Assembly (NCBI RefSeq): GCF_027913035.1
Contig: NZ_CP115775.1
Location: 1,178,001 to 1,242,000, forward strand
DNA: 64,000 nt
Origin: Paracoccus albus
Lineage (GTDB): Bacteria; Pseudomonadota; Alphaproteobacteria; Rhodobacterales; Rhodobacteraceae
Direction: 5' to 3'
Position 1 is the first letter of the stretch, and the number at the start of each line of letters is the position of its first letter. Under the pieces are notes generated by a model that ran no database searches, was not told the origin of the DNA, and saw only the letters and a program-made list of their open reading frames with translations. Positions 1 to 64,000 of this stretch are shown one piece after another. Made by a program: the position numbers and the translations under genes.

Positions 1-544
1 CCAGTTCAAGGCGGCGGGCAAGAATGTGGTCATCGCGGCGGGCGACACCTTCCGTGCCGCTGCGGTCGAACAGTTGCAGGTCTGGGGGCAGCGTGCTGGT
101 GTGCCGGTGATGACGGCGCCCGAAGGGTCCGACCCCGCCAGCCTTGCCTTTGACGCCATGGCTCGGGCCGAGGCAGAGGGTGCGGATCTGTTGATGATCG
201 ACACCGCAGGACGGTTGCAGAACCGCGCCGACCTGATGGAGGAGCTTGCCAAGATCGTCCGCGTCATCCGCAAGAAGGACCCGACGGCGCCGCATAATAC
301 CTTGCTGGTACTGGATGCCACGACCGGGCAGAATGCGCTGTCTCAAGTGGAAACGTTCCAGAAACTCGCCGATGTGTCCGGGCTGGTGATGACCAAGCTG
401 GACGGCACCGCGCGCGGCGGCGTGTTGGTGGCGCTTGCCGATAAGTTCGGCCTGCCTATTCATGCGATTGGTGTGGGCGAGCAGATCGACGATCTGGACG
501 CCTTTGAACCGGATGAGTTTGCCCGCGCGCTCGTCGGGTTGTGA
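1..544 (+). CDS. ftsY: Signal recognition particle receptor FtsY, C-terminal part
   Basis: This is the C-terminal part of the SRP receptor GTPase, which docks ribosome-SRP complexes at the inner membrane for co-translational insertion. The gene is cut by the window edge; about 180 residues of the NG domain are present. Visible motifs are GDTFRAAAVEQL (insertion-box region), DTAGRLQN (G3), TKLDGTARGG (G4) and the closing GVGEQIDDL. FtsY is favoured over Ffh because the protein ends right after the G domain with no methionine-rich M domain. The stop codon overlaps the next start (TGATG), so the AlkB-like gene is probably translationally coupled. Confidence is high for the family. Confidence 0.96.
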   Translation, partial: QFKAAGKNVVIAAGDTFRAAAVEQLQVWGQRAGVPVMTAPEGSDPASLAFDAMARAEAEGADLLMIDTAGRLQNRADLMEELAKIVRVIRKKDPTAPHNTLLVLDATTGQNALSQVETFQKLADVSGLVMTKLDGTARGGVLVALADKFGLPIHAIGVGEQIDDLDAFEPDEFARALVGL

Positions 545-1572
545 TGCCTGGCCGCGTCCCTTCGGTCGCGGCCTTCGCAGCCGTCGCCCTTGCCCCCGCG
601 CTGCTGATGATCTGGGGGGCAGCCAGTGGCGGCTGGACGCTCTGGGCCGGTTTTCTGTGGATGGCCGTTGTCGCGCCGCTGGCCGATACGCTGATTGCAA
701 CGGGTTTTGGTAATGCACGGCACGACGAGCGCTTTCCGGCGGCAGATGCCTTGCTTGTTGTGCTGGCGTTCAGTCATCTTTGCCTCTTGGTCGCGGCCTT
801 GGGTGCTTTCGCGAATGACTGGCTGACCGGCTGGGAACGCATCGCGCTGTTTCTGGGTGCGGGCATGTGGTTCGGCCAGGTCACCAACTCATTCGCGCAT
901 GAACTGATCCATCGCGGCAGCCGGGGCCTGTTTCGTCTGGGTGCGGCAGTCTATGTCAGCCTGCTGTTCGGCCACCATGTCAGCGCGCATCGGCTGGTTC
1001 ATCACAGCAATGTCGCCACAGATGCCGACCCGAATTCCGCCCGGAAGGGTGAAAGTTTTTGGGCCTTCTTTCCGCGCGCATGGTTCGGGTCATTTCGCGC
1101 CGGGCTCGCGGCAGAGCGCAAACGCAGCACCGCTTCGGGCCGGATGAACCCCTATCTCTACTGGATCGGCGGCGCGGCGTTTTTCCTGATGCTGGTCGCG
1201 CTGATCTTCGGGACGCGGGCGCTTGCGGACTATATTCTGCTTTGCCTTTATGCGCAGATGCAGCTGATGCTGTCCGATTATGTCCAGCATTACGGGTTGC
1301 GCCGCGCCAAGGTAAGGGGACGCATCGAACCTGTTGGACCAAGGCACAGCTGGGACGCACCGCATCCTTTTTCCTCGCTTGCGATGGTCAATGCGCCGCG
1401 CCATTCCGACCACCATGCCCATCCGGGACGTATCTATCCCGCATTGCAACTGGGGGGCGCACAGCGTCCGATGCTGCCCTATTCGCTGCCGGTCATGGGG
1501 GCAATCGCGATGGTTCCACCGTTATGGCGGCGGGTCATGGATCGTCGCGTTGATCGGATGATGGCGGATTAA
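544..1572 (+). CDS. AlkB-type membrane di-iron hydroxylase (alkane 1-monooxygenase family)
   Basis: This is an integral membrane non-haem di-iron oxygenase of 342 residues, a family that hydroxylates alkanes or related aliphatic substrates with rubredoxin as electron donor. The histidine boxes are visible: HELIH near residues 119-123, HRLVHH near 149-154, and RHSDHH near 286-291. A QHYGLRR stretch near 249 corresponds to the fourth conserved AlkB motif. Several hydrophobic segments lie before and between the boxes. The ATG at 544 is chosen because it overlaps the ftsY stop; a GTG one codon upstream is possible. It is shorter than classical AlkB (about 400 residues) and no rubredoxin gene is adjacent, so the substrate is unknown. 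The 3' end overlaps the converging hrpB by 4 bp. Confidence 0.85.
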   Translation: MPGRVPSVAAFAAVALAPALLMIWGAASGGWTLWAGFLWMAVVAPLADTLIATGFGNARHDERFPAADALLVVLAFSHLCLLVAALGAFANDWLTGWERIALFLGAGMWFGQVTNSFAHELIHRGSRGLFRLGAAVYVSLLFGHHVSAHRLVHHSNVATDADPNSARKGESFWAFFPRAWFGSFRAGLAAERKRSTASGRMNPYLYWIGGAAFFLMLVALIFGTRALADYILLCLYAQMQLMLSDYVQHYGLRRAKVRGRIEPVGPRHSWDAPHPFSSLAMVNAPRHSDHHAHPGRIYPALQLGGAQRPMLPYSLPVMGAIAMVPPLWRRVMDRRVDRMMAD

Positions 1573-3971
1573 CTGCCGCGCGGTTTGGCGCGAAGCGTCG
1601 GATCGGCCTGTGTCGGGTCTTCGGGCCACGGGTGCTTGGGATAGCGTCCGCGCATGTCCTTGCGCACATCTGCATAGGAACCGGCCCAGAAACCCGGCAG
1701 ATCGGTCGTCACCGCAACCGGCTTCTGTCCCGGCGAAAGCAGCGTCATCCGCAGCGGCTGGTTGCCGATCATCGGGTGGCGGGTGAGGCCGAATACCTCT
1801 TGCAGACGCAGCTCGACAGAGGGTGTTTCCGCATCATAGTCAATCGGCACCTGTCGCCCGAGCGGTGTCGTGAAGTGCGCAGGTGTCAGCCGGTTCAGCG
1901 CCTGCTGCCCATCCCAGCCCAGCAGGTTCATCAGCGGCTGCGTCAGATCCAGCCCGCGCAGATCGCCCCGGTTCCTGACCTTGCCCAGAAACGGCAGAAG
2001 CCAGTCTCCATCCGTCAGCAGTTCCTCGTCCGAGACATCGGGCCCCTCGGGCAACAATCTGATCCGGGCGCGCAGACGGGCGGCCTTCGGGGACCAAGTC
2101 AGCCCTTCGGATTGCAGTCCCTCCCACGCGGCACGGGCGATGGCGTCTTCTGCCGGTTTCGGCAGTGGACGTTCTGCCAATACCAATGCGCCCAGCCGGT
2201 CACGCTCTCGTGCAAGAATGCGGCCGTCGCGCGGCGACCATTCGACCGCCTCAAGTGTTTCGATCCGGTCGGCAAAAGCGTCGCGGATCTCGTCTTCGGT
2301 GATGGGCAGGGCAAGGCGAATGCGCGATTCACGACCCTGACCATCCAGATCCGTCGCGACGAGGAAAGGCTCGGCGCCCATCGCATCGCCCTCTGTCAGG
2401 ACCGCGCCACGCCCGCCCGACAGCAGATAGCGCGGCTGATCGCCGGGGCGGCGCATCCCGATCCGGTCTGGATAGGCAAGTGCGGCCATCGCGCCGGGTG
2501 ACATCGCGGCGGTATCGGGCACAAGACGAGCGAGCCGCTTACCCTCCTGCCGGATGCGGTCCAATGCGCCCCGTGCGGGACCGTGGCGAGAGGATTCCTG
2601 CAAGGCGCGCAGCCGCAGCGACAGATCGGCCCCGGCACCGCGAAGCGGATCGCGGTCTTCGATCAGCGCAGCCAGCGGCGCTGCATTGCGTCCCGCGACC
2701 GCCAGCATATGTGCGAGGCGTGGGTGAACCGGCAGCGCCGCCAGATCGCGGCCATGCGGGGTGATCCGGCCTTCTGCGTCTAGCGCACCCAGATCGCGCA
2801 GCAGCGCCCGCGCCTCTGCCATCGCGGCATCGGGGGGCGGCGTCAGAAAGGCCAGATCGGCCCCGTCGCTGCCCCAATTTGCAAGCTCCAACGCCAGTCC
2901 TGTCAGGTCTGCAACGGCGATTTCGGGTGGTGCGAAACCGGGCAGGGCTCCTTCCTCGGCCCGCGCCCACATGCGATAGCAGATGCCCGGCGCGACACGA
3001 CCGGCGCGGCCACGGCGCTGTTCTGCCTCTGCCCGGCTGACGCGCTCTGTCACCAATCGCGACATGCCTGATCCGGGATCGAAGCGCGCCCGTCGCGCCC
3101 GCCCGGCATCCACCACCACGCGAACACCGGGAATGGTCAGAGAGGTTTCCGCAATCGCCGTCGCCAGCACGATCTTGCGATGCCCGCGCGGCGGTGAAAG
3201 CGCCGCCCGTTGCGCCTTGAAGTCCATCGCACCGAAAAGCGGCGCGACCTCGCATGGCAGATCCGACAGCGCGGCAGCAACGCGCCGGATTTCGCCCTCT
3301 CCCGGCAGGAATGCAAGGATTGTGCCGCCGGGATCATCGCGTGTCTCTGCTTCGGCTTGCGTGATCAGCCGGGCGGCCTCTATATCCAGACGATGACCAG
3401 CGGGCAGCGGGCGCGGCAGATAGCGTGTCTCAACCGGAAAGGCGCGGCCCATGCTTTCGATGACAGGCGCATCGCCCAGCATAGCGGCGACGGGGCCTGC
3501 ATCCAGAGTCGCAGACATCACGAGCAATTGCAGATCGGGGCGCAGGGCACCGCGCGCCTCCCACGCAAGCGCCAGTCCCAGATCGGCATTCAGGCTGCGT
3601 TCATGAAATTCGTCGAAGATCACGCAGCCGATCCCCTCCAGCGAAGGGTCGGATTGCAGCATCCGCGTCAGGATACCTTCGGTCACCACCTCGATCCGTC
3701 GCCCGGCAACGGATTCGCCACGCATCCGGAAACCGACATCCCCGCCCGGCTTTTGGCCCAATCCCTCGGCCAGCCGTTCGGCGGCGGCGCGGGCGGCAAG
3801 GCGGCGCGGTTCCAGCATCAGGATCTTGCCTGACACCTGATCCATCAGCGCCAGCGGAACGCGGGTCGTCTTGCCCGCACCCGGCGGGGCGACCAGCACG
3901 GCGCAGCCACCGGCCTTCATCGCATCGCGAAGGGCGGGCAAGGCGTCTTCTATGGGCAGGCGTTCGGTCAT
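1569..3971 (-). CDS. hrpB: ATP-dependent helicase HrpB
   Basis: This is an 800-residue DEAH-box helicase of the HrpB family, close to the usual length of about 810-820. Near the N terminus are Walker A (APPGAGKTTRVP, about residue 27), the DEFH Walker B motif (FDEFHERS, about 120) and motif III (VMSATLD). The RecA2 part contains AIAETSLTIPGV and the arginine-finger motif QRRGRAGRVAPG. The C-terminal half is the HrpB-specific region ending in WPEDP. The open frame extends far upstream, but the ATG at 3971 (MTERLPIEDALP) matches the family start, and the upstream part overlaps the divergent ycjX-like gene. The cellular role of HrpB is poorly defined; mRNA processing has been suggested for relatives. 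Confidence 0.95.
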   Translation of the reverse strand: MTERLPIEDALPALRDAMKAGGCAVLVAPPGAGKTTRVPLALMDQVSGKILMLEPRRLAARAAAERLAEGLGQKPGGDVGFRMRGESVAGRRIEVVTEGILTRMLQSDPSLEGIGCVIFDEFHERSLNADLGLALAWEARGALRPDLQLLVMSATLDAGPVAAMLGDAPVIESMGRAFPVETRYLPRPLPAGHRLDIEAARLITQAEAETRDDPGGTILAFLPGEGEIRRVAAALSDLPCEVAPLFGAMDFKAQRAALSPPRGHRKIVLATAIAETSLTIPGVRVVVDAGRARRARFDPGSGMSRLVTERVSRAEAEQRRGRAGRVAPGICYRMWARAEEGALPGFAPPEIAVADLTGLALELANWGSDGADLAFLTPPPDAAMAEARALLRDLGALDAEGRITPHGRDLAALPVHPRLAHMLAVAGRNAAPLAALIEDRDPLRGAGADLSLRLRALQESSRHGPARGALDRIRQEGKRLARLVPDTAAMSPGAMAALAYPDRIGMRRPGDQPRYLLSGGRGAVLTEGDAMGAEPFLVATDLDGQGRESRIRLALPITEDEIRDAFADRIETLEAVEWSPRDGRILARERDRLGALVLAERPLPKPAEDAIARAAWEGLQSEGLTWSPKAARLRARIRLLPEGPDVSDEELLTDGDWLLPFLGKVRNRGDLRGLDLTQPLMNLLGWDGQQALNRLTPAHFTTPLGRQVPIDYDAETPSVELRLQEVFGLTRHPMIGNQPLRMTLLSPGQKPVAVTTDLPGFWAGSYADVRKDMRGRYPKHPWPEDPTQADPTLRAKPRGS

Positions 3972-4088
3972 CACTGCCTTATGGCGCGGTGCGGTCGGGT
4001 TCGTAAAGGCTTGCACGCCGGGCCGCAGGGCCCGATATGAAACCGGAAGCCGGTGCAACGGGTTGTGCCAAAAACATATGGCGGGCAG

Positions 4089-5468
4089 ATGGGTGTTTCC
4101 GATTTTACCAATGGTCTGATGCGCGGGATCGGCATCGGTGATCCGACGATCCGGCTTGGTGTGACCGGCCTTAGCCGTGCGGGTAAGACGGTGTTCATCA
4201 CTTCGCTTGTGGCGAACCTGATGGATCGGGGGCGAATGACCGCACTGCGCGCCGCGGCCGACGGCTCGATCAAGGCGGCATGGTTGCAACCGCAGCCTGA
4301 TGACACCGTGCCGCGCTTCGAATTCGAGAACCATCTGGCGGCGCTGACCGGGCCGGAACCTTACTGGCCCGAAGGGACGCGCCATGTCTCGGAACTGCGC
4401 CTGTCGCTGCGCGTGCAGCCTACGGGCATGTTCAGCGGCTGGCGCAAGCCGCAGACGGTGCATGTCGACATCGTGGATTATCCCGGCGAATGGCTGCTTG
4501 ATCTGCGCCTGATGGAGCGCAGCTATGACGAATGGTCGGCAGAGGTTCTGGCCCGGATGCCCGGACGTCCGGGGGCAGAGGATTACCTCGCCGCGCTTGA
4601 AGCCGTCGATCTGGACAAGCGGCTGGATGAACAGATCGCGCAATCCCTTGCCGCCGCCTATACCCAGCACCTCCAGGCTGCGCGCGAGGCCGGTTGGTCC
4701 GATTGCACGCCGGGGCGCTTCCTGCTTCCGGGCGAGATGGCGGGTTCGCCGGCGCTGACCTTTGCGCCCATCCCGCCGGTTGAGGGGAAATCCCCGCTGC
4801 GCCGTGAATTTGCGCGGCGCTATGAATCCTACAAATCCCGGATCGTGAAACCCTTTTTCCGCGATCATTTTGCCCGGATCGACCGGCAGGTGGTGTTGGT
4901 CGATGTGCTGGGCGCGATCCATTCCGGTCCGCAGGCGCTAGAGGATCTGCGCCGCACCATGGCGGACATCCTGTCGGCCTTCAACCCCGGCCGCTCTGGC
5001 TGGCTTGCGCAGTTGCTGGGTCTGCGGCGGGTGGAACGTATCCTGTTCGCTGCAACCAAGGCCGATCACCTGCATCACAGCCAGCATCAGCGGCTGGCGC
5101 ATATCGCGACGGCCCTGTTGCGAGATGCGCGGGACCGGGCCGATTTCGCCGGTGCCCGGACAGAGGCGATGGCGATTGCCTCGCTCCGCGCCACGACAGA
5201 GGCGATGATCGAGCAGAACGGGCAGGAGCTGCCTGCCGTGCGCGGCACGCTGATGGATGGCAGGCGGGCGGCCTTCTATCCGGGCGAGCTTCCGTCTGAT
5301 CCCGCGCAACTTCTCGTTCCCGCCCGTGAGGGCAAGACCGAATGGCTGGATGGTGATTATGCCGCAATGAACTTCCGCCCCGCCGCCGACACTTCTCGTC
5401 CCGGTGACGGTCCGCCCCATATCCGGCTGGACCGCGCCGCCGAATTCCTGATCGGAGACCGCTTGTGA
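4089..5468 (+). CDS. YcjX-family (DUF463) P-loop GTPase-like protein
   Basis: A 459-residue protein of the YcjX/DUF463 family, which are P-loop NTPases often tied to envelope stress. The P-loop is GLSRAGKTVFITSL near residue 30, and VDYPGEWLLDL near 130 is the Walker B/G3-like region. KADHLHHSQH near 330 may be the NKxD-like guanine motif (TKAD). The open frame begins at 4053, but the ATG at 4089 (MGVSDFTNGLM) fits the family start better and follows a purine-rich GGCGGGCAG. The stop overlaps the next GTG start, and pairing with a YcjF-like membrane protein is the standard arrangement, so the two probably work as a unit. The biochemical role is not established. Confidence 0.9.
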   Translation: MGVSDFTNGLMRGIGIGDPTIRLGVTGLSRAGKTVFITSLVANLMDRGRMTALRAAADGSIKAAWLQPQPDDTVPRFEFENHLAALTGPEPYWPEGTRHVSELRLSLRVQPTGMFSGWRKPQTVHVDIVDYPGEWLLDLRLMERSYDEWSAEVLARMPGRPGAEDYLAALEAVDLDKRLDEQIAQSLAAAYTQHLQAAREAGWSDCTPGRFLLPGEMAGSPALTFAPIPPVEGKSPLRREFARRYESYKSRIVKPFFRDHFARIDRQVVLVDVLGAIHSGPQALEDLRRTMADILSAFNPGRSGWLAQLLGLRRVERILFAATKADHLHHSQHQRLAHIATALLRDARDRADFAGARTEAMAIASLRATTEAMIEQNGQELPAVRGTLMDGRRAAFYPGELPSDPAQLLVPAREGKTEWLDGDYAAMNFRPAADTSRPGDGPPHIRLDRAAEFLIGDRL

Positions 5469-6547
5469 ATGATCAACGCCGTCACGGCCCCGTTCTGATC
5501 GAACTGGAAGAGGAAGCGCCGCGTGATCGGACGCGCACCAACCCTGCCGATGCCGAACCGATCCGTGATGCGGATGCGGATGCGGTGCTGCCGAAACCTG
5601 CGACGATGGATCTGGTCACGCGGATTGCCGGGCGCGGCCCTTCGCCCATGACTCGGTTTTTCTTCAACGCCGGGGCTGCTCTGCTGACGTTTCTTCTGTC
5701 GGTTGCGGCGCTGAACTATATTGACCGGCTGATGACCCGCTGGCCGGTTCTGGGCTGGGTCGGGGTGGCGCTGTTTGCGCTGTTCACCCTTGCCGTGTTG
5801 GGGTTGGCCTTTCGCGAATATCGCGCATGGGGCCGATTCGCGCAGATCGACCAGATCAACCGCGATGCGGGCAAGGCTCTGGCGGATGATGACCTGAAGG
5901 CTGCGCGTGGCGTGGTCAGCAGGCTGGACGCGATCTATGCAAATCGGCCAGAAGCCCAGTGGGGGAGATCCAACCTCGCGGACCGCAAGGAAGAAGTTTT
6001 CGATGCACAGACCCTTCTGACTCTGGCCGAAGCCCAGCTTCTGGCCCCGCTGGATCAGGAGGCCCGGCGCGAGATCGAGGCCGCAGCCCGCACCGTCGCG
6101 ACCGCAACTGCCCTGATACCGCTGGCCTTCGCCGATGTCGCGGCAGCACTTGCCGCCAATCTTCGTATGATCCGCCGCATGGCAGAGATCTATGGCGGTC
6201 GTGCCGGCGCTGTCGGTGGCTGGCGGCTGGCGCGGACGGTGATGACCCACCTTGTCGCCACCGGGGCTGTCGCGGCGGGTGATGATCTGATCCACACTGT
6301 TGCGGGCGGCGGCTTGCTGTCCAAAGTCTCCCGCCGGTTTGGCGAGGGCATCGTGAATGGCGCTCTGACCGCCCGTGTCGGAATCGCCGCGATGGAGGTG
6401 TGCAGACCGTTGCCATTCATCGCGCAGCCCCGGCCCAAGGTCGGCAATCTCGTCTCTCGCGGGCTTGCCGGTCTATTTGGTTCGGGCAGCACAAAGGATA
6501 CCGCGCCAGTGCCTGCTGACGAAGATCAGCGCCCGCCAGGCGATTGA
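5465..6547 (+). CDS. YcjF-like DUF697 membrane protein
   Basis: A 360-residue protein of the YcjF/TIGR01620 type, partner of the preceding YcjX-like GTPase. The N-terminal 60 residues are acidic and probably cytoplasmic. Two membrane segments follow (around FFNAGAALLTFLLSVAAL near residue 65 and VLGWVGVALFALFTLAVLG near 95), then a long helical region. The C-terminal DUF697 part contains PLAFADVAAALAANLRMIRR and a glycine-rich VATGAVAAGDDLIHTVAGGG stretch, as in the family. The start is GTG at 5465, overlapping the upstream stop (GTGA), which implies coupled translation. The exact function is unknown. Confidence 0.88.
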   Translation: MNDQRRHGPVLIELEEEAPRDRTRTNPADAEPIRDADADAVLPKPATMDLVTRIAGRGPSPMTRFFFNAGAALLTFLLSVAALNYIDRLMTRWPVLGWVGVALFALFTLAVLGLAFREYRAWGRFAQIDQINRDAGKALADDDLKAARGVVSRLDAIYANRPEAQWGRSNLADRKEEVFDAQTLLTLAEAQLLAPLDQEARREIEAAARTVATATALIPLAFADVAAALAANLRMIRRMAEIYGGRAGAVGGWRLARTVMTHLVATGAVAAGDDLIHTVAGGGLLSKVSRRFGEGIVNGALTARVGIAAMEVCRPLPFIAQPRPKVGNLVSRGLAGLFGSGSTKDTAPVPADEDQRPPGD

Positions 6548-6640
6548 CGCGACGCGGCGTGTCGCGAACCCTTTCGGCCCCTTGAACCGGCGGCACGCGC
6601 TCGTTACCTTGGGGATAACTTGATATCGGAGGGCGTGACC

Positions 6641-7765
6641 ATGGCGCCCAGGCGTCCCGCGGGTGCGGACGCGTTCCCGGCACCGAAGGTTGAGCCGTCA
6701 GGCACCCGCCACCCCGATTCGGGGCCGCTCTACGCGGCTTTGGATTTGGGAACAAACAGTTGCCGGATGCTGATCGCCCGACCGACGGGCAGTCAGTTCC
6801 AGGTTGTCGACAGCTTTTCGAAGCCCGTCCAGCTCGGCCACGGGCTGGAAGCCTCGGGGCGGCTGTCGCGTGCGTCCATGTCGCGCACCGTGCATGCCTT
6901 GCAGGTGTGTCGGCGCAAGCTGGAGCAGCACAAGGTCAGAAATATGCGCCTCGTCGCGACCGAGGCCTGTCGCCGCGCGCGCAATGGCCGCGATTTCATG
7001 CGCATGATCCGACGCGAAACCGGCCTGCCGATAGAGGTGATCGGGGCAGAGGAAGAGGCGCGGCTTGCCGTGATCTCTTGCGCGCCGCTTGTGAATCAAC
7101 GGACCGAGCAACTGCTGGTTGTCGATATCGGGGGCGGTTCAACGGAACTTGTCTGGATCGAGCTTGCCGATGTCGAACCGCGCGAACGGTCCCGCGCCAT
7201 CATGAAGCTGGGCAACGGCTTTACCCCAATAGAACCGGGCGGGGCGCGGGTGGTCGACTGGATCAGCGTGCCGCTTGGCGTGGCCACCCTGCGCGACCAG
7301 TTTGCCGATGTCACCGACGACCCCGGCCGTTTCGCCCTGATGAGCTGGTATTTCGAAGAAATGCTGGCCGATTTTGCACCATATGCGAAGGGCGCACCGG
7401 ATCGCGGCTTTCAGATCATCGGGACTTCGGGGACCGTCACCACGGTCGCCGCCAGCCATCTGGGTCTGAAACGCTATGACCGCACCAAGGTCGATGGGCT
7501 GACCATGACAAGCGCCGAAATCGACGCTGTGATCCGCACTTACCTTGTCCTCGGGCCAGAGGGTCGTCGTGCCGATCCACGCATCGGACGGGAACGGCAC
7601 GCTTTGATCATGTCCGGTGCAGCGATTCTGCAGACCCTGATGCGGATCTGGCCGACCCGTCGCCTTTCTGTTGCAGATCGTGGCCTGCGTGAGGGTTTGC
7701 TTTACTCGCAGATGGTGCGAGACGGTGCCATAACAGATGACGGGTTGAACGGGGTGGTAACCTGA
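6641..7765 (+). CDS. Ppx/GppA family phosphatase (exopolyphosphatase or guanosine pentaphosphatase)
   Basis: A 374-residue member of the ASKHA-fold Ppx/GppA family, which hydrolyses polyphosphate or pppGpp. It is about the length of the short alphaproteobacterial forms, and only the catalytic two-domain core is present. Motifs are the phosphate-1 loop [14 protein letters not shown] (about residue 35), EEARLAVI with the catalytic glutamate region, and the phosphate-2 loop [13 protein letters not shown] (about 160). [12 protein letters not shown] (about 265) is also typical. The frame opens at a TTG (6620), but the ATG at 6641 has a good GGAGGG ribosome site. The stop overlaps the rlmE start (TGATG). 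Which substrate is used cannot be told from sequence. Confidence 0.9.
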
Positions 7766-8538
7766 TGGCGAAGAAGCCGGGCGGCGTTAACGGGCCGCGT
7801 GAACGAAAATCATCCGGGCGCGGGCAACGTGACCTGCGTGTGCGGGTCAAATCCGCCAAGGGCCGCAAGCTCAGCTCTACCCTCTGGCTGGAGCGTCAGC
7901 TGAACGATCCCTATGTGCAGCGTGCAAAGCGTGAGGGTTTTCGCGGGCGGGCCGCGTACAAGATCATGGAACTGGACGACAAATATCGCTTTCTCGTCCC
8001 CGGCGCCCGCGTGGTTGACCTTGGCTGTGCGCCGGGCGGTTGGCTTCAGGTTGCGATTCCGCGCATCAATGCGCTTGGCGAGAAATCCGGCAAGAAGCAG
8101 GGCCGGATCATCGGCGTCGATATCCAGGAGGTCGACCCGGTTCCGGGCGCCGAAATCCATGTGCTGGACTTCCTTGAGGAAGGTGCCGACGAAAAGGTAA
8201 AGGACTGGCTTGGGGGACAGGCGGATGTGGTCATGTCCGACATGGCGGCCTCATCCTCTGGCCATCAGGGTACCGATCACCTGCGCATCGTCGCATTGGT
8301 CGAGGCGGCGGCCCAGCTTGCCTTTGACGTGCTGGCACCGGGTGGGACGTTTGTCGCCAAGGTTCTGGCCGGCGGGGCAGAGCAGGGGATGCAGACCCTG
8401 CTCAAGCAGAATTTCGACAAGGTCGCCAATGTGAAACCCCCGGCTTCACGATCCGATTCGTCCGAGAAGTTCGTCGTCGCCACCGGCTTTCGCGGTCGCG
8501 GCGACAATGTGCCGGATGTGGAACAGGCGCTGTCCTGA
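7765..8538 (+). CDS. rlmE: 23S rRNA (uridine-2552-2'-O)-methyltransferase RlmE
   Basis: A 257-residue RlmE/FtsJ (RrmJ) enzyme that 2'-O-methylates U2552 in the 23S rRNA A loop during 50S maturation. The SAM-binding motif [14 protein letters not shown] is near residue 85. The K-D-K-E tetrad is visible: K in [13 protein letters not shown] in [16 protein letters not shown] in [11 protein letters not shown] and E in [11 protein letters not shown]. An N-terminal basic extension of about 40 residues ([18 protein letters not shown]) exceeds the E. coli protein (209 aa) and is common in alphaproteobacteria. It is coupled to the upstream ppx/gppA gene by TGATG. Confidence 0.95.
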
Positions 8539-8544
8539 CGGGGC

Positions 8545-9435
8545 TTATCCCGCCGGACCGACGCGCAGCTTGTCCCATCCCTTCATGCGTGAGCGGAACC
8601 AGATCCGCTGCGATTTGGCATATTGCCGCGTCGCCACGATGGACCGGGTCTTTGCTGTCTTGGCGTCGATTTCATCGCGCAGATAAGCAGCGATTTCCGG
8701 CGCACCTATGGCGCGGGCCCATTGGGCGCGTTCGTCCCATTGCGGCATCATGGCGCGGACCTCTTCGACAGCGCCTTCGCGCCACATCTGTGCAAAGCGG
8801 ACGAGGATGCGCTTGGCCAGCCAGTCGCGATCCGAGGCCAGCACAAGGCATGTCGCATCTTCCGGTGCAATCAGCGGTGGTGGCGTGTCGTTTTGCCAGT
8901 CAACGATGCCGCGTCCCGTGGCCTGCAAAACCTCCCATGCGCGCTGCACGCGGGCGGGGTTCTGCAGGTCGATCTTCTCGCGCGAGGCATCGTCCAGTCC
9001 CGCAATCATATCCTCCAGCCCGCCTGCGGCCAGAATCGCATCGCCCGTGTCCCGGATTTCCGGCGGAACCGGCGGGATATGGGCCAGACCGGATGTCAGA
9101 GCGGTCAGGTACAGCCCTGTTCCGCCTGCAATAATCAGCCGTCCCTTTAGCCTTGCCACATCGGACAGCCAGTCCCCGACGGAATAGCTTTGCCCCGGAT
9201 CGACATGGCCATAAAGCGCGTGGGGGGCTTCGGCCATATCCTTCGCGTCAGGTCTTGCGGTCAGCACCCGCCAGCACGACCATATTTGCAGCGCATCGGC
9301 ATTGACGATCGTTCCGCCCTGACTTTGCGCAATCTCTAGCGCCAGTGCCGACTTGCCCGAGGCCGTCGGCCCCGCAATCACCACATGGCGGTCAGGGTCG
9401 ATTGCCTCGATGGCCTGACTGTAATCCGTTCCCAT
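8545..9435 (-). CDS. miaA: tRNA dimethylallyltransferase MiaA
   Basis: A 296-residue MiaA, which transfers a dimethylallyl group to N6 of A37 in tRNAs reading UNN codons. The P-loop is AGPTASGKSALALEIA near residue 21, followed by VNADALQIW, HALYGHVDP and GGTGLYL (near 104). RQYAKSQRIWFR near the C terminus is the typical end motif. The start (MGTDYSQAIEAIDPDRHVV) leaves 80 bp to the divergent pyrH start. It converges with rlmE with only 6 bp between the stops. Size and motifs agree with the family. Confidence 0.95.
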   Translation of the reverse strand: MGTDYSQAIEAIDPDRHVVIAGPTASGKSALALEIAQSQGGTIVNADALQIWSCWRVLTARPDAKDMAEAPHALYGHVDPGQSYSVGDWLSDVARLKGRLIIAGGTGLYLTALTSGLAHIPPVPPEIRDTGDAILAAGGLEDMIAGLDDASREKIDLQNPARVQRAWEVLQATGRGIVDWQNDTPPPLIAPEDATCLVLASDRDWLAKRILVRFAQMWREGAVEEVRAMMPQWDERAQWARAIGAPEIAAYLRDEIDAKTAKTRSIVATRQYAKSQRIWFRSRMKGWDKLRVGPAG

Positions 9436-9515
9436 AACTGTCTATTCCGGCGGTTGATCATTAACCCCTTTTGCGACATTTTGCGCCGCAGTTGAACCGC
9501 TGGAAGGGAATCTTG

Positions 9516-10283
9516 ATGAGCGACGCTGAAACGAAAGCCCCGACCAGCTACGACCGCGTCATGCTGAAAATCTCGGGCGAGGCCCTGATGGGCGATCAGG
9601 GCTTTGGCCTGCACCCGCCGACCATCGCCCGCATCGCGGATGAGGTCGAATCAGTCGTCGATCTGGGGGTCGAGGTCTGCATGGTCATCGGCGGCGGAAA
9701 TATTTTCCGCGGTCTTCAGGGCTCCGCGCAGGGGATGGAGCGTACGACCGCCGACTATATGGGAATGCTTGCGACCGTCATGAACGCGCTTGCGATGCAA
9801 TCCGCGCTTGAAGCCAAGGGCATCCACACCCGCGTCATCACCGCGATCCGCATGGATGAGGTGGCAGAGCCCTATATCCGCCGCCGCGCCGTGCGCCACC
9901 TTGAAAAAAAGCGGGTCATCATCTTCGCAGCAGGCACCGGAAACCCCTATTTCACCACCGACACCGCCGCGACCCTTCGCGCGTCAGAGATGAATTGCGA
10001 AGCGATCTTCAAAGGCACCAAGGTTGACGGGATTTACGACAAAGACCCGAACAAATTCGACGACGCCAAGCGCTATGAAGAAGTCACCTATGATGAGGCG
10101 CTGCAAAAAAATCTTGGTGTGATGGACGCATCGGCCATCGCGCTTGCCCGCGACAACAAGCTGCCGATCATCGTCTTTTCGCTGGATGAACCGGGCGGTT
10201 TCCGGGGAATTCTTGCGGGCGAGGGCACCTATACCCGCGTCACGGATGGCCGGAGCCCCTCGGGTCGCGAGGTGAAATCATGA
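9516..10283 (+). CDS. pyrH: UMP kinase PyrH
   Basis: A 255-residue UMP kinase of the amino-acid kinase fold (UMP + ATP to UDP + ADP), regulated by GTP and UTP in relatives. Motifs are [10 protein letters not shown] (residues about 12-21), [43 protein letters not shown] and the C-terminal [10 protein letters not shown]. The frame opens at 9471, but the ATG at 9516 ([20 protein letters not shown]) has a GGAAGGGA ribosome site. In most alphaproteobacteria frr follows directly; here the downstream neighbour is a converging P450 gene whose 3' end overlaps pyrH by 44 bp. Confidence 0.96.
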
Positions 10284-11610
10284 CCTTTATTCCGTTCTGA
10301 CCGCGCACGGTCAGCCGCGCGACGGGAACCGGCGGGGTTTCTGTCACCGTCAGCCTGTAGTCGCGCAGAATCATCGACAGAATCAGCGGACCCTCCAGCA
10401 TGGCAAACCCCGCACCGGGACAGACCCGGTTGCCTGCCGAGAACGGGATATAGGCATTTCTGACGGATTTCTTCGCCGCCGGACACTCCCACCGTGAGGG
10501 GTCGAAGCCATCAGGGTTCTGCCAAAGGCGTTCATGACGATGCAGGTGCCAGGGCGAGATGACGATCTGTGCACCTTTTGGCACGGTACGCTGCCGGAAT
10601 GTAACCGGACAGGCCGCCTCTCGCACCATCATCGGGACCGGAGGGTACAAGCGCAGGGCCTCGCGGAAAACAGAGCGGCTTAAATTCAGTTTCGAACTAT
10701 CTGACATTGTTGAATTATCGGACAGTAAGGCCGCAGATGCTTCCGAGGCGATCCGGTCCTGCCAGTCAGGGTTTGCGGCCAGCAGCCAAAGCGCCCAGGC
10801 AAGTGCGGATGCGCTTGTTTCATGGCCAGCCAGAAAGAAGATAGCGACCTGATCGACCATTTCGCGCGGCGTGAATGTCTGGCCGGTGACCGGGTCGGGC
10901 GTAGTCATGATCTTGGTTGCCAGATCGTCAGGTGCGGTGCCGTCCGCGATCTGTTTTGCGCGCGCATCGACCATCGTCTCGATCAGTTGGCGGATCTGCG
11001 CGGCCGTCCTGCGTGTCCGAGACGAATGGAATCGCGGGAACCATCGGGGCAGAGGCAGCAGCGCACCGGCATTGACGATCGGCTGTTCTTCCTGATGGGC
11101 GCGAAATGCACTGAAGACGCTGGCGGCGGTTTCATCTTCAATGGGTACCGAAAACAGCGTCCTGAAGATCACATCCGCCGCCGCCCGCGACGTGATCGGT
11201 TCCAGGTCGACCTCACCCTGCGGCAGCGTGGCCGCCGCCCTCTGCGCCGCTTCAAGAATATGCGGAAAGACCTCTCGCAGACGCCCGCCTTCGAATGCCG
11301 GGTCGATGATGCGACGCTGACGCTTCCATTCTTCACCATTGGTGACAAAGACCGACCGGCCCAGAAGCGGGGCCAGCCCTTCGCGCAGCCGGTTGGATTT
11401 CGGGAAATCATCCGGGCTGTCACGCAGCACGCGCGACACCAGTTCGGGGTCGTTGCACAAAAAGCTGTGTATTGGCCCGGTGCGAAACTCTGCCATCCAG
11501 GCCCGATAAAGCCGCGCCGGCATGGCCGACAAAAGGTCGCGCCGGAAGTTGCGCAGATAGTGGAAAAACCCGGTGCGGCCTTCCGCAGATGCGGGTTTGG
11601 GCGGGATCAT
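10240..11610 (-). CDS. Cytochrome P450
   Basis: A 456-residue soluble P450 monooxygenase. The oxygen-binding I-helix motif is [14 protein letters not shown] near residue 265, the K-helix ExxR is EALRLYPP, and the haem-thiolate loop is [10 protein letters not shown] with the cysteine near residue 399. A HEEQP-type linker, PERW-like DPSRW and a hydrophobic C terminus are also visible. There is no fused reductase and no ferredoxin gene beside it, so the redox partners must be elsewhere. The start overlaps the upstream hydrolase stop (ATGA), making it the last gene of a three-gene minus-strand operon. A short AT-rich stretch with atypical codons lies around 10680-10745 before the K helix. Substrate unknown. 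Confidence 0.93.
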
Positions 11611-12776
11611 GGATGGTGCCAGCGATTGGCGGGAACAGCAATGCGACCGGGGGAGTGGTGGCGTCCAGAAAAACGCGCGGCCAATGTCTGCGCCCCGGCT
11701 GTAATCAGGAAATAGTCATAATCGCCGGGACGGTCGAAGGCGCAAAGATACTGGAAGTGCCGCCGAAACCAGCGGAAGCGCATCGACCGTTGCTTTTCAG
11801 GCGACAGTGTTTGGGTAAACGCGGCTGAAAGAACCAGAGGCCCGCCACCATTTTCCGGCGCGCAGCGCGACACGGCCACCGGATCGCACAGCCCGAACGA
11901 ACAGGCGTCACCCGGCGCGCTGACATCGACCCATGTCAGATCGGTTGCCGCCAGATCATGCAGGTCGCGGCGCAACCCCTTTGCCCCCGGCAGGAACGAC
12001 GCCATCGGAACGACATGACCAAGGCTGAGAAAGGCGATCTTGTCGGTCAGCCGCCCGGCCCGCGCCAGACCAGCCAGAACCGACACGCCGATATACGCGC
12101 CAGAGCTGTGGCCGATCACCAGCACCTCATCCCAGTCCTCACCCGCAACGGTGGCGATACGTTCGGCAAACTGGTCAATGCGTTCCCGCAAAGAGGCGGG
12201 ATAGGCCCCGTTCTGGCGGGCCGTGAACGCATAATCATGCATCAGGTAATAGGCAAAGACCTTCCGGTCCATCCTGGGCCATTGGCGCATGATGAGCACA
12301 AAGACCGTCAGCGCCACGGGCAGGCCCAGCCACCACGTTGCCACCAACGATGCTGCCCAACCCGCAAGCCAGCCTGCCAGCACTGCCACAATGGCCTGCG
12401 CCAGCAGCGTCGCGATCGGATAAAGCGCCGCAATGACCGGACCGCGCCGCAGCCTCATCAGCCGCCAAAGCGCGCCGGATGCGATATAAGCCCATGCCGT
12501 CCGCAGCAATTGACCATAGGTCGCCACAACCGACTGTCCCATTGATCGCGAAACGATGTCAGACCAGACCAGAACCTCGAACTCTGCGGTTGAGATATGG
12601 CCGTCCTGTTCGATCCCGGCCCCCCAACCAAAGCCCGTGCGATCATCTCTTGCACCGGTCGTAAGGGTATAGCCGCTGATTGCGGCCTGATCGGCGCCTT
12701 CGCGCTTGTAAAGCTCTCGGTAGCGGCGCGGTGGGATCGGATCGTAGCCGGGGATATAGAACACCCTGCGGCGCAT
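11607..12776 (-). CDS. Membrane-anchored alpha/beta-hydrolase-like protein
   Basis: A 389-residue protein, start chosen at ATG 12776 (MRRRVFYIPGYDPIPPRRYR) because it overlaps the upstream DUF599 stop (TGATG) and begins with an alpha/beta hydrolase-like first strand. A block of hydrophobic segments (VIAALYPIATLLAQAIVAVLAG and a following WWLGLPVALTVFVLIM) occupies roughly residues 115-165. The nucleophile elbow is VIGHSSGAYIG (GxSxG) near residue 225. No named family is recognised with certainty. It sits between a DUF599 membrane protein and a P450 with 4-base overlaps, so it probably acts in the same pathway; a lipid or ester substrate would be a guess. Confidence 0.75.
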   Translation of the reverse strand: MRRRVFYIPGYDPIPPRRYRELYKREGADQAAISGYTLTTGARDDRTGFGWGAGIEQDGHISTAEFEVLVWSDIVSRSMGQSVVATYGQLLRTAWAYIASGALWRLMRLRRGPVIAALYPIATLLAQAIVAVLAGWLAGWAASLVATWWLGLPVALTVFVLIMRQWPRMDRKVFAYYLMHDYAFTARQNGAYPASLRERIDQFAERIATVAGEDWDEVLVIGHSSGAYIGVSVLAGLARAGRLTDKIAFLSLGHVVPMASFLPGAKGLRRDLHDLAATDLTWVDVSAPGDACSFGLCDPVAVSRCAPENGGGPLVLSAAFTQTLSPEKQRSMRFRWFRRHFQYLCAFDRPGDYDYFLITAGAQTLAARFSGRHHSPGRIAVPANRWHHP

Positions 12777-13489
12777 CAGATCGGCCCGATCGTCGGCAGA
12801 TCGCGCAACATCACCTGCCGCGAATGCGAGGCAAATTCGCGCCGCCATGTAACGCCCAGCACGATGCTTGCCGTGACCGCAAGTGCCAGCGGACCCAGCA
12901 GCCAGCCCAGTGCCGCCAGCGAGAAATAGATATTCCGCAGCCCCATATTGAAGCTTTTTGCGGCGGTGACATTCAGCTCTGCCGCCTGATGGGCGCGGGG
13001 CAGGGCCAGCGGATCATCAATGTCATTGGGGACAGAGGCCATGACAATCGCGCAATATCCGAACAGCCGGTGCGACCAGATGAACTTCAGCAATGCATTG
13101 GCCACGAAGAACAGCGCGACGAGCACCTTGACCTGCCACAGCACGGTGGGGGCCTGACCCAGCTCCAGCTCTCCGGCGACTTGTCGCAGACGCTCGGGGT
13201 TGCCGACAAGGGCCATGCCGCCGCCGATGGCGATCAGGCAGGCAGAGGCGAAGAAGGTCGGTCCTTCGCGCAGCGATTGCAGGATGGCGCTGTCGAAGAT
13301 GCGCGGCTGACGCGTGATGAACTGGCGCATCCATTCGTGGCGGTAACGCACCATCAGCGCCGCGACCGAGGGATGATTTCTGGGCGGATGTTCGGTCAGC
13401 CAGCCGATCCCGATCCATGCCGCGAAAAGCCAGATCAGCGCGGCAATATCGCCGGGGGAAAGGACGGAAAGGATCGTGGGCACATACAT
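12776..13489 (-). CDS. DUF599 family membrane protein
   Basis: A 237-residue polytopic membrane protein resembling DUF599. Hydrophobic segments are visible near residues 15-32 (IAALIWLFAAWIGIGWL), 75-98 (FFASACLIAIGGGMALVG), 117-140 and 195-220. Characteristic stretches are HEWMRQFITRQPRIFD, KFIWSHRLFGYC and SFNMGLRNIYFSLAALGW. The function of DUF599 is unknown. It is the first gene of the minus-strand operon with the hydrolase and P450, and is divergent from glcD across 125 bp, which must hold both promoters. Confidence 0.8.
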   Translation of the reverse strand: MYVPTILSVLSPGDIAALIWLFAAWIGIGWLTEHPPRNHPSVAALMVRYRHEWMRQFITRQPRIFDSAILQSLREGPTFFASACLIAIGGGMALVGNPERLRQVAGELELGQAPTVLWQVKVLVALFFVANALLKFIWSHRLFGYCAIVMASVPNDIDDPLALPRAHQAAELNVTAAKSFNMGLRNIYFSLAALGWLLGPLALAVTASIVLGVTWRREFASHSRQVMLRDLPTIGPI

Positions 13490-13614
13490 GGGTTACTTCT
13501 AGGTTCTGTTCGTCACGGTTGCCAGCGGTTAAACCGATGCCTAACAATGAGACCTTAACGATCTGAGCAAGCAATAACTTTATCCGTCACCAAAGACGAC
13601 AGGAGCGAGCCGAT

Positions 13615-15060
13615 ATGGAGATGCCAGCACCTGATACGGCGGTCATCGCCCGCCGCGATGCGGTTGCGGCGCGGTTGCGTCAGGCGCTTGGAGATCCAGC
13701 GGCCGTCATCACCGATCCGGTTGAGACGCGGGCCTATGAATGTGATGCGCTGTCGGCCTATCGCTGTCCTCCGCTTATGGTGGTTCTGCCCTCGACCACT
13801 GAAGAGGTGTCTGCCGTTCTGAGAATATGCAGTGAAGAGGGTGTGCCGGTCGTGCCGCGCGGCGCAGGGACAAGCCTTGCCGGCGGCTCTATGCCCACGG
13901 CGGATGCGGTGATTGTCGGGCTGGCGCGGATGAACAAGGTGCTGGAAATCAGCACTGATGACCGGCTGGTCCGGGTGCAGACAGGGCGCACCAATCTGTC
14001 GGTTACCGATGCGGTTGCCGGGCACGGTTTCTTTTACGCCCCCGATCCCTCCAGCCAGCTGGCCTGCGCGATCGGCGGCAATATCGCGATGAACTCCGGC
14101 GGGGCGCATTGCCTGAAATACGGGGTGACGACCAACAATCTGCTGGGCGCAACCGTCGTGCTGATGGATGGCGCGGTCGTCGAACTCGGCGGGCCGATGG
14201 GTGAAGGGCAGGGCCTTGACCTGCTGGGCGTTGTCTGCGGATCAGAAGGCCAGCTTGGCATCGTCAGCGAAGCCGTGCTGCGTATCCTGCCCCAGCCCGC
14301 TGGCGCCCGCCCGGTCCTGATTGCCTTCGACAGCCCGGTGACCGCCGGTGCCTGCGTGGCGGCGATCATCCGCTCCGGCGTGCTGCCGGTTGCCATCGAG
14401 TTCATGGACCGCCCCTGCATCGCCGCGACAGAAGATTTTTGCGGTGCGGGCTACCCCGATTGCGAGGCTTTGCTGATTGTAGAGGTGGAAGGCACAGAGC
14501 CGGAAATCGACGAGCAGCTATTCCTGATCCGGCAGATTGCGCAGCGCTTCGATCCGCTGGAGTTCCGCGAATCCCGCTCGGCACAGGAATCTCAGCGGAT
14601 CTGGCTTGGACGCAAATCCGCCTTTGGCGCGATGGGGGTGATCAGCGATTATATGTGCCTTGATGGCACGATCCCGGTCAGCCAGCTTCCGCATGTGCTT
14701 GGGCGCATCGCCGAGCTTTCGCAGGAATGTGGTTTGGGCGTCGCCAACGTCTTTCATGCGGGCGACGGGAACATGCATCCGTTGATCCTCTATGACGCCA
14801 ACAAACCCGGCGATCTGGAACGGTGCGAGGCGCTTGGCGCCGATATCCTGCGCCTGTGTGTCGAGGCCGGCGGATGCCTGACCGGCGAACATGGCGTCGG
14901 GGTCGAAAAGCGCGAATTGATGTCGGCGCAATACGATCCACCCGATCTGGAGATGCAGATGGCCGTCAAGGACGTCTTCGACCCTGAATGGATGCTGAAT
15001 GCCGCAAAGGTGTTTCCTCTGGCCGTTTCAGCGCCGCGCCGGGGGCAGAATGCAGCCTGA
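13615..15060 (+). CDS. glcD: Glycolate oxidase subunit GlcD (FAD-linked)
   Basis: The 481-residue catalytic flavoprotein subunit of glycolate oxidase, oxidising glycolate to glyoxylate. The FAD_binding_4 domain is marked by PRGAGTSLAGGSMP (about residue 82), YAPDPSSQ, NSGGAHCLKYGVTTNN (about 162) and CGSEGQLGIV. The FAD-oxidase C-terminal domain has GDGNMHPLIL (about 383) and GEHGVGVEKRE (about 424). The ATG at 13615 is preceded by AGGAGCGAG. It is first of glcDEF, with glcE starting inside its 3' end, so stoichiometric translation is likely. D-lactate dehydrogenases are the closest alternative, but the DEF set favours glycolate. Confidence 0.94.
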   Translation: MEMPAPDTAVIARRDAVAARLRQALGDPAAVITDPVETRAYECDALSAYRCPPLMVVLPSTTEEVSAVLRICSEEGVPVVPRGAGTSLAGGSMPTADAVIVGLARMNKVLEISTDDRLVRVQTGRTNLSVTDAVAGHGFFYAPDPSSQLACAIGGNIAMNSGGAHCLKYGVTTNNLLGATVVLMDGAVVELGGPMGEGQGLDLLGVVCGSEGQLGIVSEAVLRILPQPAGARPVLIAFDSPVTAGACVAAIIRSGVLPVAIEFMDRPCIAATEDFCGAGYPDCEALLIVEVEGTEPEIDEQLFLIRQIAQRFDPLEFRESRSAQESQRIWLGRKSAFGAMGVISDYMCLDGTIPVSQLPHVLGRIAELSQECGLGVANVFHAGDGNMHPLILYDANKPGDLERCEALGADILRLCVEAGGCLTGEHGVGVEKRELMSAQYDPPDLEMQMAVKDVFDPEWMLNAAKVFPLAVSAPRRGQNAA

Positions 15061-16087
15061 GAATGAGGAAGAGCTTGCCGCGATCATTCGCGGATCGAAT
15101 GGCCCATTGCGCGTGACGGGCGGCGGAACCCGTCTTTATCCGGGCGAGATGGGCGGCTCGCGGCTGGATATCAGCGCCATCGCCGGCATCACCCTTTATG
15201 AGCCAGAGGCGCTGACCCTTGTTGCCCGCGCCGGAACGCCGCTTGCTGACATTCAGGCGGCACTCGCCTCTGAAAACCAGATGCTGGCCTTCGAACCCGA
15301 TCCGCGCGCGGGTTCCACAATCGGCGGCGTCGCTGCCGCCAACGCGTCCGGCCCGCGCCGCCTGTCTGCCGGGGCATGCCGCGACGCGATGCTGGGCGTG
15401 CGCTTCGTCACCGGCGCGGGTGAGGTGGTGAAGAATGGCGGCCGCGTCATGAAGAATGTGACCGGCTATGATCTGGTGAAACTGATGGCAGGCTCGCGCG
15501 GGAAACTGGGTGCGCTCACGGAAATTGCGCTGAAAACCGCGCCTGTGCCGCCCGCACGCGCCACGCTGTCGCTTAGCGGGCTGGATGACGCTCAGACCAT
15601 CGCCGCGATGACAACGGCGCTGAGCGGCCCCAGCGACGTGATTGGCGCGGGCCGCTTGCCCGATGGGCGCGTGATCCTGCGGCTGGAAGGTTTGCCCGGC
15701 TCGGTCGAGTTGCGGGCCAAAGCGCTGAAACAGATGCTGAACAGCTATGGCGACGCAGAGTTGACCGAAGGCGATACCGATTTCGCCATTTTGCGCGATT
15801 TTGCGCAGAATGTGACCGTGCCACTCTGGCGGATCGTGCTGCGTCCGTCACAAGCCGCACCACTTCTGTCCCAGCTTCCAGGTCGCCATGCGGTTGACTG
15901 GGGCGGGGCTCTGATCTGGGCCGAGGCGCCGCCCGACTGGATGCCCGTCCTTCCGCCCGGCAGCCGCGCAACCCGCGTTGTGGGCGAGGCTGCATCCCTG
16001 CCCGAACCGGATGCCGTGACCACGCGTCTGAACGCCGGGCTTCGGACGAAATTCGATCCGCGCGGCGTTTTCGGGGGTGAGGCATGA
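15050..16087 (+). CDS. glcE: Glycolate oxidase FAD-binding subunit GlcE
   Basis: A 345-residue second FAD-binding subunit of glycolate oxidase. VTGGGTRLYPG near residue 20, EPDPRAGSTIGGVAAAN near 80 and GRVMKNVTGYDLVKL near 128 are typical of GlcE. The open frame extends to 14999, but the ATG at 15050 (MQPENEEELAAII) follows a GGGGGCAG ribosome site and overlaps the glcD stop by 11 bp. The gene ends in an ATGA overlap with glcF. Product length agrees with the family (about 350). Confidence 0.93.
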   Translation: MQPENEEELAAIIRGSNGPLRVTGGGTRLYPGEMGGSRLDISAIAGITLYEPEALTLVARAGTPLADIQAALASENQMLAFEPDPRAGSTIGGVAAANASGPRRLSAGACRDAMLGVRFVTGAGEVVKNGGRVMKNVTGYDLVKLMAGSRGKLGALTEIALKTAPVPPARATLSLSGLDDAQTIAAMTTALSGPSDVIGAGRLPDGRVILRLEGLPGSVELRAKALKQMLNSYGDAELTEGDTDFAILRDFAQNVTVPLWRIVLRPSQAAPLLSQLPGRHAVDWGGALIWAEAPPDWMPVLPPGSRATRVVGEAASLPEPDAVTTRLNAGLRTKFDPRGVFGGEA

Positions 16088-17370
16088 AAACCGAATTTAC
16101 AGCCGAACAGCTGACCGATCCCGGTCTGGCAGAGGCCAATAAAATCCTGCGGTCCTGCGTGCATTGTGGTTTCTGCACAGCCACTTGCCCGACATTCCTC
16201 ATCCGCGGGGATGAACTCGACAGCCCGCGTGGCCGTATCTATCTGATGAAGGATATGCTGGAATCCGGTCGCCCCGCCGATGAAAAGACCGTCACCCATA
16301 TCGACCGCTGCCTTGGCTGTCTGGCCTGCATGACGACCTGTCCCTCTGGCGTGCATTACGCGCATTTGCTGGAGGTCGGAAAGGCGCATATCGCCGCCAC
16401 ATATAAACGCCCGTGGCGAGACCGTGCGCTACGCTGGATGCTGGCGCGGGTTTTGCCGCATCAGGGTCGGTTCCGGCTGGCCATGCTGGGTGCAAAGCTG
16501 GCGCGGCCCTTCCGTCGGCTGATGCCGGATGCACGGCTGAGGGCGATGCTGGATATGGCCCCGCCCTCTCTGCCGCCGCGCAGCAAGAATGACGATGCGC
16601 AAACTTTCGCGCCGGTGACGGAAAAGCGCGCCCGCGTGGCCCTGATGATCGGCTGTGCGCAACAGGCGCTGAACACAGATATCAATGAAGCGACCATCCG
16701 CCTTCTGCGCCGCGCCGGATGCGAGGTCGTGATCCCGAAGGATTTCGGCTGCTGCGGTGCGATGACCCTGCATATGGGGCGTGAAGATGATGGCCGTGGC
16801 TCGGCCCGCGCCGCGATTGCTTCGCTGATCGCGGCTGATCGGGATGGCTCTCTGGATGCGGTGATCATCAATACATCGGGCTGCGGAACGACGATCAAGG
16901 ATTACGGGCATCTTTTCGCGGGCGATGACATCGAAGCTGACGCCAACCGAATTGCCGCGCTTGCAAAGGATGTGACCGAATTCCTTGCAGCCCACGGGCT
17001 GCCGGAAACGATCCCGCAACCGGCGCGTGTGGCCTATCACTCTGCCTGCTCGCTTCAGCATGGCCAGCAGATCAAGGCCGCGCCGCAAAGCCTTCTGCGC
17101 AGCGCAGGATTTGAGGTGGTGGAGCCGGAAAATCCGCATCTCTGTTGTGGCTCTGCCGGCACCTACAATATGCTGCAGCCCGAACTTTCGGCGGAGTTGA
17201 AGCGCCGCAAGCTTGCCACGCTGGACGCCACCGCGCCGCAGATCATCGCGGCGGGCAATATCGGCTGCATGGTCCAGATCGGCTCCGGCACCGATACGCC
17301 CGTTGTTCATACGGTCGAGTTGCTTGACTGGGCCACCGGCGGGCCGAAACCGGCAGCACTGGGCGCTTGA
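16084..17370 (+). CDS. glcF: Glycolate oxidase iron-sulfur subunit GlcF
   Basis: A 428-residue iron-sulfur subunit passing electrons from the GlcDE flavins toward quinone at the membrane. Two 4Fe-4S motifs lie in the N-terminal third: CVHCGFCTATCP (about residue 23) and CLGCLACMTTCP (about 77). Two CCG domains follow, with FGCCGAMTLHMGR (about 220) and LCCGSAGTYNML (about 355). It begins by ATGA overlap with glcE and closes the operon. About 300 bp of non-coding DNA follow before hsp20. Confidence 0.95.
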   Translation: MKTEFTAEQLTDPGLAEANKILRSCVHCGFCTATCPTFLIRGDELDSPRGRIYLMKDMLESGRPADEKTVTHIDRCLGCLACMTTCPSGVHYAHLLEVGKAHIAATYKRPWRDRALRWMLARVLPHQGRFRLAMLGAKLARPFRRLMPDARLRAMLDMAPPSLPPRSKNDDAQTFAPVTEKRARVALMIGCAQQALNTDINEATIRLLRRAGCEVVIPKDFGCCGAMTLHMGREDDGRGSARAAIASLIAADRDGSLDAVIINTSGCGTTIKDYGHLFAGDDIEADANRIAALAKDVTEFLAAHGLPETIPQPARVAYHSACSLQHGQQIKAAPQSLLRSAGFEVVEPENPHLCCGSAGTYNMLQPELSAELKRRKLATLDATAPQIIAAGNIGCMVQIGSGTDTPVVHTVELLDWATGGPKPAALGA

Positions 17371-17412
17371 TCCCCGTCGCCGGTCGGCGCATGCCCATCC
17401 GCCGTGCGGTGT

Positions 17413-17473
17413 ATATACGGATTATATACGCGATATAGACAGCATATTTACGCTTTATCTACGGCATATTCCG
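17413..17473. repeat. Helically phased ATATACG-like repeat track
   Basis: Six related AT-rich words begin at 17413 (ATATACG), 17424 (ATATACG), 17433 (ATATAGA), 17444 (ATATTTACG), 17457 (ATCTACG) and 17466 (ATATTCCG). The spacings are 11, 9, 11, 13 and 9 bp, about one DNA turn each. Such phasing can mark intrinsically bent DNA or cooperative protein binding. It stands out strongly from the GC-rich surroundings. Function unknown. Confidence 0.5.
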
Positions 17474-17566
17474 CAGCAATCGCCTCCCACGGTGGTAAGC
17501 TGAACGCAGAGCAGCATCGCCCACATCTCAGGCGACAGCCATAAGTAAATCACAATGCGCCCGTAA

Positions 17567-17596
17567 CCCTTGAAACCGTCCCGATCCATCCCAGAT
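17567..17596 (+). promoter_or_regulatory. Candidate RpoH (sigma-32) promoter of hsp20
   Basis: CCCTTGAAA at 17567-17575 matches the heat-shock -35 element. It is followed after 14 bp by CCCAGAT at 17590-17596, close to the CCCATnT -10 element. Transcription from here would give a leader of about 85 nt before the hsp20 start. Position and motif agree with a small heat shock gene. Confidence 0.6.
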
Positions 17597-17603
17597 TCAG
17601 GTC

Positions 17604-17690
17604 ACGGGACGCCACAACGGGTCCTGCTTCACGCCGCCCGGTCATCCGGGGGCATTACATAGACATCGCTTCGAAAGGATGTACGACATG
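17604..17690 (+). promoter_or_regulatory. ROSE-like RNA thermometer in the hsp20 leader
   Basis: Three hairpins can be drawn. The first pairs CGGGAC (17605-17610) with GTCCTG (17621-17626). The second pairs CCCGG (17637-17641) with CCGGG (17646-17650). The last pairs ACATC (17663-17667) with GATGT (17678-17682) and CTT (17669-17671) with AAG (17675-17677), leaving G17668 bulged. In the last hairpin U66-C67-G68-C69-U70 faces the Shine-Dalgarno A76-G77-G78-A79. This is the UYGCU/AGGA arrangement with an unpaired G that defines ROSE elements of proteobacterial hsp20 genes. The start codon at 17688 follows directly. Heat would melt the stem and free the ribosome site. The folding is by eye only. 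Confidence 0.75.
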
Positions 17691-18146
17691 CGTAACTTTG
17701 ATCGCGCACCGCTCTACCGTGCTTCGGTCGGCTTCGACCGTATGGCCGACCTGATGGACCGCGCCCTGTCCGCTGACAGCGCCACCCAGTCCTATCCCCC
17801 CTACAATATCGAAAAGACCGGCGACGATACCTACCGTATCTCTATCGCCGTGGCGGGCTTCGCCGCTGACGACCTGAATGTCGAGTTGCGCGACGGCTCT
17901 GTCATCGTCTCGGCCAAGAAGGCTGAAGAGGATGATTCGCGCACCTTCCTGCATCGCGGCATCGCCACCCGCGCCTTTGAGCGTCGGTTTACCTTGGCCG
18001 AACATATCCGCGTTGAAGGTGCATCGCATCAGGATGGTATGCTGCATATAGAGCTGATCCGCGAAGTGCCCGAGGCCCTGAAACCCCGCCGGATCGCGAT
18101 TGATCGGGTGGAAGACAGCAAGCGCGTCGAGAAACTGGATTCGTAA
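17688..18146 (+). CDS. Hsp20 family small heat shock protein (IbpA-like)
   Basis: A 152-residue small heat shock protein that holds unfolding proteins for refolding by DnaK/ClpB. It begins MRNFDRAPLYRASVGFDRM, like IbpA. An ATG at 17679 is in frame, but it lies inside the Shine-Dalgarno AAAGGA, so 17688 is preferred. The alpha-crystallin domain runs from about residue 35 (YPPYNIEKTGDDTYRISIAVAG) to 125 and includes FLHRGIATRAFERRFTLAE and a closing G-M-L-H-I-E-L strand. It is preceded by a heat-shock-type promoter and a thermometer-like leader, and followed by a strong terminator, so it is probably monocistronic. Confidence 0.95.
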   Translation: MRNFDRAPLYRASVGFDRMADLMDRALSADSATQSYPPYNIEKTGDDTYRISIAVAGFAADDLNVELRDGSVIVSAKKAEEDDSRTFLHRGIATRAFERRFTLAEHIRVEGASHQDGMLHIELIREVPEALKPRRIAIDRVEDSKRVEKLDS

Positions 18147-18167
18147 TCCTGTCGTCACGACAGAACG

Positions 18168-18197
18168 AAGGCGCGGGAAGATCCCGCGCCTTTTTTT
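18168..18197 (+). terminator. Rho-independent terminator of hsp20
   Basis: A 9-bp perfect stem GGCGCGGGA (18170-18178) / TCCCGCGCC (18182-18190) with loop AGA is followed by seven T residues (18191-18197). It lies 22 bp after the hsp20 stop. Confidence 0.95.
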
Positions 18198-18519
18198 GCG
18201 TCCCGCGACGGAGTGTTTTGGGATGCCTCTACAAACCCACCCGGAATCAAGGCGCAAAGCGCCGCCGGGCAGCGTCCGACCGCCCCCTCGGACGGACCCT
18301 TTGCTGCCCGTCCTCGCCGAACGCCCGTTCGGCGGGATGTCACCATAAACTGCGTCGCTCTACCCGCAGAGCGTCCACCCGCCGGCCTGACGCTGCCCTC
18401 TGTCACGCATGAGTTGGAAAGAGATCTTGCGGCGCTATCTGTCTTTCTTCCGGCTGCGCATCGCTGGTGCTGTTCTCTCAAGCTTGCACCGCCCGGCAAC
18501 ACGCATTAGCTCCCCACTC
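18198..18519. other. Intergenic region before trmFO
   Basis: No gene is supported. The region contains copy A of the dispersed structured element (18240-18349). The rest has no recognisable feature beyond an open upstream extension of trmFO that lacks family similarity. Confidence 0.6.
18240..18349 (+). repeat. Dispersed structured intergenic element, copy A
   Basis: Outer stem CCCGG (18240-18244)/CCGGG (18265-18269) and inner stem GGCGC (18251-18255)/GCGCC (18259-18263) flank an AATCAA strand (18245-18250), with one unpaired base on the other side. A second hairpin GTCCGA (18274-18279)/TCGGAC (18288-18293) and a third CGCCGAAC (18315-18322)/GTTCGGCG (18327-18334) follow. The unit ends in ATAAA (18345-18349). 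Two further copies lie at 20685 and 61679. Confidence 0.8.
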
Positions 18520-19854
18520 ATGGAACCCATTCATATCATCGGTGCCGGTCTGGCCGGCTCAGAAGCTGCGTGGCAGATCAGCCGCGCGGGCGTCCCCGTC
18601 GTGCTGCACGAGATGAGACCAAATGTCGAAACATTCGCCCACAAGACCGGCGATTTCGCAGAAATGGTCTGCTCGAATTCCTTCCGCTCGGATGACGATC
18701 AGAACAACGCCGTGGGCCAGTTGCACTGGGAAATGCGGCAGGCAGGCGGGCTTATCATGGCGATGGCCGACCGTCACAAGCTGCCCGCGGGCGGTGCCTT
18801 GGCGGTAGATCGCGACGCGTTTTCCGCCGATGTGACTGCCGCGCTGCGGGCCGAGCCGCTGATCACGGTTGAAACCGGTGAAATCACCGCGCTGCCCGCT
18901 GACGGCCGCTGGATCATCGCCACCGGCCCGCTGACTTCGGCGGCTCTGGGCGACGCGATCCGGGCCGAGACCGGGGCCGATGCGCTTGCCTTTTTCGATG
19001 CCATCGCGCCCATCGTCTATGCCGATACGATTGATATGGACATCGCCTGGCGGCAATCACGCTATGACAAGGGCGAGACCGAGGAAGAGCGCACGGCCTA
19101 TATCAACTGCCCGATGAACAAGGCGGAGTATGAGGGTTTCATCGATGCGCTTCTGTCCGCCGACAAGACCGAGTTCCATGAGGGCGAGACCGCCGGTTAT
19201 TTCGATGGCTGCCTGCCCATTGAAGTGATGAGCGAACGGGGCCGCGAAACCCTGCGCCACGGGCCGATGAAGCCGGTCGGGCTGACCAATACGCATAAGC
19301 CGGATGAAAAGCCATATGCGGTGGTGCAGCTGCGTCGGGATAACGCGCTCGGGACACTCTATAATATCGTCGGGTTCCAGACCAAGATGAAATACGGCGC
19401 GCAAACCGATGTTTTCCGTATGATTCCCGGCCTGCAGAATGCCAGCTTCGCGCGGCTCGGCGGTATCCATCGCAACAGCTTCCTGAACTCGCCCACGCTG
19501 CTGGACGACCGGATGCGGCTGCGCTCGCGTCCGAACCTGCGCTTTGCCGGGCAGGTGACGGGGGTCGAGGGCTATGTCGAAAGCGCCGCGATGGGGCTGC
19601 TGGCCGGGCGCATGGCCGCCGCCGAGGCAAAGGGGCGCGATCTAGCGCCGCCGCCAGGCACGACGGCAATGGGTGCGCTGATCCATCACATCACCGGCGG
19701 GGCCGAGGCAAAGACCTTCCAGCCCATGAATGTGAATTTCGGGCTGTTTCCCCCGGTTGAGGCCAAGGGCGGCAGGCGGGGCCGCAAGGACCGCTATCCG
19801 GCCTATACCAATCGTGCGAAAGAAGATTTTACCGCATGGCTGGCCGGGGCGTGA
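18520..19854 (+). CDS. trmFO: Methylenetetrahydrofolate-tRNA-(uracil-54-C5)-methyltransferase TrmFO
   Basis: A 444-residue folate- and FAD-dependent enzyme making m5U54 (ribothymidine) in the tRNA T-loop. The N-terminal FAD-binding motif is [13 protein letters not shown] (residues about 5-17). [12 protein letters not shown] near 48 carries the catalytic-cysteine region, and [13 protein letters not shown] and [13 protein letters not shown] near the C terminus are typical. The open frame begins at 18409, but the ATG at 18520 ([10 protein letters not shown]) gives the family start and length. Its end overlaps the gluQ start, and the two tRNA-modifying genes form a pair. Confidence 0.95.
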
Positions 19855-20678
19855 CGCGCACGCGCTTTGCACCCTCGCCCACGGGGCTGCTGCATCTGGG
19901 TCATGCGTTTTCGGCGCTCGTCTCGGCAGGGAAGGCCAGTCCCGGCCAGTTCCTGCTGCGGATCGAGGATATCGACCGCGACCGCTGCAAGCCGGAATTC
20001 GAGGCGGCGATATTCGAGGATCTGGCCTGGCTCGGTCTGGAATGGCGCCAGCCGGTGATGCGGCAATCTGACCGTATGGCGGTTTATCGGGATGCGCTGT
20101 CTTATCTTGGCGATCTCGGCGTGACCTATCCCTGTTCCTGCACGCGAGGCGACATCAAGGCGGCGCTTTCGGCCCCGCAGGAGGGCGCGTTGATTCACGG
20201 CCCGGATGGGCTGATCTATCCCGGAACATGCCGGGGGCGGTCGATGCGTGATCTGCGTGAGGACGACGTGATACGTCTTGATGCGGGCCGCGCCTTTGAT
20301 CTGATCCGCGACAACATGCTGAGCTTTCGCGACGGTCGCGCGCAGGTTCTTGGCCGTGACGCTTTCCTGAGCGGGATCGGGGACGTGATCCTTGCGCGGC
20401 GGGGGATGGGGACGTCTTATCATTTGTCGGTTGTGCTGGACGATGCGGCGCAGGGGATCGGGTTGGTGACGCGCGGGCTGGATCTGTTCGATTCGACCTG
20501 GATTCATGTACTGCTGCAACGGCTGCTGGATCTGGAAGCGCCGGACTATCACCACCACCGGCTGATCCGGGATGAGGACGGCAAGCGATTGGCCAAACGC
20601 GACGATGCGCGGAGCCTGCGAGAGTTGCGCGGGCAGGGGCTGAGCGCGGCGGAAATCAGGGCGTTGGTCGGAATGTGA
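19836..20678 (+). CDS. gluQ: Glutamyl-Q tRNA(Asp) synthetase
   Basis: A 280-residue paralogue of the GluRS catalytic core that lacks the anticodon-binding domain; it attaches glutamate to queuosine-34 of tRNA-Asp. The HIGH-type motif is [11 protein letters not shown] near residue 13. The zinc-region cysteines are CSCTRGD and GTCRGRS, and the KMSKS-type loop is [10 protein letters not shown] near 248. Two starts are possible: ATG at 19836 (used here; 19-bp overlap with trmFO) or GTG at 19851 in a GTGA overlap. The short length rules out GltX. Confidence 0.93.
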
Positions 20679-20684
20679 AACCGG

Positions 20685-20780
20685 CCCGGAATCAAGGGCG
20701 ATGCCCACCGGGTCAGCGGCCGACCGTCCCTTGGGCGGCGGTTGGCGCGGAAAAGCGGTTCGGCAAGCTTGCACGATAAA
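20685..20780 (+). repeat. Dispersed structured intergenic element, copy B
   Basis: It starts 7 bp after the gluQ stop. Outer stem CCCGG (20685-20689)/CCGGG (20708-20712) and inner stem GGGC (20696-20699)/GCCC (20703-20706) flank AATCAA (20690-20695), again with a single unpaired base opposite. A GCCGACCG/CGGTTGGC hairpin follows and the unit ends in ATAAA (20776-20780). Compared with copy A, the inner stem changed on both sides and kept pairing. Confidence 0.8.
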
Positions 20781-20857
20781 GCGCCCCGCCCCTACGCTTG
20801 CAGCGGCAACCCACAGTTGATCGCTGGCCCTCTCTCAGTTGCAAGGGCCGTATCAGC

Positions 20858-21217
20858 CTATCCTGCCATCGGCTCCATTATCTCGACCTCTTCCCCCTCG
20901 CGCACTGCGGTATAAAAGCAGCTTCGCCGGTTCGTGTGACAAGCCGGCCCTTCCTGTTCCACCAGCATTAGCAGACAATCCCGATCGCAGTCCACGCGCA
21001 TCTCGACCAGCTTTTGCACATGACCAGAGCTTTCGCCCTTGATCCAGAAACTCTGCCGCGACCGGGACCAGTATGTCACCCGCCCAGACTCCAGCGTCCG
21101 CGCAACGGATTCGGCGTTCATCCAAGCCATCATCAGCACTTCGCCGCTGCTCGCGTCCTGAGCGATGGCGGGGATCAGCCCGTTTGCGTCGAAGCGCAGC
21201 GTGGAAGGATCGAACAT
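20858..21217 (-). CDS. hisI: Phosphoribosyl-AMP cyclohydrolase HisI
   Basis: A 119-residue monofunctional HisI (no fused HisE), opening the adenine ring of PR-AMP in histidine synthesis. Conserved stretches are LMMAWMNAESVARTL, YWSRSRQSFWIKGESSGH and the metal-binding DCDRDCLLMLVEQEGPACHT with three cysteines. The ATG at 21217 (MFDPSTLRFD) has an AAAGGAAA ribosome site; a start five codons upstream is less likely. It stands alone, outside a his operon, on the opposite strand from its neighbours. Confidence 0.95.
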   Translation of the reverse strand: MFDPSTLRFDANGLIPAIAQDASSGEVLMMAWMNAESVARTLESGRVTYWSRSRQSFWIKGESSGHVQKLVEMRVDCDRDCLLMLVEQEGPACHTNRRSCFYTAVREGEEVEIMEPMAG

Positions 21218-21275
21218 CGGGTTTCCTTTCAACCTGTCGATGCCTATCTAGACATTCAGTCAGCCGGGGAAAACC

Positions 21276-21731
21276 ATGTCCGACGCAGATATGATGCAAC
21301 TTTATTCCAAGCGTATTCTCGCATTGGCGGCCGATATCCCGCATCTGGGCAAGATCGAGGATGCGCAGGGCAGCGCCATGAAGCGTTCGCCGCAATGCGG
21401 ATCGACGGTGACGGCGCATGTCCGGCTGCAAGATGGCCGCATCGCGGGTTTCGGGCAAGAGGTGAGGGCCTGCGCCCTTGGTCAGGCCTCGGCGGGGGTC
21501 CTGGGGCAGGGCGTCATGGGTGCCACCCGCGAAGAGATCGCCAAGGGTGCGGAACAACTGCGTGCCATGCTGAAAGAGGCCGGGCCGGTGCCGGACGCGC
21601 CATGGGATGGGCTGGAGGTGTTGATTCCGGCGCGCGAATACCCCAACCGCCACGCCTCGATCTTGCTAAGCTGGCATGCGGCACTGGATGCTATTGATCA
21701 GGCTGACGTCCAATCAACGGCGCAGCGTTAG
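21276..21731 (+). CDS. IscU/NifU N-terminal-like iron-sulfur scaffold family protein
   Basis: A 151-residue protein resembling the NifU/IscU N-terminal scaffold fold. Recognisable pieces are the start (DADMMQLYSKRILALA), a CGSTV segment near residue 42 that fits the first cluster cysteine, and a CALGQASA segment near 66 that fits the second. The C-terminal third (EYPNRHASILLSW) has histidine but no third cysteine, so it is not a canonical IscU; related short proteins are common in alphaproteobacteria. It is divergent from hisI across 58 bp and its end lies 16 bp before the IS256 left repeat. The role in cluster assembly is inferred only. Confidence 0.78.
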   Translation: MSDADMMQLYSKRILALAADIPHLGKIEDAQGSAMKRSPQCGSTVTAHVRLQDGRIAGFGQEVRACALGQASAGVLGQGVMGATREEIAKGAEQLRAMLKEAGPVPDAPWDGLEVLIPAREYPNRHASILLSWHAALDAIDQADVQSTAQR

Positions 21732-21747
21732 GAGAGGAGAAATAGCT

Positions 21748-23102
21748 GAAAGTTGGTGATGGCCCCTGAGGGGCGGCATATCATGGCGGTGTTCAAGACG
21801 CCGTCAATTCTCGTAGAGAAAGGGATATGCCACATGAGAGAAGATACCATCACCGGCTTGCCTGATCCATCCGGATTTTCCGCCGATCCGCTCACCGACC
21901 TGATCCGGTCTGGAGCGCGGCAATTGATCGAACAGGCGCTTGAGGCTGAGCTTGGCGCGTTGCTTGCGCAGTTTGCCGATGACAGGACACCGATGGGGCA
22001 TGCTCGGGTCGTCCGACATGGCCACTTGCCAGAGCGCGAGGTCATGACCGGCGTCGGCCCTGTGGCCGTGAAAGTGCCGCGCGTTCGGGACCGCGGTGAG
22101 CAGGCTGAGAAGGTGCGCTTCACCTCGTCGATCCTGCCGCCGTATCTACGCAAGGCCAAATCCGTCGAGGAATTGCTGCCCTGGCTCTATTTGAAGGGCA
22201 TTTCCACGGGTGATTTCCAGGAAGCCCTGGCCGCGCTGCTTGGCCCGACTGCGGCTGGCCTGTCATCCACCACGATTTCGCGCCTCAAAGCCGACTGGTG
22301 GGAGGATTATGCACGTTGGCAGAAACGCGACCTCAGTGCCCGGCGCATCGTCTATGTCTGGGCGGACGGCGTGTATTTCCAGCCACGAATGGAAGAGAAA
22401 CAATGCGTCCTGGTTCTCATTGGCGCGGATGAATGGGGTCGAAAGGAAATTCTGGGCCTGACGGACGGCTTATCGGGAAAGCACCCAGAGCTGGCGTGAG
22501 CTGCTCCTCGATCTCAAGCGACGCGGCCTTTCTCACGCACCCGATCTGGCCGTTGGCGACGGCGCACTCGGGTTCTGGGCAGCCCTGCGCGAGGTGTTTG
22601 GAGACCCCTGTGAACAGCGCTGCTGGTTCCACAAAACCGGAAATGTCCTGAATGCGATGCCCAAGTCGGTCCAGGCCAAAGCCAAGGGCCATCTGCATGA
22701 TATCTGGCAGGCGGAGACGAAGGCCGAGGCCAACGCTGCCTTCGACTTCTTCGTCGAAACCTACGGTGTGAAATACGAAAAGGCGGTGGCCAAGCTGGTC
22801 AAGGACCGCGAGGGGCTACTTGCTTTCTATGACTTCCCTGCGGAACACTGGAAACATATCAGGACAACCAACCCCATCGAAAGCACCTTCGCCACCGTCC
22901 GTCACCGAACCGGCAAAACCAAGGGCTGCTTGAGCCGCAAAACCGGGCTGGCAATGGCGTTCAAACTGATGATGTCAGCGCAGGGCAAATGGCGAAAACT
23001 CGACGGATCAAACCGCATGCCTGAGATCATTCAGGGCATTGCATTCATCGACGGCATCAAGCAACTTCAACCGGCCGCCTGATAACGCCGTCACCAACTT
23101 TC
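21748..23102 (+). mobile_element. IS256-family insertion sequence
   Basis: A 1355-bp element bounded by 16-bp terminal inverted repeats with one mismatch: GAAAGTTGGTGATGGC at 21748-21763 and its inverted form GCCGTCACCAACTTTC at 23087-23102. It contains a single transposase reading frame of the Mutator/IS256 type, now frameshifted. No perfect 8-9 bp direct repeat is seen at the ends; the flanks share only ATAGCT (21742-21747 and 23107-23112). The target lies between the NifU-like gene and sequence that may once have been coding on the minus strand. Confidence 0.88.
21834..23082 (+). pseudogene. IS256-family transposase with one frameshift
   Basis: The first frame runs from ATG 21834 (MREDTITGLPDPSG; an upstream ATG at 21783 is possible) to a TGA at 22497-22499. 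The second frame carries the rest to 23082. An extra T at 22470/22471 (GGCTTATCGG where GGC TAT CGG is expected) explains the shift, after KEILGLTDG. Removing it gives one protein of about 415 residues, normal for the family. The catalytic acids are all present: D in YVWADGVYF, D in LAVGDGALGFW and E in NPIESTFATVRHRT. The copy is therefore recently broken, or the base is a sequencing error. Confidence 0.9.
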
Positions 23103-23356
23103 GGGCATAGCTCGCTGCGGTATTCGCCCCATTCGATGGGCCGCTTGCCGCGGTGGAAGCTGGTAGTGCCCTTCCATTGGTTTGCTCCGCTGTAATGAGT
23201 GGAAAGGGATCAGCGCTACAAGTAAATAGCGGATGGAGATTCCTGTCGACTCTGACAAAACAGCTATACGGTGCCGCGAATCGCATCAGCTAAACAAATG
23301 CCCCCGCGGCGGTGCCGCAAGGGCGCACTCGCTAACACAAACTAATTACCGCAGGC
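23103..23356. other. Intergenic region right of the IS, with a possible gene remnant
   Basis: No intact gene is supported. On the minus strand, from about 23195 down to the IS end at 23103, one frame reads NQWKGTTSFHRGKRPIEWG and then EYRSEL. It looks protein-like but has a stop just upstream and no start. The region is more AT-rich than its neighbours. It also has a hairpin-like GCCCCCGCGGCGGTGCCGC area near 23300. Confidence 0.35.
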
Positions 23357-23770
23357 TTACTGCGCCGTAATAGTCGCCATCACCAGCTCCTCATCCACCC
23401 GGATCGGCCCATCCTCTGTCGCGCCGAGTGTGTATTCGAAGGCTCCGGTCGTCTCGCCGCCCTCTTCGCCATGGACCATCAGCATCAGCATGTCACCGCT
23501 GGCGACCTCTTCGGTCAGGATGGCGGCGACGTCGCTGGTTTCGCCCATGCGGATGGGGGCGTAGCCGACGACGGGGCCGGGCTGCATTTCGGCATCGGTG
23601 CGGTGCACGACCATCCAGCCATTGGCGGGTGCGACAATGCGCGTGGCGCTGACGACGCCATTGCTGACGTCCTGATCGGCGGCTTCGACCATCGGGGTCA
23701 TTGCATCCTGCGCGAACGCAGCGCCGGTGCCGAGAATTGCGATAGCGGTCGTCAGTGTCAGAATTTTCAT
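23357..23770 (-). CDS. Secreted protein with DUF7282-like domain
   Basis: A 137-residue exported protein. A signal peptide (MKILTLTTAIAILGTGAAFA, cleaved about residue 20) precedes a single compact domain with DQDVSNGVVSATRIVAPANG, WMVVHRTDAEMQPG, PVVGYAPIRMGETSDV and a C-terminal GPIRVDEELVMATITAQ. The pattern (VxxxxVxAPxxGWxVVH and a repeated charged-acidic organisation) resembles DUF7282, seen in secreted archaeal and bacterial proteins of unknown role. It is acidic and lacks cysteines. It is followed on the same strand, 100 bp upstream, by a 59-residue ORF. Assignment to the DUF is from memory of the pattern. Confidence 0.7.
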   Translation of the reverse strand: MKILTLTTAIAILGTGAAFAQDAMTPMVEAADQDVSNGVVSATRIVAPANGWMVVHRTDAEMQPGPVVGYAPIRMGETSDVAAILTEEVASGDMLMLMVHGEEGGETTGAFEYTLGATEDGPIRVDEELVMATITAQ

Positions 23771-23870
23771 AACTATACTCCGTCAAAAGGCTGGCCGTTA
23801 TTGGACAGCTTGACGAAGGGACGGCGCGCAGGCGGCGAAAGTTGCGGCGATCACGGGGTCGTGAAGGCAA

Positions 23871-24050
23871 CTATTTCCTGCCGCCACCCATCGGGAACCA
23901 CATGCCCAGCCAGATATCGAACCAGGCATTCTGCCAGTCGCGGATCATCTGGTTCTGGGCCTTGTGCATCTCGGCCATCATCTGCCCGCGCGAGGCGCCG
24001 GCGATGCTGTTCGCTGTGGAAAGCCAAACACTCATCCAGGGATTCTTCAT
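23871..24050 (-). CDS. Small tryptophan- and methionine-rich protein, 59 residues
   Basis: A short ORF: ATG at 24050 with a GGAGATCGTT ribosome site, TAG at 23873-23871. The protein begins MKNPWMSVWLSTANSIAGAS, continues with RGQMMAEMHKAQNQMIRDWQ and ends NAWFDIWLGMWFPMGGGRK. It has six tryptophans and eight methionines, an amphipathic central helix and a hydrophobic C-terminal quarter with a glycine-lysine tail. This composition and a proper ribosome site support a real gene, perhaps membrane- or granule-surface-associated. No family is recognised. It could be co-transcribed with the downstream DUF7282-like gene. Confidence 0.65.
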   Translation of the reverse strand: MKNPWMSVWLSTANSIAGASRGQMMAEMHKAQNQMIRDWQNAWFDIWLGMWFPMGGGRK

Positions 24051-24181
24051 AACGATCTCCGGCTTAAATTGAGGCCATCGCAGTTACGCAGATGCAGGCG
24101 GCAAAATCAACGGCTATGAGGGAAGAGTTATGTGCATCCTCATATGCAGCGCAAGCATCGGCGAAAAATCCAAGAAAATGC

Positions 24182-24210
24182 TTGTCACCACGGGCAAAGG
24201 CGCATATAGG
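24182..24210 (+). promoter_or_regulatory. Candidate sigma-70 promoter for rpmC operon
   Basis: TTGTCA (24182-24187), a 17-bp spacer and TATAGG (24205-24210) match the housekeeping consensus well. The site lies about 85 bp upstream of rpmC and would let the ribosomal genes from rpmC onward be transcribed without the rplP-side genes, which are absent here. Confidence 0.55.
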
Positions 24211-24293
24211 CACGGCTTCATCACGAAACTCCACCGGATCAAGGGTGGCCCGCAATGCGGGGCTCTCCGGTGATGTTGAAAGGAAGAAGCGCA

Positions 24294-24500
24294 ATGAAAG
24301 CGCAGGAATTGAAAGAAAAAACGCCCGAGCAGCTGAATGAGCAGCTCGTCGCGCTGAAAAAGGAAGCGTTCAATCTGCGCTTCCAGCAGGCCACCGGCCA
24401 GCTCGAATCGACTGCACGTATGCGCAGCGTCCGCCGTGACGTGGCCCGCGTGAAGACCGTTCTGAACCAGAAAGCGGCAGAAGCCGCCTCGTCGAAGTAA
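24294..24500 (+). CDS. rpmC: 50S ribosomal protein L29
   Basis: A 68-residue L29, at the polypeptide exit tunnel where SRP and trigger factor dock. The start [19 protein letters not shown] and the [16 protein letters not shown] segment are diagnostic. The open frame begins at 24255, but the ATG at 24294 has an AAAGGAAG ribosome site. It normally follows rplP; here it is the first gene of the block, preceded by minus-strand genes. Confidence 0.97.
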
Positions 24501-24510
24501 GGGGACCGAT

Positions 24511-24759
24511 ATGCCCAAACGCATCCTGCAAGGCAAAGTCGTCTCGGACAAGAACGAGCAGACCGTAACCGTTCTGGTGGAACGCCGCTTCAAGCACCCG
24601 CTGCTGCACAAGACCGTGCGTTCGTCGAAGAAATACCGCGCCCATGACGCGGATAACGCATTCAAGGTCGGTGACACCGTTCGTATCGTCGAATGTGCGC
24701 CGGTCTCGAAGACCAAACGCTGGACCGTTCTGACGGATGACGCAGCCGCGTCGGCCTGA
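24511..24759 (+). CDS. rpsQ: 30S ribosomal protein S17
   Basis: An 82-residue S17, a primary 16S rRNA binder with an OB fold. [43 protein letters not shown] and [18 protein letters not shown] are typical. It lies 10 bp after rpmC, with 65 bp to rplN that contain a hairpin. Confidence 0.97.
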
Positions 24760-24781
24760 GGTCCAGTAATATTCGAAACCC

Positions 24782-24807
24782 TGGGGCGGCATGCATCGCC
24801 GTCCCCA
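24782..24807 (+). other. Intercistronic hairpin between rpsQ and rplN
   Basis: TGGGGCGGC (24782-24790) pairs with GCCG-T-CCCCA (24798-24807) with one bulged T. A hairpin of the same design (GGGCGGC facing GCCGTCCC) lies between rplR and rpsE. There is no T-run, so it is more likely a processing or translation-control structure than a terminator. Confidence 0.45.
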
Positions 24808-24824
24808 AAGGTCGGGAGTAAACC

Positions 24825-25193
24825 ATGATCCAGATGCAAACCAATCTGGATGTAGCTGACAACTCCGGCGCTCGCCGGGTGCAGTGCATCAAGGTTCTGG
24901 GTGGTTCGCACCGTCGCTATGCGTCGGTGGGCGACATCATTGTCGTTTCCGTTAAGGAAGCCATCCCGCGTGGTCGCGTGAAGAAAGGTGACGTCCGCAA
25001 GGCCGTCGTCGTGCGCACCGCCAAAGAAGTGAAACGCGAAGACGGCACCTCGATCCGCTTCGACCAGAACGCCGCCGTCATCCTGAACAACCAGGGCGAA
25101 CCGGTCGGCACCCGTATCTTCGGGCCGGTCGTGCGCGAGCTGCGCGCGAAGAACTTCATGAAGATCATCTCGCTCGCTCCGGAGGTGCTGTAA
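24825..25193 (+). CDS. rplN: 50S ribosomal protein L14
   Basis: A 122-residue L14, part of the subunit interface with L19. [40 protein letters not shown] and [24 protein letters not shown] match the family over its whole length. A GGGAGTAAACC ribosome site precedes the ATG. The stop overlaps the rplX start (TAATG). Confidence 0.98.
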
Positions 25194-25498
25194 TGGCTGC
25201 CAAGCTGAAAAAAGGCGACAAGGTCGTCGTCCTTGCCGGCAAGGACAAGGGCAAGCAGGGTGAGATCACGCAGGTTCTGCCGAAAGACGGCAAGGCTGTC
25301 GTCGACGGCGTGAACATCGCGCTGCGTCACACCCGTCAGTCGCAGAATTCGCAGGGCGGCCGTGTTCCCAAGAACATGCCGATCGACCTGTCGAACCTGG
25401 CTCTGCTGGACAAGAACGGCAAAGCGACCCGCGTCGGCTTCCGCGAGGAAGACGGCAAGAAGGTCCGTTTCGCCAAGACCACGGGAGACGTTATCTGA
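25193..25498 (+). CDS. rplX: 50S ribosomal protein L24
   Basis: A 101-residue L24, an assembly initiator of the large subunit. The KOW motif is [20 protein letters not shown] near the N terminus, and the [17 protein letters not shown] segment is typical. It is coupled by one-base overlaps to both rplN and rplE. Confidence 0.97.
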
Positions 25499-26058
25499 TG
25501 CTGGACCAAGCACAATACACCCCGCGCCTGAAGTCGGCATACAAGGACAAGGTCCGTGCCGCACTGAAGGAAGAGTTCGGCTATAAGAACGACATGCAGA
25601 TCCCGCGTCTGGACAAGATCGTCCTGAACATGGGCATCGGCGAGGCCGTCAAGGACACCAAGAAGGTCAAGCAAGGCGCGGATGAGTTGTCGCTGATCGC
25701 CGGTCAGAAAGCCGTGATCACGAAGGCAAAGAAGTCCATCGCCGGCTTCCGCGTCCGTGAAGAAATGCCGCTGGGTGCCAAGGTAACCCTGCGCGGCGAC
25801 CGGATGTACGAATTCCTGGATCGTCTGATCAACATCGCGCTGCCCCGCGTCCGCGACTTCCGCGGTGTTAAAGGCACGGCTTTCGACGGCCGCGGCAACT
25901 ATGCCATGGGCCTGAAAGAGCACATCGTTTTCCCGGAAATCAACTTCGACAAGGTCGACGAAGTTCTGGGGATGGATATCATCATCTGCACCACCGCGAA
26001 GACCGACGCGGAAGCGAAATCGCTGTTGAAGCAATTCAACATGCCGTTCAACAGCTGA
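25498..26058 (+). CDS. rplE: 50S ribosomal protein L5
   Basis: A 186-residue L5, which binds 5S rRNA in the central protuberance. [49 protein letters not shown] and [20 protein letters not shown] are hallmarks. The start overlaps the rplX stop (TGATG). Confidence 0.98.
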
Positions 26059-26077
26059 TCGCGGAGGGAAAGAAGAT

Positions 26078-26383
26078 ATGGCTAAGAAATCCATGATCGA
26101 GCGCGAGAAGAAGCGCGAACGTCTCGTCAAGCAATACGCCGAAAAGCGTGCCGAACTGAACGAGATCATCCACGATCAAGAGCGTCCGATGGAAGAGCGC
26201 TTCAAGGCTACGCTGAAGCTGGCCGAACTGCCGCGCAACTCTTCGGCGACGCGCCTGCACAACCGGTGCCAGCTGACCGGCCGTCCGCATGCGTATTACC
26301 GCAAACTGAAACTCAGCCGGATCATGCTGCGCGAGCTTGGTGCTCAGGGCGCGATCCCGGGCCTGGTCAAATCGAGTTGGTAA
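26078..26383 (+). CDS. rpsN: 30S ribosomal protein S14 (long, zinc-free form)
   Basis: A 101-residue S14 of the long C-minus class: the zinc cysteine set is missing, with only the single cysteine of [35 protein letters not shown] and [18 protein letters not shown] complete the match. It is 19 bp after rplE with a GGAGGGAAAG ribosome site. Confidence 0.97.
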
Positions 26384-26393
26384 GGGGGCGACA

Positions 26394-26792
26394 ATGAATA
26401 TGAACGATCCTCTCGGCGATATGCTGACCCGTATCCGCAACTCGCAGTTGCGCGGCAAATCGACCGTCCGCTCGCCGTCCTCCAAGCTGCGCGCCTGGGT
26501 TCTGGATGTGCTGCAGGCCGAAGGCTATATCCGCGGCTATGAAGAAGTCACCACCGAGGCCGGCCATACAGAGCTGGAAATCTCGTTGAAATACTTCGAA
26601 GGCCAGCCGGTTATCCGCGAACTCGCCCGTGTGTCCAAGCCGGGTCGCCGCGTCTATGCCGGTGCCAAGGAAATCCCGCAGGTCCGTCAGGGTCTGGGCG
26701 TTTCCATCGTCTCGACGCCGAAAGGCGTGATGTCGGATGCAAATGCACGTAACGCCAATGTCGGCGGTGAAGTGCTCTGCACCGTATTCTAA
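26394..26792 (+). CDS. rpsH: 30S ribosomal protein S8
   Basis: A 132-residue S8, a 16S central-domain binder and, in E. coli, the translational repressor of the spc operon. [19 protein letters not shown] at the start and [18 protein letters not shown] near the end are diagnostic. The open frame runs upstream to 26337, but the ATG at 26394 after AAGGGGGCGAC is the family start. Confidence 0.97.
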
Positions 26793-26802
26793 GGAGGGCA
26801 GG

Positions 26803-27336
26803 ATGTCTCGTATTGGTAAAAAACCGGTCGAACTGCCCAAGGGTGTGACGGCCGAGATCAAAGGTCAGACGATCGAGGTGAAGGGTCCGAAAGGCACCCG
26901 CAGCTTCACCGCGAATGACGATGTCGAACTGAAACTGGAAGAGGGCAACGTTGTCGTTTCCCCGCGTGGCTTGTCCAAGCGTGCGCGCCAGCAATGGGGT
27001 ATGACCCGCTCTATGGTTGCCAATCTGGCGACTGGCGTGTCGGAAGGCTTCAAGAAAGAGCTGGAAATCCAGGGCGTCGGCTATCGTGCGCAGATGCAGG
27101 GCAAAACCCTGAAGCTGTCGCTTGGTTATTCGCATGAGGTGAATTTCGAAACGCCCGACGGCGTGACGATCACCGCACCGAAGCAGACCGAAGTCGTTGT
27201 GGAAGGTATCGACCAGCAGCTTGTTGGTCAGGTTGCCGCGAATATTCGCGAGTGGCGCGCGCCGGAGCCCTATAAGGGCAAGGGCATCCGCTACAAGGGC
27301 GAGTATGTCTTCCGCAAGGAAGGCAAGAAGAAGTAA
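26803..27336 (+). CDS. rplF: 50S ribosomal protein L6
   Basis: A 177-residue L6 with two similar domains, near the factor-binding site. [19 protein letters not shown], the VKGPKGT motif and the C-terminal [20 protein letters not shown] are typical. The ATG at 26803 follows AAGGAGGGCAGG, a nearly perfect ribosome site. Confidence 0.98.
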
Positions 27337-27347
27337 GGGGCGCGAAA

Positions 27348-27707
27348 ATGGCACTGAAAAAGAGAGATCTGTTCCTCAAGCGCCGCCTGCGCAACCGGAA
27401 CAAACTGCGCGCGGAAGGCTCTGGCCGCCCGCGTCTGTCCGTCCACCGTTCGTCCAAGAACATCTCTGTCCAGCTGATCGACGACGTCCAGGGCCGCACC
27501 CTGGCCGCTGCCTCGACACTGGAAAAAGATCTTGGCGTCGTGGGCAAGAACAACGTCGAGGCTGCCGCCAAGGTCGGCGCAGCCATCGCGGAACGTGCGA
27601 AAAAGGCCGGTGTCGAAGAAGTCGTCTTCGACCGTGGCGGTTTCCTGTTCCACGGCAAGATCAAGGCGCTTGCCGACGCAGCCCGCGAAGGCGGTCTGAA
27701 ATTCTAA
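27348..27707 (+). CDS. rplR: 50S ribosomal protein L18
   Basis: A 119-residue L18, which carries 5S rRNA with L5. [34 protein letters not shown] and [20 protein letters not shown] match well. It lies 11 bp after rplF. A 118-bp spacer with a UUCG-loop hairpin separates it from rpsE. Confidence 0.97.
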
Positions 27708-27714
27708 GACCCGT

Positions 27715-27735
27715 GGGCGGCGTTCGCGCCGTCCC
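27715..27735 (+). other. Intercistronic hairpin between rplR and rpsE
   Basis: GGGCGGCG (27715-27722) pairs with CGCCG-T-CCC (27727-27735), closing a TTCG tetraloop and leaving one bulged T. The layout matches the hairpin before rplN. There is no T-run. The unusually long 118-bp rplR-rpsE spacer suggests a control or processing point. Confidence 0.45.
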
Positions 27736-27825
27736 GATGATCCGGGGGCAGGGGCCTTGTGCTGTCCTGCCCACCTGGATTGAGCCAAACGGCGCGAAGC
27801 TGCGCCACCACTGAAAGGATGCCTT

Positions 27826-28419
27826 ATGGCAGAACGTGAAAACCGTCGGGGCCGTCGCGAAGACCGCGATGAAACCCCGGAATTCGCCGATCGCTTGGTT
27901 GCGATCAACCGTGTGTCGAAGACCGTCAAGGGTGGTAAGCGCTTCGGCTTCGCCGCTCTGGTCGTTGTCGGCGACCAGCGGGGCCGTGTCGGCTTCGGCA
28001 AGGGCAAAGCCAAAGAGGTGCCGGAAGCGATCCGCAAGGCAACCGAACAAGCCAAGCGCAACATGGTCCGCGTGCCGCTGCGCGATGGCCGCACGCTGCA
28101 CCACGACATCGAAGGTCGCCACGGTGCGGGCCGCGTCGTGATGCGCACCGCGGTTCCGGGCACCGGGATCATCGCCGGTGGTCCGATGCGCGCCGTGTTC
28201 GAGATGCTGGGTGTTCAGGACGTCGTTGCGAAATCGCTGGGTTCGCAGAACCCTTACAACATGATCCGCGCCACGCTGGACGGTCTGAAGTCCGAGGCTT
28301 CGCCCCGTTCGGTTGCGCAGCGTCGTGGCAAGAAAGTTGCCGACATCCTGCCCAGCCAGGAAAAGGCACCCGAAGCGACTGTCGGCACCGACGCCACCGT
28401 CACCTCGGCTGAAGCGTAA
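27826..28419 (+). CDS. rpsE: 30S ribosomal protein S5
   Basis: A 197-residue S5, involved in decoding fidelity and mRNA unwinding. [38 protein letters not shown] and [20 protein letters not shown] are family signatures. The C-terminal extension ([21 protein letters not shown]) is longer than in E. coli (167 aa). An AAAGGATG ribosome site precedes it. Confidence 0.98.
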
Positions 28420-28431
28420 GGAGAGGCAACA

Positions 28432-28620
28432 ATGGCTAAAACCATCGTCGTCAAGCAGATCGGCTCGCCGATCCGCCGCCCCGCCATCCAGCGTGAGACG
28501 CTGAAGGGCCTGGGCCTGAACAAGATGAACCGCACGCGCGAGCTGGAAGATACGCCGGCTATCCGCGGCATGGTCGCCAAGATCCCGCATCTTGCCGTGA
28601 TCATCGAAGAAAAGAACTGA
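28432..28620 (+). CDS. rpmD: 50S ribosomal protein L30
   Basis: A 62-residue L30. [20 protein letters not shown] and [20 protein letters not shown] are diagnostic. It follows rpsE by 12 bp with an AAGGAGAGG ribosome site. A strong terminator begins 5 bp after its stop, so this is the end of the rpmC-rpmD transcription unit. Confidence 0.97.
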
Positions 28621-28625
28621 TGAAC

Positions 28626-28652
28626 AGGCCGGGGCGACCCGGCCTTTTCTTT
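28626..28652 (+). terminator. Rho-independent terminator after rpmD
   Basis: AGGCCGGG (28626-28633) pairs with CCCGGCCT (28638-28645) around loop GCGA and is followed by TTTCTTT. It immediately follows the rpmD stop and should separate the upstream ribosomal genes from rplO-secY-adk. Confidence 0.9.
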
Positions 28653-28747
28653 GAGCCGACCGGCCAGTCTGGCAGCCTCTGCGCCTGCAGTTGCGGGATG
28701 TCGCAAGGTCGGTTTCACTTCGGCATGCGATTGCAGGATTTTGTTTC

Positions 28748-29179
28748 ATGGCCGAGGATATATTCCCGGATAAGCGCCCTCCTATTCGTGCCCTTGGCGA
28801 TGCGCCGCCGGTTTCGAACGACTGGCGTGTTCCCGACTTGGTAGAGAGGGCAACGAATTACGGCAACCAGGTGGCCGTCATGCCGCACATGCCGAAAGAA
28901 CTGCTACGTTTCCTGCACCTTAAGCTTTATGAATCGGCGCGGATGCGCAAACGCGCCAGATGGCCGGGCGGCGGGTTCTTGAACTGGGCCCTTGGCGAGG
29001 GAGAGCCGGACTATATCCATTGCGCGGGCTCTCACTTGCGCCAGATTCTTGAAGTGCTCTCTGTCGAGCCGCCGGCAAATATTGAGAGGATGGCTCAATA
29101 TGCCCTTTCCGTCGGTTGGGCGCAGCAGGCCTATGACCGGCTCTGCGATGAGATGGGCGTCAAGAAGACCCGTTTCTGA
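28748..29179 (+). CDS. Hypothetical protein of 143 residues
   Basis: A protein I do not recognise, placed between rpmD and the PAP2 gene. The likely start is ATG 28748 (MAEDIFPDKRPPIRALGDAP); the frame extends upstream to 28691 without similarity. It is soluble and mixed alpha, with MPKELLRFLHLKLYESARMR near residue 47, PDYIHCAGSHLRQILEVLS near 88 and VGWAQQAYDRLCDEMGVKK at the C terminus. GC content and codon use are a little less biased than in the ribosomal genes. There is no obvious ribosome site. The position inside the ribosomal cluster need not imply a ribosomal role. Confidence 0.6.
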   Translation: MAEDIFPDKRPPIRALGDAPPVSNDWRVPDLVERATNYGNQVAVMPHMPKELLRFLHLKLYESARMRKRARWPGGGFLNWALGEGEPDYIHCAGSHLRQILEVLSVEPPANIERMAQYALSVGWAQQAYDRLCDEMGVKKTRF

Positions 29180-29245
29180 GGTTTCCCTGCGCAACCTGCA
29201 GCACCATCCGGGCGTTGGGTCGGATATTCAGTGCAGGTATTTCCA

Positions 29246-29872
29246 ATGACCCAAAAAACAAAGAACGGTCGGGCCGAACCGATCGAGAAGGAACCCGAAA
29301 GCGCAGCGGAGGAGGCAGAGCAGGCCGAGGTTGAGGCGACGATGGAAGTCGCGCGCCACGCAGATCATCCCGCAATCAAGGTGCTAGGCTTCATCAGTGA
29401 GATTTCGGATCAGCCGCCGGCATTTACGCTTGCGACAGTTGCGGGACTAGCTGGATTTCTCGCCGGGAAACCTCGTCTGACAGAGGCCGGGTTGCGCTGC
29501 TTTGCAGCGCTTGCCGTGGCCACTGCCGCAAAATCCATGGTGAAAGCCAGCGTCACCCGGACGCGACCTTTCATGCTACGCGAACATGGGCATTACGACC
29601 GGCGAAAGGGTGGGCCAAATGACGGGCCGTGGAACTCTTTTCCTTCGGGTCATACCGCCAATGCTGTCGCGGTCGCGCGCGCAATTTCGCGGGTTTATCC
29701 GCAGGCCCGCGCGCCTGCTTTTGCCGCTGCCGCCGCGATAGGCGCGATACAGGTGCCAAGGGCCAGCCACTATCCAAGCGATGTTGTCGCCGGTGCAGCC
29801 GTCGGCTTTGCGGCGGAGGCACTTGTCCATCGGCTTTGGCCGGAGGAAAGTGAAAAAAACGAAGTGATCTGA
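29246..29872 (+). CDS. PAP2-family membrane phosphatase
   Basis: A 208-residue phosphatidic acid phosphatase type 2 protein. The acidic N-terminal 40 residues (EPESAAEEAEQAEVEATMEV) are probably cytoplasmic. The three PAP2 signature motifs are present: KASVTRTRP near residue 97, PSGHT near 133 and PRASHYPSDVVAG near 173. Hydrophobic stretches (FTLATVAGLAGFLAG, AAAAAIGAI) fit membrane helices. The ATG at 29246 is used; a GTG at 29231 is possible. Substrates in the family include lipid phosphates and undecaprenyl pyrophosphate; which applies cannot be told. Confidence 0.85.
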   Translation: MTQKTKNGRAEPIEKEPESAAEEAEQAEVEATMEVARHADHPAIKVLGFISEISDQPPAFTLATVAGLAGFLAGKPRLTEAGLRCFAALAVATAAKSMVKASVTRTRPFMLREHGHYDRRKGGPNDGPWNSFPSGHTANAVAVARAISRVYPQARAPAFAAAAAIGAIQVPRASHYPSDVVAGAAVGFAAEALVHRLWPEESEKNEVI

Positions 29873-29944
29873 GGATGGAAACATGCCACGGATAGCGCAG
29901 CTTAACTAAAGAACTGCTGAACGTGTCTTCATCGCGTGGTATTA

Positions 29945-30014
29945 ATCGGCTCTGGGAAGATCGTTACGAAAAAAATCGCTGGTTAACACGCATACTACAA
30001 CACCCAGAGCCGAT
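29945..30014. repeat. 12-bp inverted repeat with 46-bp spacer
   Basis: ATCGGCTCTGGG (29945-29956) and CCCAGAGCCGAT (30003-30014) are perfect inverted copies. The spacer is AT-rich and includes GATCGTTACGAAAAAAATCG. This could be a remnant of mobile DNA, a cruciform or a protein-binding site. Confidence 0.6.
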
Positions 30015-30278
30015 CGGATGGGATCGCCCCCAAATGCCAGTATCTGCGCTGAAACGGGCGTGGCCCGCCGGATCATCCTTAACTCAGCATCTTAGCGGGT
30101 CGGCAGTCCGCAGGTTCTCAGATGGATATTGTTATATCATTGATCTTCTGCATTGGCAATAATCCGCCTATGAAATATTTGTAAAATGTTAACTGACATC
30201 GGAAATTGTGACTCATGTGGGATGACATTGTGACGAGTCGTTGGTGACGTACGCTCGCATTTGTGGGCATTCCCGCGC

Positions 30279-30305
30279 TTGACCGCAGCTTCGTTTGACT
30301 ATAGG
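30279..30305 (+). promoter_or_regulatory. Possible promoter for rplO-secY-adk
   Basis: TTGACC (30279-30284) and TATAGG (30300-30305) are separated by 15 bp, shorter than ideal. A promoter somewhere in this spacer is expected because a terminator follows rpmD. Confidence 0.4.
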
Positions 30306-30402
30306 TCACGCCGGTGCCGTTCGGGTACTGATTCAACAAGAAAGAAATGCCGCGTTCGTCCCCTTTCGCTTCATGGGGCGTTTCCGGCTTAGGAGAAGCG
30401 AT

Positions 30403-30888
30403 ATGAAACTGCATGAAATCCGCGACAATGAAGGCGCGAACCGCAAGAAAAAGCGCGTCGCCCGTGGCCCCGGTTCCGGCAAGGGCAAGACCGCTGGCCG
30501 TGGTATCAAGGGTCAGACCTCGCGTTCGGGTGTTGCGCTGAACGGTTACGAAGGCGGCCAGATGCCGCTGTACCGCCGCCTGCCGAAGCGCGGCTTCACG
30601 GCGCCGAACACCAAGAAATACGCTGTCGTCAATCTGGGCCAGATCCAGTCCTTCATCGACGCTGGCAAGCTGGACGCCAAGAAAGCCGTGTCCGAAGATG
30701 CGCTGCTGGAAGCTGGCGTTATCCGCCGCAAGCTGGACGGTGTGCGCGTTCTGGGCAAGGGCGAGTTGAAAGCGAAGCTGGACCTGACGGTCGCCGGTGC
30801 ATCCAAATCGGCTGTTGAAGCCATCGAAAAGGCTGGCGGCAAGATCACCCTGACCGCTCCTGCACGCGAAGAAGCAGCGGCCGAGTGA
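30403..30888 (+). CDS. rplO: 50S ribosomal protein L15
   Basis: A 161-residue L15. [20 protein letters not shown], the glycine-rich [20 protein letters not shown] and the [18 protein letters not shown] motif are diagnostic. The frame opens at 30295, but the ATG at 30403 with AGGAGAAGCGAT is the family start. It is the first gene after the interruption of the cluster and is followed by a hairpin and secY. Confidence 0.98.
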
Positions 30889-30896
30889 TTGTGCTT

Positions 30897-30920
30897 GTGA
30901 GGGGGCGCTGCTCCCCTTAC
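30897..30920 (+). other. Intercistronic hairpin between rplO and secY
   Basis: GTGAGGGG (30897-30904) pairs with CCCCTTAC (30913-30920) including one G-T pair. No T-run follows, so it is not a standard terminator; it may attenuate or stabilise the transcript in the 120-bp rplO-secY spacer. Confidence 0.4.
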
Positions 30921-31008
30921 ATACTGCACCGAGTTTCCTTTAGCGCCGCGGGGTCTCAACCAGATCCGGCGGCGCAGTCATGATACGACCCGCGAATTGG
31001 GGGCAAAT

Positions 31009-32382
31009 ATGGCGTCAGCCGCAGAACAGATGGCCGCAAACCTCTCTTGGGGGGCATTGGGCAAGGCCACGGAACTACGTCAGCGAATCTGGTTTACGCT
31101 TGGTCTGCTGATCATCTATCGCCTCGGCACCTATATCCCGGTCCCCGGCATTGACGGGCAGGCGCTCCGCGACTTTATGGAGCAGGCGCAGGCGGGCATT
31201 GGTGGCATCCTGTCGATGTTTACCGGCGGCGCGCTTGGGCGGATGGGCGTGTTCGCGCTCGGCATCATGCCGTATATCTCTGCCTCGATCATCGTTCAGC
31301 TTCTGGCATCCATGGTGCCCGCGCTTGAGCAGATGAAGAAAGAGGGTGAGCAGGGGCGCAAGAAGATCAACCAATACACGCGCTATGCCACCGTGGCACT
31401 GGCGCTGTTCCAGGCCTACGGTCTTGCCCGTTCTCTGGAGGCGGGCGGTCTGGCCCATGATCCGGGATTCTTCTTCCAGGCTTCGGTGGTGATCACGCTG
31501 GTCGGCGGCACCATGTTCCTGATGTGGCTGGGCGAACAGATCACCGCCCGCGGCATCGGCAACGGTATCTCACTGATCATCTTTGTCGGTATCGTGGCGG
31601 AAATCCCCGGCGCGTTGGCGCAGTTCTTCAGCCAAGGCCGTTCGGGCGCGATCTCGACCCCGGTTATCATCGGCATTATCGTGATGGTTATTGCTGTGAT
31701 CACCTTTGTGGTGTTCATGGAACGCGCCTTGCGCAAGATCACCATTCAGTATCCGCGCCGTCAGGTTGGCATGAAGGTCTATGACGGTCAGTCGTCTCAC
31801 CTGCCGATCAAGGTTAACCCGGCAGGCGTTATCCCGGCGATCTTCGCATCCTCGCTGCTGCTGCTGCCGGTCACGATCTCTACCTTTTCGGGCAATCAGA
31901 CCGGGCCGGTCATGTCGACGATCCTTGCCTATTTCGGCCCTGGTCAGCCGCTGTATCTGCTGTTCTTCGCAGGCATGATCATCTTCTTCTCGTTCTTCTA
32001 TACCCATAACGTCGCCTTCAAAGCCGACGACGTGGCAGAGAACCTGAAAAATCAGGGCGGTTTCATTCCCGGCATCCGTCCCGGCAAGAAGACCGAGGGT
32101 TATCTGGAATATGTCGTTAACCGCGTTTTGACGATCGGTTCGCTGTATCTTGCTGCCGTCTGTCTGCTGCCAGAAGTCGTTCGCAGCCAGTTCGCCGTGC
32201 CGTTCTACTTTGGCGGGACCTCTGTGCTGATTGTCGTCTCTGTGACGATGGATACGATCAACCAGGTGCAAAGCCACTTGCTCGCGCATCAATATGAAGG
32301 TCTGATCGAGAAGTCGCAGCTGCGTGGCAAACGCAAGCCTGGCGACAAGCCGAGAAAACGTAAGGCACCGTCGCGCCGCTGA
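31009..32382 (+). CDS. secY: Protein translocase subunit SecY
   Basis: A 457-residue SecY, the channel of the Sec translocon in the inner membrane. Ten membrane segments are expected and visible, starting with IWFTLGLLIIYRLGTYIPVPGID. GIMPYISASIIVQLLASMVP, the plug region near GGILSMFTGGALGRMGVFALG, IGNGISLIIFVGI and the cytosolic loop before GGFIPGIRPGKKTEGYLEYV are typical. The ATG at 31009 is preferred over an in-frame TTG at 30997. The C terminus is basic (GKRKPGDKPRKRKAPSRR). Confidence 0.98.
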   Translation: MASAAEQMAANLSWGALGKATELRQRIWFTLGLLIIYRLGTYIPVPGIDGQALRDFMEQAQAGIGGILSMFTGGALGRMGVFALGIMPYISASIIVQLLASMVPALEQMKKEGEQGRKKINQYTRYATVALALFQAYGLARSLEAGGLAHDPGFFFQASVVITLVGGTMFLMWLGEQITARGIGNGISLIIFVGIVAEIPGALAQFFSQGRSGAISTPVIIGIIVMVIAVITFVVFMERALRKITIQYPRRQVGMKVYDGQSSHLPIKVNPAGVIPAIFASSLLLLPVTISTFSGNQTGPVMSTILAYFGPGQPLYLLFFAGMIIFFSFFYTHNVAFKADDVAENLKNQGGFIPGIRPGKKTEGYLEYVVNRVLTIGSLYLAAVCLLPEVVRSQFAVPFYFGGTSVLIVVSVTMDTINQVQSHLLAHQYEGLIEKSQLRGKRKPGDKPRKRKAPSRR

Positions 32383-32421
32383 CGCGACGGTAACCACTAG
32401 ATAAGGGAAGAGGGACCCCCC

Positions 32422-33075
32422 ATGACAGTGAACATCATCCTTCTGGGACCACCCGGCGCGGGCAAGGGAACGCAGGCACGCCGGTTGGTTGAGGAGCGGG
32501 GGCTGGTCCAGCTTTCGACCGGGGACATGCTGCGCGAAGCACGCTCTTCCGGAACAGAGATGGGCAAAGTCGTCGCGGAGGTGATGGATAAGGGTCAGCT
32601 TGTCACGGATGAGATCGTCATCGGGCTGATCCGCGAAAAGCTGGAAACGACAGATGCGCCGGGCTTCATCTTCGACGGTTTCCCGCGGACGCTGGCGCAG
32701 GCCGATGCGCTTGGCGATCTGCTAGGCGGGATGGGCCAGAAGGTTGATGGCGTGGTCGAGATGCGGGTGGATGACGAAGCACTCGTCGAACGTATCTCTG
32801 GCCGCTACACTTGCGGAAATTGCGGCGAGGTCTATCACGACAAGACCAAGCCGACGCAGAAGGAAGGTGTCTGCGATGTCTGTGGTTCGACGGATCTGCG
32901 CCGCCGTGCCGATGACAATGCCGAAAGCCTGAAAACGCGGCTGCTCGAATATTACAAGAAAACCTCGCCGCTGATCGGTTACTACTATGCCAAGGGCAAC
33001 CTTCACCCGGTTGATGGCATGGCCGCCGTCGAAGATGTCGCGGGTCAGATGGCGTCGGTGGTTGAAGGGCTGTAA
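32422..33075 (+). CDS. adk: Adenylate kinase
   Basis: A 217-residue long-form adenylate kinase (AMP + ATP to 2 ADP). The P-loop is [14 protein letters not shown] near residue 8, and the AMP-binding LSTGDMLR and [14 protein letters not shown] follow. The LID contains four cysteines, [10 protein letters not shown] and CDVCGSTDL, predicting a structural zinc site. It follows secY by 39 bp, the classic spc-operon position. The next 217 bp contain a promoter-like site and a hairpin before rpsM. Confidence 0.98.
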
Positions 33076-33139
33076 GCCGCATCTTCTGCACGGGATCGGG
33101 CGGGGAAAAATAGCGTGGAATAAGAATCTTGCCGAATGG

Positions 33140-33168
33140 TTGACAAGGTTCCGTTCCACCACTATTTG
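33140..33168 (+). promoter_or_regulatory. Candidate promoter for rpsM-rpsK-rpoA-rplQ
   Basis: A perfect TTGACA (33140-33145), a 17-bp spacer and TATTTG (33163-33168). Transcription would begin near 33175, giving a leader of about 118 nt that includes the hairpin at 33212-33236. Confidence 0.55.
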
Positions 33169-33211
33169 CAAGCAGCCCGAAAGGGGAATCACCATTCTGG
33201 TGAACTGGCTG

Positions 33212-33238
33212 AGGCCCGAAAGCAAATTTCGGGCCTTT
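33212..33238 (+). terminator. Terminator-like hairpin in the adk-rpsM spacer
   Basis: AGGCCCGAAA (33212-33221) and TTTCGGGCCT (33227-33236) form a 10-bp perfect stem with a 5-nt loop, followed by TTGG. The T-run is short. It may end the secY-adk transcript, or act as an attenuator in the rpsM leader because it lies downstream of the candidate promoter. Confidence 0.65.
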
Positions 33239-33292
33239 GGTTGTGAAAAAAGGTTCCGGTGCTACGGAACCGCAACATGAAAAGGATAACGC

Positions 33293-33661
33293 GTGGCTCG
33301 TATTGCTGGCGTCAATATTCCGACGGGGAAACGTGTCCCCATCGCACTGACCTATATCCACGGGATCGGCCCTCATTTCGCCGGTCAGATCATTGAGGCT
33401 GTCGGCATCGACCCGACCCGCCGCGTCAATGAGCTGTCCGACGCAGAAGTGCTGCAGATCCGCGAATATATCGACGCAAACCTGACCGTTGAAGGTGACC
33501 TGCGTCGTGAGAACCAGATGAACGTCAAGCGTCTGATGGATCTGGGCTCTTATCGTGGCCTGCGCCACCGCCGGGGCCTGCCGGTCCGCGGTCAGCGCAC
33601 CCATACCAATGCCCGCACCCGCAAGGGCCCGGCGAAACCGATCGCCGGCAAGAAGAAGTAA
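33293..33661 (+). CDS. rpsM: 30S ribosomal protein S13
   Basis: A 122-residue S13, at the subunit head and in contact with the 50[27 protein letters not shown] and [20 protein letters not shown] are diagnostic. The start is GTG at 33293 after AAAGGATAAC; no ATG fits. It opens the alpha-operon part of the cluster. Confidence 0.97.
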
Positions 33662-33673
33662 GGAGGCAGGCAG

Positions 33674-34063
33674 ATGGCACGTGATAAGGTGCGCACCAAG
33701 CGCAAAGAGCGTAAGAACATCGCCGCTGGTGTGGCGCATGTGAACAGCTCGTTCAACAACACCAAGATCCTGATCTCCGACGTTCAGGGCAACGCAATCG
33801 CATGGTCCTCGGCCGGCACCATGGGCTTCAAGGGTTCGCGCAAATCGACCCCTTACGCCGCCCAGATGGCCGCCGAAGATGCTGGCAAGAAGGCACAGGA
33901 CCACGGCGTCCGCACGCTGGAAGTCGAAGTTCAGGGTCCCGGCTCTGGTCGTGAATCCGCGCTTCGTGCTCTGGCAGCGGTCGGTTTCAACATCACGGCG
34001 ATCCGTGACGTGACCCCGATTGCCCATAACGGCTGCCGTCCGCCCAAGCGCCGCCGCGTCTGA
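33674..34063 (+). CDS. rpsK: 30S ribosomal protein S11
   Basis: A 129-residue S11, of the 30S platform. [40 protein letters not shown] and the C-terminal [13 protein letters not shown]-type ending ([14 protein letters not shown]) match the family. It is 12 bp after rpsM with an AAGGAGGCAGGCAG ribosome site. A hairpin with a short T-run follows before rpoA. Confidence 0.97.
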
Positions 34064-34077
34064 TCGGACCTGATTTT

Positions 34078-34117
34078 CCCGTTCGCGCCCCCAATCGGCG
34101 GCGCGGACGGGTCTTTT
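34078..34117 (+). terminator. Terminator-like hairpin between rpsK and rpoA
   Basis: CCCGTTCGCGCC (34078-34089) pairs with GGCGCGGACGGG (34100-34111), 12 bp with one G-T pair, followed by TCTTTTC. It may partly terminate transcription and set rpoA/rplQ levels below the ribosomal proteins. Confidence 0.65.
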
Positions 34118-34181
34118 CGTATTTCACCTCGGGCGTTTCGATTACTGGTCATGGGATCGGAACAGGTATGGAGGCAAACGC

Positions 34182-35198
34182 ATGATCCATAAAAACTGGG
34201 CAGAGCTGATCAAGCCCGCGCAACTCGACATCAAGACTGGTGCCGATGCGACCCGCACTGCCACGGTCACTGCCGAACCGCTGGAGCGGGGCTTTGGCCT
34301 GACGCTTGGCAACGCGCTGCGCCGTGTGCTGCTCTCCTCGCTGCAGGGCGGGGCAATCACTTCGGTGCAGATCGATAACGTGCTGCACGAATTTTCGTCC
34401 GTCGCCGGCGTTCGTGAGGACGTGACCGACATCGTCCTGAACCTCAAGGGCGTCACGCTGAAAATGGATGTCGAAGGTACCAAGCGCCTGACGCTTTCGG
34501 CCAAGGGGCCGGGCGAGGTGAAGGCTGGTGACATTCAGGAAACGGCCGGGATCACTATCCTGAACCGCGACCATGTCATCTGCCATCTGGATGACGGCGC
34601 TGACCTGAATGTCGAACTGACCGTCGCCACCGGCAAGGGCTATGTCGCCGCCGACAAGAACCGTCCGGAAGATGCGCCCATCGGTCTTATTCCGATCGAC
34701 GCGATCTTCTCGCCGGTCAAGCGCGTCAGCTATGAAGTCACGCCGACCCGCGAAGGTCAGGTGCTGGACTATGACAAGCTGACCATGAAGGTCGAAACCG
34801 ACGGCTCGCTGACACCGGAAGACGCCGTGGCCTATGCCGCCCGTATCCTTCAGGATCAGCTGTCCGTCTTCGTGAACTTCGACGAGCCGGAAGCCGCACG
34901 CGCGCAAAGCGACGATGACGGTCTGGAATTCGATCCGCGTCTGCTGAAGAAGGTGGACGAGCTAGAATTGTCGGTCCGTTCGGCAAACTGCCTGAAGAAC
35001 GACAATATCGTCTATATCGGCGACCTGATCCAGAAAACCGAAGCCGAGATGCTGCGCACCCCGAACTTCGGCCGCAAGTCGCTGAACGAGATCAAGGAAG
35101 TGCTTTCGGGCATGGGCCTGCATCTGGGTATGGATGTCGTCGATTGGCCGCCGGAGAATATCGAGGATCTGGCCAAGCGTTTCGACGACCAGTTCTAA
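34182..35198 (+). CDS. rpoA: DNA-directed RNA polymerase subunit alpha
   Basis: A 338-residue RpoA. The N-terminal dimerisation domain has [20 protein letters not shown] near residue 35 and [20 protein letters not shown] near 155. The C-terminal domain begins around 250 with [19 protein letters not shown] and contains [20 protein letters not shown], the helix that contacts UP elements and activators. It starts at ATG 34182 after TATGGAGGCAAACGC. Confidence 0.98.
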
Positions 35199-35314
35199 GA
35201 CCGGGCAGGGTGCGTTTCGGCGCACCCGCCTGAATTCGGGCATTCCGCCCCAAGGAGAGTGGCCCGCACGCATGGGCCGCCAGACAAAGCAAAAGACGTT
35301 AAAGGAGAAACATC

Positions 35315-35734
35315 ATGCGTCACGCTCGCGGTTATCGCCGTCTTAATCGTACCCACGAACACCGCAAGGCGCTGTTCGCCAACATGGCTGGTTCGCTGAT
35401 CGAACATGAACAGATCAAGACGACCCTGCCAAAAGCCAAAGAACTGCGCCCGATCGTTGAAAAACTGATCACGCTGGCCAAACGCGGCGACTTGCACGCA
35501 CGCCGTCAGGCTGCCTCGCAGCTGAAGCAGGACCAGCACGTCGCCAAACTGTTTGAAGTTCTGGGCGAGCGCTACAAGGACCGTCAGGGCGGCTATGTCC
35601 GCGTTCTGAAAGCCGGCTTCCGCTATGGCGACATGGCACCGATGGCGATCATCGAACTGGTCGACCGTGATCTGGATGCCAAGGGTGCTGGTGATCGCGC
35701 CCGTGTCGAGGCCGAAGATTCCGCCGAAGACTGA
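35315..35734 (+). CDS. rplQ: 50S ribosomal protein L17
   Basis: A 139-residue L17, the last gene of the cluster. [20 protein letters not shown], the [19 protein letters not shown] segment and [20 protein letters not shown] are diagnostic. It follows rpoA by 116 bp with a TAAAGGAGAAACATC ribosome site, and a strong terminator follows. Confidence 0.98.
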
Positions 35735-35750
35735 TTCGTCACTAATTCCT

Positions 35751-35788
35751 AAAACGCCCCGCTTGCCAAGTTGCAGCGGGGCGTTTTT
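35751..35788 (+). terminator. Rho-independent terminator after rplQ
   Basis: AAAACGCCCCGCT (35751-35763) pairs with AGCGGGGCGTTTT (35775-35787) with an 11-nt loop, followed by further T. This 13-bp symmetric hairpin closes the ribosomal block and could work in both directions. Confidence 0.95.
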
Positions 35789-35822
35789 CGTTCCGGAACG
35801 GGCTATAAAAATTAGTTTATTT

Positions 35823-35844
35823 ACAAAACCATGCGTGGTTTTTG
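35823..35844. terminator. Second hairpin with A/T flanks downstream of rplQ
   Basis: ACAAAACCA (35823-35831) pairs with TGGTTTTGT (35836-35844) around TGCG. The A-run and T-run flanks make it look like a weak bidirectional terminator between the ribosomal block and the luxR-like gene. Confidence 0.4.
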
Positions 35845-35886
35845 TCGTCAATTATAGTTTTTTTAGCGGTTTCACTGGCTTATGAG

Positions 35887-35907
35887 GTAGTTTAAGATAG
35901 AAACTAC
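35887..35907. promoter_or_regulatory. 21-bp dyad upstream of the LuxR-type gene
   Basis: GTAGTTT (35887-35893) and AAACTAC (35901-35907) form a perfect inverted repeat with a 7-bp spacer. Its size is close to a lux box (about 20 bp). It lies about 95 bp upstream of the regulator start, so it could be an autoregulatory operator. The base sequence does not match a known lux box. Confidence 0.45.
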
Positions 35908-36002
35908 ACCTTGTGATTGTGTGCTAGAAATTTACTTCACTTAACGGCAGAAAACGTCCATTCTTCAATAACTCTGAAAATTGAACTGAAAAATACCCCA
36001 AC

Positions 36003-36614
36003 ATGCCCTCAAGAGCCGAAGTAGCTGCCCTGTTAGCAAAACTGAATCCATTGGCGCCGACAGGTTATTTTATCGGGCTACACATTCGGTTTGCGGCTCC
36101 GATTATGCAGTTTCAAACCTATCCGCAGGAATGGTCCGACCATTATTCGAACAAGGCTTATGCGCTGCGTGATCCGACGATCGCCTGGGGTTTTTCGACC
36201 ACCGGGTCTGTCAGGTGGTCGGCGCTGCCCGTGCCAGACCCGTTCGGCATCATCGAAGATGCGGCGAAGTTCGGTCTGAAATACGGCGTGGCGATATCTG
36301 CGGGTCCAATAAGTTCGCGCACCATTGCAGGTTTCACGCGTGACGATCGTGAGTACACCGACGTCGAGATCGAGGAAATCCTGGTGATCATCCGATTGCT
36401 GCACGACATCACTGAACCCCCGGATAGCTTGACGAAGGCTCAGATTGAGGCCCTTCGCTGTATTGCGGATGGTGATCGTCATGCCGCAGCAGCTGCAAAG
36501 CTTGGCATAACGGAAAGCGCGTTCAAAGCCCGACTTATCTCTGCAAGAGAAAGGTTAATGGCGAGAACCACTGCCGAGGCACTACAAAGAGCCAAGGAAT
36601 ACCGCCTTTTGTAA
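36003..36614 (+). CDS. LuxR-type regulator with autoinducer-binding domain (solo)
   Basis: A 203-residue transcription factor. The N-terminal 140 residues resemble the autoinducer-binding domain: EWSDHYSNKAYALRDPTIAW carries the W, Y, D and P positions that contact acyl-homoserine lactones, and a second W follows in SVRWSALP. The C-terminal 60 residues (SLTKAQIEALRCIADGDRHA and ALGITESAFKARLISARERL-like) are a degenerate LuxR helix-turn-helix. No luxI-type synthase lies within the window, so it is a solo here. The gene and its flanks are clearly AT-richer than the rest, which suggests transfer. Ligand binding is inferred. Confidence 0.82.
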   Translation: MPSRAEVAALLAKLNPLAPTGYFIGLHIRFAAPIMQFQTYPQEWSDHYSNKAYALRDPTIAWGFSTTGSVRWSALPVPDPFGIIEDAAKFGLKYGVAISAGPISSRTIAGFTRDDREYTDVEIEEILVIIRLLHDITEPPDSLTKAQIEALRCIADGDRHAAAAAKLGITESAFKARLISARERLMARTTAEALQRAKEYRLL

Positions 36615-36913
36615 AATTTCTATCTTGGCCGCGTCCTGGTTATTCAATTTTTCCCGATGGGAATTCGCTGGACGTCCATGCAGAGCTTAACAAAGCGGTG
36701 AACATTGATGTGTGTGAATACATGCTGAGCCATATTGGGCAGATCGATGTAAACTAGCCGCGTTGGTAAAGCCTTTGTGTGATTAAGGGAAAAGCTTAGG
36801 GGTCCGGTCCTGCGTTTAAAAGACGGTGCATCTCAGGTCGTGGCGACGAATCTGGCGCGGAGCTTACGCTGACCCTTTTGCTTGGCTGATGGGCGGCGTA
36901 TCCTTTGCCCGTT
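36615..36913. other. Intergenic region between the LuxR-type gene and rarA
   Basis: About 300 bp with no convincing gene. One frame reads FLSWPRPGYSIFPDGNSLDV and then HAELNKAVNIDVCEYMLSHI before a TAG near 36760, but it has no start codon or ribosome site; it may be a gene remnant. Confidence 0.4.
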
Positions 36914-38242
36914 ATGCCCGATCTATTCGACAATGCGCCCGACGGGCCAAGTGAGACCGCGGGTGAGAAATCCGTCAGGCCGGCACCGCTGGCTGACCGT
37001 ATTCGACCGCGCAATCTGTCCGAGGTGATTGGACAGGAGGAGGTTCTGGATCGCGACGGTCCGGTGGGTGCGATGCTGGCGGCAGGCAGCCTGTCATCAC
37101 TTATTCTTTGGGGACCGCCCGGTGTGGGCAAGACGACCATCGCACGTCTGCTGGCAGATGAAACCGACCTGCATTTTGTCCAGATCAGCGCCATATTTTC
37201 GGGTGTACCGGAACTGCGCAAAGTGTTTGAGGCCGCAAAGGTCCGTCGCCAGAACGGCAGCGGCACATTGTTATTCGTCGATGAGATCCACCGCTTCAAC
37301 CGCGCGCAGCAGGACAGTTTTCTGCCACATATGGAAGATGGGACCATCCTGCTGGTGGGTGCCACCACCGAAAACCCAAGCTTTGAATTGAATGCCGCCG
37401 TTCTGTCGCGGGCCCAAGTCGTGGTGCTAAAGCGGCTGGATCTTTCGGACCTTGAACTTCTGGCTCAGCGCGCTGAGCGTGAGGTGGGGCGAGAACTGCC
37501 CTTGGACGGCGCGGCACGCGAAGCTCTGCTGGAAATGGCCGATGGCGATGGCCGCGCGGCGCTGAACCTGATCGAGCAGGCGATGGCGTGGAAGGTCGAT
37601 GGCAAGCTGGGCACTGCGCAGCTTTCGCAGCGGCTGATGAAGCGGGCGACGCTTTATGACAAATCGGGGGATGAGCATTACAACCTGATCTCTGCTCTGC
37701 ATAAGTCCGTCAGGGGCAGTGACCCCGACGCGGCGCTTTACTGGCTGGCGCGGATGCTGGAAGGGGGCGAGGACCCTCGCTACTTGGCACGGCGCATCAC
37801 CCGCATGGCCGTCGAAGATATCGGGCTGGCAGATCCGGCGGCACAGCGCCACTGTCTGGACGCATGGGCGCTGTACGAACGTTTGGGCAGTCCCGAGGGA
37901 GAGCTGGCGCTTGCGCAGGCGGTGATCTATCTGGCGCTCGCCCCGAAATCCAATGCCGGTTACGTCGCCTATAAAGGGGCAAGGGCAGAGGCAAAGAAAA
38001 CCGGCAGCCTGATGCCGCCAGCCCATATTCTGAATGCGCCGACAAAGCTTATGAAGGAACAGGGCTATGGCACGGGCTATGAATATGATCACGACGCCGA
38101 GGGCGCCTTCAGCGGTCAGAATTATTTCCCCGAGGGTATGAAGCGTCCCGTCCTGTATTCACCTGTCGAGCGTGGCTTTGAGCGAGAGCTGAAAAAGCGG
38201 TTGGACTGGTTTGTGCAGCAGCGCGCCAAACGAGGGGGGTGA
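36914..38242 (+). CDS. rarA: Replication-associated recombination protein A (RarA/MgsA AAA+ ATPase)
   Basis: A 442-residue AAA+ ATPase related to clamp loaders, acting at stalled replication forks. LADRIRPRNLSEVIGQEEVL near residue 24 is the family start, Walker A is WGPPGVGKTTIAR near 67, and Walker B is LLFVDEIHRFNRAQQD near 120. GATTENPSFELN is sensor 1. The C-terminal part (KSVRGSDPDAALYWLARML, DARYLARR-like and NYFPEGM) is the tetramerisation domain. The ATG at 36914 is preferred over a TTG at 36905. It leads the rarA-crcB-rluC-HAD-ATP12 series. Confidence 0.96.
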   Translation: MPDLFDNAPDGPSETAGEKSVRPAPLADRIRPRNLSEVIGQEEVLDRDGPVGAMLAAGSLSSLILWGPPGVGKTTIARLLADETDLHFVQISAIFSGVPELRKVFEAAKVRRQNGSGTLLFVDEIHRFNRAQQDSFLPHMEDGTILLVGATTENPSFELNAAVLSRAQVVVLKRLDLSDLELLAQRAEREVGRELPLDGAAREALLEMADGDGRAALNLIEQAMAWKVDGKLGTAQLSQRLMKRATLYDKSGDEHYNLISALHKSVRGSDPDAALYWLARMLEGGEDPRYLARRITRMAVEDIGLADPAAQRHCLDAWALYERLGSPEGELALAQAVIYLALAPKSNAGYVAYKGARAEAKKTGSLMPPAHILNAPTKLMKEQGYGTGYEYDHDAEGAFSGQNYFPEGMKRPVLYSPVERGFERELKKRLDWFVQQRAKRGG

Positions 38243-38274
38243 GCTTGTGGTGTGGCCGCGGGTTTGCGCGGTTC

Positions 38275-38328
38275 GCTGAAGCGCACCCTACCATGCCGCC
38301 GGATCTGACCCGTAGGGTGCGCTTCAGC
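38275..38328. repeat. 17-bp perfect inverted repeat after rarA
   Basis: GCTGAAGCGCACCCTAC (38275-38291) is repeated in inverse at 38312-38328, with a 20-bp spacer. The arms extend into GCGC on both sides. It sits 33 bp after the rarA stop. It lacks a T-run, so it may be a dispersed palindromic element or act as a transcript end. Confidence 0.8.
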
Positions 38329-38399
38329 GCACCAGCACCTTTCCCGCCCGCCGCCCCATCAGCTTGACTTTGCCCCATCACCGGCACATTCACGAACCC

Positions 38400-38774
38400 A
38401 TGATGAACCCTTTCCTTCAGGTGGCCCTTGGCGGCGCGATCGGTGCTGTGGCGCGTTACGGCGCGACGCGCGCGCTTTGGCTGCATGGTCCCGGCTTTCC
38501 GATTGCGACCGGTGTTGTCAATGTGCTGGGCAGTCTTCTTATGGGGCTTCTCGCGGCGCTTATGACCTATCGCTGGAACAACCATTTCGCCCCGCTACTG
38601 ATGACCGGGGTGCTGGGTGGCTTCACCACGTTTTCCGCCTTTTCGTTGGATGCACTGACCCTTTGGGAGCGCGGCCAGCAGGTGGGCGCGATGATCTATA
38701 TTCTGGCCTCGGTTACGCTGTCGCTTCTGGCGGTGCTCGCAGGTATGGCCATTGGAAGGGGGCTTTGGGCATGA
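38400..38774 (+). CDS. crcB: Fluoride ion channel CrcB (Fluc)
   Basis: A 124-residue four-helix membrane protein of the Fluc family, which exports fluoride as a dual-topology dimer. The N-terminal LGGAIGAVARYGATR motif (about residue 9) and the GVLGGFTTFSAFSLDAL motif (about 70) are hallmarks; the central-sodium and Phe-box residues lie in the latter. ATG 38400 or 38403 can serve as start. I saw no fluoride riboswitch consensus upstream. The stop overlaps the rluC-like start (ATGA). Confidence 0.95.
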   Translation: MMNPFLQVALGGAIGAVARYGATRALWLHGPGFPIATGVVNVLGSLLMGLLAALMTYRWNNHFAPLLMTGVLGGFTTFSAFSLDALTLWERGQQVGAMIYILASVTLSLLAVLAGMAIGRGLWA

Positions 38775-39817
38775 GCCGTGTGCAGACGATCCGGATCGGC
38801 AGTGATGAGGCCGATCAGCGCCTTGATCGCTGGCTCAAAAAGCGTTTTCCGCAACTGACGCAAGGTGCCGTCGAAAAGATGTGCCGCAAGGGAGAGCTGC
38901 GCGTAGATGGCGGACGGGTCAAGGCCAATACCCGGATCGAAACGGGACAGGAGGTCCGCGTTCCGCCGCTGCCCGACGCAGCGCCCGCGCCGAAGACCGA
39001 GAGGCCGCGCATCACGGATTCCGACGCCGCGATGATAGAGAAGGCGGTGATCTGGAAGGATCAGCATATCATCGCGCTCAACAAGCCACCGGGGCTGCCT
39101 TCACAAGGTGGCAGCGGGCAGGGGGACCGGCACGTCGACGGCCTTAGCGAGGCGCTGAAATTTGGCTATAAGGAAAAGCCGAAGCTGGTGCACAGGCTGG
39201 ACAAGGATACCTCTGGCATCCTGCTGCTGGCCCGCACCGACCGTGTGGCGCGTGGCTTGTCAGAGGCGTTCAGGCATCGCGATACCCGCAAGATCTACTG
39301 GGCTGCGGTCGCCGGTGTGCCCAGTCCGAAGATGGGTACGGTGCGATACGGTTTGGTCAAGGCGCCCGGTCACGGGCGAGGGGGCGAGGGCGAAAAGATG
39401 ATTGCCGTCCTGCCGCGTGACATTGACCAGACCGAGGGCGCGAAGCGAGCAACCACGGATTATGCGGTTCTGGATAATCTGGCGCAGCGTGTCAGTTGGT
39501 GCGCGTTGGTGCCGATCACGGGGCGGACGCACCAGCTTCGCGCGCATATGGCCGAGCTGGGGCATCCGATTGTCGGCGACGGAAAGTACGGCGGCTCGGG
39601 GCAGGAAAACCTCGGCGATGGCTGGGGTGCGCAGCTTGGTGGAGAGATCAGCCGCAAACTGCACCTTCATGCCCGCAGCCTGTCCTTCACGCATCCGGTC
39701 ACGAAGGAACGGATTACCCTGACCGCGCCGCTGCCGGATCATATGAAGCGGACGTGGAAGACGCTTGGCTGGTACGAAAATGACGTGCCCGCCGATCCGT
39801 TCGAGGAGGCGATTTGA
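38771..39817 (+). CDS. rluC: RluC/RluA-family 23S rRNA pseudouridine synthase
   Basis: A 348-residue enzyme with an N-terminal S4 domain (DQRLDRWLKKRFPQLTQGAV, residues about 15-75) and a catalytic domain. HRLDKDTSGILLLART near residue 140 holds the catalytic aspartate. TGRTHQLRAHMAELGHPIVG and LHLHARSLSFTHPVT are the other family motifs. RluC (U955, U2504, U2580) fits the length and S4 domain best; RluD is an alternative. The frame runs upstream through crcB, but the ATG at 38771 overlaps the crcB stop and is the real start. Confidence 0.92.
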   Translation: MSRVQTIRIGSDEADQRLDRWLKKRFPQLTQGAVEKMCRKGELRVDGGRVKANTRIETGQEVRVPPLPDAAPAPKTERPRITDSDAAMIEKAVIWKDQHIIALNKPPGLPSQGGSGQGDRHVDGLSEALKFGYKEKPKLVHRLDKDTSGILLLARTDRVARGLSEAFRHRDTRKIYWAAVAGVPSPKMGTVRYGLVKAPGHGRGGEGEKMIAVLPRDIDQTEGAKRATTDYAVLDNLAQRVSWCALVPITGRTHQLRAHMAELGHPIVGDGKYGGSGQENLGDGWGAQLGGEISRKLHLHARSLSFTHPVTKERITLTAPLPDHMKRTWKTLGWYENDVPADPFEEAI

Positions 39818-40467
39818 AATTCGTTGTATTTGATGTCGACGGCACGCTGATCGACAGTCAGGCGCTTATTGTCGGCGCTATGGATGTGGCATTCGAAACG
39901 GCCGGACTTGATCCGATCGGGCGCGAACAAGTGCTGTCCATCGTCGGACTGTCGCTGCCTGTTGCGGTTGAGACATTGGTTCCCGATGCCCCTGCCGCGC
40001 AGCGCGACGCTGCCGTGGAGGCTTATCGTCAGGCCTTCATGACCCGCCGCATCGCGAATGAGGCGCCGCTTTATCCCGGTGCGCGCGACTGCCTGGAGGC
40101 GCTTCATCGCCGCGATGATCTGCTGCTTGGCATTGCCACAGGAAAGTCGCGCCGGGGGCTGGATGCGATGCTGGATCATCACGGCTTGCGGGGTCTGTTC
40201 GTCAGCCTTCGCACCGCCGATACACATCCCTCGAAACCGCATCCCGAGATGTTGTTGTCGGCCTGCGCCGATGCCGGGGCAGCGCCGGGCGATGCGGTCA
40301 TGATCGGCGACACCGAATTCGACATGCAGATGGCGATGGCTGCGGGAATCTCTGCCATCGGGGTTTCGTGGGGCTATCACGGGGCGGACGCACTGCGGGC
40401 GCTTGGAGTCAAAGTCGCGCCGGATTTCGGTGCGCTTCAGATGATGGTCGAGGAGTGGGCGACGTGA
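39814..40467 (+). CDS. HAD-superfamily hydrolase (phosphoglycolate phosphatase-like)
   Basis: A 217-residue HAD hydrolase with a C1 cap. Motif I is VFDVDGTLIDSQ near residue 5, motif II is GIATGKSRRG near 109, motif III is K in SKPHPEML, and motif IV is MIGDTEFDMQMA near 168. The start is a TTG at 39814 that overlaps the rluC stop (TTGA) and follows GAGGAGGCG. It resembles phosphoglycolate phosphatase, but many HAD enzymes of unknown substrate share these motifs. It is coupled to the ATP12 gene downstream. Confidence 0.88.
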   Translation: MKFVVFDVDGTLIDSQALIVGAMDVAFETAGLDPIGREQVLSIVGLSLPVAVETLVPDAPAAQRDAAVEAYRQAFMTRRIANEAPLYPGARDCLEALHRRDDLLLGIATGKSRRGLDAMLDHHGLRGLFVSLRTADTHPSKPHPEMLLSACADAGAAPGDAVMIGDTEFDMQMAMAAGISAIGVSWGYHGADALRALGVKVAPDFGALQMMVEEWAT

Positions 40468-41174
40468 GTGAATGGAAAGCGCGACGCTTCTGGAAGCAGG
40501 CAGCGGCAGAGCGGACCGATAGTGGCTGGCGCGTGACGCTGGATGGAAAGCCGGTGATGACGCCCGGAAAGCTGCCCCTCATCCTTCCGAACGAAGCACT
40601 GGCGCAGGCCATTGCGGCGGAATGGAAAGCGCAGTCAGGTGTGATCGACCCTTTGTCCATGCCCCTGACGCGGGCCGCCAATTCCGCTATCGAAAAGGTC
40701 ACGCCTCAATTCGATGCCGTGGCCGGGATGCTGGCAGCCTATGGCGGCACGGATCTGCTGTGCTATCGCGCAGTAGAGCCAGAGCCGCTGCGCGAACGAC
40801 AGCGGGCAGGGTGGGACCCGCTGCTTGACTGGGCTGACGAGACTATGGGTGCGCGGCTGGACGTCACGCAAGGAATGATGCCGATCCCGCAGAACCCGAA
40901 CGCCTTGGTCCGGCTGCGCGACCGGATCGACCGGCTTGACCCGTTCCGGCTGACTGCGCTGCATGATCTGGTCACGCTGCCGGGGTCGCTGATCCTCGGT
41001 CTTGCGGTGCTGGAAGGGCGGCTGTCGGCAGCGGAAGCTCATGCCCTTTCGCGCATCGATGAAGAATACCAGCAAGAGGTCTGGGGAGAGGATGAGGAAG
41101 CGGCCGCTGCGGCCCGGAACCGATTGGAAGCAATGGAAAATGCCGAAAAACTGCTATCACTCCTGCCTAAGTGA
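40464..41174 (+). CDS. ATP12 family F1-ATPase assembly chaperone
   Basis: A 236-residue ATP12-type chaperone, which in mitochondria and alphaproteobacteria binds the F1 alpha subunit before assembly. ARRFWKQAAAERTDSGWRVT at the start, LDGKPVMTPGK, LPLILPNEALAQAIAAEW and MPLTRAANSAIEKV are typical. EEYQQEVWGEDEEAAAAARN lies near the C terminus. The start is GTG 40464 in a GTGA overlap with the HAD gene. The longer upstream frame has no similarity. Confidence 0.93.
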   Translation: MSEWKARRFWKQAAAERTDSGWRVTLDGKPVMTPGKLPLILPNEALAQAIAAEWKAQSGVIDPLSMPLTRAANSAIEKVTPQFDAVAGMLAAYGGTDLLCYRAVEPEPLRERQRAGWDPLLDWADETMGARLDVTQGMMPIPQNPNALVRLRDRIDRLDPFRLTALHDLVTLPGSLILGLAVLEGRLSAAEAHALSRIDEEYQQEVWGEDEEAAAAARNRLEAMENAEKLLSLLPK

Positions 41175-41294
41175 TCGGTAATAGGAGGTGCGCCGCTTGA
41201 CGCATCGTCTCTGATCGGCACAATGTCGCCCATCGGATGATTTGCTGTGGTGCGAAGATTGGCGGAACGGCCGCCGGAACTGGAAGGAATTCAG

Positions 41295-42320
41295 ATGAGG
41301 ACAGCCGTCTTTCTTGGCGCAGCAGTTTCGTTACTGTGGACTGCGGGTGCAGGATTGGCTGCCGATGGCGAGACGCTTGCCAGTGTCAAAAGCCGCGACA
41401 TGTTGAACTGTGGCGTGAATCCCGGCCTGATCGGCTTTGCCTCGCCCGACGCCAACGGCAATTGGAGCGGGTTTGACGTCTCTTTCTGCAAGGCACTTGC
41501 TGCTGCGGTCCTTGGCGACCCTAGAAAGGTTGCCTTCAAGGCAATGAGCGGAGAGGATCGCTTTGCCAGCCTGTCCGGCGGAGAGGTTGATCTTCTGGCG
41601 CGTAATACCACCTGGACTTATCTGCGCGATACAGAGCTGAAATTGGATTTCGCCGGCGTCAATTATTACGACGGGCAGGGCTTTATGGTGCCACGCTCTC
41701 TGGGGGTGTCATCCGCCAAGGATTTGGGCGGCGCGTCGATTTGCGTCCAGACGGGGTCGACGACGGCGCTGAACCTGGCCGATTACTTTCACGCCAACAT
41801 GATGGACTATCAGGAAGTCAACGTCGACAGCAATGCCGAGGGAGAGCAGCAATATCTGGCCGGTGCCTGCGACGCTTATACGACCGACCGATCGGGGTTG
41901 GCAGCGACGCGTGCGGCATTTGCCAACCCTGCCGATCATATCATCCTGCCGGAGATCATCTCGAAAGAACCGCTTGGCCCTGTTGTCAGGCATGGTGATG
42001 CGGCTTGGGGCGACGTGGTTCGCTGGACGCTCTATGCGCTGATCGCGGCGGAGGAATACGGCGTCACATCTGCCAATATCGAAGAGCTTTCGAAATCGTC
42101 CGAGAGCCCCGAGGTGCAGCGCCTTCTGGGGTCATCCGACGATCTGGGTGAAAAGCTGGGGCTGGACAGGGAATGGGCGAAACGCGCCATCGCCGCATCC
42201 GGCAATTACGGCGAAATCTATGCGGCAACTATCGGTGAGCAGACGCCGATCGGGCTTGCGCGCGGATTGAACGCGCAATGGACACAGGGCGGGCTGCTCT
42301 ACGCCATGCCCTTCCGATAA
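41295..42320 (+). CDS. Amino-acid ABC transporter periplasmic binding protein (AapJ-like)
   Basis: A 341-residue solute-binding protein of the polar amino acid family 3. A signal peptide (MRTAVFLGAAVSLLWTAGAG, cleavage about LAA-DG) precedes LNCGVNPGLIGFASPD, WSGFDVSFCKALAAAVLGDP and VDLLARNTTWTYLRDTE. YTTDRSGLAATRAAF and VVRHGDAAWGDVVRWTLYAL are typical of AapJ/BztA general amino-acid binders. The ATG at 41295 has a GGAAGGAATT ribosome site. No permease or ATPase genes are beside it, so it is an orphan binding protein that must use a transporter encoded elsewhere. Confidence 0.9.
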   Translation: MRTAVFLGAAVSLLWTAGAGLAADGETLASVKSRDMLNCGVNPGLIGFASPDANGNWSGFDVSFCKALAAAVLGDPRKVAFKAMSGEDRFASLSGGEVDLLARNTTWTYLRDTELKLDFAGVNYYDGQGFMVPRSLGVSSAKDLGGASICVQTGSTTALNLADYFHANMMDYQEVNVDSNAEGEQQYLAGACDAYTTDRSGLAATRAAFANPADHIILPEIISKEPLGPVVRHGDAAWGDVVRWTLYALIAAEEYGVTSANIEELSKSSESPEVQRLLGSSDDLGEKLGLDREWAKRAIAASGNYGEIYAATIGEQTPIGLARGLNAQWTQGGLLYAMPFR

Positions 42321-42424
42321 GCGGGCGGTAGGCCAGCCAGCAGGCATCATCTTCTGAAGATGTGAGCAGCGGGAACCCGACAGTAGGGTTCACGTTGTGT
42401 TCGCAACATCAACAGGAGGAAACG

Positions 42425-42898
42425 ATGTCGGACGACCTCAAGACGGAATTCCATGACCGGCTGAAAAAAATCAACACCGGCATGCTGGAGGTCGACGGGC
42501 GCTTTCTGCCCATGTCGCACAGCATGATCGACGGTGATCCCAACCTTTGGTTCATCACCGCCAAGGATACCCCGATGGCCAAGGCTGCGGCGCAGGGTGC
42601 GGATGCGAACTACCTTGTCTGCAGCGACGGCAAGGGGCTGTATGCCGATGTCAGTGGCAAGCTGACCTTGTCCGACGATGCCGAAAAGCTGGACGAAATC
42701 TGGGGCGTCATCGCATCAAGCTGGTTCGAAGGCGGCAAGGCCGATCCCGACCTGCAACTGGTCCGCTATGCCCCCAGCAAGGCAGAGGTTTGGGTGACCG
42801 AAGGCGGTGCGCTTGGTTTCCTTTACCAGATTGCAAGGTCCAAGCTGACGGATCAAAAGCCTGACCTTGGTCAGCATGGCACGGTTAGTCTTGGCTGA
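42425..42898 (+). CDS. Pyridoxamine 5'-phosphate oxidase-like (general stress protein 26 family)
   Basis: A 157-residue split-barrel flavin-binding protein resembling the GSP26/PNPOx-like family. TEFHDRLKKINTGMLEVDGR, PMSHSMIDGDPNLWFITAKD and ASSWFEGGKADPDLQLVRYA are characteristic; WFITAKDTP is the usual second strand. The ATG at 42425 follows AACAGGAGGAAACG, a strong ribosome site. The stop abuts the start of the exonuclease gene (next ATG begins the following base), so it may be the first gene of the ligase cassette transcript. A GAACCC/GGGTTC hairpin lies upstream (42373-42391). Confidence 0.85.
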   Translation: MSDDLKTEFHDRLKKINTGMLEVDGRFLPMSHSMIDGDPNLWFITAKDTPMAKAAAQGADANYLVCSDGKGLYADVSGKLTLSDDAEKLDEIWGVIASSWFEGGKADPDLQLVRYAPSKAEVWVTEGGALGFLYQIARSKLTDQKPDLGQHGTVSLG

Positions 42899-43906
42899 AT
42901 GGCGCAGAAGACGACGCCACTGATTTCCCGACCCGAGGGACTTTTCTGCCCCTCGGGCGATTTCTATATCGACCCGATGCGCCCGGTTGACCGCGCGCTT
43001 GTCACCCATGCCCATGCCGATCATGCGCGGGCCGGACATGGATCAGTGCTGGCGACCCGCCAGACGCTGGACCTGATGGCCATCCGTTATGGCGATGATT
43101 TTGCCGGGTCGCGGCAAGTGGCGGAGGGTGAGATCAAGATCGGCGGCGCAGAGGTCAGCTTTCACCCGGCAGGACATGTTCTGGGATCCGCCCAGATAGC
43201 TGTGCGGGCGGAAGGAACACGCGTGACCGTTTCGGGCGACTATGCCCGCGTGGCGAATCCGTCCTGTGCGCCGTGGCAACCGGTTCCCTGCGATATCTTC
43301 GTGACAGAGGCGACATTCGGCCTGCCCGTGTTTCGCCATCCCGACCCACAGGCAGAGGCCGCGAAGCTGCTGGAATCCGTTGCCTCTTTCCCCGAGCGGT
43401 CGCATATCGTCGGGGCCTATTCACTGGGCAAGGCGCAGCGGGTCATCATGCTGTTGCGGCAGGCGGGCTGGGACGCGCCCATCTATATTCACGGTGCGTT
43501 GCAGAAGATCTGCGATTATCATATCGCGCAGGGCGTGCCGCTTGGAGAATTGCGTCCCGCGACGACCGACACGATGAAAAAGGCCGAGTTTGCCGGGCAG
43601 ATCATTATCGCCCCGCCCTCGGCCTTTGAGGCAACTTGGGCGCAACGCTTTCCCGACCCGGTGATCTGTTTTGCCAGCGGCTGGATGTCGGTGCGGGCGC
43701 GTGCGCGTCAGCGCGGTGTCGAACTGCCGCTTGTCATTTCCGATCACGTCGACTGGACCGACCTGACCCGCACGATAGAGGAACTTGATCCGGCAGAGAC
43801 ATGGGTAACGCATGGCAGAGAGGATGCCGTCATTCGCTGGTGCGAGTTGCACGGTCGCGCGGCACGTCCGCTGCATCTTGCCGGCTATGAGGACGAGGCG
43901 GAGTGA
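42899..43906 (+). CDS. Ligase-associated DNA exonuclease (metallo-beta-lactamase/CPSF-like)
   Basis: A 335-residue metallo-beta-lactamase fold nuclease of the mRNA-3'-end-processing exonuclease-like family found with DNA ligase. The metal motif HAHADHARAG is near residue 38, with HPAGHVLGSAQI near 83, SGDYARVANP near 105 and the C-terminal H of ISDHVDWTDL. It opens a four-gene cassette (exonuclease, ATP-dependent ligase, Lhr-like helicase, phosphoesterase) tightly joined by TGATG/ATGA overlaps. The set is linked to repair of crosslinks such as cisplatin damage in proteobacteria. In this organism the role is inferred. Confidence 0.93.
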   Translation: MAQKTTPLISRPEGLFCPSGDFYIDPMRPVDRALVTHAHADHARAGHGSVLATRQTLDLMAIRYGDDFAGSRQVAEGEIKIGGAEVSFHPAGHVLGSAQIAVRAEGTRVTVSGDYARVANPSCAPWQPVPCDIFVTEATFGLPVFRHPDPQAEAAKLLESVASFPERSHIVGAYSLGKAQRVIMLLRQAGWDAPIYIHGALQKICDYHIAQGVPLGELRPATTDTMKKAEFAGQIIIAPPSAFEATWAQRFPDPVICFASGWMSVRARARQRGVELPLVISDHVDWTDLTRTIEELDPAETWVTHGREDAVIRWCELHGRAARPLHLAGYEDEAE

Positions 43907-45486
43907 TGCGCGAATTTGCCGAGTTACTGGAACGTCTGGCCTTCACTCCGCAGCGCAATGGCAAGCTGAGGCTGCTGTCGCGCTATTTCGCGGCGACCGA
44001 TGATCCGGAGCGCGGCTTTGCACTGGCGGCGCTGACGGGTGATCTGAAGCTGCGTGCGGTGACACCGACGCTGTTGCGTGGGTTGGTGGCGGAACGTGTC
44101 GATGCAGAACTGTTCGCGATTAGCTATGACTTTGTGGGCGACCTGGCAGAGACGATTGCGCTGATCTGGCCAGAGCCTGAAGCGCCACCAAATGATCGTG
44201 ACCTGCCTTTGCCGCAATTGGTCGATGAGCTGCTGAAGACCGGCAAGGCGGGGTTGCCGACGCTTATTGCGTCGCGTTTGGATGCGCTGAGCCCGTCAGA
44301 GCGTTATGCCTATCTCAAGCTGGCCACAGGCGGACTGCGCGTCGGTGTTTCGGCGCGTTTGGCGCGCGCGGCTCTGGCGGAGTTTGGTGAATTGCCGCTG
44401 ACAGAGGTCGAAGAAATCTGGCACGGGCTGACACCGCCTTATCTGGAGCTTTTTGCGTGGGCCGGGGGCGGCGAAAAACCGGTTTCCGCTGCGCTTGCGC
44501 CGTTTCGGCCTGTGATGCTGTCGACGGCAACCGATCTGGATGCTCTGGCCTCGCTCGACCCGGCGGACTATGCGGCAGAGTGGAAATGGGACGGCATACG
44601 GGTTCAGGCGGTCTCCGATCAGGGCACGCGCAAGCTTTATTCGCGCACGGGAGAGGATATCGGCGGCGCATTCCCCGATGTTCTCGACCGGCTGAATTTC
44701 GACGGGGTGATCGACGGTGAACTGCTGGTCCGGCGTGGGGATAAGGTGGGCAGTTTCAGCGAGTTGCAGCAACGGCTGAACCGCAAGACCGTTTCGAAAA
44801 AGTTGCTGGAAAGTCATCCGGCTGGGCTTCGCGCCTATGATCTGCTGTTGTGGGGGGGCGATGACCTTCGACCGTTGCCTTTTGATCAGCGTCGGGCGGT
44901 GCTGGATAGTGTCATCCCCGGTCTTGCCGAACCGCAGATTGATGCCTCGCCTATGCTTCCATTCAAGACATGGGACGAACTGGCCGCGCTGCGCGCCGAT
45001 CCGCCCGATCCGGTGATCGAAGGCGTCATGATCAAACGACGCGACAGCGCCTATCTTGCCGGGCGCATGAAGGGGCCGTGGTTCAAGTGGAAGCGTGATC
45101 CCATGGTGATCGACGCCGTGCTGCTTTATGCTCAGCGGGGGCACGGCAAGCGCTCTGGCTATTATTCCGATTTCACCTTTGGGGTTTGGGATGGCGATGA
45201 TCTGGTGCCGGTTGGAAAGGCTTATTTCGGTTTCACGGATGAAGAATTGAAACAACTCGACCGTTTCGTCAGGAACAACACGGTAGATCGCTTCGGCCCG
45301 GTCCGCGCCGTTCGCCCGACCAAGGTTGTAGAGGTCGCGTTTGAGGGGCTGAACCGCTCGACCCGCCACAAGTCGGGCGTCGCCATGCGATTCCCGCGCA
45401 TCAGTCGCATCCGGGATGACAAGCCCGCTTCCGAGGCCGACCGGATCGAGACATTGCGAGAGATGCTTGCGCCGGAACTGACATGA
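43906..45486 (+). CDS. ATP-dependent DNA ligase of the ligase-associated cassette
   Basis: A 526-residue ATP-dependent ligase. The N-terminal alpha-helical domain (about 200 residues) precedes the nucleotidyltransferase motif I EWKWDGIRVQ, with the AMP-accepting lysine near residue 226. Motif IIIa-like FDGVIDGELLVR and motif V-like FKWKRDP (about 397) follow, then the OB domain. Length and layout match the bacterial LigB/cisplatin-response type, not NHEJ LigD. It starts at ATG 43906 in a TGATG overlap and ends in ATGA with the helicase. Confidence 0.94.
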   Translation: MREFAELLERLAFTPQRNGKLRLLSRYFAATDDPERGFALAALTGDLKLRAVTPTLLRGLVAERVDAELFAISYDFVGDLAETIALIWPEPEAPPNDRDLPLPQLVDELLKTGKAGLPTLIASRLDALSPSERYAYLKLATGGLRVGVSARLARAALAEFGELPLTEVEEIWHGLTPPYLELFAWAGGGEKPVSAALAPFRPVMLSTATDLDALASLDPADYAAEWKWDGIRVQAVSDQGTRKLYSRTGEDIGGAFPDVLDRLNFDGVIDGELLVRRGDKVGSFSELQQRLNRKTVSKKLLESHPAGLRAYDLLLWGGDDLRPLPFDQRRAVLDSVIPGLAEPQIDASPMLPFKTWDELAALRADPPDPVIEGVMIKRRDSAYLAGRMKGPWFKWKRDPMVIDAVLLYAQRGHGKRSGYYSDFTFGVWDGDDLVPVGKAYFGFTDEELKQLDRFVRNNTVDRFGPVRAVRPTKVVEVAFEGLNRSTRHKSGVAMRFPRISRIRDDKPASEADRIETLREMLAPELT

Positions 45487-47882
45487 CGCTGCCCGACCGG
45501 ATTGCAGAATGGTTCAGCCAGCAAGGCTGGACACCGCACCCCCATCAGCTGGACCTGTTTGACGCAGACAGTGACACACTGCTGATCGCGCCCACCGGCG
45601 GCGGCAAGACACTGGCGGGGTTCCTGCCGACACTGGCTGCGCTGATGGATGGCCCGCATGAGGGGATGCACACGCTCTATGTCTCTCCTCTCAAGGCGCT
45701 GACGAATGATATCGCGCGCAATCTGGCGCGCCCGGTTGCCGATCTGGGCCTTGATATCCGGATCGAGGATCGCACCGGCGATACCGCTGCCTCGCGGCGG
45801 GCGCGTCAGCGTGTTGATCCGCCAGAGATTCTGCTGACGACGCCGGAGAGCCTTGCACTGATGCTGTCCTATCCCGAAGCGCCGAAGATATTCGGCGGGT
45901 TGAAGCGTGTTGTGATAGACGAAATCCATGCCTTGGCAGAGGGCAAGCGCGGCGATCAGCTTATGCTGGGGCTGGCGCGGCTGCGCAGTCTTGCGCCGGG
46001 GCTGCTTGTCTCGGCGCTTTCGGCCACCGTTGACGATCCTGCGGGGCTGGCCGCATATCTGGGCGGCGCGCAGATCGTCATGGCCGATCCCGGCCCCGCG
46101 CCCGATATCGCGATGCTGGAAACGCAGCAGCCGCCACCCTGGGCCGGGGGAGGGGGGCGACACGCCGCGCGAGATGTGATGGACGCGCTAAGGGCCGCGC
46201 GGCTGACACTGGTTTTCATCAATACCCGCGCACAGGCAGAGCTGTTCTTTCAGGCACTTTGGGATGTCAATGATGACAACCTGCCCATCGGCCTGCATCA
46301 CGGAAGCCTGTCTCGCGATGTGCGCGCAAGGGTAGAGGCCGCGATGGCAGCCGGTGAGTTGCGGGCAGTCGTGGCGACTGGCAGCCTTGATCTGGGGATT
46401 GACTGGGGCGATGTCGATCTGGTCATTCAGGTCGGTGCGCCTAAGAACGTCAAACGGCTTGTACAGCGCATAGGCCGCGCGAACCACCGTTACAACGCGC
46501 CTTCAAAGGCCCGCATCGTGCCGGCAAACCGGTTCGAGGTTATCGAATGCGTCGCGGCCCTTCAGGCGGTGGCAGAGGGCGATCTGGATGGCGAAGGGCG
46601 TGGGTCGGTCGGACAACAGGGCGGGCTGGATGTGCTTTGCCAGCAGATACTGCTGACAGCCTGCGCCGGACCTTTTGATGCCGCATTGCTTTTTGACGAG
46701 GTCCGCGGCGCGGGACCATATGCCGATCTGACGCTTGCCCAATTCGACGACTGTCTGGATTTCGCCGCGACCGGCGGCTATGCGCTGCGTGCCTATGACC
46801 GCTGGCAGCGTCTGGTTGAACGCAACGGGATGTGGCACTTGCGCGATCCGCGCGCCGCCCGGATGATTCGCATGAATATCGGAACCATCAACGACGTCGA
46901 GACGCTGAAGGTCCGGCGGCGACACGGCGGCGCGCCCCTGGGCGAGGTCGAGGAAGGTTTTGCCGCCAGCCTTGCACCCGGAGACACTTTTCTGATCGGC
47001 GGGCAGACCGTGCGCTATGACCGCTTGCGAGAGATGATCGTCGAGGTGACGCCGCAACCGTCGAAATCGCCCAAGATTGCGGTATTCAACGGCACGAAAC
47101 TGGCCACCTCGACAGAGCTTTCGGCGCGGGTTCTGGCGCTGATCGGTGATCCCGATGCGTGGGCGGCGCTGCCTGATGCGACGCGCGGCTGGCTGGAATT
47201 GCAGCGCGAGATCTCTGTCCTGCCGCAGCCCGGAACATTGACCTGCGAGACGTTCGAGCGTGGCGGCCGCGCTTATTTCTGCGCCTATAGCTTCGCGGGA
47301 CGCAATGCAAATCAGACACTTGGCCTGATACTGACGCGGCGGATGGAGGATGCGGGTCTCGGCCCGCTCGGCTTTGTCGCGACGGATTATGCGCTGCTCA
47401 TCTGGTCGATGGACCCGATCACAGATCCGGCGCCGTTTTTCGAACCCTCGACCCTGCGCGAAGGGCTGGAGGATTGGCTGGGTGAAAATGCCGTCATGAA
47501 GCGCAGTTTCCGAAATGTCGCGACGGTGGCGGGGCTGTTGCAGCGCAACCTGCCGGGTCAGCGCAAATCGGGCAAACAGGCGACGTTTTCCAGTGACATC
47601 ATCTATGACACCCTGCGCCGCCACGAACCCGATCACCTCCTGATGCGTCTGACCCGTGACGAGGCGATGCGCGGCCTTGTCGATTTTGGTCGCGTTGAAG
47701 AGATGCTGGCGATGCGTCCGCATGTCGTCCATGCGAGGCCGCCCCATGTCACGCCGCTGGCAGCGCCGCTGATGCTGGAAGTCGGCAAAGTGCCGATACG
47801 GGGTCTGGGCGAAGATCGCCTGCTGGAAGAAGAAGCCGCCCGTCTGATGGCCGAAGCCGGGCTGGAGGCTGCCGCCGCATGA
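45483..47882 (+). CDS. Ligase-associated DEXH-box helicase (Lhr-like)
   Basis: A 799-residue superfamily 2 helicase of the Lhr-core type. Walker A is IAPTGGGKTLAGFLP near residue 35, motif Ia VSPLKALTNDIARN, motif II VIDEIHAL and motif III SALSATV. Motif V/VI is ATGSLDLGIDWGDVDLVIQV followed by QRIGRANHRYN. The C-terminal 350 residues are the winged-helix and Lhr-specific domains. It is coupled to ligase and phosphoesterase by 4-bp overlaps, so all four products are made together. Full-length E. coli Lhr is about twice as long. Confidence 0.94.
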   Translation: MTLPDRIAEWFSQQGWTPHPHQLDLFDADSDTLLIAPTGGGKTLAGFLPTLAALMDGPHEGMHTLYVSPLKALTNDIARNLARPVADLGLDIRIEDRTGDTAASRRARQRVDPPEILLTTPESLALMLSYPEAPKIFGGLKRVVIDEIHALAEGKRGDQLMLGLARLRSLAPGLLVSALSATVDDPAGLAAYLGGAQIVMADPGPAPDIAMLETQQPPPWAGGGGRHAARDVMDALRAARLTLVFINTRAQAELFFQALWDVNDDNLPIGLHHGSLSRDVRARVEAAMAAGELRAVVATGSLDLGIDWGDVDLVIQVGAPKNVKRLVQRIGRANHRYNAPSKARIVPANRFEVIECVAALQAVAEGDLDGEGRGSVGQQGGLDVLCQQILLTACAGPFDAALLFDEVRGAGPYADLTLAQFDDCLDFAATGGYALRAYDRWQRLVERNGMWHLRDPRAARMIRMNIGTINDVETLKVRRRHGGAPLGEVEEGFAASLAPGDTFLIGGQTVRYDRLREMIVEVTPQPSKSPKIAVFNGTKLATSTELSARVLALIGDPDAWAALPDATRGWLELQREISVLPQPGTLTCETFERGGRAYFCAYSFAGRNANQTLGLILTRRMEDAGLGPLGFVATDYALLIWSMDPITDPAPFFEPSTLREGLEDWLGENAVMKRSFRNVATVAGLLQRNLPGQRKSGKQATFSSDIIYDTLRRHEPDHLLMRLTRDEAMRGLVDFGRVEEMLAMRPHVVHARPPHVTPLAAPLMLEVGKVPIRGLGEDRLLEEEAARLMAEAGLEAAAA

Positions 47883-48499
47883 CAGGCTATGCGTTCGATT
47901 TTTCCGGGCAGCGCCTGATCGCGCGGGCAGGCGGGGCATTGTACTGGCCAGATCAGGATATGCTGATCGTCGCGGATCTGCATCTGGGCAAGTCAGAGCG
48001 CATGGCGCGGCGTGGTGGATCGCTTCTGCCACCATTCGAGACGCGCGAGACCTTGGCGCGGCTTTCGGCGGAACTGGACGTGCTGCGGCCGTCACGGCTT
48101 GTTCTGCTCGGCGATATTTTCGACGACGATGCGGCGGCGCAAGGTCTGTGCCAGACAGACCGCGACCTGCTGGACCGGCTGGCCGGGCGCAGCACCACGA
48201 TCATGATCGCGGGAAACCATGACCCTTTGCAGGGGCCGGATGCGTATCTGGAGCAAGGCATTGCCCTGCGCCATATCGCGGGTGAAGACCCTGATATTTC
48301 GGGGCATTTTCATCCCAAGATGCGCATCGCAGGCCGCTCCCGGCCCTGTTTTCTGGTCGCTTCCGGTCATCTTATTCTGCCTGCATTCGGGCATTACACC
48401 GGCGGCCTTGTTTATGACGACCCTGCGCTGCGGGCGATTGTCCCTCGCGGTATTGCGGTGCTGACGGGGCGAAAGGCGATTGCCGTGCCTTATGGCTAG
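47879..48499 (+). CDS. Ligase-associated DNA damage response phosphoesterase PdeM-like
   Basis: A 206-residue calcineurin-like metallophosphoesterase, last of the ligase cassette. Metal-binding motifs are ADLHLGK (about residue 30), GDIFDD (about 79), GNHD (about 108) and GHFHPKMR (about 141). It may act as an endonuclease or phosphodiesterase in the repair pathway; activity is inferred. It begins in ATGA overlap with the helicase. The stop overlaps the converging marR stop by 4 bp (CTAG). Confidence 0.92.
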   Translation: MTGYAFDFSGQRLIARAGGALYWPDQDMLIVADLHLGKSERMARRGGSLLPPFETRETLARLSAELDVLRPSRLVLLGDIFDDDAAAQGLCQTDRDLLDRLAGRSTTIMIAGNHDPLQGPDAYLEQGIALRHIAGEDPDISGHFHPKMRIAGRSRPCFLVASGHLILPAFGHYTGGLVYDDPALRAIVPRGIAVLTGRKAIAVPYG

Positions 48500-49005
48500 C
48501 TGTCAGTGTCCGTTGCCTGCTCTTGGCCGTCCAGTTGATCGGTGTAATGAACGATCAATCTGCCCAGAAGCTGGAACAGCTTCTCACGCTCTCGCCCGTT
48601 CAGAGGGGCAAGCAGAGCCTCCTGCCGGACAAACATCTCATTTTTCAGAGCGCGCCATTTGTCCTCGCCCTCTGCGCTCAGGCGCAGGGCGTTATAGCGC
48701 CGGTCGGCCTTTGGCTTCTCCCTAATGACAAGCTGTTCCGCCTCCATATCGCTTATAAGTTTAGTAACAGCGGATTTTTTTAGAACAACTGTGGCCGCAA
48801 GATCATTCTGTGAAATGCCGGGATTGAGCCCGATAACCGACAAAAGTGCGGACCTGCCGCTCTGCGAATCATTTTCATGCGCCAGTTCGGCATTTGCCCA
48901 CCTGATATGGGCTCGCAACACACGGGACATGAAGGAAATGTCTCGCGACAGGTAGCCGAGGTCGATTCGGCCTGAAAGAATTGAGATATTGTCAGGATCG
49001 GACAT
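48496..49005 (-). CDS. MarR-family transcriptional regulator
   Basis: A 169-residue winged-helix repressor of the MarR family. DIGYLSRD-like N-terminal helix, RSALLSVIGLNPGISQNDLA, LKKSAVTKLISDMEAEQLVI and the wing REKPKADRRYNALRLSAEG are visible. The ATG at 49005 with AAGGGAAAC is preferred over the longer frame. It is divergent from the dppABCDF operon across 342 bp, so it could control that operon. The gene is slightly AT-richer than its neighbours. Confidence 0.88.
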   Translation of the reverse strand: MSDPDNISILSGRIDLGYLSRDISFMSRVLRAHIRWANAELAHENDSQSGRSALLSVIGLNPGISQNDLAATVVLKKSAVTKLISDMEAEQLVIREKPKADRRYNALRLSAEGEDKWRALKNEMFVRQEALLAPLNGREREKLFQLLGRLIVHYTDQLDGQEQATDTDS

Positions 49006-49212
49006 AAGTTTCCCTTGTTCACTCGGCGGACCCGACAAATCGTGAGCTATAATTTTCCCCGAAATGTCGAGCAGACAGCCATAAGTTCGTTCAAGTAGCA
49101 GAAGATGCGCTATACTCGTCAACGGAAATAACGGGCGATGTGGCGCGAAATCGCTTTTCTCTGCCCAGAAAGACAGGCGGGACGACCCCGTTCAGGCGGT
49201 TGCGAATGCCAC

Positions 49213-49240
49213 TTGCAACCTTTGATTGTGTTCCGATAAT
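49213..49240 (+). promoter_or_regulatory. Candidate promoter of dppABCDF
   Basis: TTGCAA (49213-49218), a 16-bp spacer and GATAAT (49235-49240) fit the housekeeping consensus. It would give a leader of about 100 nt before dppA. Confidence 0.45.
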
Positions 49241-49289
49241 GCTCGGTTCATGGCAATCTGCTTGCATCGACAGATGGGTTTGGGGCAGT

Positions 49290-49304
49290 TTGTCGACATG
49301 ACAA
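49290..49304. promoter_or_regulatory. Possible operator dyad upstream of dppA
   Basis: TTGTC and GACAA are inverted copies around GACAT. The site is 44 bp upstream of the dppA start and downstream of the candidate promoter, so a bound repressor such as the divergent MarR protein could block transcription. A related TTGTC/GACA pair lies at the start of marR. Confidence 0.4.
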
Positions 49305-49347
49305 GAACCGCAACGATGCGGATCAATGTCCAACACGGGAGTACAAA

Positions 49348-50934
49348 ATGAAGAAACTTGTTGCGATCAGCGTGGCTGCCATGCTGATGGGTTCCGCCGC
49401 TTCGGCTGCCAATCTGGTATATTGTTCCGAAGGCTCGCCCGAAGGTTTTGACCCGGCGCTTTATACATCCGGCACAACTTTCGACGCATCCGCGCGCAAT
49501 ATCTATGACCGTCTGGTGCACTTCGTTCACGGCGAGACAGAGATTGAGCCGGGCCTGGCCGAAAGCTGGGAAGTCAGCGAGGACGGTCTGGAATATACCT
49601 TCAAGCTGCGCGAAGGCGTGAAATTCCACACGACCGACTATTTCACACCCACGCGTGACATGAACGCGGATGACGTGATCTTCAGCCTGACGCGTCAGGG
49701 CGAGGATGGCGGCGACTATCACACCATGACCGCCGGCGCGAGCTATGAGTATTTCAACTCTATGTCGATGCCGGACCTGATCGAATCTGTCGAAAAGGTC
49801 GATGACCTGACCGTCAAGATCACGCTGACCCGTCCCGAAGCACCGATGCTGGCCAACCTCGCCATGTCCTTTGCTTCGATCATGTCGAAGGAATATGCCG
49901 ACAACCTGATCGAGGCTGGCACGCCCGAGATGCTGAACCAGCAGCCCATCGGAACCGGCCCGTTCCAGTTCGTCGCTTATCAGAAAGATGCGGTCATCCG
50001 TTACGCCCGCAACGACGATTACTGGCGTGAGCCGGCGGCGATCGAGAACCTGATCTTTGCGATCACGCCCGATGCCTCGGTGCGTTACCAGAAGCTGAAG
50101 GCCGGCGAATGCCACGTCATGCCCTATCCGAACCCGGCCGATCTGGAAGCGATGAACGCGGATGAAAACATCAACGTCGTCAGCCGCGAGGGTCTGAATG
50201 TCGGCTATCTGGCCTATAACACCCAGGTCGCACCATTCGACAACCCGGAGGTTCGCAAGGCGCTGAACATGGCCATCGACAAACAGGCCATCGTTGACGG
50301 TATCTTCCAGGGCGCAGGCAGCGTCGCGAAGAACCCGATCCCGCCGACCATGTGGTCCTATAACGACGCAATCGAAGACGATGCTCATGATCCGGAAGCC
50401 GCGAAGGCTGCCCTGGAAGAGGCAGGCGTCACCGATCTGTCGATGAAGATCTGGGCGATGCCGGTGCAGCGTCCCTACAACCCGAACGCCCGCCGCATGG
50501 CAGAGATGATTCAGGCAGACTTCAATGAAGTCGGTGTTGACGTCGAAATTGTGTCCTACGAATGGGGCGAGTATCTTGAGCGCTCGAAAGCAGAGGATCG
50601 CGATGGTGCGGTTCTGCTTGGCTGGACCGGTGACAATGGTGACCCGGACAACTTCCTTGCTGTTCTGCTTGGCTGCGACGGTGTCGGCGACGCCAACCGC
50701 GCCCAGTGGTGCAATGAAGAATTCGACAGCATCATTCAGCAGGCCAAGGTCGAATCCGATCAGGCAGAGCGGACTCGTTTGTATGAAGAGGCTCAGGTCA
50801 TCTTCAAAGAGCAGGCACCCTGGGCCACCATCGCCCATTCCGTCGTGAATGAGCCGATCAGCACCAAGGTCGAAGGCTACAAGATTGATCCGTTCGGCGG
50901 GCACGTCTTCTACGGCGTCAGCCTGACCGAGTAA
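49348..50934 (+). CDS. dppA: Dipeptide ABC transporter substrate-binding protein DppA
   Basis: A 528-residue SBP_bac_5 periplasmic protein. A signal peptide (MKKLVAISVAAMLMGSAASA) is followed by ANLVYCSEGSPEGFDPALYT, as in DppA, and VKFHTTDYFTPTRDMNADDV. RQGEDGG, PIGTGPFQFVAYQKDAVIRY and AQWCNEEFDSIIQQAK are other DppA-like stretches. It binds di- and tripeptides for import (haem is a possible extra ligand in relatives). First of a five-gene operon, it is followed by a strong hairpin that should stabilise its part of the mRNA and raise its level above the permeases. Confidence 0.94.
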   Translation: MKKLVAISVAAMLMGSAASAANLVYCSEGSPEGFDPALYTSGTTFDASARNIYDRLVHFVHGETEIEPGLAESWEVSEDGLEYTFKLREGVKFHTTDYFTPTRDMNADDVIFSLTRQGEDGGDYHTMTAGASYEYFNSMSMPDLIESVEKVDDLTVKITLTRPEAPMLANLAMSFASIMSKEYADNLIEAGTPEMLNQQPIGTGPFQFVAYQKDAVIRYARNDDYWREPAAIENLIFAITPDASVRYQKLKAGECHVMPYPNPADLEAMNADENINVVSREGLNVGYLAYNTQVAPFDNPEVRKALNMAIDKQAIVDGIFQGAGSVAKNPIPPTMWSYNDAIEDDAHDPEAAKAALEEAGVTDLSMKIWAMPVQRPYNPNARRMAEMIQADFNEVGVDVEIVSYEWGEYLERSKAEDRDGAVLLGWTGDNGDPDNFLAVLLGCDGVGDANRAQWCNEEFDSIIQQAKVESDQAERTRLYEEAQVIFKEQAPWATIAHSVVNEPISTKVEGYKIDPFGGHVFYGVSLTE

Positions 50935-50953
50935 GCTTTTAGCCAAGCTTTGC

Positions 50954-50980
50954 GGCCGGGCAGCGATGCGCTGCCCGGTC
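50954..50980 (+). other. Strong intercistronic hairpin between dppA and dppB
   Basis: GGCCGGGCAGCG (50954-50965) pairs with CGCTGCCCGGTC (50969-50980), 12 bp with one G-T pair and loop ATG. There is no long T-run. Such hairpins after binding-protein genes usually protect the upstream mRNA or partly terminate. Confidence 0.75.
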
Positions 50981-51014
50981 GTTCCTTTATCTTGCCAAGC
51001 CCCGGAACACGCCG

Positions 51015-52022
51015 ATGCTCAGCTTTCTGATCCGCCGACTGGCGACATTCGTGCCGACCTTTATCGGCGTGACTATCATCGCCTTCGCCTTCATCCGCCT
51101 GTTGCCGGGCGATCCAATCCTGTTGCTGGCCGGCGAACGCGGCGTCAGCCCCGAACGCTACGAGATGCTGCAGGAGCAGATGGGTTTTGACCAACCCATG
51201 TGGAAGCAATATCTCGACTATGTCGCCGGGATTCTTCAGGGCGACCTTGGAACCTCCTTCGCGACTAAGCGCCCCGTTCTGGATGAGTTCATGGCGCTGT
51301 TTCCCGCCACCGTAGAACTTTCGCTTTGCGCCATCATTCTTGCCACGCTGATCGGCATCCCGGCTGGGGTCATCGCTGCGGTCAATCGCGGCAAGTTCTT
51401 CGATCAGGCGCTGATGTCCTCGGCTCTTGTCGGGTATTCCATGCCGATCTTCTGGTGGGCGCTGCTGCTGATCATCGTCTTTTCCGGCACGCTCGGCTGG
51501 ACGCCGGTTTCGGGGCGCATTGGATTGCAGTATTTCTTCGACACGCCGACAGGCTTCATGCTGATAGACAGCTTGCTTTCAGGGCAGTCCGGGGCCTTCC
51601 GCTCTGCCGTGGCGCATCTGATCTTGCCGACCATAGCGCTTGCGACGATCCCGCTGGCCGTCATCGCGCGCCAGACCCGTTCCGCCATGCTGGAGGTTCT
51701 GGGCGAGGATTACGTCCGCACCGCCCGCGCCAAGGGCATGTCGCCGATGCGCGTGAACGGCGTGCATGCGCTGCGCAACGCCTTAATCCCGGTGATCACG
51801 GTGATCGGCCTGTCGGTCGGCACGCTGCTGGCCGGGGCAATCCTGACAGAGACCATTTTCTCATGGCCCGGCATTGGCAAGTGGATGGTCGATTCGATTT
51901 TCCGCCGTGACTATCAGGTCGTTCAGGGCGGGCTGCTGCTGATCGCGCTTGTCGTGATGATCGTGAACCTGATCGTCGATGTCCTTTACGGGCTTATCAA
52001 CCCCAAGATTCGAAAGGGCTGA
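51015..52022 (+). CDS. dppB: Dipeptide ABC transporter permease DppB
   Basis: A 335-residue inner-membrane permease. MLSFLIRRLATFVPTFIGVT is the usual DppB start, and the six expected membrane segments are visible. The EAA loop is DYVRTARAKGMSPMRVNGVH (about residue 235), which contacts the ATPases. The last segment ends LIVDVLYGLINPKIRKG. It precedes dppC by 3 bp. Confidence 0.95.
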   Translation: MLSFLIRRLATFVPTFIGVTIIAFAFIRLLPGDPILLLAGERGVSPERYEMLQEQMGFDQPMWKQYLDYVAGILQGDLGTSFATKRPVLDEFMALFPATVELSLCAIILATLIGIPAGVIAAVNRGKFFDQALMSSALVGYSMPIFWWALLLIIVFSGTLGWTPVSGRIGLQYFFDTPTGFMLIDSLLSGQSGAFRSAVAHLILPTIALATIPLAVIARQTRSAMLEVLGEDYVRTARAKGMSPMRVNGVHALRNALIPVITVIGLSVGTLLAGAILTETIFSWPGIGKWMVDSIFRRDYQVVQGGLLLIALVVMIVNLIVDVLYGLINPKIRKG

Positions 52023-52025
52023 GAC

Positions 52026-52934
52026 ATGGCAGATACCGCCAGCCTGAGCGCCAGCACCCCGACCGTAAAGCCGCCATCGCGCTTTCGGGAGTTCTGGTCA
52101 TCCTTCAAGGAAAACCGCGGCGCCGTGATCGGCCTGTTCGTCTTCCTTGCCTTTCTGCTGATCGCCGCCTTCGCGCCGCTTCTGGCACCATATTCCTACA
52201 ATGCACAGGACCGCAGCGCCCTGCTGGTGCCGCCGTTCTGGCAAGAGGGCGGATCGACGGCCTATCTGCTGGGAACGGACGCGCTTGGCCGTGACCTGCT
52301 GTCGCGTCTGATCTATGGCGCGCGCTACTCTTTCTTCATCGGCCTGCTGGTTGTGACGCTCGCGACATTCTGCGGCGTGCTGTTGGGGGTGATCGCGGGA
52401 TTCGCGCCGCGTTGGCTGGACACTCTGATCATGCGGCTGATGGACATCATACTGTCATTCCCAAGCCTGCTGCTGGCGCTTGTGCTGGTGGCCATCCTTG
52501 GTCCCAGCCTGATCAATGCAATGATCGCCATCGCCATCGTTCTGCAACCGCATTTCGTGCGCCTGACCCGCGCGGCCGTGCTGTCGGAAAAGTCCAAGGA
52601 CTATGTCACCGCAGCGCGCGTCGCCGGTGGTCAGCCGCTGAGGATCATGTTCCGCACCGTGCTGCCGAACTGCCTTGCGCCGATCATCGTTCAGGCCGCA
52701 CTGTCGTTTTCCACGGCAATCCTCGATACGGCGGCACTCGGCTTTCTGGGCATGGGCGCACAGCCGCCGACGCCGGAATGGGGCACCATGCTGGCCGAAG
52801 CGCGCGAGTTTATCTTGCGTGCCTGGTGGGTCGTGACCTTCCCGGGCCTGTGCATTCTGATCACGGTTCTCGCCATCAACCTGATGGGCGACGGTCTGCG
52901 CGATGCGCTTGATCCGAAACTGAAGCGGAGCTGA
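52026..52934 (+). CDS. dppC: Dipeptide ABC transporter permease DppC
   Basis: A 302-residue permease partner of DppB. An N-terminal cytoplasmic tail (SASTPTVKPPSRFREFWSSF) with OppC_N segment precedes YLLGTDALGRDLLSRLIYGA, the family hallmark. The EAA loop is DYVTAARVAGGQPLRIMFRT (about residue 195), and the C terminus is NLMGDGLRDALDPKLKRS. Spacings to dppB and dppD are 3 bp each. Confidence 0.95.
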   Translation: MADTASLSASTPTVKPPSRFREFWSSFKENRGAVIGLFVFLAFLLIAAFAPLLAPYSYNAQDRSALLVPPFWQEGGSTAYLLGTDALGRDLLSRLIYGARYSFFIGLLVVTLATFCGVLLGVIAGFAPRWLDTLIMRLMDIILSFPSLLLALVLVAILGPSLINAMIAIAIVLQPHFVRLTRAAVLSEKSKDYVTAARVAGGQPLRIMFRTVLPNCLAPIIVQAALSFSTAILDTAALGFLGMGAQPPTPEWGTMLAEAREFILRAWWVVTFPGLCILITVLAINLMGDGLRDALDPKLKRS

Positions 52935-52937
52935 GCG

Positions 52938-53927
52938 ATGGCACTTCTTGAAATCCGTAACCTCAGCGTCGACTTCGCCACCTCTTCGGGCAAGTTCCGG
53001 GCAGTGGATGGCGTCGACGTCACCGTAGATCAGGCCGAACTGCTGGCGATTGTGGGTGAATCCGGCTCTGGCAAATCGGTCTCTATGCTGGCGCTGATGG
53101 GGCTGCTGCCCTGGACCGCCACGGTCACCGCCGACAAGCTGGAATTTGACGGGCATGACCTGCGCAATATTTCCGGACGGGCGCGGCGGCGGATCATCGG
53201 CAAGGATATCTCGATGATCTTTCAGGAGCCGATGTCATCGCTCAACCCGGCCTTTACCATCGGCTGGCAGATCAAGGAATCGCTGCGCAAACACACCAAT
53301 ATGAACCGCAGCCAGCGGCAGGACCGCGCCGTCGAATTGATGCGTCAGGTTGGCATCCCCGCGCCGGAGAAGCGATTGCAGGCCTATCCGCACCAGCTTT
53401 CCGGCGGGATGAGCCAGCGGGCCATGATCGCAATGGCTCTGGCGAACAAGCCCAAGCTGCTGATCGCGGATGAGCCGACGACGGCACTTGATGTGACCAT
53501 TCAGGCGCAGATCCTCGAACTGCTGACCGGCTTGCAGGAAGAAACCGGCATGGCGCTTGTGCTGATCACCCATGATATGGGTGTCGTCGCCGAAACGGTG
53601 GAGCGTGTGCAGGTGCAATATGCCGGCCAGCGGGTCGAGTTGCAGGAGGTCGATAGTCTTTTCGAGAACCCGCACCACCCCTATACCGCTGCACTTCTGG
53701 CGGCATTGCCGGAGCGCGCGACCGAGAAGCGGCTGCCGACGATTCCCGGTGTGGTTCCGGGCCAGTTCGACCGGCCGAGCGGCTGCCTGTTCTCGCCCCG
53801 CTGCAAGTTCGCCGATGATCGCTGTATCGCGCAACGGCCTGTGCCTGCGGGTCCGGAAATGGGTCATGCGTTGTGCCACTATCCGCTGATGGACGGTCAG
53901 CCAACCGGGAAGGAGTCCGTAGCATGA
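52938..53927 (+). CDS. dppD: Dipeptide ABC transporter ATP-binding protein DppD
   Basis: A 329-residue ATPase. Walker A is [14 protein letters not shown] near residue 39, the Q-loop [17 protein letters not shown], the signature [15 protein letters not shown] near 155 and Walker [14 protein letters not shown]. The oligopeptide C-terminal domain contains [14 protein letters not shown] with the cysteines that bind an iron-sulfur cluster in DppD relatives. The stop overlaps the dppF start (ATGA). Confidence 0.95.
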
Positions 53928-54910
53928 GCGATCCGATCCTCACCGCCACGAACCTGAAGCGCCATTACGAGGTGAAGGGCGGCTTCATGAAACCGACCGC
54001 CACGGTGCGGGCACTCGACGGGGCGAGCTTTTCGCTGACACCGGGCAAGACGCTGGCCGTGGTTGGGGAATCCGGCTCTGGCAAGTCTACGCTCGCCCGT
54101 GTTGTCACCATGATCGAACCGCCGACCGAAGGTGAATTGTTCATCGGCGGGCGTCAGATCGGTCCGGATGGTGCGTCCGGTGACCGTGATCTGCGTTCGA
54201 TGGTCCAGATCGTGTTTCAGGATCCTTACGGCAGTCTGAACCCGCGCCAGACCATCGGGCAGACACTGATGGAGCCTCTGCTTCTGAACCGTCCCGAAGT
54301 GAAACCGGCAGAGCGTGAAAAACGAGCGCGCGATATGCTGGGCATGGTCGGGCTGCGGCCGGAACATTTCGAACGTTATCCGCATATGTTTTCGGGCGGG
54401 CAGCGTCAGCGTGTGGCTGTGGCCCGCGCCCTGATGCTGGAGCCGAAGATTCTGGTGCTGGACGAACCCGTCTCGGCGCTTGATCTGTCGATCCAAAGTC
54501 AGGTGCTGAACCTGCTGATGGACCTGCAGGAACGCATGGACCTGGCCTATCTTTTCATCAGTCACGATCTGTCGGTGGTGCGCCATATCTCGGATGAGGT
54601 GTTGGTGCTGTATCTCGGCCAGCCGGTGGAGATCGGTCCGAAGGATGTGATCTTCGATGCGCCGCGCCACCCTTATACGAAGGCTCTGCTGTCAGCGACC
54701 CCGGTTGCCGATCCGGGCGAGCGGAAGGAACGCATCAAGCTGACCGGAGAGCTGCCGTCGCCGATGAACAAGCCCGAGGGATGTTCCTTCAACCCGCGCT
54801 GCTGGCGGCGTCAGGACATCTGCACCAAGGTCGAGCCGGAGCTGGAGGGGAAGGGGCATTGCTTTGCCTGCCACAACCCGATCCCGCTGGACGAGACGGA
54901 AGCGGCCTGA
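53924..54910 (+). CDS. dppF: Dipeptide ABC transporter ATP-binding protein DppF
   Basis: A 328-residue second ATPase, forming a heterodimer with DppD. Walker A is [14 protein letters not shown] near residue 47, the Q-loop FQDPYGSLNPRQTIGQ, signature FSGGQRQRVAVARAL near 150 and Walker B LVLDEPVSALDLS. The C-terminal CSFNPRCWRRQDIC again carries the cysteine motif. The open frame starts at 53873, but the ATG at 53924 with AAGGAGTCC is correct. It ends the dpp genes; trkH follows. Confidence 0.95.
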   Translation: MSDPILTATNLKRHYEVKGGFMKPTATVRALDGASFSLTPGKTLAVVGESGSGKSTLARVVTMIEPPTEGELFIGGRQIGPDGASGDRDLRSMVQIVFQDPYGSLNPRQTIGQTLMEPLLLNRPEVKPAEREKRARDMLGMVGLRPEHFERYPHMFSGGQRQRVAVARALMLEPKILVLDEPVSALDLSIQSQVLNLLMDLQERMDLAYLFISHDLSVVRHISDEVLVLYLGQPVEIGPKDVIFDAPRHPYTKALLSATPVADPGERKERIKLTGELPSPMNKPEGCSFNPRCWRRQDICTKVEPELEGKGHCFACHNPIPLDETEAA

Positions 54911-54976
54911 GCCATGTCCGCGCGTGGCGCAAGATCCCGGCTTGACGGGCCGGGCCGCGCGCGGCAACCAAGCACG

Positions 54977-56428
54977 ATGATCGACATTCGTCCCGTAGCC
55001 CATGTGATAGGCAGGATCACCTTTGCGCTTGGCGCAATGATGATCTTTCCGACCATGATCGACTATGCGGCGGATAACGCGAATTGGCAGCGCATGGCGC
55101 AGTCGATGCTGATCGTCATGGTGCTCAGCGGTCTGGTCGTTGCCGCAACGCATTCCGCGCCCCGCGGCCTGACGATCGAGCAAAGCTTTCTTCTGACATC
55201 CGGCCTGTGGCTGATCCTGCCGCTTGCCGGCGCGCTGCCTCTGATGATCGGTGCGCCCGGCCTGACATTCACCGATGCCATGTTCGAGGCGATGTCCGGG
55301 CTGACCACCACCGGCACGACAGTGATTGTGCAGTTGGATAACCTGCCACCCGGTACGAATATGTGGCGGGGCATTCTGCAATGGTCGGGCGGATTGGGCA
55401 TTGTCGTGGTTGCGATGGTATTTCTGCCGGTCATGAAAGTCGGCGGGATGCAGTTTTTCCGTTCGGAAGGATTCGACACGCTTGGCAAGGTTTTGCCGCG
55501 GGCCGGTCAGATAGCGGCGGAAATGACGTGGATCTATGTCGGGATTACAGCCGCATGTACCATGTTATATGTCATCACCGGGATGAGCTTTTACGACGCC
55601 GTGCTTCACGCCTTGACGACGTGTTCAACGGGCGGGTTTTCCAACTATGATGCAAGTTTCGGGGCCTTTATCGGACCGGCGGAATGGGTGTCGTCGCTCT
55701 TCATGGTTCTGGCCTCGATCCCCTTCGTGCGTATGATTCAGGCAACGCGCGGGGATTTTCAGCCGATCTGGCGCGATACGCAGATCCGGGCCTATCTTCG
55801 CTATATCTTTTATGCCGTCGCGGTGATCGTGATCTACCGGATGCTTTATATTCACCAGACATCCGACCCGTGGGAGCTGATCCGAGAGACCACCTTTAAC
55901 GTCATCACGATCTTCTCTGGCACCGGCTATGCCTCGACCAATGTGCTGCAATGGGGACATTTGCCGTTTGCGCTGCTTTTCTGCGTCGCGCTGATCGGTG
56001 GCTGTACGGGATCGACCGGCTGTTCGGTCAAGATCTTCCGCTATCAGGTTCTGTTTCAGGCGGTACGCGCGCAGATCAAACGAATGCAATCGCCGCACCG
56101 GCTTTATCCGCTGCGACTTGCTGGCAAGCGGCTGGATCAGGAGGTCGTGAACTCCGTCATGGCGTTCTTCACCATGTTCGTGCTGACCTTCGGTCTGCTG
56201 ATCGTCGGGCTGGCGCTGACCGGGCTGCATCCGAAGACGGCGCTGACTGGCGCATGGACTGCGATTGCCAATGTCGGGCCGGTCTGGGGGCCAGAGATCA
56301 CGTCGAATGGCAGCATCAACAAATTCCCCGAAGCTGCGAAATGGCTGATGACCTTCGGCATGTATCTGGGCCGGTTAGAGCTTGTCAGCGTTTTCGTTCT
56401 TCTGCTGCCACGGTTCTGGCGCGGCTGA
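54977..56428 (+). CDS. trkH: Potassium uptake protein TrkH
   Basis: A 483-residue K+ transporter subunit, the channel-like partner of TrkA. Four selectivity-filter loops are expected; visible are [10 protein letters not shown] (about residue 112), [10 protein letters not shown] (about 220), [10 protein letters not shown] (about 312) and [10 protein letters not shown] (about 430). [14 protein letters not shown] (about 350) is also typical. The ATG at 54977 ([20 protein letters not shown]) gives the standard length; an in-frame ATG at 54914, 3 bp after dppF, would add 21 basic residues. It converges with the SPOR-like gene across a hairpin. Confidence 0.93.
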
Positions 56429-56437
56429 AGCAGGATT

Positions 56438-56460
56438 GTGGCGGCGAACGCTGCCGCCAC
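56438..56460. terminator. Hairpin between convergent trkH and the SPOR-like gene
   Basis: GTGGCGGC (56438-56445) and GCCGCCAC (56453-56460) form an 8-bp perfect stem with a 7-nt loop. It lies between two converging stops, 10 bp and 5 bp away. There is no T-run on either side, so termination may need other factors. Confidence 0.5.
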
Positions 56461-56465
56461 GCCCA

Positions 56466-57896
56466 TCAGTTTGGGGTCTGCGTTGCACCATCCGGCAAGG
56501 CAGCGGGCGTTTCAGCGCCGCCGTCGATTGCCTCTGCCGCATCATCAGAAGGCTCCGCAGCCGCCCGTTCTGCGGCACTCGGTTGGGCGCGGGTGAAGCT
56601 TTCGGCGATCTCATTGGCAAGGCGCGGTGCGTTTTCGGCATCGGCGACCGGCCAGATCAGCACCCAGCCTTCGACACGTCCGTCAACGATACGCGATTCC
56701 GAGCGTCCGATATGGGAATCATTCCGCCCGGTCAGCACGGCACTGCCCTTCCTGATCTGACGCTCCGGCGCGGGAACCCAGCCAAGTGCGGTGACGAGGC
56801 CGGCCAGATCTTCCATTTCCTGCTGCCCCCCGGGGGCGGAAAACAGGATCAGGGCCGCGCCGGATTCGTCTTTCGGACCATAAATCGAAAGCGAGCGGTC
56901 ATTGCGCTCATGCTGAAGCATCCGCGCAGGCGCGACCAGAGAAAGGCCGGTGTGATCGTCGATCATCTCCTCCAGCCCCATCTCTTGGCGCCAGACCTCA
57001 CGCTGTTCCGCCAGCTTCATCAGGGCAAGCGCGGGGTCGGCGGCTTCGCGTTGCGAGGCGACCTCTGCCGCGATTGCGGCGCGTGTTTTCGGGCCGCTTT
57101 GACCGTCAATCTCACCATCATAGAAGCCAGCCCATTGCAGCAGCTCCTGCACCTCTGCCGTATCGGGCATTTCAGGCAGCTTTTCCGGGTTTTCCGGCCA
57201 TTCGGGCGCGGTGCCAGTGGCCACGTTCCGGCCCATCTCGGCCTCTGGCGTGATCATGCTGTCATCGGGGATCGCGCCGCCGTTCTTCAGCGCAGGCAGC
57301 CATTGATCGGCGGCAGCCCCGCTAAGCGGTCCGGCGGCGATGGCGAACCAGCCATTGGGCATCTCCCAAAGTCCGGCCTCCGGCACGGTCTCGCGCCATT
57401 TGGACAAGGCGGCATCCGCCTGTGTCCGATCCTGAAAGGCTTCCAGCCGGATGAACATATCCGGCGCGGGCGGCTCGACAATAATGGGATCTGGTTGCGC
57501 GACTTCGGCCACGCCAGAGGTAGAGGCGGCACCCGCAGGATTCTCAACAATACTGGCCGCGCCGGTCTGATCCGCGCGGATATTCGGCAGGGCGGTCGCA
57601 TTAACGCCATCAGCCGGCGTAAGCAGGCTGTCGGCGGGGATCGTCCGTGCTTCTTTCAGCGCCGTCATCCTTGCCTCTGCCTGCTCGCGCGGCAATGGTC
57701 CGAAACCGATCGCCGTCCACGTCTGGCTGAGCGGAAAGATCACGGCGGGAATGTCGTTCACCCGGCCTTGCCACGCCGCCGCCGCCTCTGCCGCGGCTTC
57801 GTTGCCGCGCTTTGCCTCGACGCGGATAAACACATTCTCGGCGAATGCGGGGCCGATAAAAGCCGCGCTCAGCAGCAGAATGGCAAGTGGTTTCAT
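56466..57896 (-). CDS. Periplasmic protein with two SPOR-like repeats and a peptidoglycan-binding domain
   Basis: A 476-residue exported protein. The signal peptide ([19 protein letters not shown]) precedes two similar blocks: [20 protein letters not shown] (about 21-95, ending PADSLLTP) and [20 protein letters not shown] (about 142-215, ending PDDSMITP). Both contain an AIxxGPL turn as in SPOR domains. Next is a PG_binding_1-like segment, [20 protein letters not shown] (about 255). The C-terminal 200 residues include [20 protein letters not shown] and an acidic low-complexity tail. Three ATGs in a row (57896-57902) can start; the last is used. A cell-wall or division-site role is inferred. 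Confidence 0.75.
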
Positions 57897-58025
57897 CATC
57901 ATCCCTGTCTTCTTCTTGTTCTGCCCGATTTCTTCTTCTGCCTTATGCCGGTCCGATTGACCATGCCCCGCGCGACGCCTAGAACACCGGCGAGTTCTGG
58001 CAGACATACGAAAAAGGATGCCCCA

Positions 58026-58958
58026 ATGACCAGCCCCCGCAATGACGCAAAGCCGCGTTGTTTCCAGGATGTGATCCTGCGGCTTCAGGACCATTGGGCG
58101 AAATCCGGCTGCGCGATCCTGCAACCCTATGACATGGAGGTCGGCGCAGGCACGTTCCATCCGGCCACCACGCTGCGTTCGCTTGGCCCGCGCAACTGGG
58201 CGGCTGCCTATGTTCAGCCTTCACGCCGTCCGACCGATGGGCGTTATGGCGAAAACCCGAACCGCTTGCAGCATTACTATCAGTATCAGGTCATCATCAA
58301 ACCCTCGCCGCCCAATTTGCAGGAGCTTTATCTGGACAGCCTGCGCGCCATCGGGCTGGATCCGATGGTCCATGACGTCCGCTTTGTCGAGGATGACTGG
58401 GAATCGCCCACGCTTGGTGCCTGGGGCCTCGGCTGGGAGGTCTGGTGCGACGGGATGGAGGTCAGCCAGTTCACCTATTTCCAGCAGGTCGCGGGCTATG
58501 ATTGCCATCCGGTGTCCGGCGAACTGACCTACGGGTTGGAGCGACTGGCGATGTATGTGCTGGGTGTCGAGCATGTGATGGACATGCCGTTCAACGATCC
58601 TGACAGCGACATACCGCTTCTTTACGGCGATATTTTCACGCAGGCGGAACAGGAATACAGCCGCTGGAATTTCGACATCGCCGACACCGAGACACTGTTT
58701 CAGCACTTCAAGGATGCCGAGGCGGAATGTGAACGTATCGTCTCTGCCGCTGAAACCGACGGCGCGGGGCGTCAAATCCTCATGTCGCAGCCTGCCTATG
58801 ATCAGGCGATCAAGGCCAGCCACCTGTTCAATCTGCTGGATGCGCGCGGCGTGATCTCTGTCACGGAGCGGGCTGATTATATCCGCCGTGTCCGTGCGCT
58901 GACCAAGAAATGTGCCGATCTGTTCATGCAGACACCGCTGGGGCAGGCTGCGGAATGA
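58026..58958 (+). CDS. glyQ: Glycine-tRNA ligase alpha subunit
   Basis: A 310-residue class II catalytic subunit of heterotetrameric Gly[42 protein letters not shown], the motif-2-like [17 protein letters not shown] and [13 protein letters not shown] are diagnostic. The frame is open far upstream, overlapping the divergent SPOR-like gene, but ATG 58026 ([16 protein letters not shown]) is the real start. Its stop overlaps the DUF6446-like start (ATGA). Confidence 0.97.
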
Positions 58959-59428
58959 ACTGGGGACGGGTCGCGGTCATTGCGCTGATCCTGTCGGCGG
59001 CGGGCGTTGGCGCCGGCGTCTGGTACGCGCAGACTTATGCCTTTTACGAAGAACTGGACCCTGCCACGGTCGACCTGACGGCGGTTGTGGATGGCCAGCA
59101 GGTGCCCTTGTCCGCTGGCGACATTCGCGCCATCGACGCGGGAAGCGCACCGCATCGCTGGCGGGTTTGTGCGACGCTGGACGAGCCGCTGCCCGAGGGT
59201 GCAGAACTGTTTGAGGGTGCGACGCCAACCTATGGCCCCGGCTGGTTCGATTGCTTCGACGCAGACCAGATAGGCCACGATCTGGAAGCAGGTGTCGCGA
59301 CGGCCTATCTGGGCCGGTCCGAAATCCAGCCCGACATTGACCGCATCTTGGCGGTCTATCCTGATGGCCGCGTCTTTGGCTGGCATCAGGTCAACGACAA
59401 GACACCCGAACGCGGAGTGATGGACTGA
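58955..59428 (+). CDS. Small membrane-anchored protein between glyQ and glyS (DUF6446-like)
   Basis: A 157-residue protein with one N-terminal membrane segment ([20 protein letters not shown]) and an exported domain. [60 protein letters not shown] and the C-terminal [15 protein letters not shown] are visible. Two cysteines could pair. The location between glyQ and glyS with ATGA and one-base overlaps is typical of Rhodobacterales, where the gene is known as DUF6446; the DUF name is from memory. Function unknown. Confidence 0.8.
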
Positions 59429-61674
59429 TGCCCGACCTGCTGATCGAACTTTTTTCCGAGGAAATTCCCGCCCGGATGCAGCCGAAGGCGCGTGAGGATC
59501 TGAAAAAGCTTGTCACCGATGGGCTGGTCGAGGCCGGTCTGACCTATGCCAGTGCAGGGGCATTTTCGACACCGCGCCGGCTGGCTCTTTCGGTCGAGGG
59601 TCTGACCGACGCATCGCGGGCCGTCCGGGAGGAACGCAAAGGGCCACGGGTCGATGCGCCCGAAAAGGCGGTGGAGGGCTTTTTGCGCTCTACCGGGCTT
59701 GCGAAGGATCAGCTTGAGGTCCGGGACGAGAAGAAGGGGCAGGTCTACTTCGCCGTCATCGAGCGCCCCGGCCGTCCGGCGGCAGAGATCGTGGCCGAGG
59801 TGCTGGAAAAGACCATCCGCAATTTCCCCTGGCCGAAATCCATGCGTTGGGGTTCGGGTTCGCTGCGTTGGGTGCGGCCTTTGCATTCGATCCTGTGCAT
59901 TCTGTCGGATGAGGCAGGGGCGCAGGTGGTCCCGTTTGATATCGATGGCATCGCCTCTGGCGACAGCACACGCGGGCATCGTTTCATGGCGCCGGATACG
60001 TTTTCTGTCGTGAGTTTCGATGATTACGCGGCAAAGCTGCGGCGCGCCAGGGTGATGCTCGACCCGGCCGAGCGAGAGGCCGCGATTGCGCAAGAGGCCG
60101 CGAATCTCGCCTTCGCGCGTGGCTGGGACATTGTCGAGGATAAGGGTCTGTTGGCCGAGGTTGCCGGTCTGGTCGAATGGCCAGTGCCGCTGATGGGCGC
60201 CATTGAAGAGCGTTTTCTGACCCTGCCGCCCGAGGTTTTGCAGACCTCGATGAAAGAGCATCAGAAGTTCTTTTCCGCCCGCAACCCCAAGACCGGCCGG
60301 ATCGAGGGCTTCGTGACCGTCGCCAATATCGAGACCCCGGATGACGGCGCGACGATCCTTGCGGGAAACCAGCGGGTGCTGGCCGCGAGGCTGTCGGACG
60401 GGCTGTTTTTCTGGGAAAACGACCTGCGTCAGGCGAAGGCAGGTATGGAGGATTGGGCCGAGGGGCTGAAATCCGTGACCTTCCACAACAAGCTGGGATC
60501 GCAGGCCGACCGCGTGGCGCGGATTAAGGCGCTTGCTAGTGAAATTGCGCCGCTTGTCGGGGCCGACCCGGATCAGGCGGCGCGGGCGGCGGAGCTGGCC
60601 AAGCTGGACCTGCGCAGCGAGATGGTCGGCGAATTCCCCGAATTACAGGGGATCATGGGTCGCTATTACGCGCTTGAGGCGGGTGAGGGTGCCGCCGTGG
60701 CCGACGCCGCCCGCGACCATTACTCGCCGCTGGGTCCGTCCGACGATGTGCCAAGCGCGCCGGTGTCGGTCGCCGTTGCTCTGGCTGACAAGATCGACAC
60801 GCTCACCGGCTTCTGGGCGATTGACGAGAAGCCGACCGGGTCGAAGGACCCCTTTGCGCTGCGGCGGGCGGCGCTTGGGGTTATTCGTATCCTACTAGCA
60901 GTTGGTAAAAACGCTGGGCTTCAAGGACCTCTCGTATCAGGTGAACGCAGAGCATTCGCATCGCACTTAAAGTCAAGTGCAATCAGCGACAACAAATACG
61001 TGAGAGCCCTTCAATTTTCGCGGGCTGCAGGGATTGTGCCGGATGAAACGACGGAAATAGACGCGGCCGCACTGGAGCAGACACAGCAATTGCTAGAACT
61101 GGGGCCGAATAGCGGTATTCCTGTTCAAGGATTGGAACTTGCTTCGTTTGCCGACCTCCTCAACTTCCTCCACGACCGCCTGAAAGTCTATCTCCGCGAC
61201 CAAGGCATCCGGCATGACATTATTGACGCGGTGCTGGCCCAGCCCGGCAATGACGATCTGGTGCTGGTGGTGAACCGGGCCACGGCGCTCAATGACATGC
61301 TGAAGACCGAGGACGGGCAGAACCTGACGCAAGGCCTCAAGCGGGCGTCGAATATTCTGGCGCAGGCCGAGGAAAAGGATGGCGTCGAATACAGCTTCGG
61401 GGCCGATCCGAAATTCGCCGAGACGGATGAGGAACGCGCCCTGTTTGCCGCTCTCGACACCGCGGAACCGGCGATCAAGGCTGCCACGGCGAGCGAAGAT
61501 TTCCCCGCCGCCATGTTCGCCATCGCCGCCCTTCGCGCCCCCATCGACGCGTTTTTCGATGCGGTGCAGGTCAATACCGACAACCAGATCGTCCGGCGGA
61601 ACCGCCTTAACCTTCTGTCCCGCATCCGCGCGGCAGGACGCGAGATTGCCGATTTCACCCGGATCGAGGGGTAA
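59428..61674 (+). CDS. glyS: Glycine-tRNA ligase beta subunit
   Basis: A 748-residue tRNA-binding beta subunit of GlyRS. LLIELFSEEIPARMQPKARE at the start, FPKSMRWG-like WPKSMRWGSGSLRWVRPLHS near 137, LTLPPEVLQTSMKEHQKFFS near 270 and ADKIDTLTGFWAI near 455 are typical. The C-terminal anticodon-binding region includes DRLKVYLRDQGIRHDIIDAV. Between about residues 486 and 575 (60885-61150) the DNA is clearly AT-richer, with rare CTA, TTA and AGA codons, and the protein (QGPLVSGERRAFASHLKSSA and following) does not look like neighbouring GlyS. Length exceeds E. coli GlyS (689). Confidence 0.95.
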   Translation: MPDLLIELFSEEIPARMQPKAREDLKKLVTDGLVEAGLTYASAGAFSTPRRLALSVEGLTDASRAVREERKGPRVDAPEKAVEGFLRSTGLAKDQLEVRDEKKGQVYFAVIERPGRPAAEIVAEVLEKTIRNFPWPKSMRWGSGSLRWVRPLHSILCILSDEAGAQVVPFDIDGIASGDSTRGHRFMAPDTFSVVSFDDYAAKLRRARVMLDPAEREAAIAQEAANLAFARGWDIVEDKGLLAEVAGLVEWPVPLMGAIEERFLTLPPEVLQTSMKEHQKFFSARNPKTGRIEGFVTVANIETPDDGATILAGNQRVLAARLSDGLFFWENDLRQAKAGMEDWAEGLKSVTFHNKLGSQADRVARIKALASEIAPLVGADPDQAARAAELAKLDLRSEMVGEFPELQGIMGRYYALEAGEGAAVADAARDHYSPLGPSDDVPSAPVSVAVALADKIDTLTGFWAIDEKPTGSKDPFALRRAALGVIRILLAVGKNAGLQGPLVSGERRAFASHLKSSAISDNKYVRALQFSRAAGIVPDETTEIDAAALEQTQQLLELGPNSGIPVQGLELASFADLLNFLHDRLKVYLRDQGIRHDIIDAVLAQPGNDDLVLVVNRATALNDMLKTEDGQNLTQGLKRASNILAQAEEKDGVEYSFGADPKFAETDEERALFAALDTAEPAIKAATASEDFPAAMFAIAALRAPIDAFFDAVQVNTDNQIVRRNRLNLLSRIRAAGREIADFTRIEG

Positions 61675-61678
61675 GCCC

Positions 61679-61790
61679 CGCGCGGAATCAAGGCCGCAGG
61701 CCGCCGCGCGAGCGCCGGGCCGGCCCCACGGTCTGGGGCTTGGTCGATGCAGGCGCGACGCGGCCATGTCGTGCGGGTTGCCGGCATAAA
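61679..61790 (+). repeat. Dispersed structured intergenic element, copy C
   Basis: It begins 5 bp after the glyS stop. Outer stem CGCGCGG (61679-61685)/CCGCGCG (61704-61710) and inner stem GGCC (61692-61695)/GGCC (61699-61702) flank AATCAA (61686-61691). A GCCCC/GGGGC hairpin and a GCGCGAC/GTCGTGC hairpin follow, and the unit ends in ATAAA (61786-61790). Both nested stems differ from copies A and B yet still pair. Confidence 0.8.
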
Positions 61791-61953
61791 CCGCGCCGTG
61801 GCGGGGTTGGTGCGCCATCCGCCGGTCCGGCGCTCGCTCGGCTGGATCAGATCTCGCGCAACAGGATGCGGGCCGGCCGGAGAGGATGTGCGCCCGATGT
61901 GGACATGCCCCGCGCATGGAATTACATCGGAACGACCAGCCCGAGGGAGCACT

Positions 61954-64000
61954 ATGCCAAGCCTTAACGATATTCGCTCGACCTATCTCGATTTCTTCAA
62001 GCGCAACGGTCACGAGGTGGTTGCGTCCTCGCCGCTTGTGCCGCGCAATGACCCGACGCTTATGTTTGCCAATTCCGGTATGGTGCAGTTCAAGAACCTG
62101 TTCACCGGCGTTGAAAAGCGCGACTATGTGCGGGCGACATCTTCGCAGAAATGCGTGCGGGCAGGGGGCAAGCATAACGACCTGGACAATGTCGGCTATA
62201 CCGCGCGGCACCACACCTTCTTTGAAATGCTGGGAAATTTCAGCTTTGGCGATTATTTCAAGTCCGAAGCAATCCCCTTTGCCTGGGAATTGCTGACCAA
62301 GGATTTCGGCATCCCGAAGGACAAGCTGCTGGTCACGGTTTACCATACCGATGATGAGGCGGCGGACCTGTGGAAGAAGGTCGCGGGCCTGACCGATGAC
62401 CGCATTATCCGCATCCCGACCGATGATAACTTCTGGCGCATGGGTCCGACCGGCCCCTGCGGCCCCTGTACCGAGATTTTCTACGATCACGGCGATCACA
62501 TCTGGGGCGGCCCGCCCGGCTCGGCCGAGGAGGACGGTGATCGCTTTATCGAGATCTGGAACCTCGTCTTCATGCAGTTCGAGCAGTTCGAGGACGGCAC
62601 GATGCGCGACCTGGAGGCGCAGTCAATCGACACCGGCATGGGGCTGGAACGGGTCGGTGCGCTGCTGCAGGGCAAGCATGACAATTACGACACCGACCTG
62701 ATGCGCGCGCTGATCGAGGCTTCGGCCCATGCGACGAGTTCCGATCCCGACGGGCCGGGCAAGGTCCATCACCGGGTGATCGCGGATCACCTGCGCTCGA
62801 CCTCGTTCCTGCTGGCCGATGGGGTGATGCCGTCGAACGAAGGGCGCGGATATGTGCTGCGCCGGATCATGCGCCGGGCAATGCGCCATGTGCATATGCT
62901 TGGCGCGCAGGACCCGGTGATGCATAAGCTGGTGCCGGCTTTGGTGCGCCAGATGGGGGCAGCATATCCGGAACTGTCCCGTGCGCAGTCGATGATCGAG
63001 GAATCGCTGCTGTCAGAGGAAACCCGCTTCCGCAAGACGCTGGATCGTGGGCTGCGTCTGCTGGATGACGAATTGGCCAAGCTGCCCGACGGCGCTGATC
63101 TGCCGGGCGACGCGGCGTTCAAGCTGTACGACACATATGGTTTCCCGCTGGATCTGACACAGGACGCGCTGCGCGAACAGGGGCGCAACGTCGATACGGC
63201 GGGTTTCGATTCCGCGATGGCAGAGCAGAAGGCGCAGGCGCGCGCTGCCTGGGCTGGCAGCGGCGAAACCAAGGATGCCGCGATATGGTTCGAACTGGGC
63301 GAAAAGCACGGCGCGACGGAGTTCCTGGGCTATGACACCGAAGAGGCGGAAGGCCAGCTGCTCGCACTCGTCTCTGACGGGGCAGAGGTTGAAACGGCGA
63401 AGGAAGGCGAGGCGGTGCAGATCGTCGTCAACCAGACGCCGTTCTACGCCGAATCGGGCGGTCAGGTCGGCGATACCGGCACCATTCAGACCGATACCGG
63501 CATGGCGCGGATTTCGGACACGAAAAAATCTGGCGGCGTGTTTATCCATATCGGCGAGGTCACGATGGGCCAGATCAGCCGCGGGCAGGCCGCGAAGCTG
63601 GAGGTCGCGCATGACCGCCGTGGCATGATCCGCGCCAATCACTCGGCCACGCATCTGTTGCATGAGGCGCTGCGTCGAGCGCTTGGCGATCACGTCGCGC
63701 AGCGCGGGTCTTTGAATGCACATGACCGGCTGCGCTTCGATTTCAGCCACAACCATGCTCTCACGCCCGACGAAATCGCGCAGGTCGAGACAGAGGTGAA
63801 CGAATATATCCGCCAGAACGCGCCGGTCGAAACACGGATCATGACGCCCGACGATGCGCGGGGGATCGGGGCGCAGGCACTGTTCGGTGAAAAGTATGGT
63901 GAGGAAGTCCGCGTCGTTTCCATGGGCAAGCTGGCCGATTCCGGAAAGGGCACCGACAAGGAAACCTATTCGCTTGAACTTTGCGGGGGCACCCATGTTG
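61954..64000 (+). CDS. alaS: Alanine-tRNA ligase, N-terminal part
   Basis: About 682 residues of AlaRS before the window ends. The class II core has [44 protein letters not shown] and [20 protein letters not shown]. The editing domain has [13 protein letters not shown], the zinc-binding [11 protein letters not shown] (near residue 560) and ends in LCGGTHV. The ATG at 61954 has a CGAGGGAGC ribosome site. A 279-bp spacer with the copy C element precedes it. The C-terminal oligomerisation domain is beyond the window. Confidence 0.97.

Follow-up and report, generated by a model that had tools for sequence, protein, structure and literature searches.

A predicted ROSE-type RNA thermometer in the hsp20 leader of Paracoccus albus, with a bulged G recurring in its upstream hairpins

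The window, a stretch of 64,000 nucleotides from Paracoccus albus (contig NZ_CP115775.1, positions 1,178,001 to 1,242,000; host genome 3.76 Mb), carries on its forward strand a gene for a 152-residue small heat shock protein of the hsp20/IbpA type at 17688..18146 (Pfam HSP20, E 2.6e-19). Against the NCBIfam IbpA model the protein scores 152 bits, under the cut-off of 212. The gene is followed on the same strand by an intrinsic-terminator-like stem of 12 pairs with a T run (18167..18197), one such stem being found 3′ of hsp20 as compared with a mean of 0.6 in shuffles. On the 5′ side, glcD-, glcE- and glcF-like genes stand in a row at 13615-17370; GlcF alone passes its NCBIfam cut-off, and GlcD and GlcE score under theirs. 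Elsewhere in the window, a 248-residue Mutator-family transposase frame (21753-22499) is probably partial, because its match spans only positions 23-201 of a 379-position profile. An in-frame ATG at 17679-17681 overlaps the Shine-Dalgarno sequence of hsp20 (AGGATG). Met-Arg is found at the 17688 start in 137 of 139 orthologue matches, those of L023 and L112 beginning later, and this conservation favours 17688 over the ATG at 17679 as the start of the gene. The Shine-Dalgarno AGGA (17676..17679, forward strand) lies 8 nt 5′ of the ATG at 17688.

RpoH promoters combine a CTTG −35 element with a C-rich −10 element at a spacing of 17-18 nt. An RpoH-like arrangement is present on the forward strand at 17569..17596, just 5′ of the leader hairpins described below, and consists of CTTG (17569-17572), a 17-nt spacer and CCCAGAT (17590-17596). 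This heat-shock-type promoter, proposed in an earlier note made from the sequence alone, is conserved in relatives: of 116 leaders, redundant ones included, 112 have a CYYANMT-type 7-mer a short way 5′ of hairpin I and, 17 or 18 nt ahead of it, CTTG. When scored against the consensus, 110 of the 116 leaders had at least five of six promoter positions, compared with 5 of 580 shuffled stretches. These data suggest that hsp20 would be transcribed by RpoH at heat shock.

The promoter is followed by a leader of about 85 nt, for which folding predicts three hairpins ahead of hsp20. This number falls within the two to four of ROSE elements, and such elements are expected in just this position, the 5′ leader of a gene for a small heat shock protein. 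The complete element spans 17605..17690, where it is matched at 33.2 bits by our covariance model R1 (see below); this element and its hairpins are on the forward strand. Hairpin I (17605..17626) has an outer stem of 6 bp, a bulged G at 17611 and an inner stem of 2 bp, and hairpin II (17633..17653) has an outer stem of 3 bp, a bulged G at 17636 and an inner stem of 5 bp. Both are supported by folding and covariation, the latter coming from 26 leaders in the case of hairpin II, and both are conserved in relatives, in agreement with the earlier prediction of two hairpins upstream of the sensor. Hairpin III (17663..17682), the predicted thermosensor, is supported by folding, conservation and pair counts, and sets UCGCU (17666-17670) opposite AGGA. 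With 17600 added to each number, the pairs of its minimum-energy fold are A63-U82, C64-G81, A65-U80, U66-A79, C67-G78, C69-G77, U70-A76 and U71-A75, with G68 (17668) bulged between C67-G78 and C69-G77. The earlier note had placed this hairpin correctly in the sequence, and the UYGCU/AGGA pairing with unpaired G68 that it claimed is reproduced by the fold and common to relatives.

Orthologues were gathered from 61 relatives, 295 genomes of the family and GTDB contigs, and the best-scoring loci, 139 in all, were fetched; their leaders comprise 124 distinct sequences over 100 nt. The pattern TYGCT-N2-20-AGGA occurs no more than 45 nt from the start in 138 of these 139 leaders, the sole exception, L018, having AGGG. 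A non-redundant set of 110 Rhodobacteraceae leaders was prepared by dropping leaders more than about 84% alike, the late-starting L023 and L112, and leaders shorter than 90 nt; UCGCU is invariant in all 110. The UYGCU strand is thus kept in the aligned Rhodobacteraceae hsp20 leaders, and its loss from related species, which the earlier note had named as contrary evidence, was not seen. As an isolated segment, hairpin III folds into the bulged UC-G-CU helix in each of the 110 leaders. In whole-leader minimum-energy folds, hairpin III with the UCGCU/AGGA pairing forms in 83 of 110 and another fold wins in 27, a result that we count against the ROSE reading. The host genome also has a second hsp20 (L178; G000:C1:2293676-2294776), about 40% identical, with a leader match at 504-567; that leader sets UCGCU against AGGG and has an upstream bulged-G hairpin, with one hairpin fewer.

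Taken alone, the folding energy of the leader is unremarkable (z −1.65, with 11 of 200 shuffles equally good), and the case for the element therefore rests on conservation and covariation. The bare motif TYGCT-N2-12-AGGA-N4-12-ATG is found 78 times in the genome, as compared with 22 times for the pattern read backwards; set against some 126,000 ATGs, a number extrapolated from the window, this amounts to about 6 in 10,000 per ATG. The modest z and the 78 motif copies speak for chance pairing in GC-rich sequence. For helix I and hairpin III we rely on covariation in A1, a structure-blind alignment of the 110 leaders. RNAalifold on A1 recovers the hairpin I outer stem and the bulged hairpin III; hairpin II is absent from this result, and MAFFT alignments place it out of register. 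The A1 pair counts for helix I and hairpin III gave 149 double-changed cells against 65.1 in shuffles, none of 500 shuffles reaching as high, and 92.1% of cells were paired, as compared with 42-55% when partners were slid. A structure-arranged set, using N padding, was reduced from 110 leaders to 89 that could be parsed, 31 with fitting lengths and finally 26 diverse leaders. Changes on both sides occurred in 14 of its 22 pairs (6 in hairpin I, 6 in hairpin II and 2 in hairpin III), counts that lean towards structure, the set being arranged by structure. The pairs that flank UCGCU and close the loop covary, while UCGCU itself is invariant.

The 26 structure-arranged leaders were used to build R1. 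In the window R1 finds a single site, 17605-17690 (E 5.6e-6), with no others at E up to 10, and in the genome the leader is the best match (E 3.3e-4) and the sole one below E 1; these E-values are not fully independent, because L061, which was used for training, is close to the window leader. The next three genomic matches (E 2 to 10) have no hsp20 homologue by tblastn. A further full-stem UYGCU/AGGA site lies at 62290 of the window, with no R1 match there. Across the class, R1 at E up to 0.01 gave 43 matches in 40 of 240 genomes, and hsp20 begins where the match ends, or within a few bases of that point, at all 29 of the loci L149-L177, which account for 29 of the 43 matches and of which L149 and L158 belong to the Rhodobacteraceae. 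In a scan of the phylum, 18 of 299 genomes matched, and the newly fetched loci lie directly before hsp20 in 15 of 15 cases. Both scans used stricter filters, under which weak matches are lost, and in the phylum scan R1 matched nothing in two or more Rhodobacteraceae genomes, G730 and G229 among them. Independently of R1, hsp20 loci of other families were picked by protein; UYGCU precedes AGGA, GGAG or AGGG in 13 of these 14, L188 being the one without the motif. Given the conservation, the covariation and the R1 matches (E up to 0.01) before hsp20 at every fetched locus examined, these comparative data refute chance pairing, to which we assign next to no probability.

The earlier note had also named a significant score with the Rfam ROSE models as support, and the lack of one as evidence against the element. 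On this point the result was negative: a search of the window and of 17400-17900 returned no ROSE match even at E up to 10, and the window leader does not reach the Rfam ROSE gathering threshold, which is a threshold of the library rather than a property of the RNA. This miss turned out to be a weak test of ROSE membership, because none of 190 alphaproteobacterial genomes has an RF00435 match above the gathering score (5 have weaker matches; stricter filters were used) and because 3 of 13 orthologue loci searched, out of the 139, have sub-threshold ROSE matches at the leader. These are L131 and L056 with RF00435 (E 0.33 and 9.1, respectively) and L048 with RF02523 (E 0.057, 28.5 bits).

The predicted response of the leader to heat was evaluated by folding at several temperatures. 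In the window leader AGGA has a predicted mean unpaired probability of 0.086 at 25 °C, which increases to 0.206 when the temperature is set to 42 °C and to 0.287 at 50 °C. Between 25 and 42 °C, the two temperatures proposed in the earlier note, the predicted opening is modest, which we count against the ROSE reading. Elsewhere in the window, 17 AGGA-ATG sites have a median predicted accessibility of 0.546 at 25 °C, as compared with 0.087 in the leader. Removal of the bulged G in silico locks AGGA, with a value of 0.008 at 42 °C. Over the 110 leaders, the median predicted AGGA accessibility increases from 0.087 to 0.170 between 25 and 42 °C. Its upper quartile is 0.394 already at the lower temperature, which we likewise count against the ROSE reading. 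Because of this upper quartile, and because hairpin III appears in 83 of 110 whole-leader folds, masking and opening are not predicted to be uniform across leaders.

Over 25-50 °C the stem bases of hairpin III are predicted to go from 0.112 to 0.299 unpaired, and those of hairpins I and II have predicted means of 0.04 and <0.01 across the range. The temperature-insensitivity predicted for hairpins I and II would suit a fixed structured leader, acting in stability or ribosome standby, with heat control being solely transcriptional. The presence of an RpoH-like promoter and the preference for an alternative whole-leader fold in 27 of 110 leaders are consistent with this; however, a fixed leader leaves unexplained an invariant UCGCU amid covarying flanking and loop-closing pairs, and we consider it highly improbable. 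Together, fold, conservation and covariation support the reading of the earlier note as a whole, and the hsp20 leader is very probably a ROSE-type RNA thermometer. In such a model, RpoH would transcribe hsp20 upon heat shock, and at low temperature hairpin III would block the 30S subunit by hiding the Shine-Dalgarno sequence in a UCGCU helix weakened by its bulge. At heat-shock temperature the bulged helix would open and translation would begin, with hairpins I and II likely remaining folded.

The founding member of the ROSE element RF00435 is rhizobial hspA. The window leader resembles RF00435 in its position before a small heat shock gene, in UYGCU/AGGA with a bulged G and in the same bulged G in the model's hairpin I, whereas the middle hairpin of the RF00435 consensus is long and has no bulge, and an additional lower stem extends to the start codon. 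With the E. coli ibpA leader and ROSE_2 (RF01832) it shares a 5′-strand bulged G, seen in both upstream hairpins of the predicted ibpA fold and in the pre-sensor hairpin of the Rfam structure, which also has a UCGCU sensor. In contrast, the Rfam model omits the first hairpin, and the ibpA leader is diverged in sequence (R1 score 19.5 bits) and does not form the sensor hairpin in that predicted fold. The E. coli ibpB leader (L223:1396-1474) scores 21.3 bits with R1, above ibpA, and its fold includes a first hairpin with a bulged G. ROSE_3 (RF02523) likewise has a bulged G in hairpin I and gives the sub-threshold match on the relative L048, but in that match its second hairpin aligns with the middle hairpin of the leader and not with the sensor. 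Four consecutive U opposite the Shine-Dalgarno sequence, as in a fourU thermometer, are absent, the strand being UCGCU. The leader also departs from ROSE-G, defined by a CUGCU strand whose bulged G faces another bulged G (PMC12857270): it has UCGCU instead, and neither G of AGGA is left unpaired. The short ROSE of Pseudomonas ibpA is described as having a UYGCU sensor hairpin and an upstream hairpin that does not melt; it has two hairpins, unlike the three of the window leader (PMC3669281). The closest prior report that we found concerns ROSE-like motifs of ibpA and hspD in Nautella sp. R11, a member of the Roseobacter clade (Rhodobacteraceae); both are small heat shock genes, and the available part of the report gives recognisable motifs only, without structure, covariation or model (PMC3230580). 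With these motifs already reported, and with more than 40 ROSE candidates predicted in alpha- and gammaproteobacteria (PMC3669281), the window leader joins a known kind of element, here with a better-defined architecture.

A point absent from the earlier note is that, in predicted folds, the 5′ strand of hairpins I and II usually has one bulged G like that of the sensor. In RNAfold structures of the region 5′ of hairpin III, a lone 5′-strand G was the first interruption outward from the loop 174 times in the 110 leaders. When stems of at least two inner and at least three outer pairs were counted, two or more such hairpins were present in 66 leaders, one in 39 and none in 5. Among 550 dinucleotide-shuffled copies, 539 had no bulged-G hairpin, 11 had one and none had two. 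In hairpin I of some Paracoccus leaders a larger internal loop replaces the bulge. The Rfam ROSE structures each show the bulge once among their upstream hairpins. We found no discussion of a repeated bulged G in upstream hairpins in the literature searched, and make no claim that the feature is unreported. The function of upstream ROSE hairpins is described as not fully understood, and Pseudomonas constructs lacking hairpin I kept a heat induction of 9.8- and 8.7-fold, which argues against a need for hairpin I in that organism (PMC3669281).

One candidate partner for these hairpins is the chaperone itself. E. coli IbpA binds its own 5′ UTR through Arg93, and the aromatic residue 34 matters for self-repression; conservation in Alphaproteobacteria has been suggested (PMC10474464). 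By alignment with E. coli IbpA, the window protein keeps the counterparts of Arg93 and Tyr34, as do all 139 orthologues in a motif search, and at 42 loci outside the orthologue set Arg is kept in 41 and Tyr in 39. L156 encodes a small heat shock protein with Gln in place of Arg93, and its leader is still found by R1. Given the E. coli precedent and these conserved residues, the leader might mask the ribosome site and leave the main switching to a protein: the product of hsp20 would bind its own leader and repress translation like E. coli IbpA, temperature acting mostly through titration of that protein and through RpoH. Against this, known ROSE thermometers are marked by the bulge-weakened UYGCU helix, which does not vary here, and Arg also occupies this position in 4 of 5 non-IbpA-type proteins by pairwise alignment, so that it may be structural. 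Thermometer and protein layers can moreover coexist. We therefore judge it unlikely that a protein is the main switch.

Beside a thermometer in hairpin III, hairpins I and II could be more than spacers: each repeats the sensor geometry, with one bulged 5′-strand G a few pairs away from the loop, and the two might form a recognition platform, most likely for the IbpA-type chaperone itself. In that case the mRNA would sense heat directly by way of hairpin III, while hairpins I and II would report on free chaperone. We hold this extension to be quite doubtful, and the tie between the chaperone residues and the bulged upstream hairpins is a guess of our own, against which data from another class of the phylum speak. 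There, UYGCU (looser pattern) is present in 14 of 14 IbpA-type leaders, and bulged-G upstream hairpins number none in 7 of them, one in 5 and two in 2. The seven leaders that have none weaken the idea that IbpA-type regulation requires a bulged G in an upstream hairpin. One leader of the other class, L232, has a bulged G in all three hairpins. Among 16 more distant small heat shock protein loci of that class, the motif is in none of the 5 read, and 11 gave no tblastn match.

ROSE control of hsp20 would, judging from the leader sequences, be the rule among the Rhodobacteraceae leaders read (138 of 139), and would appear to reach other alphaproteobacterial families (13 of 14 loci) even though RF00435 misses it. 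The available part of PMC10474464 does not locate the site of self-repression on the RNA, and the upstream bulged G is a candidate for such a site in IbpA-type regulation. Its conservation also makes single-base tests of upstream-hairpin function possible.
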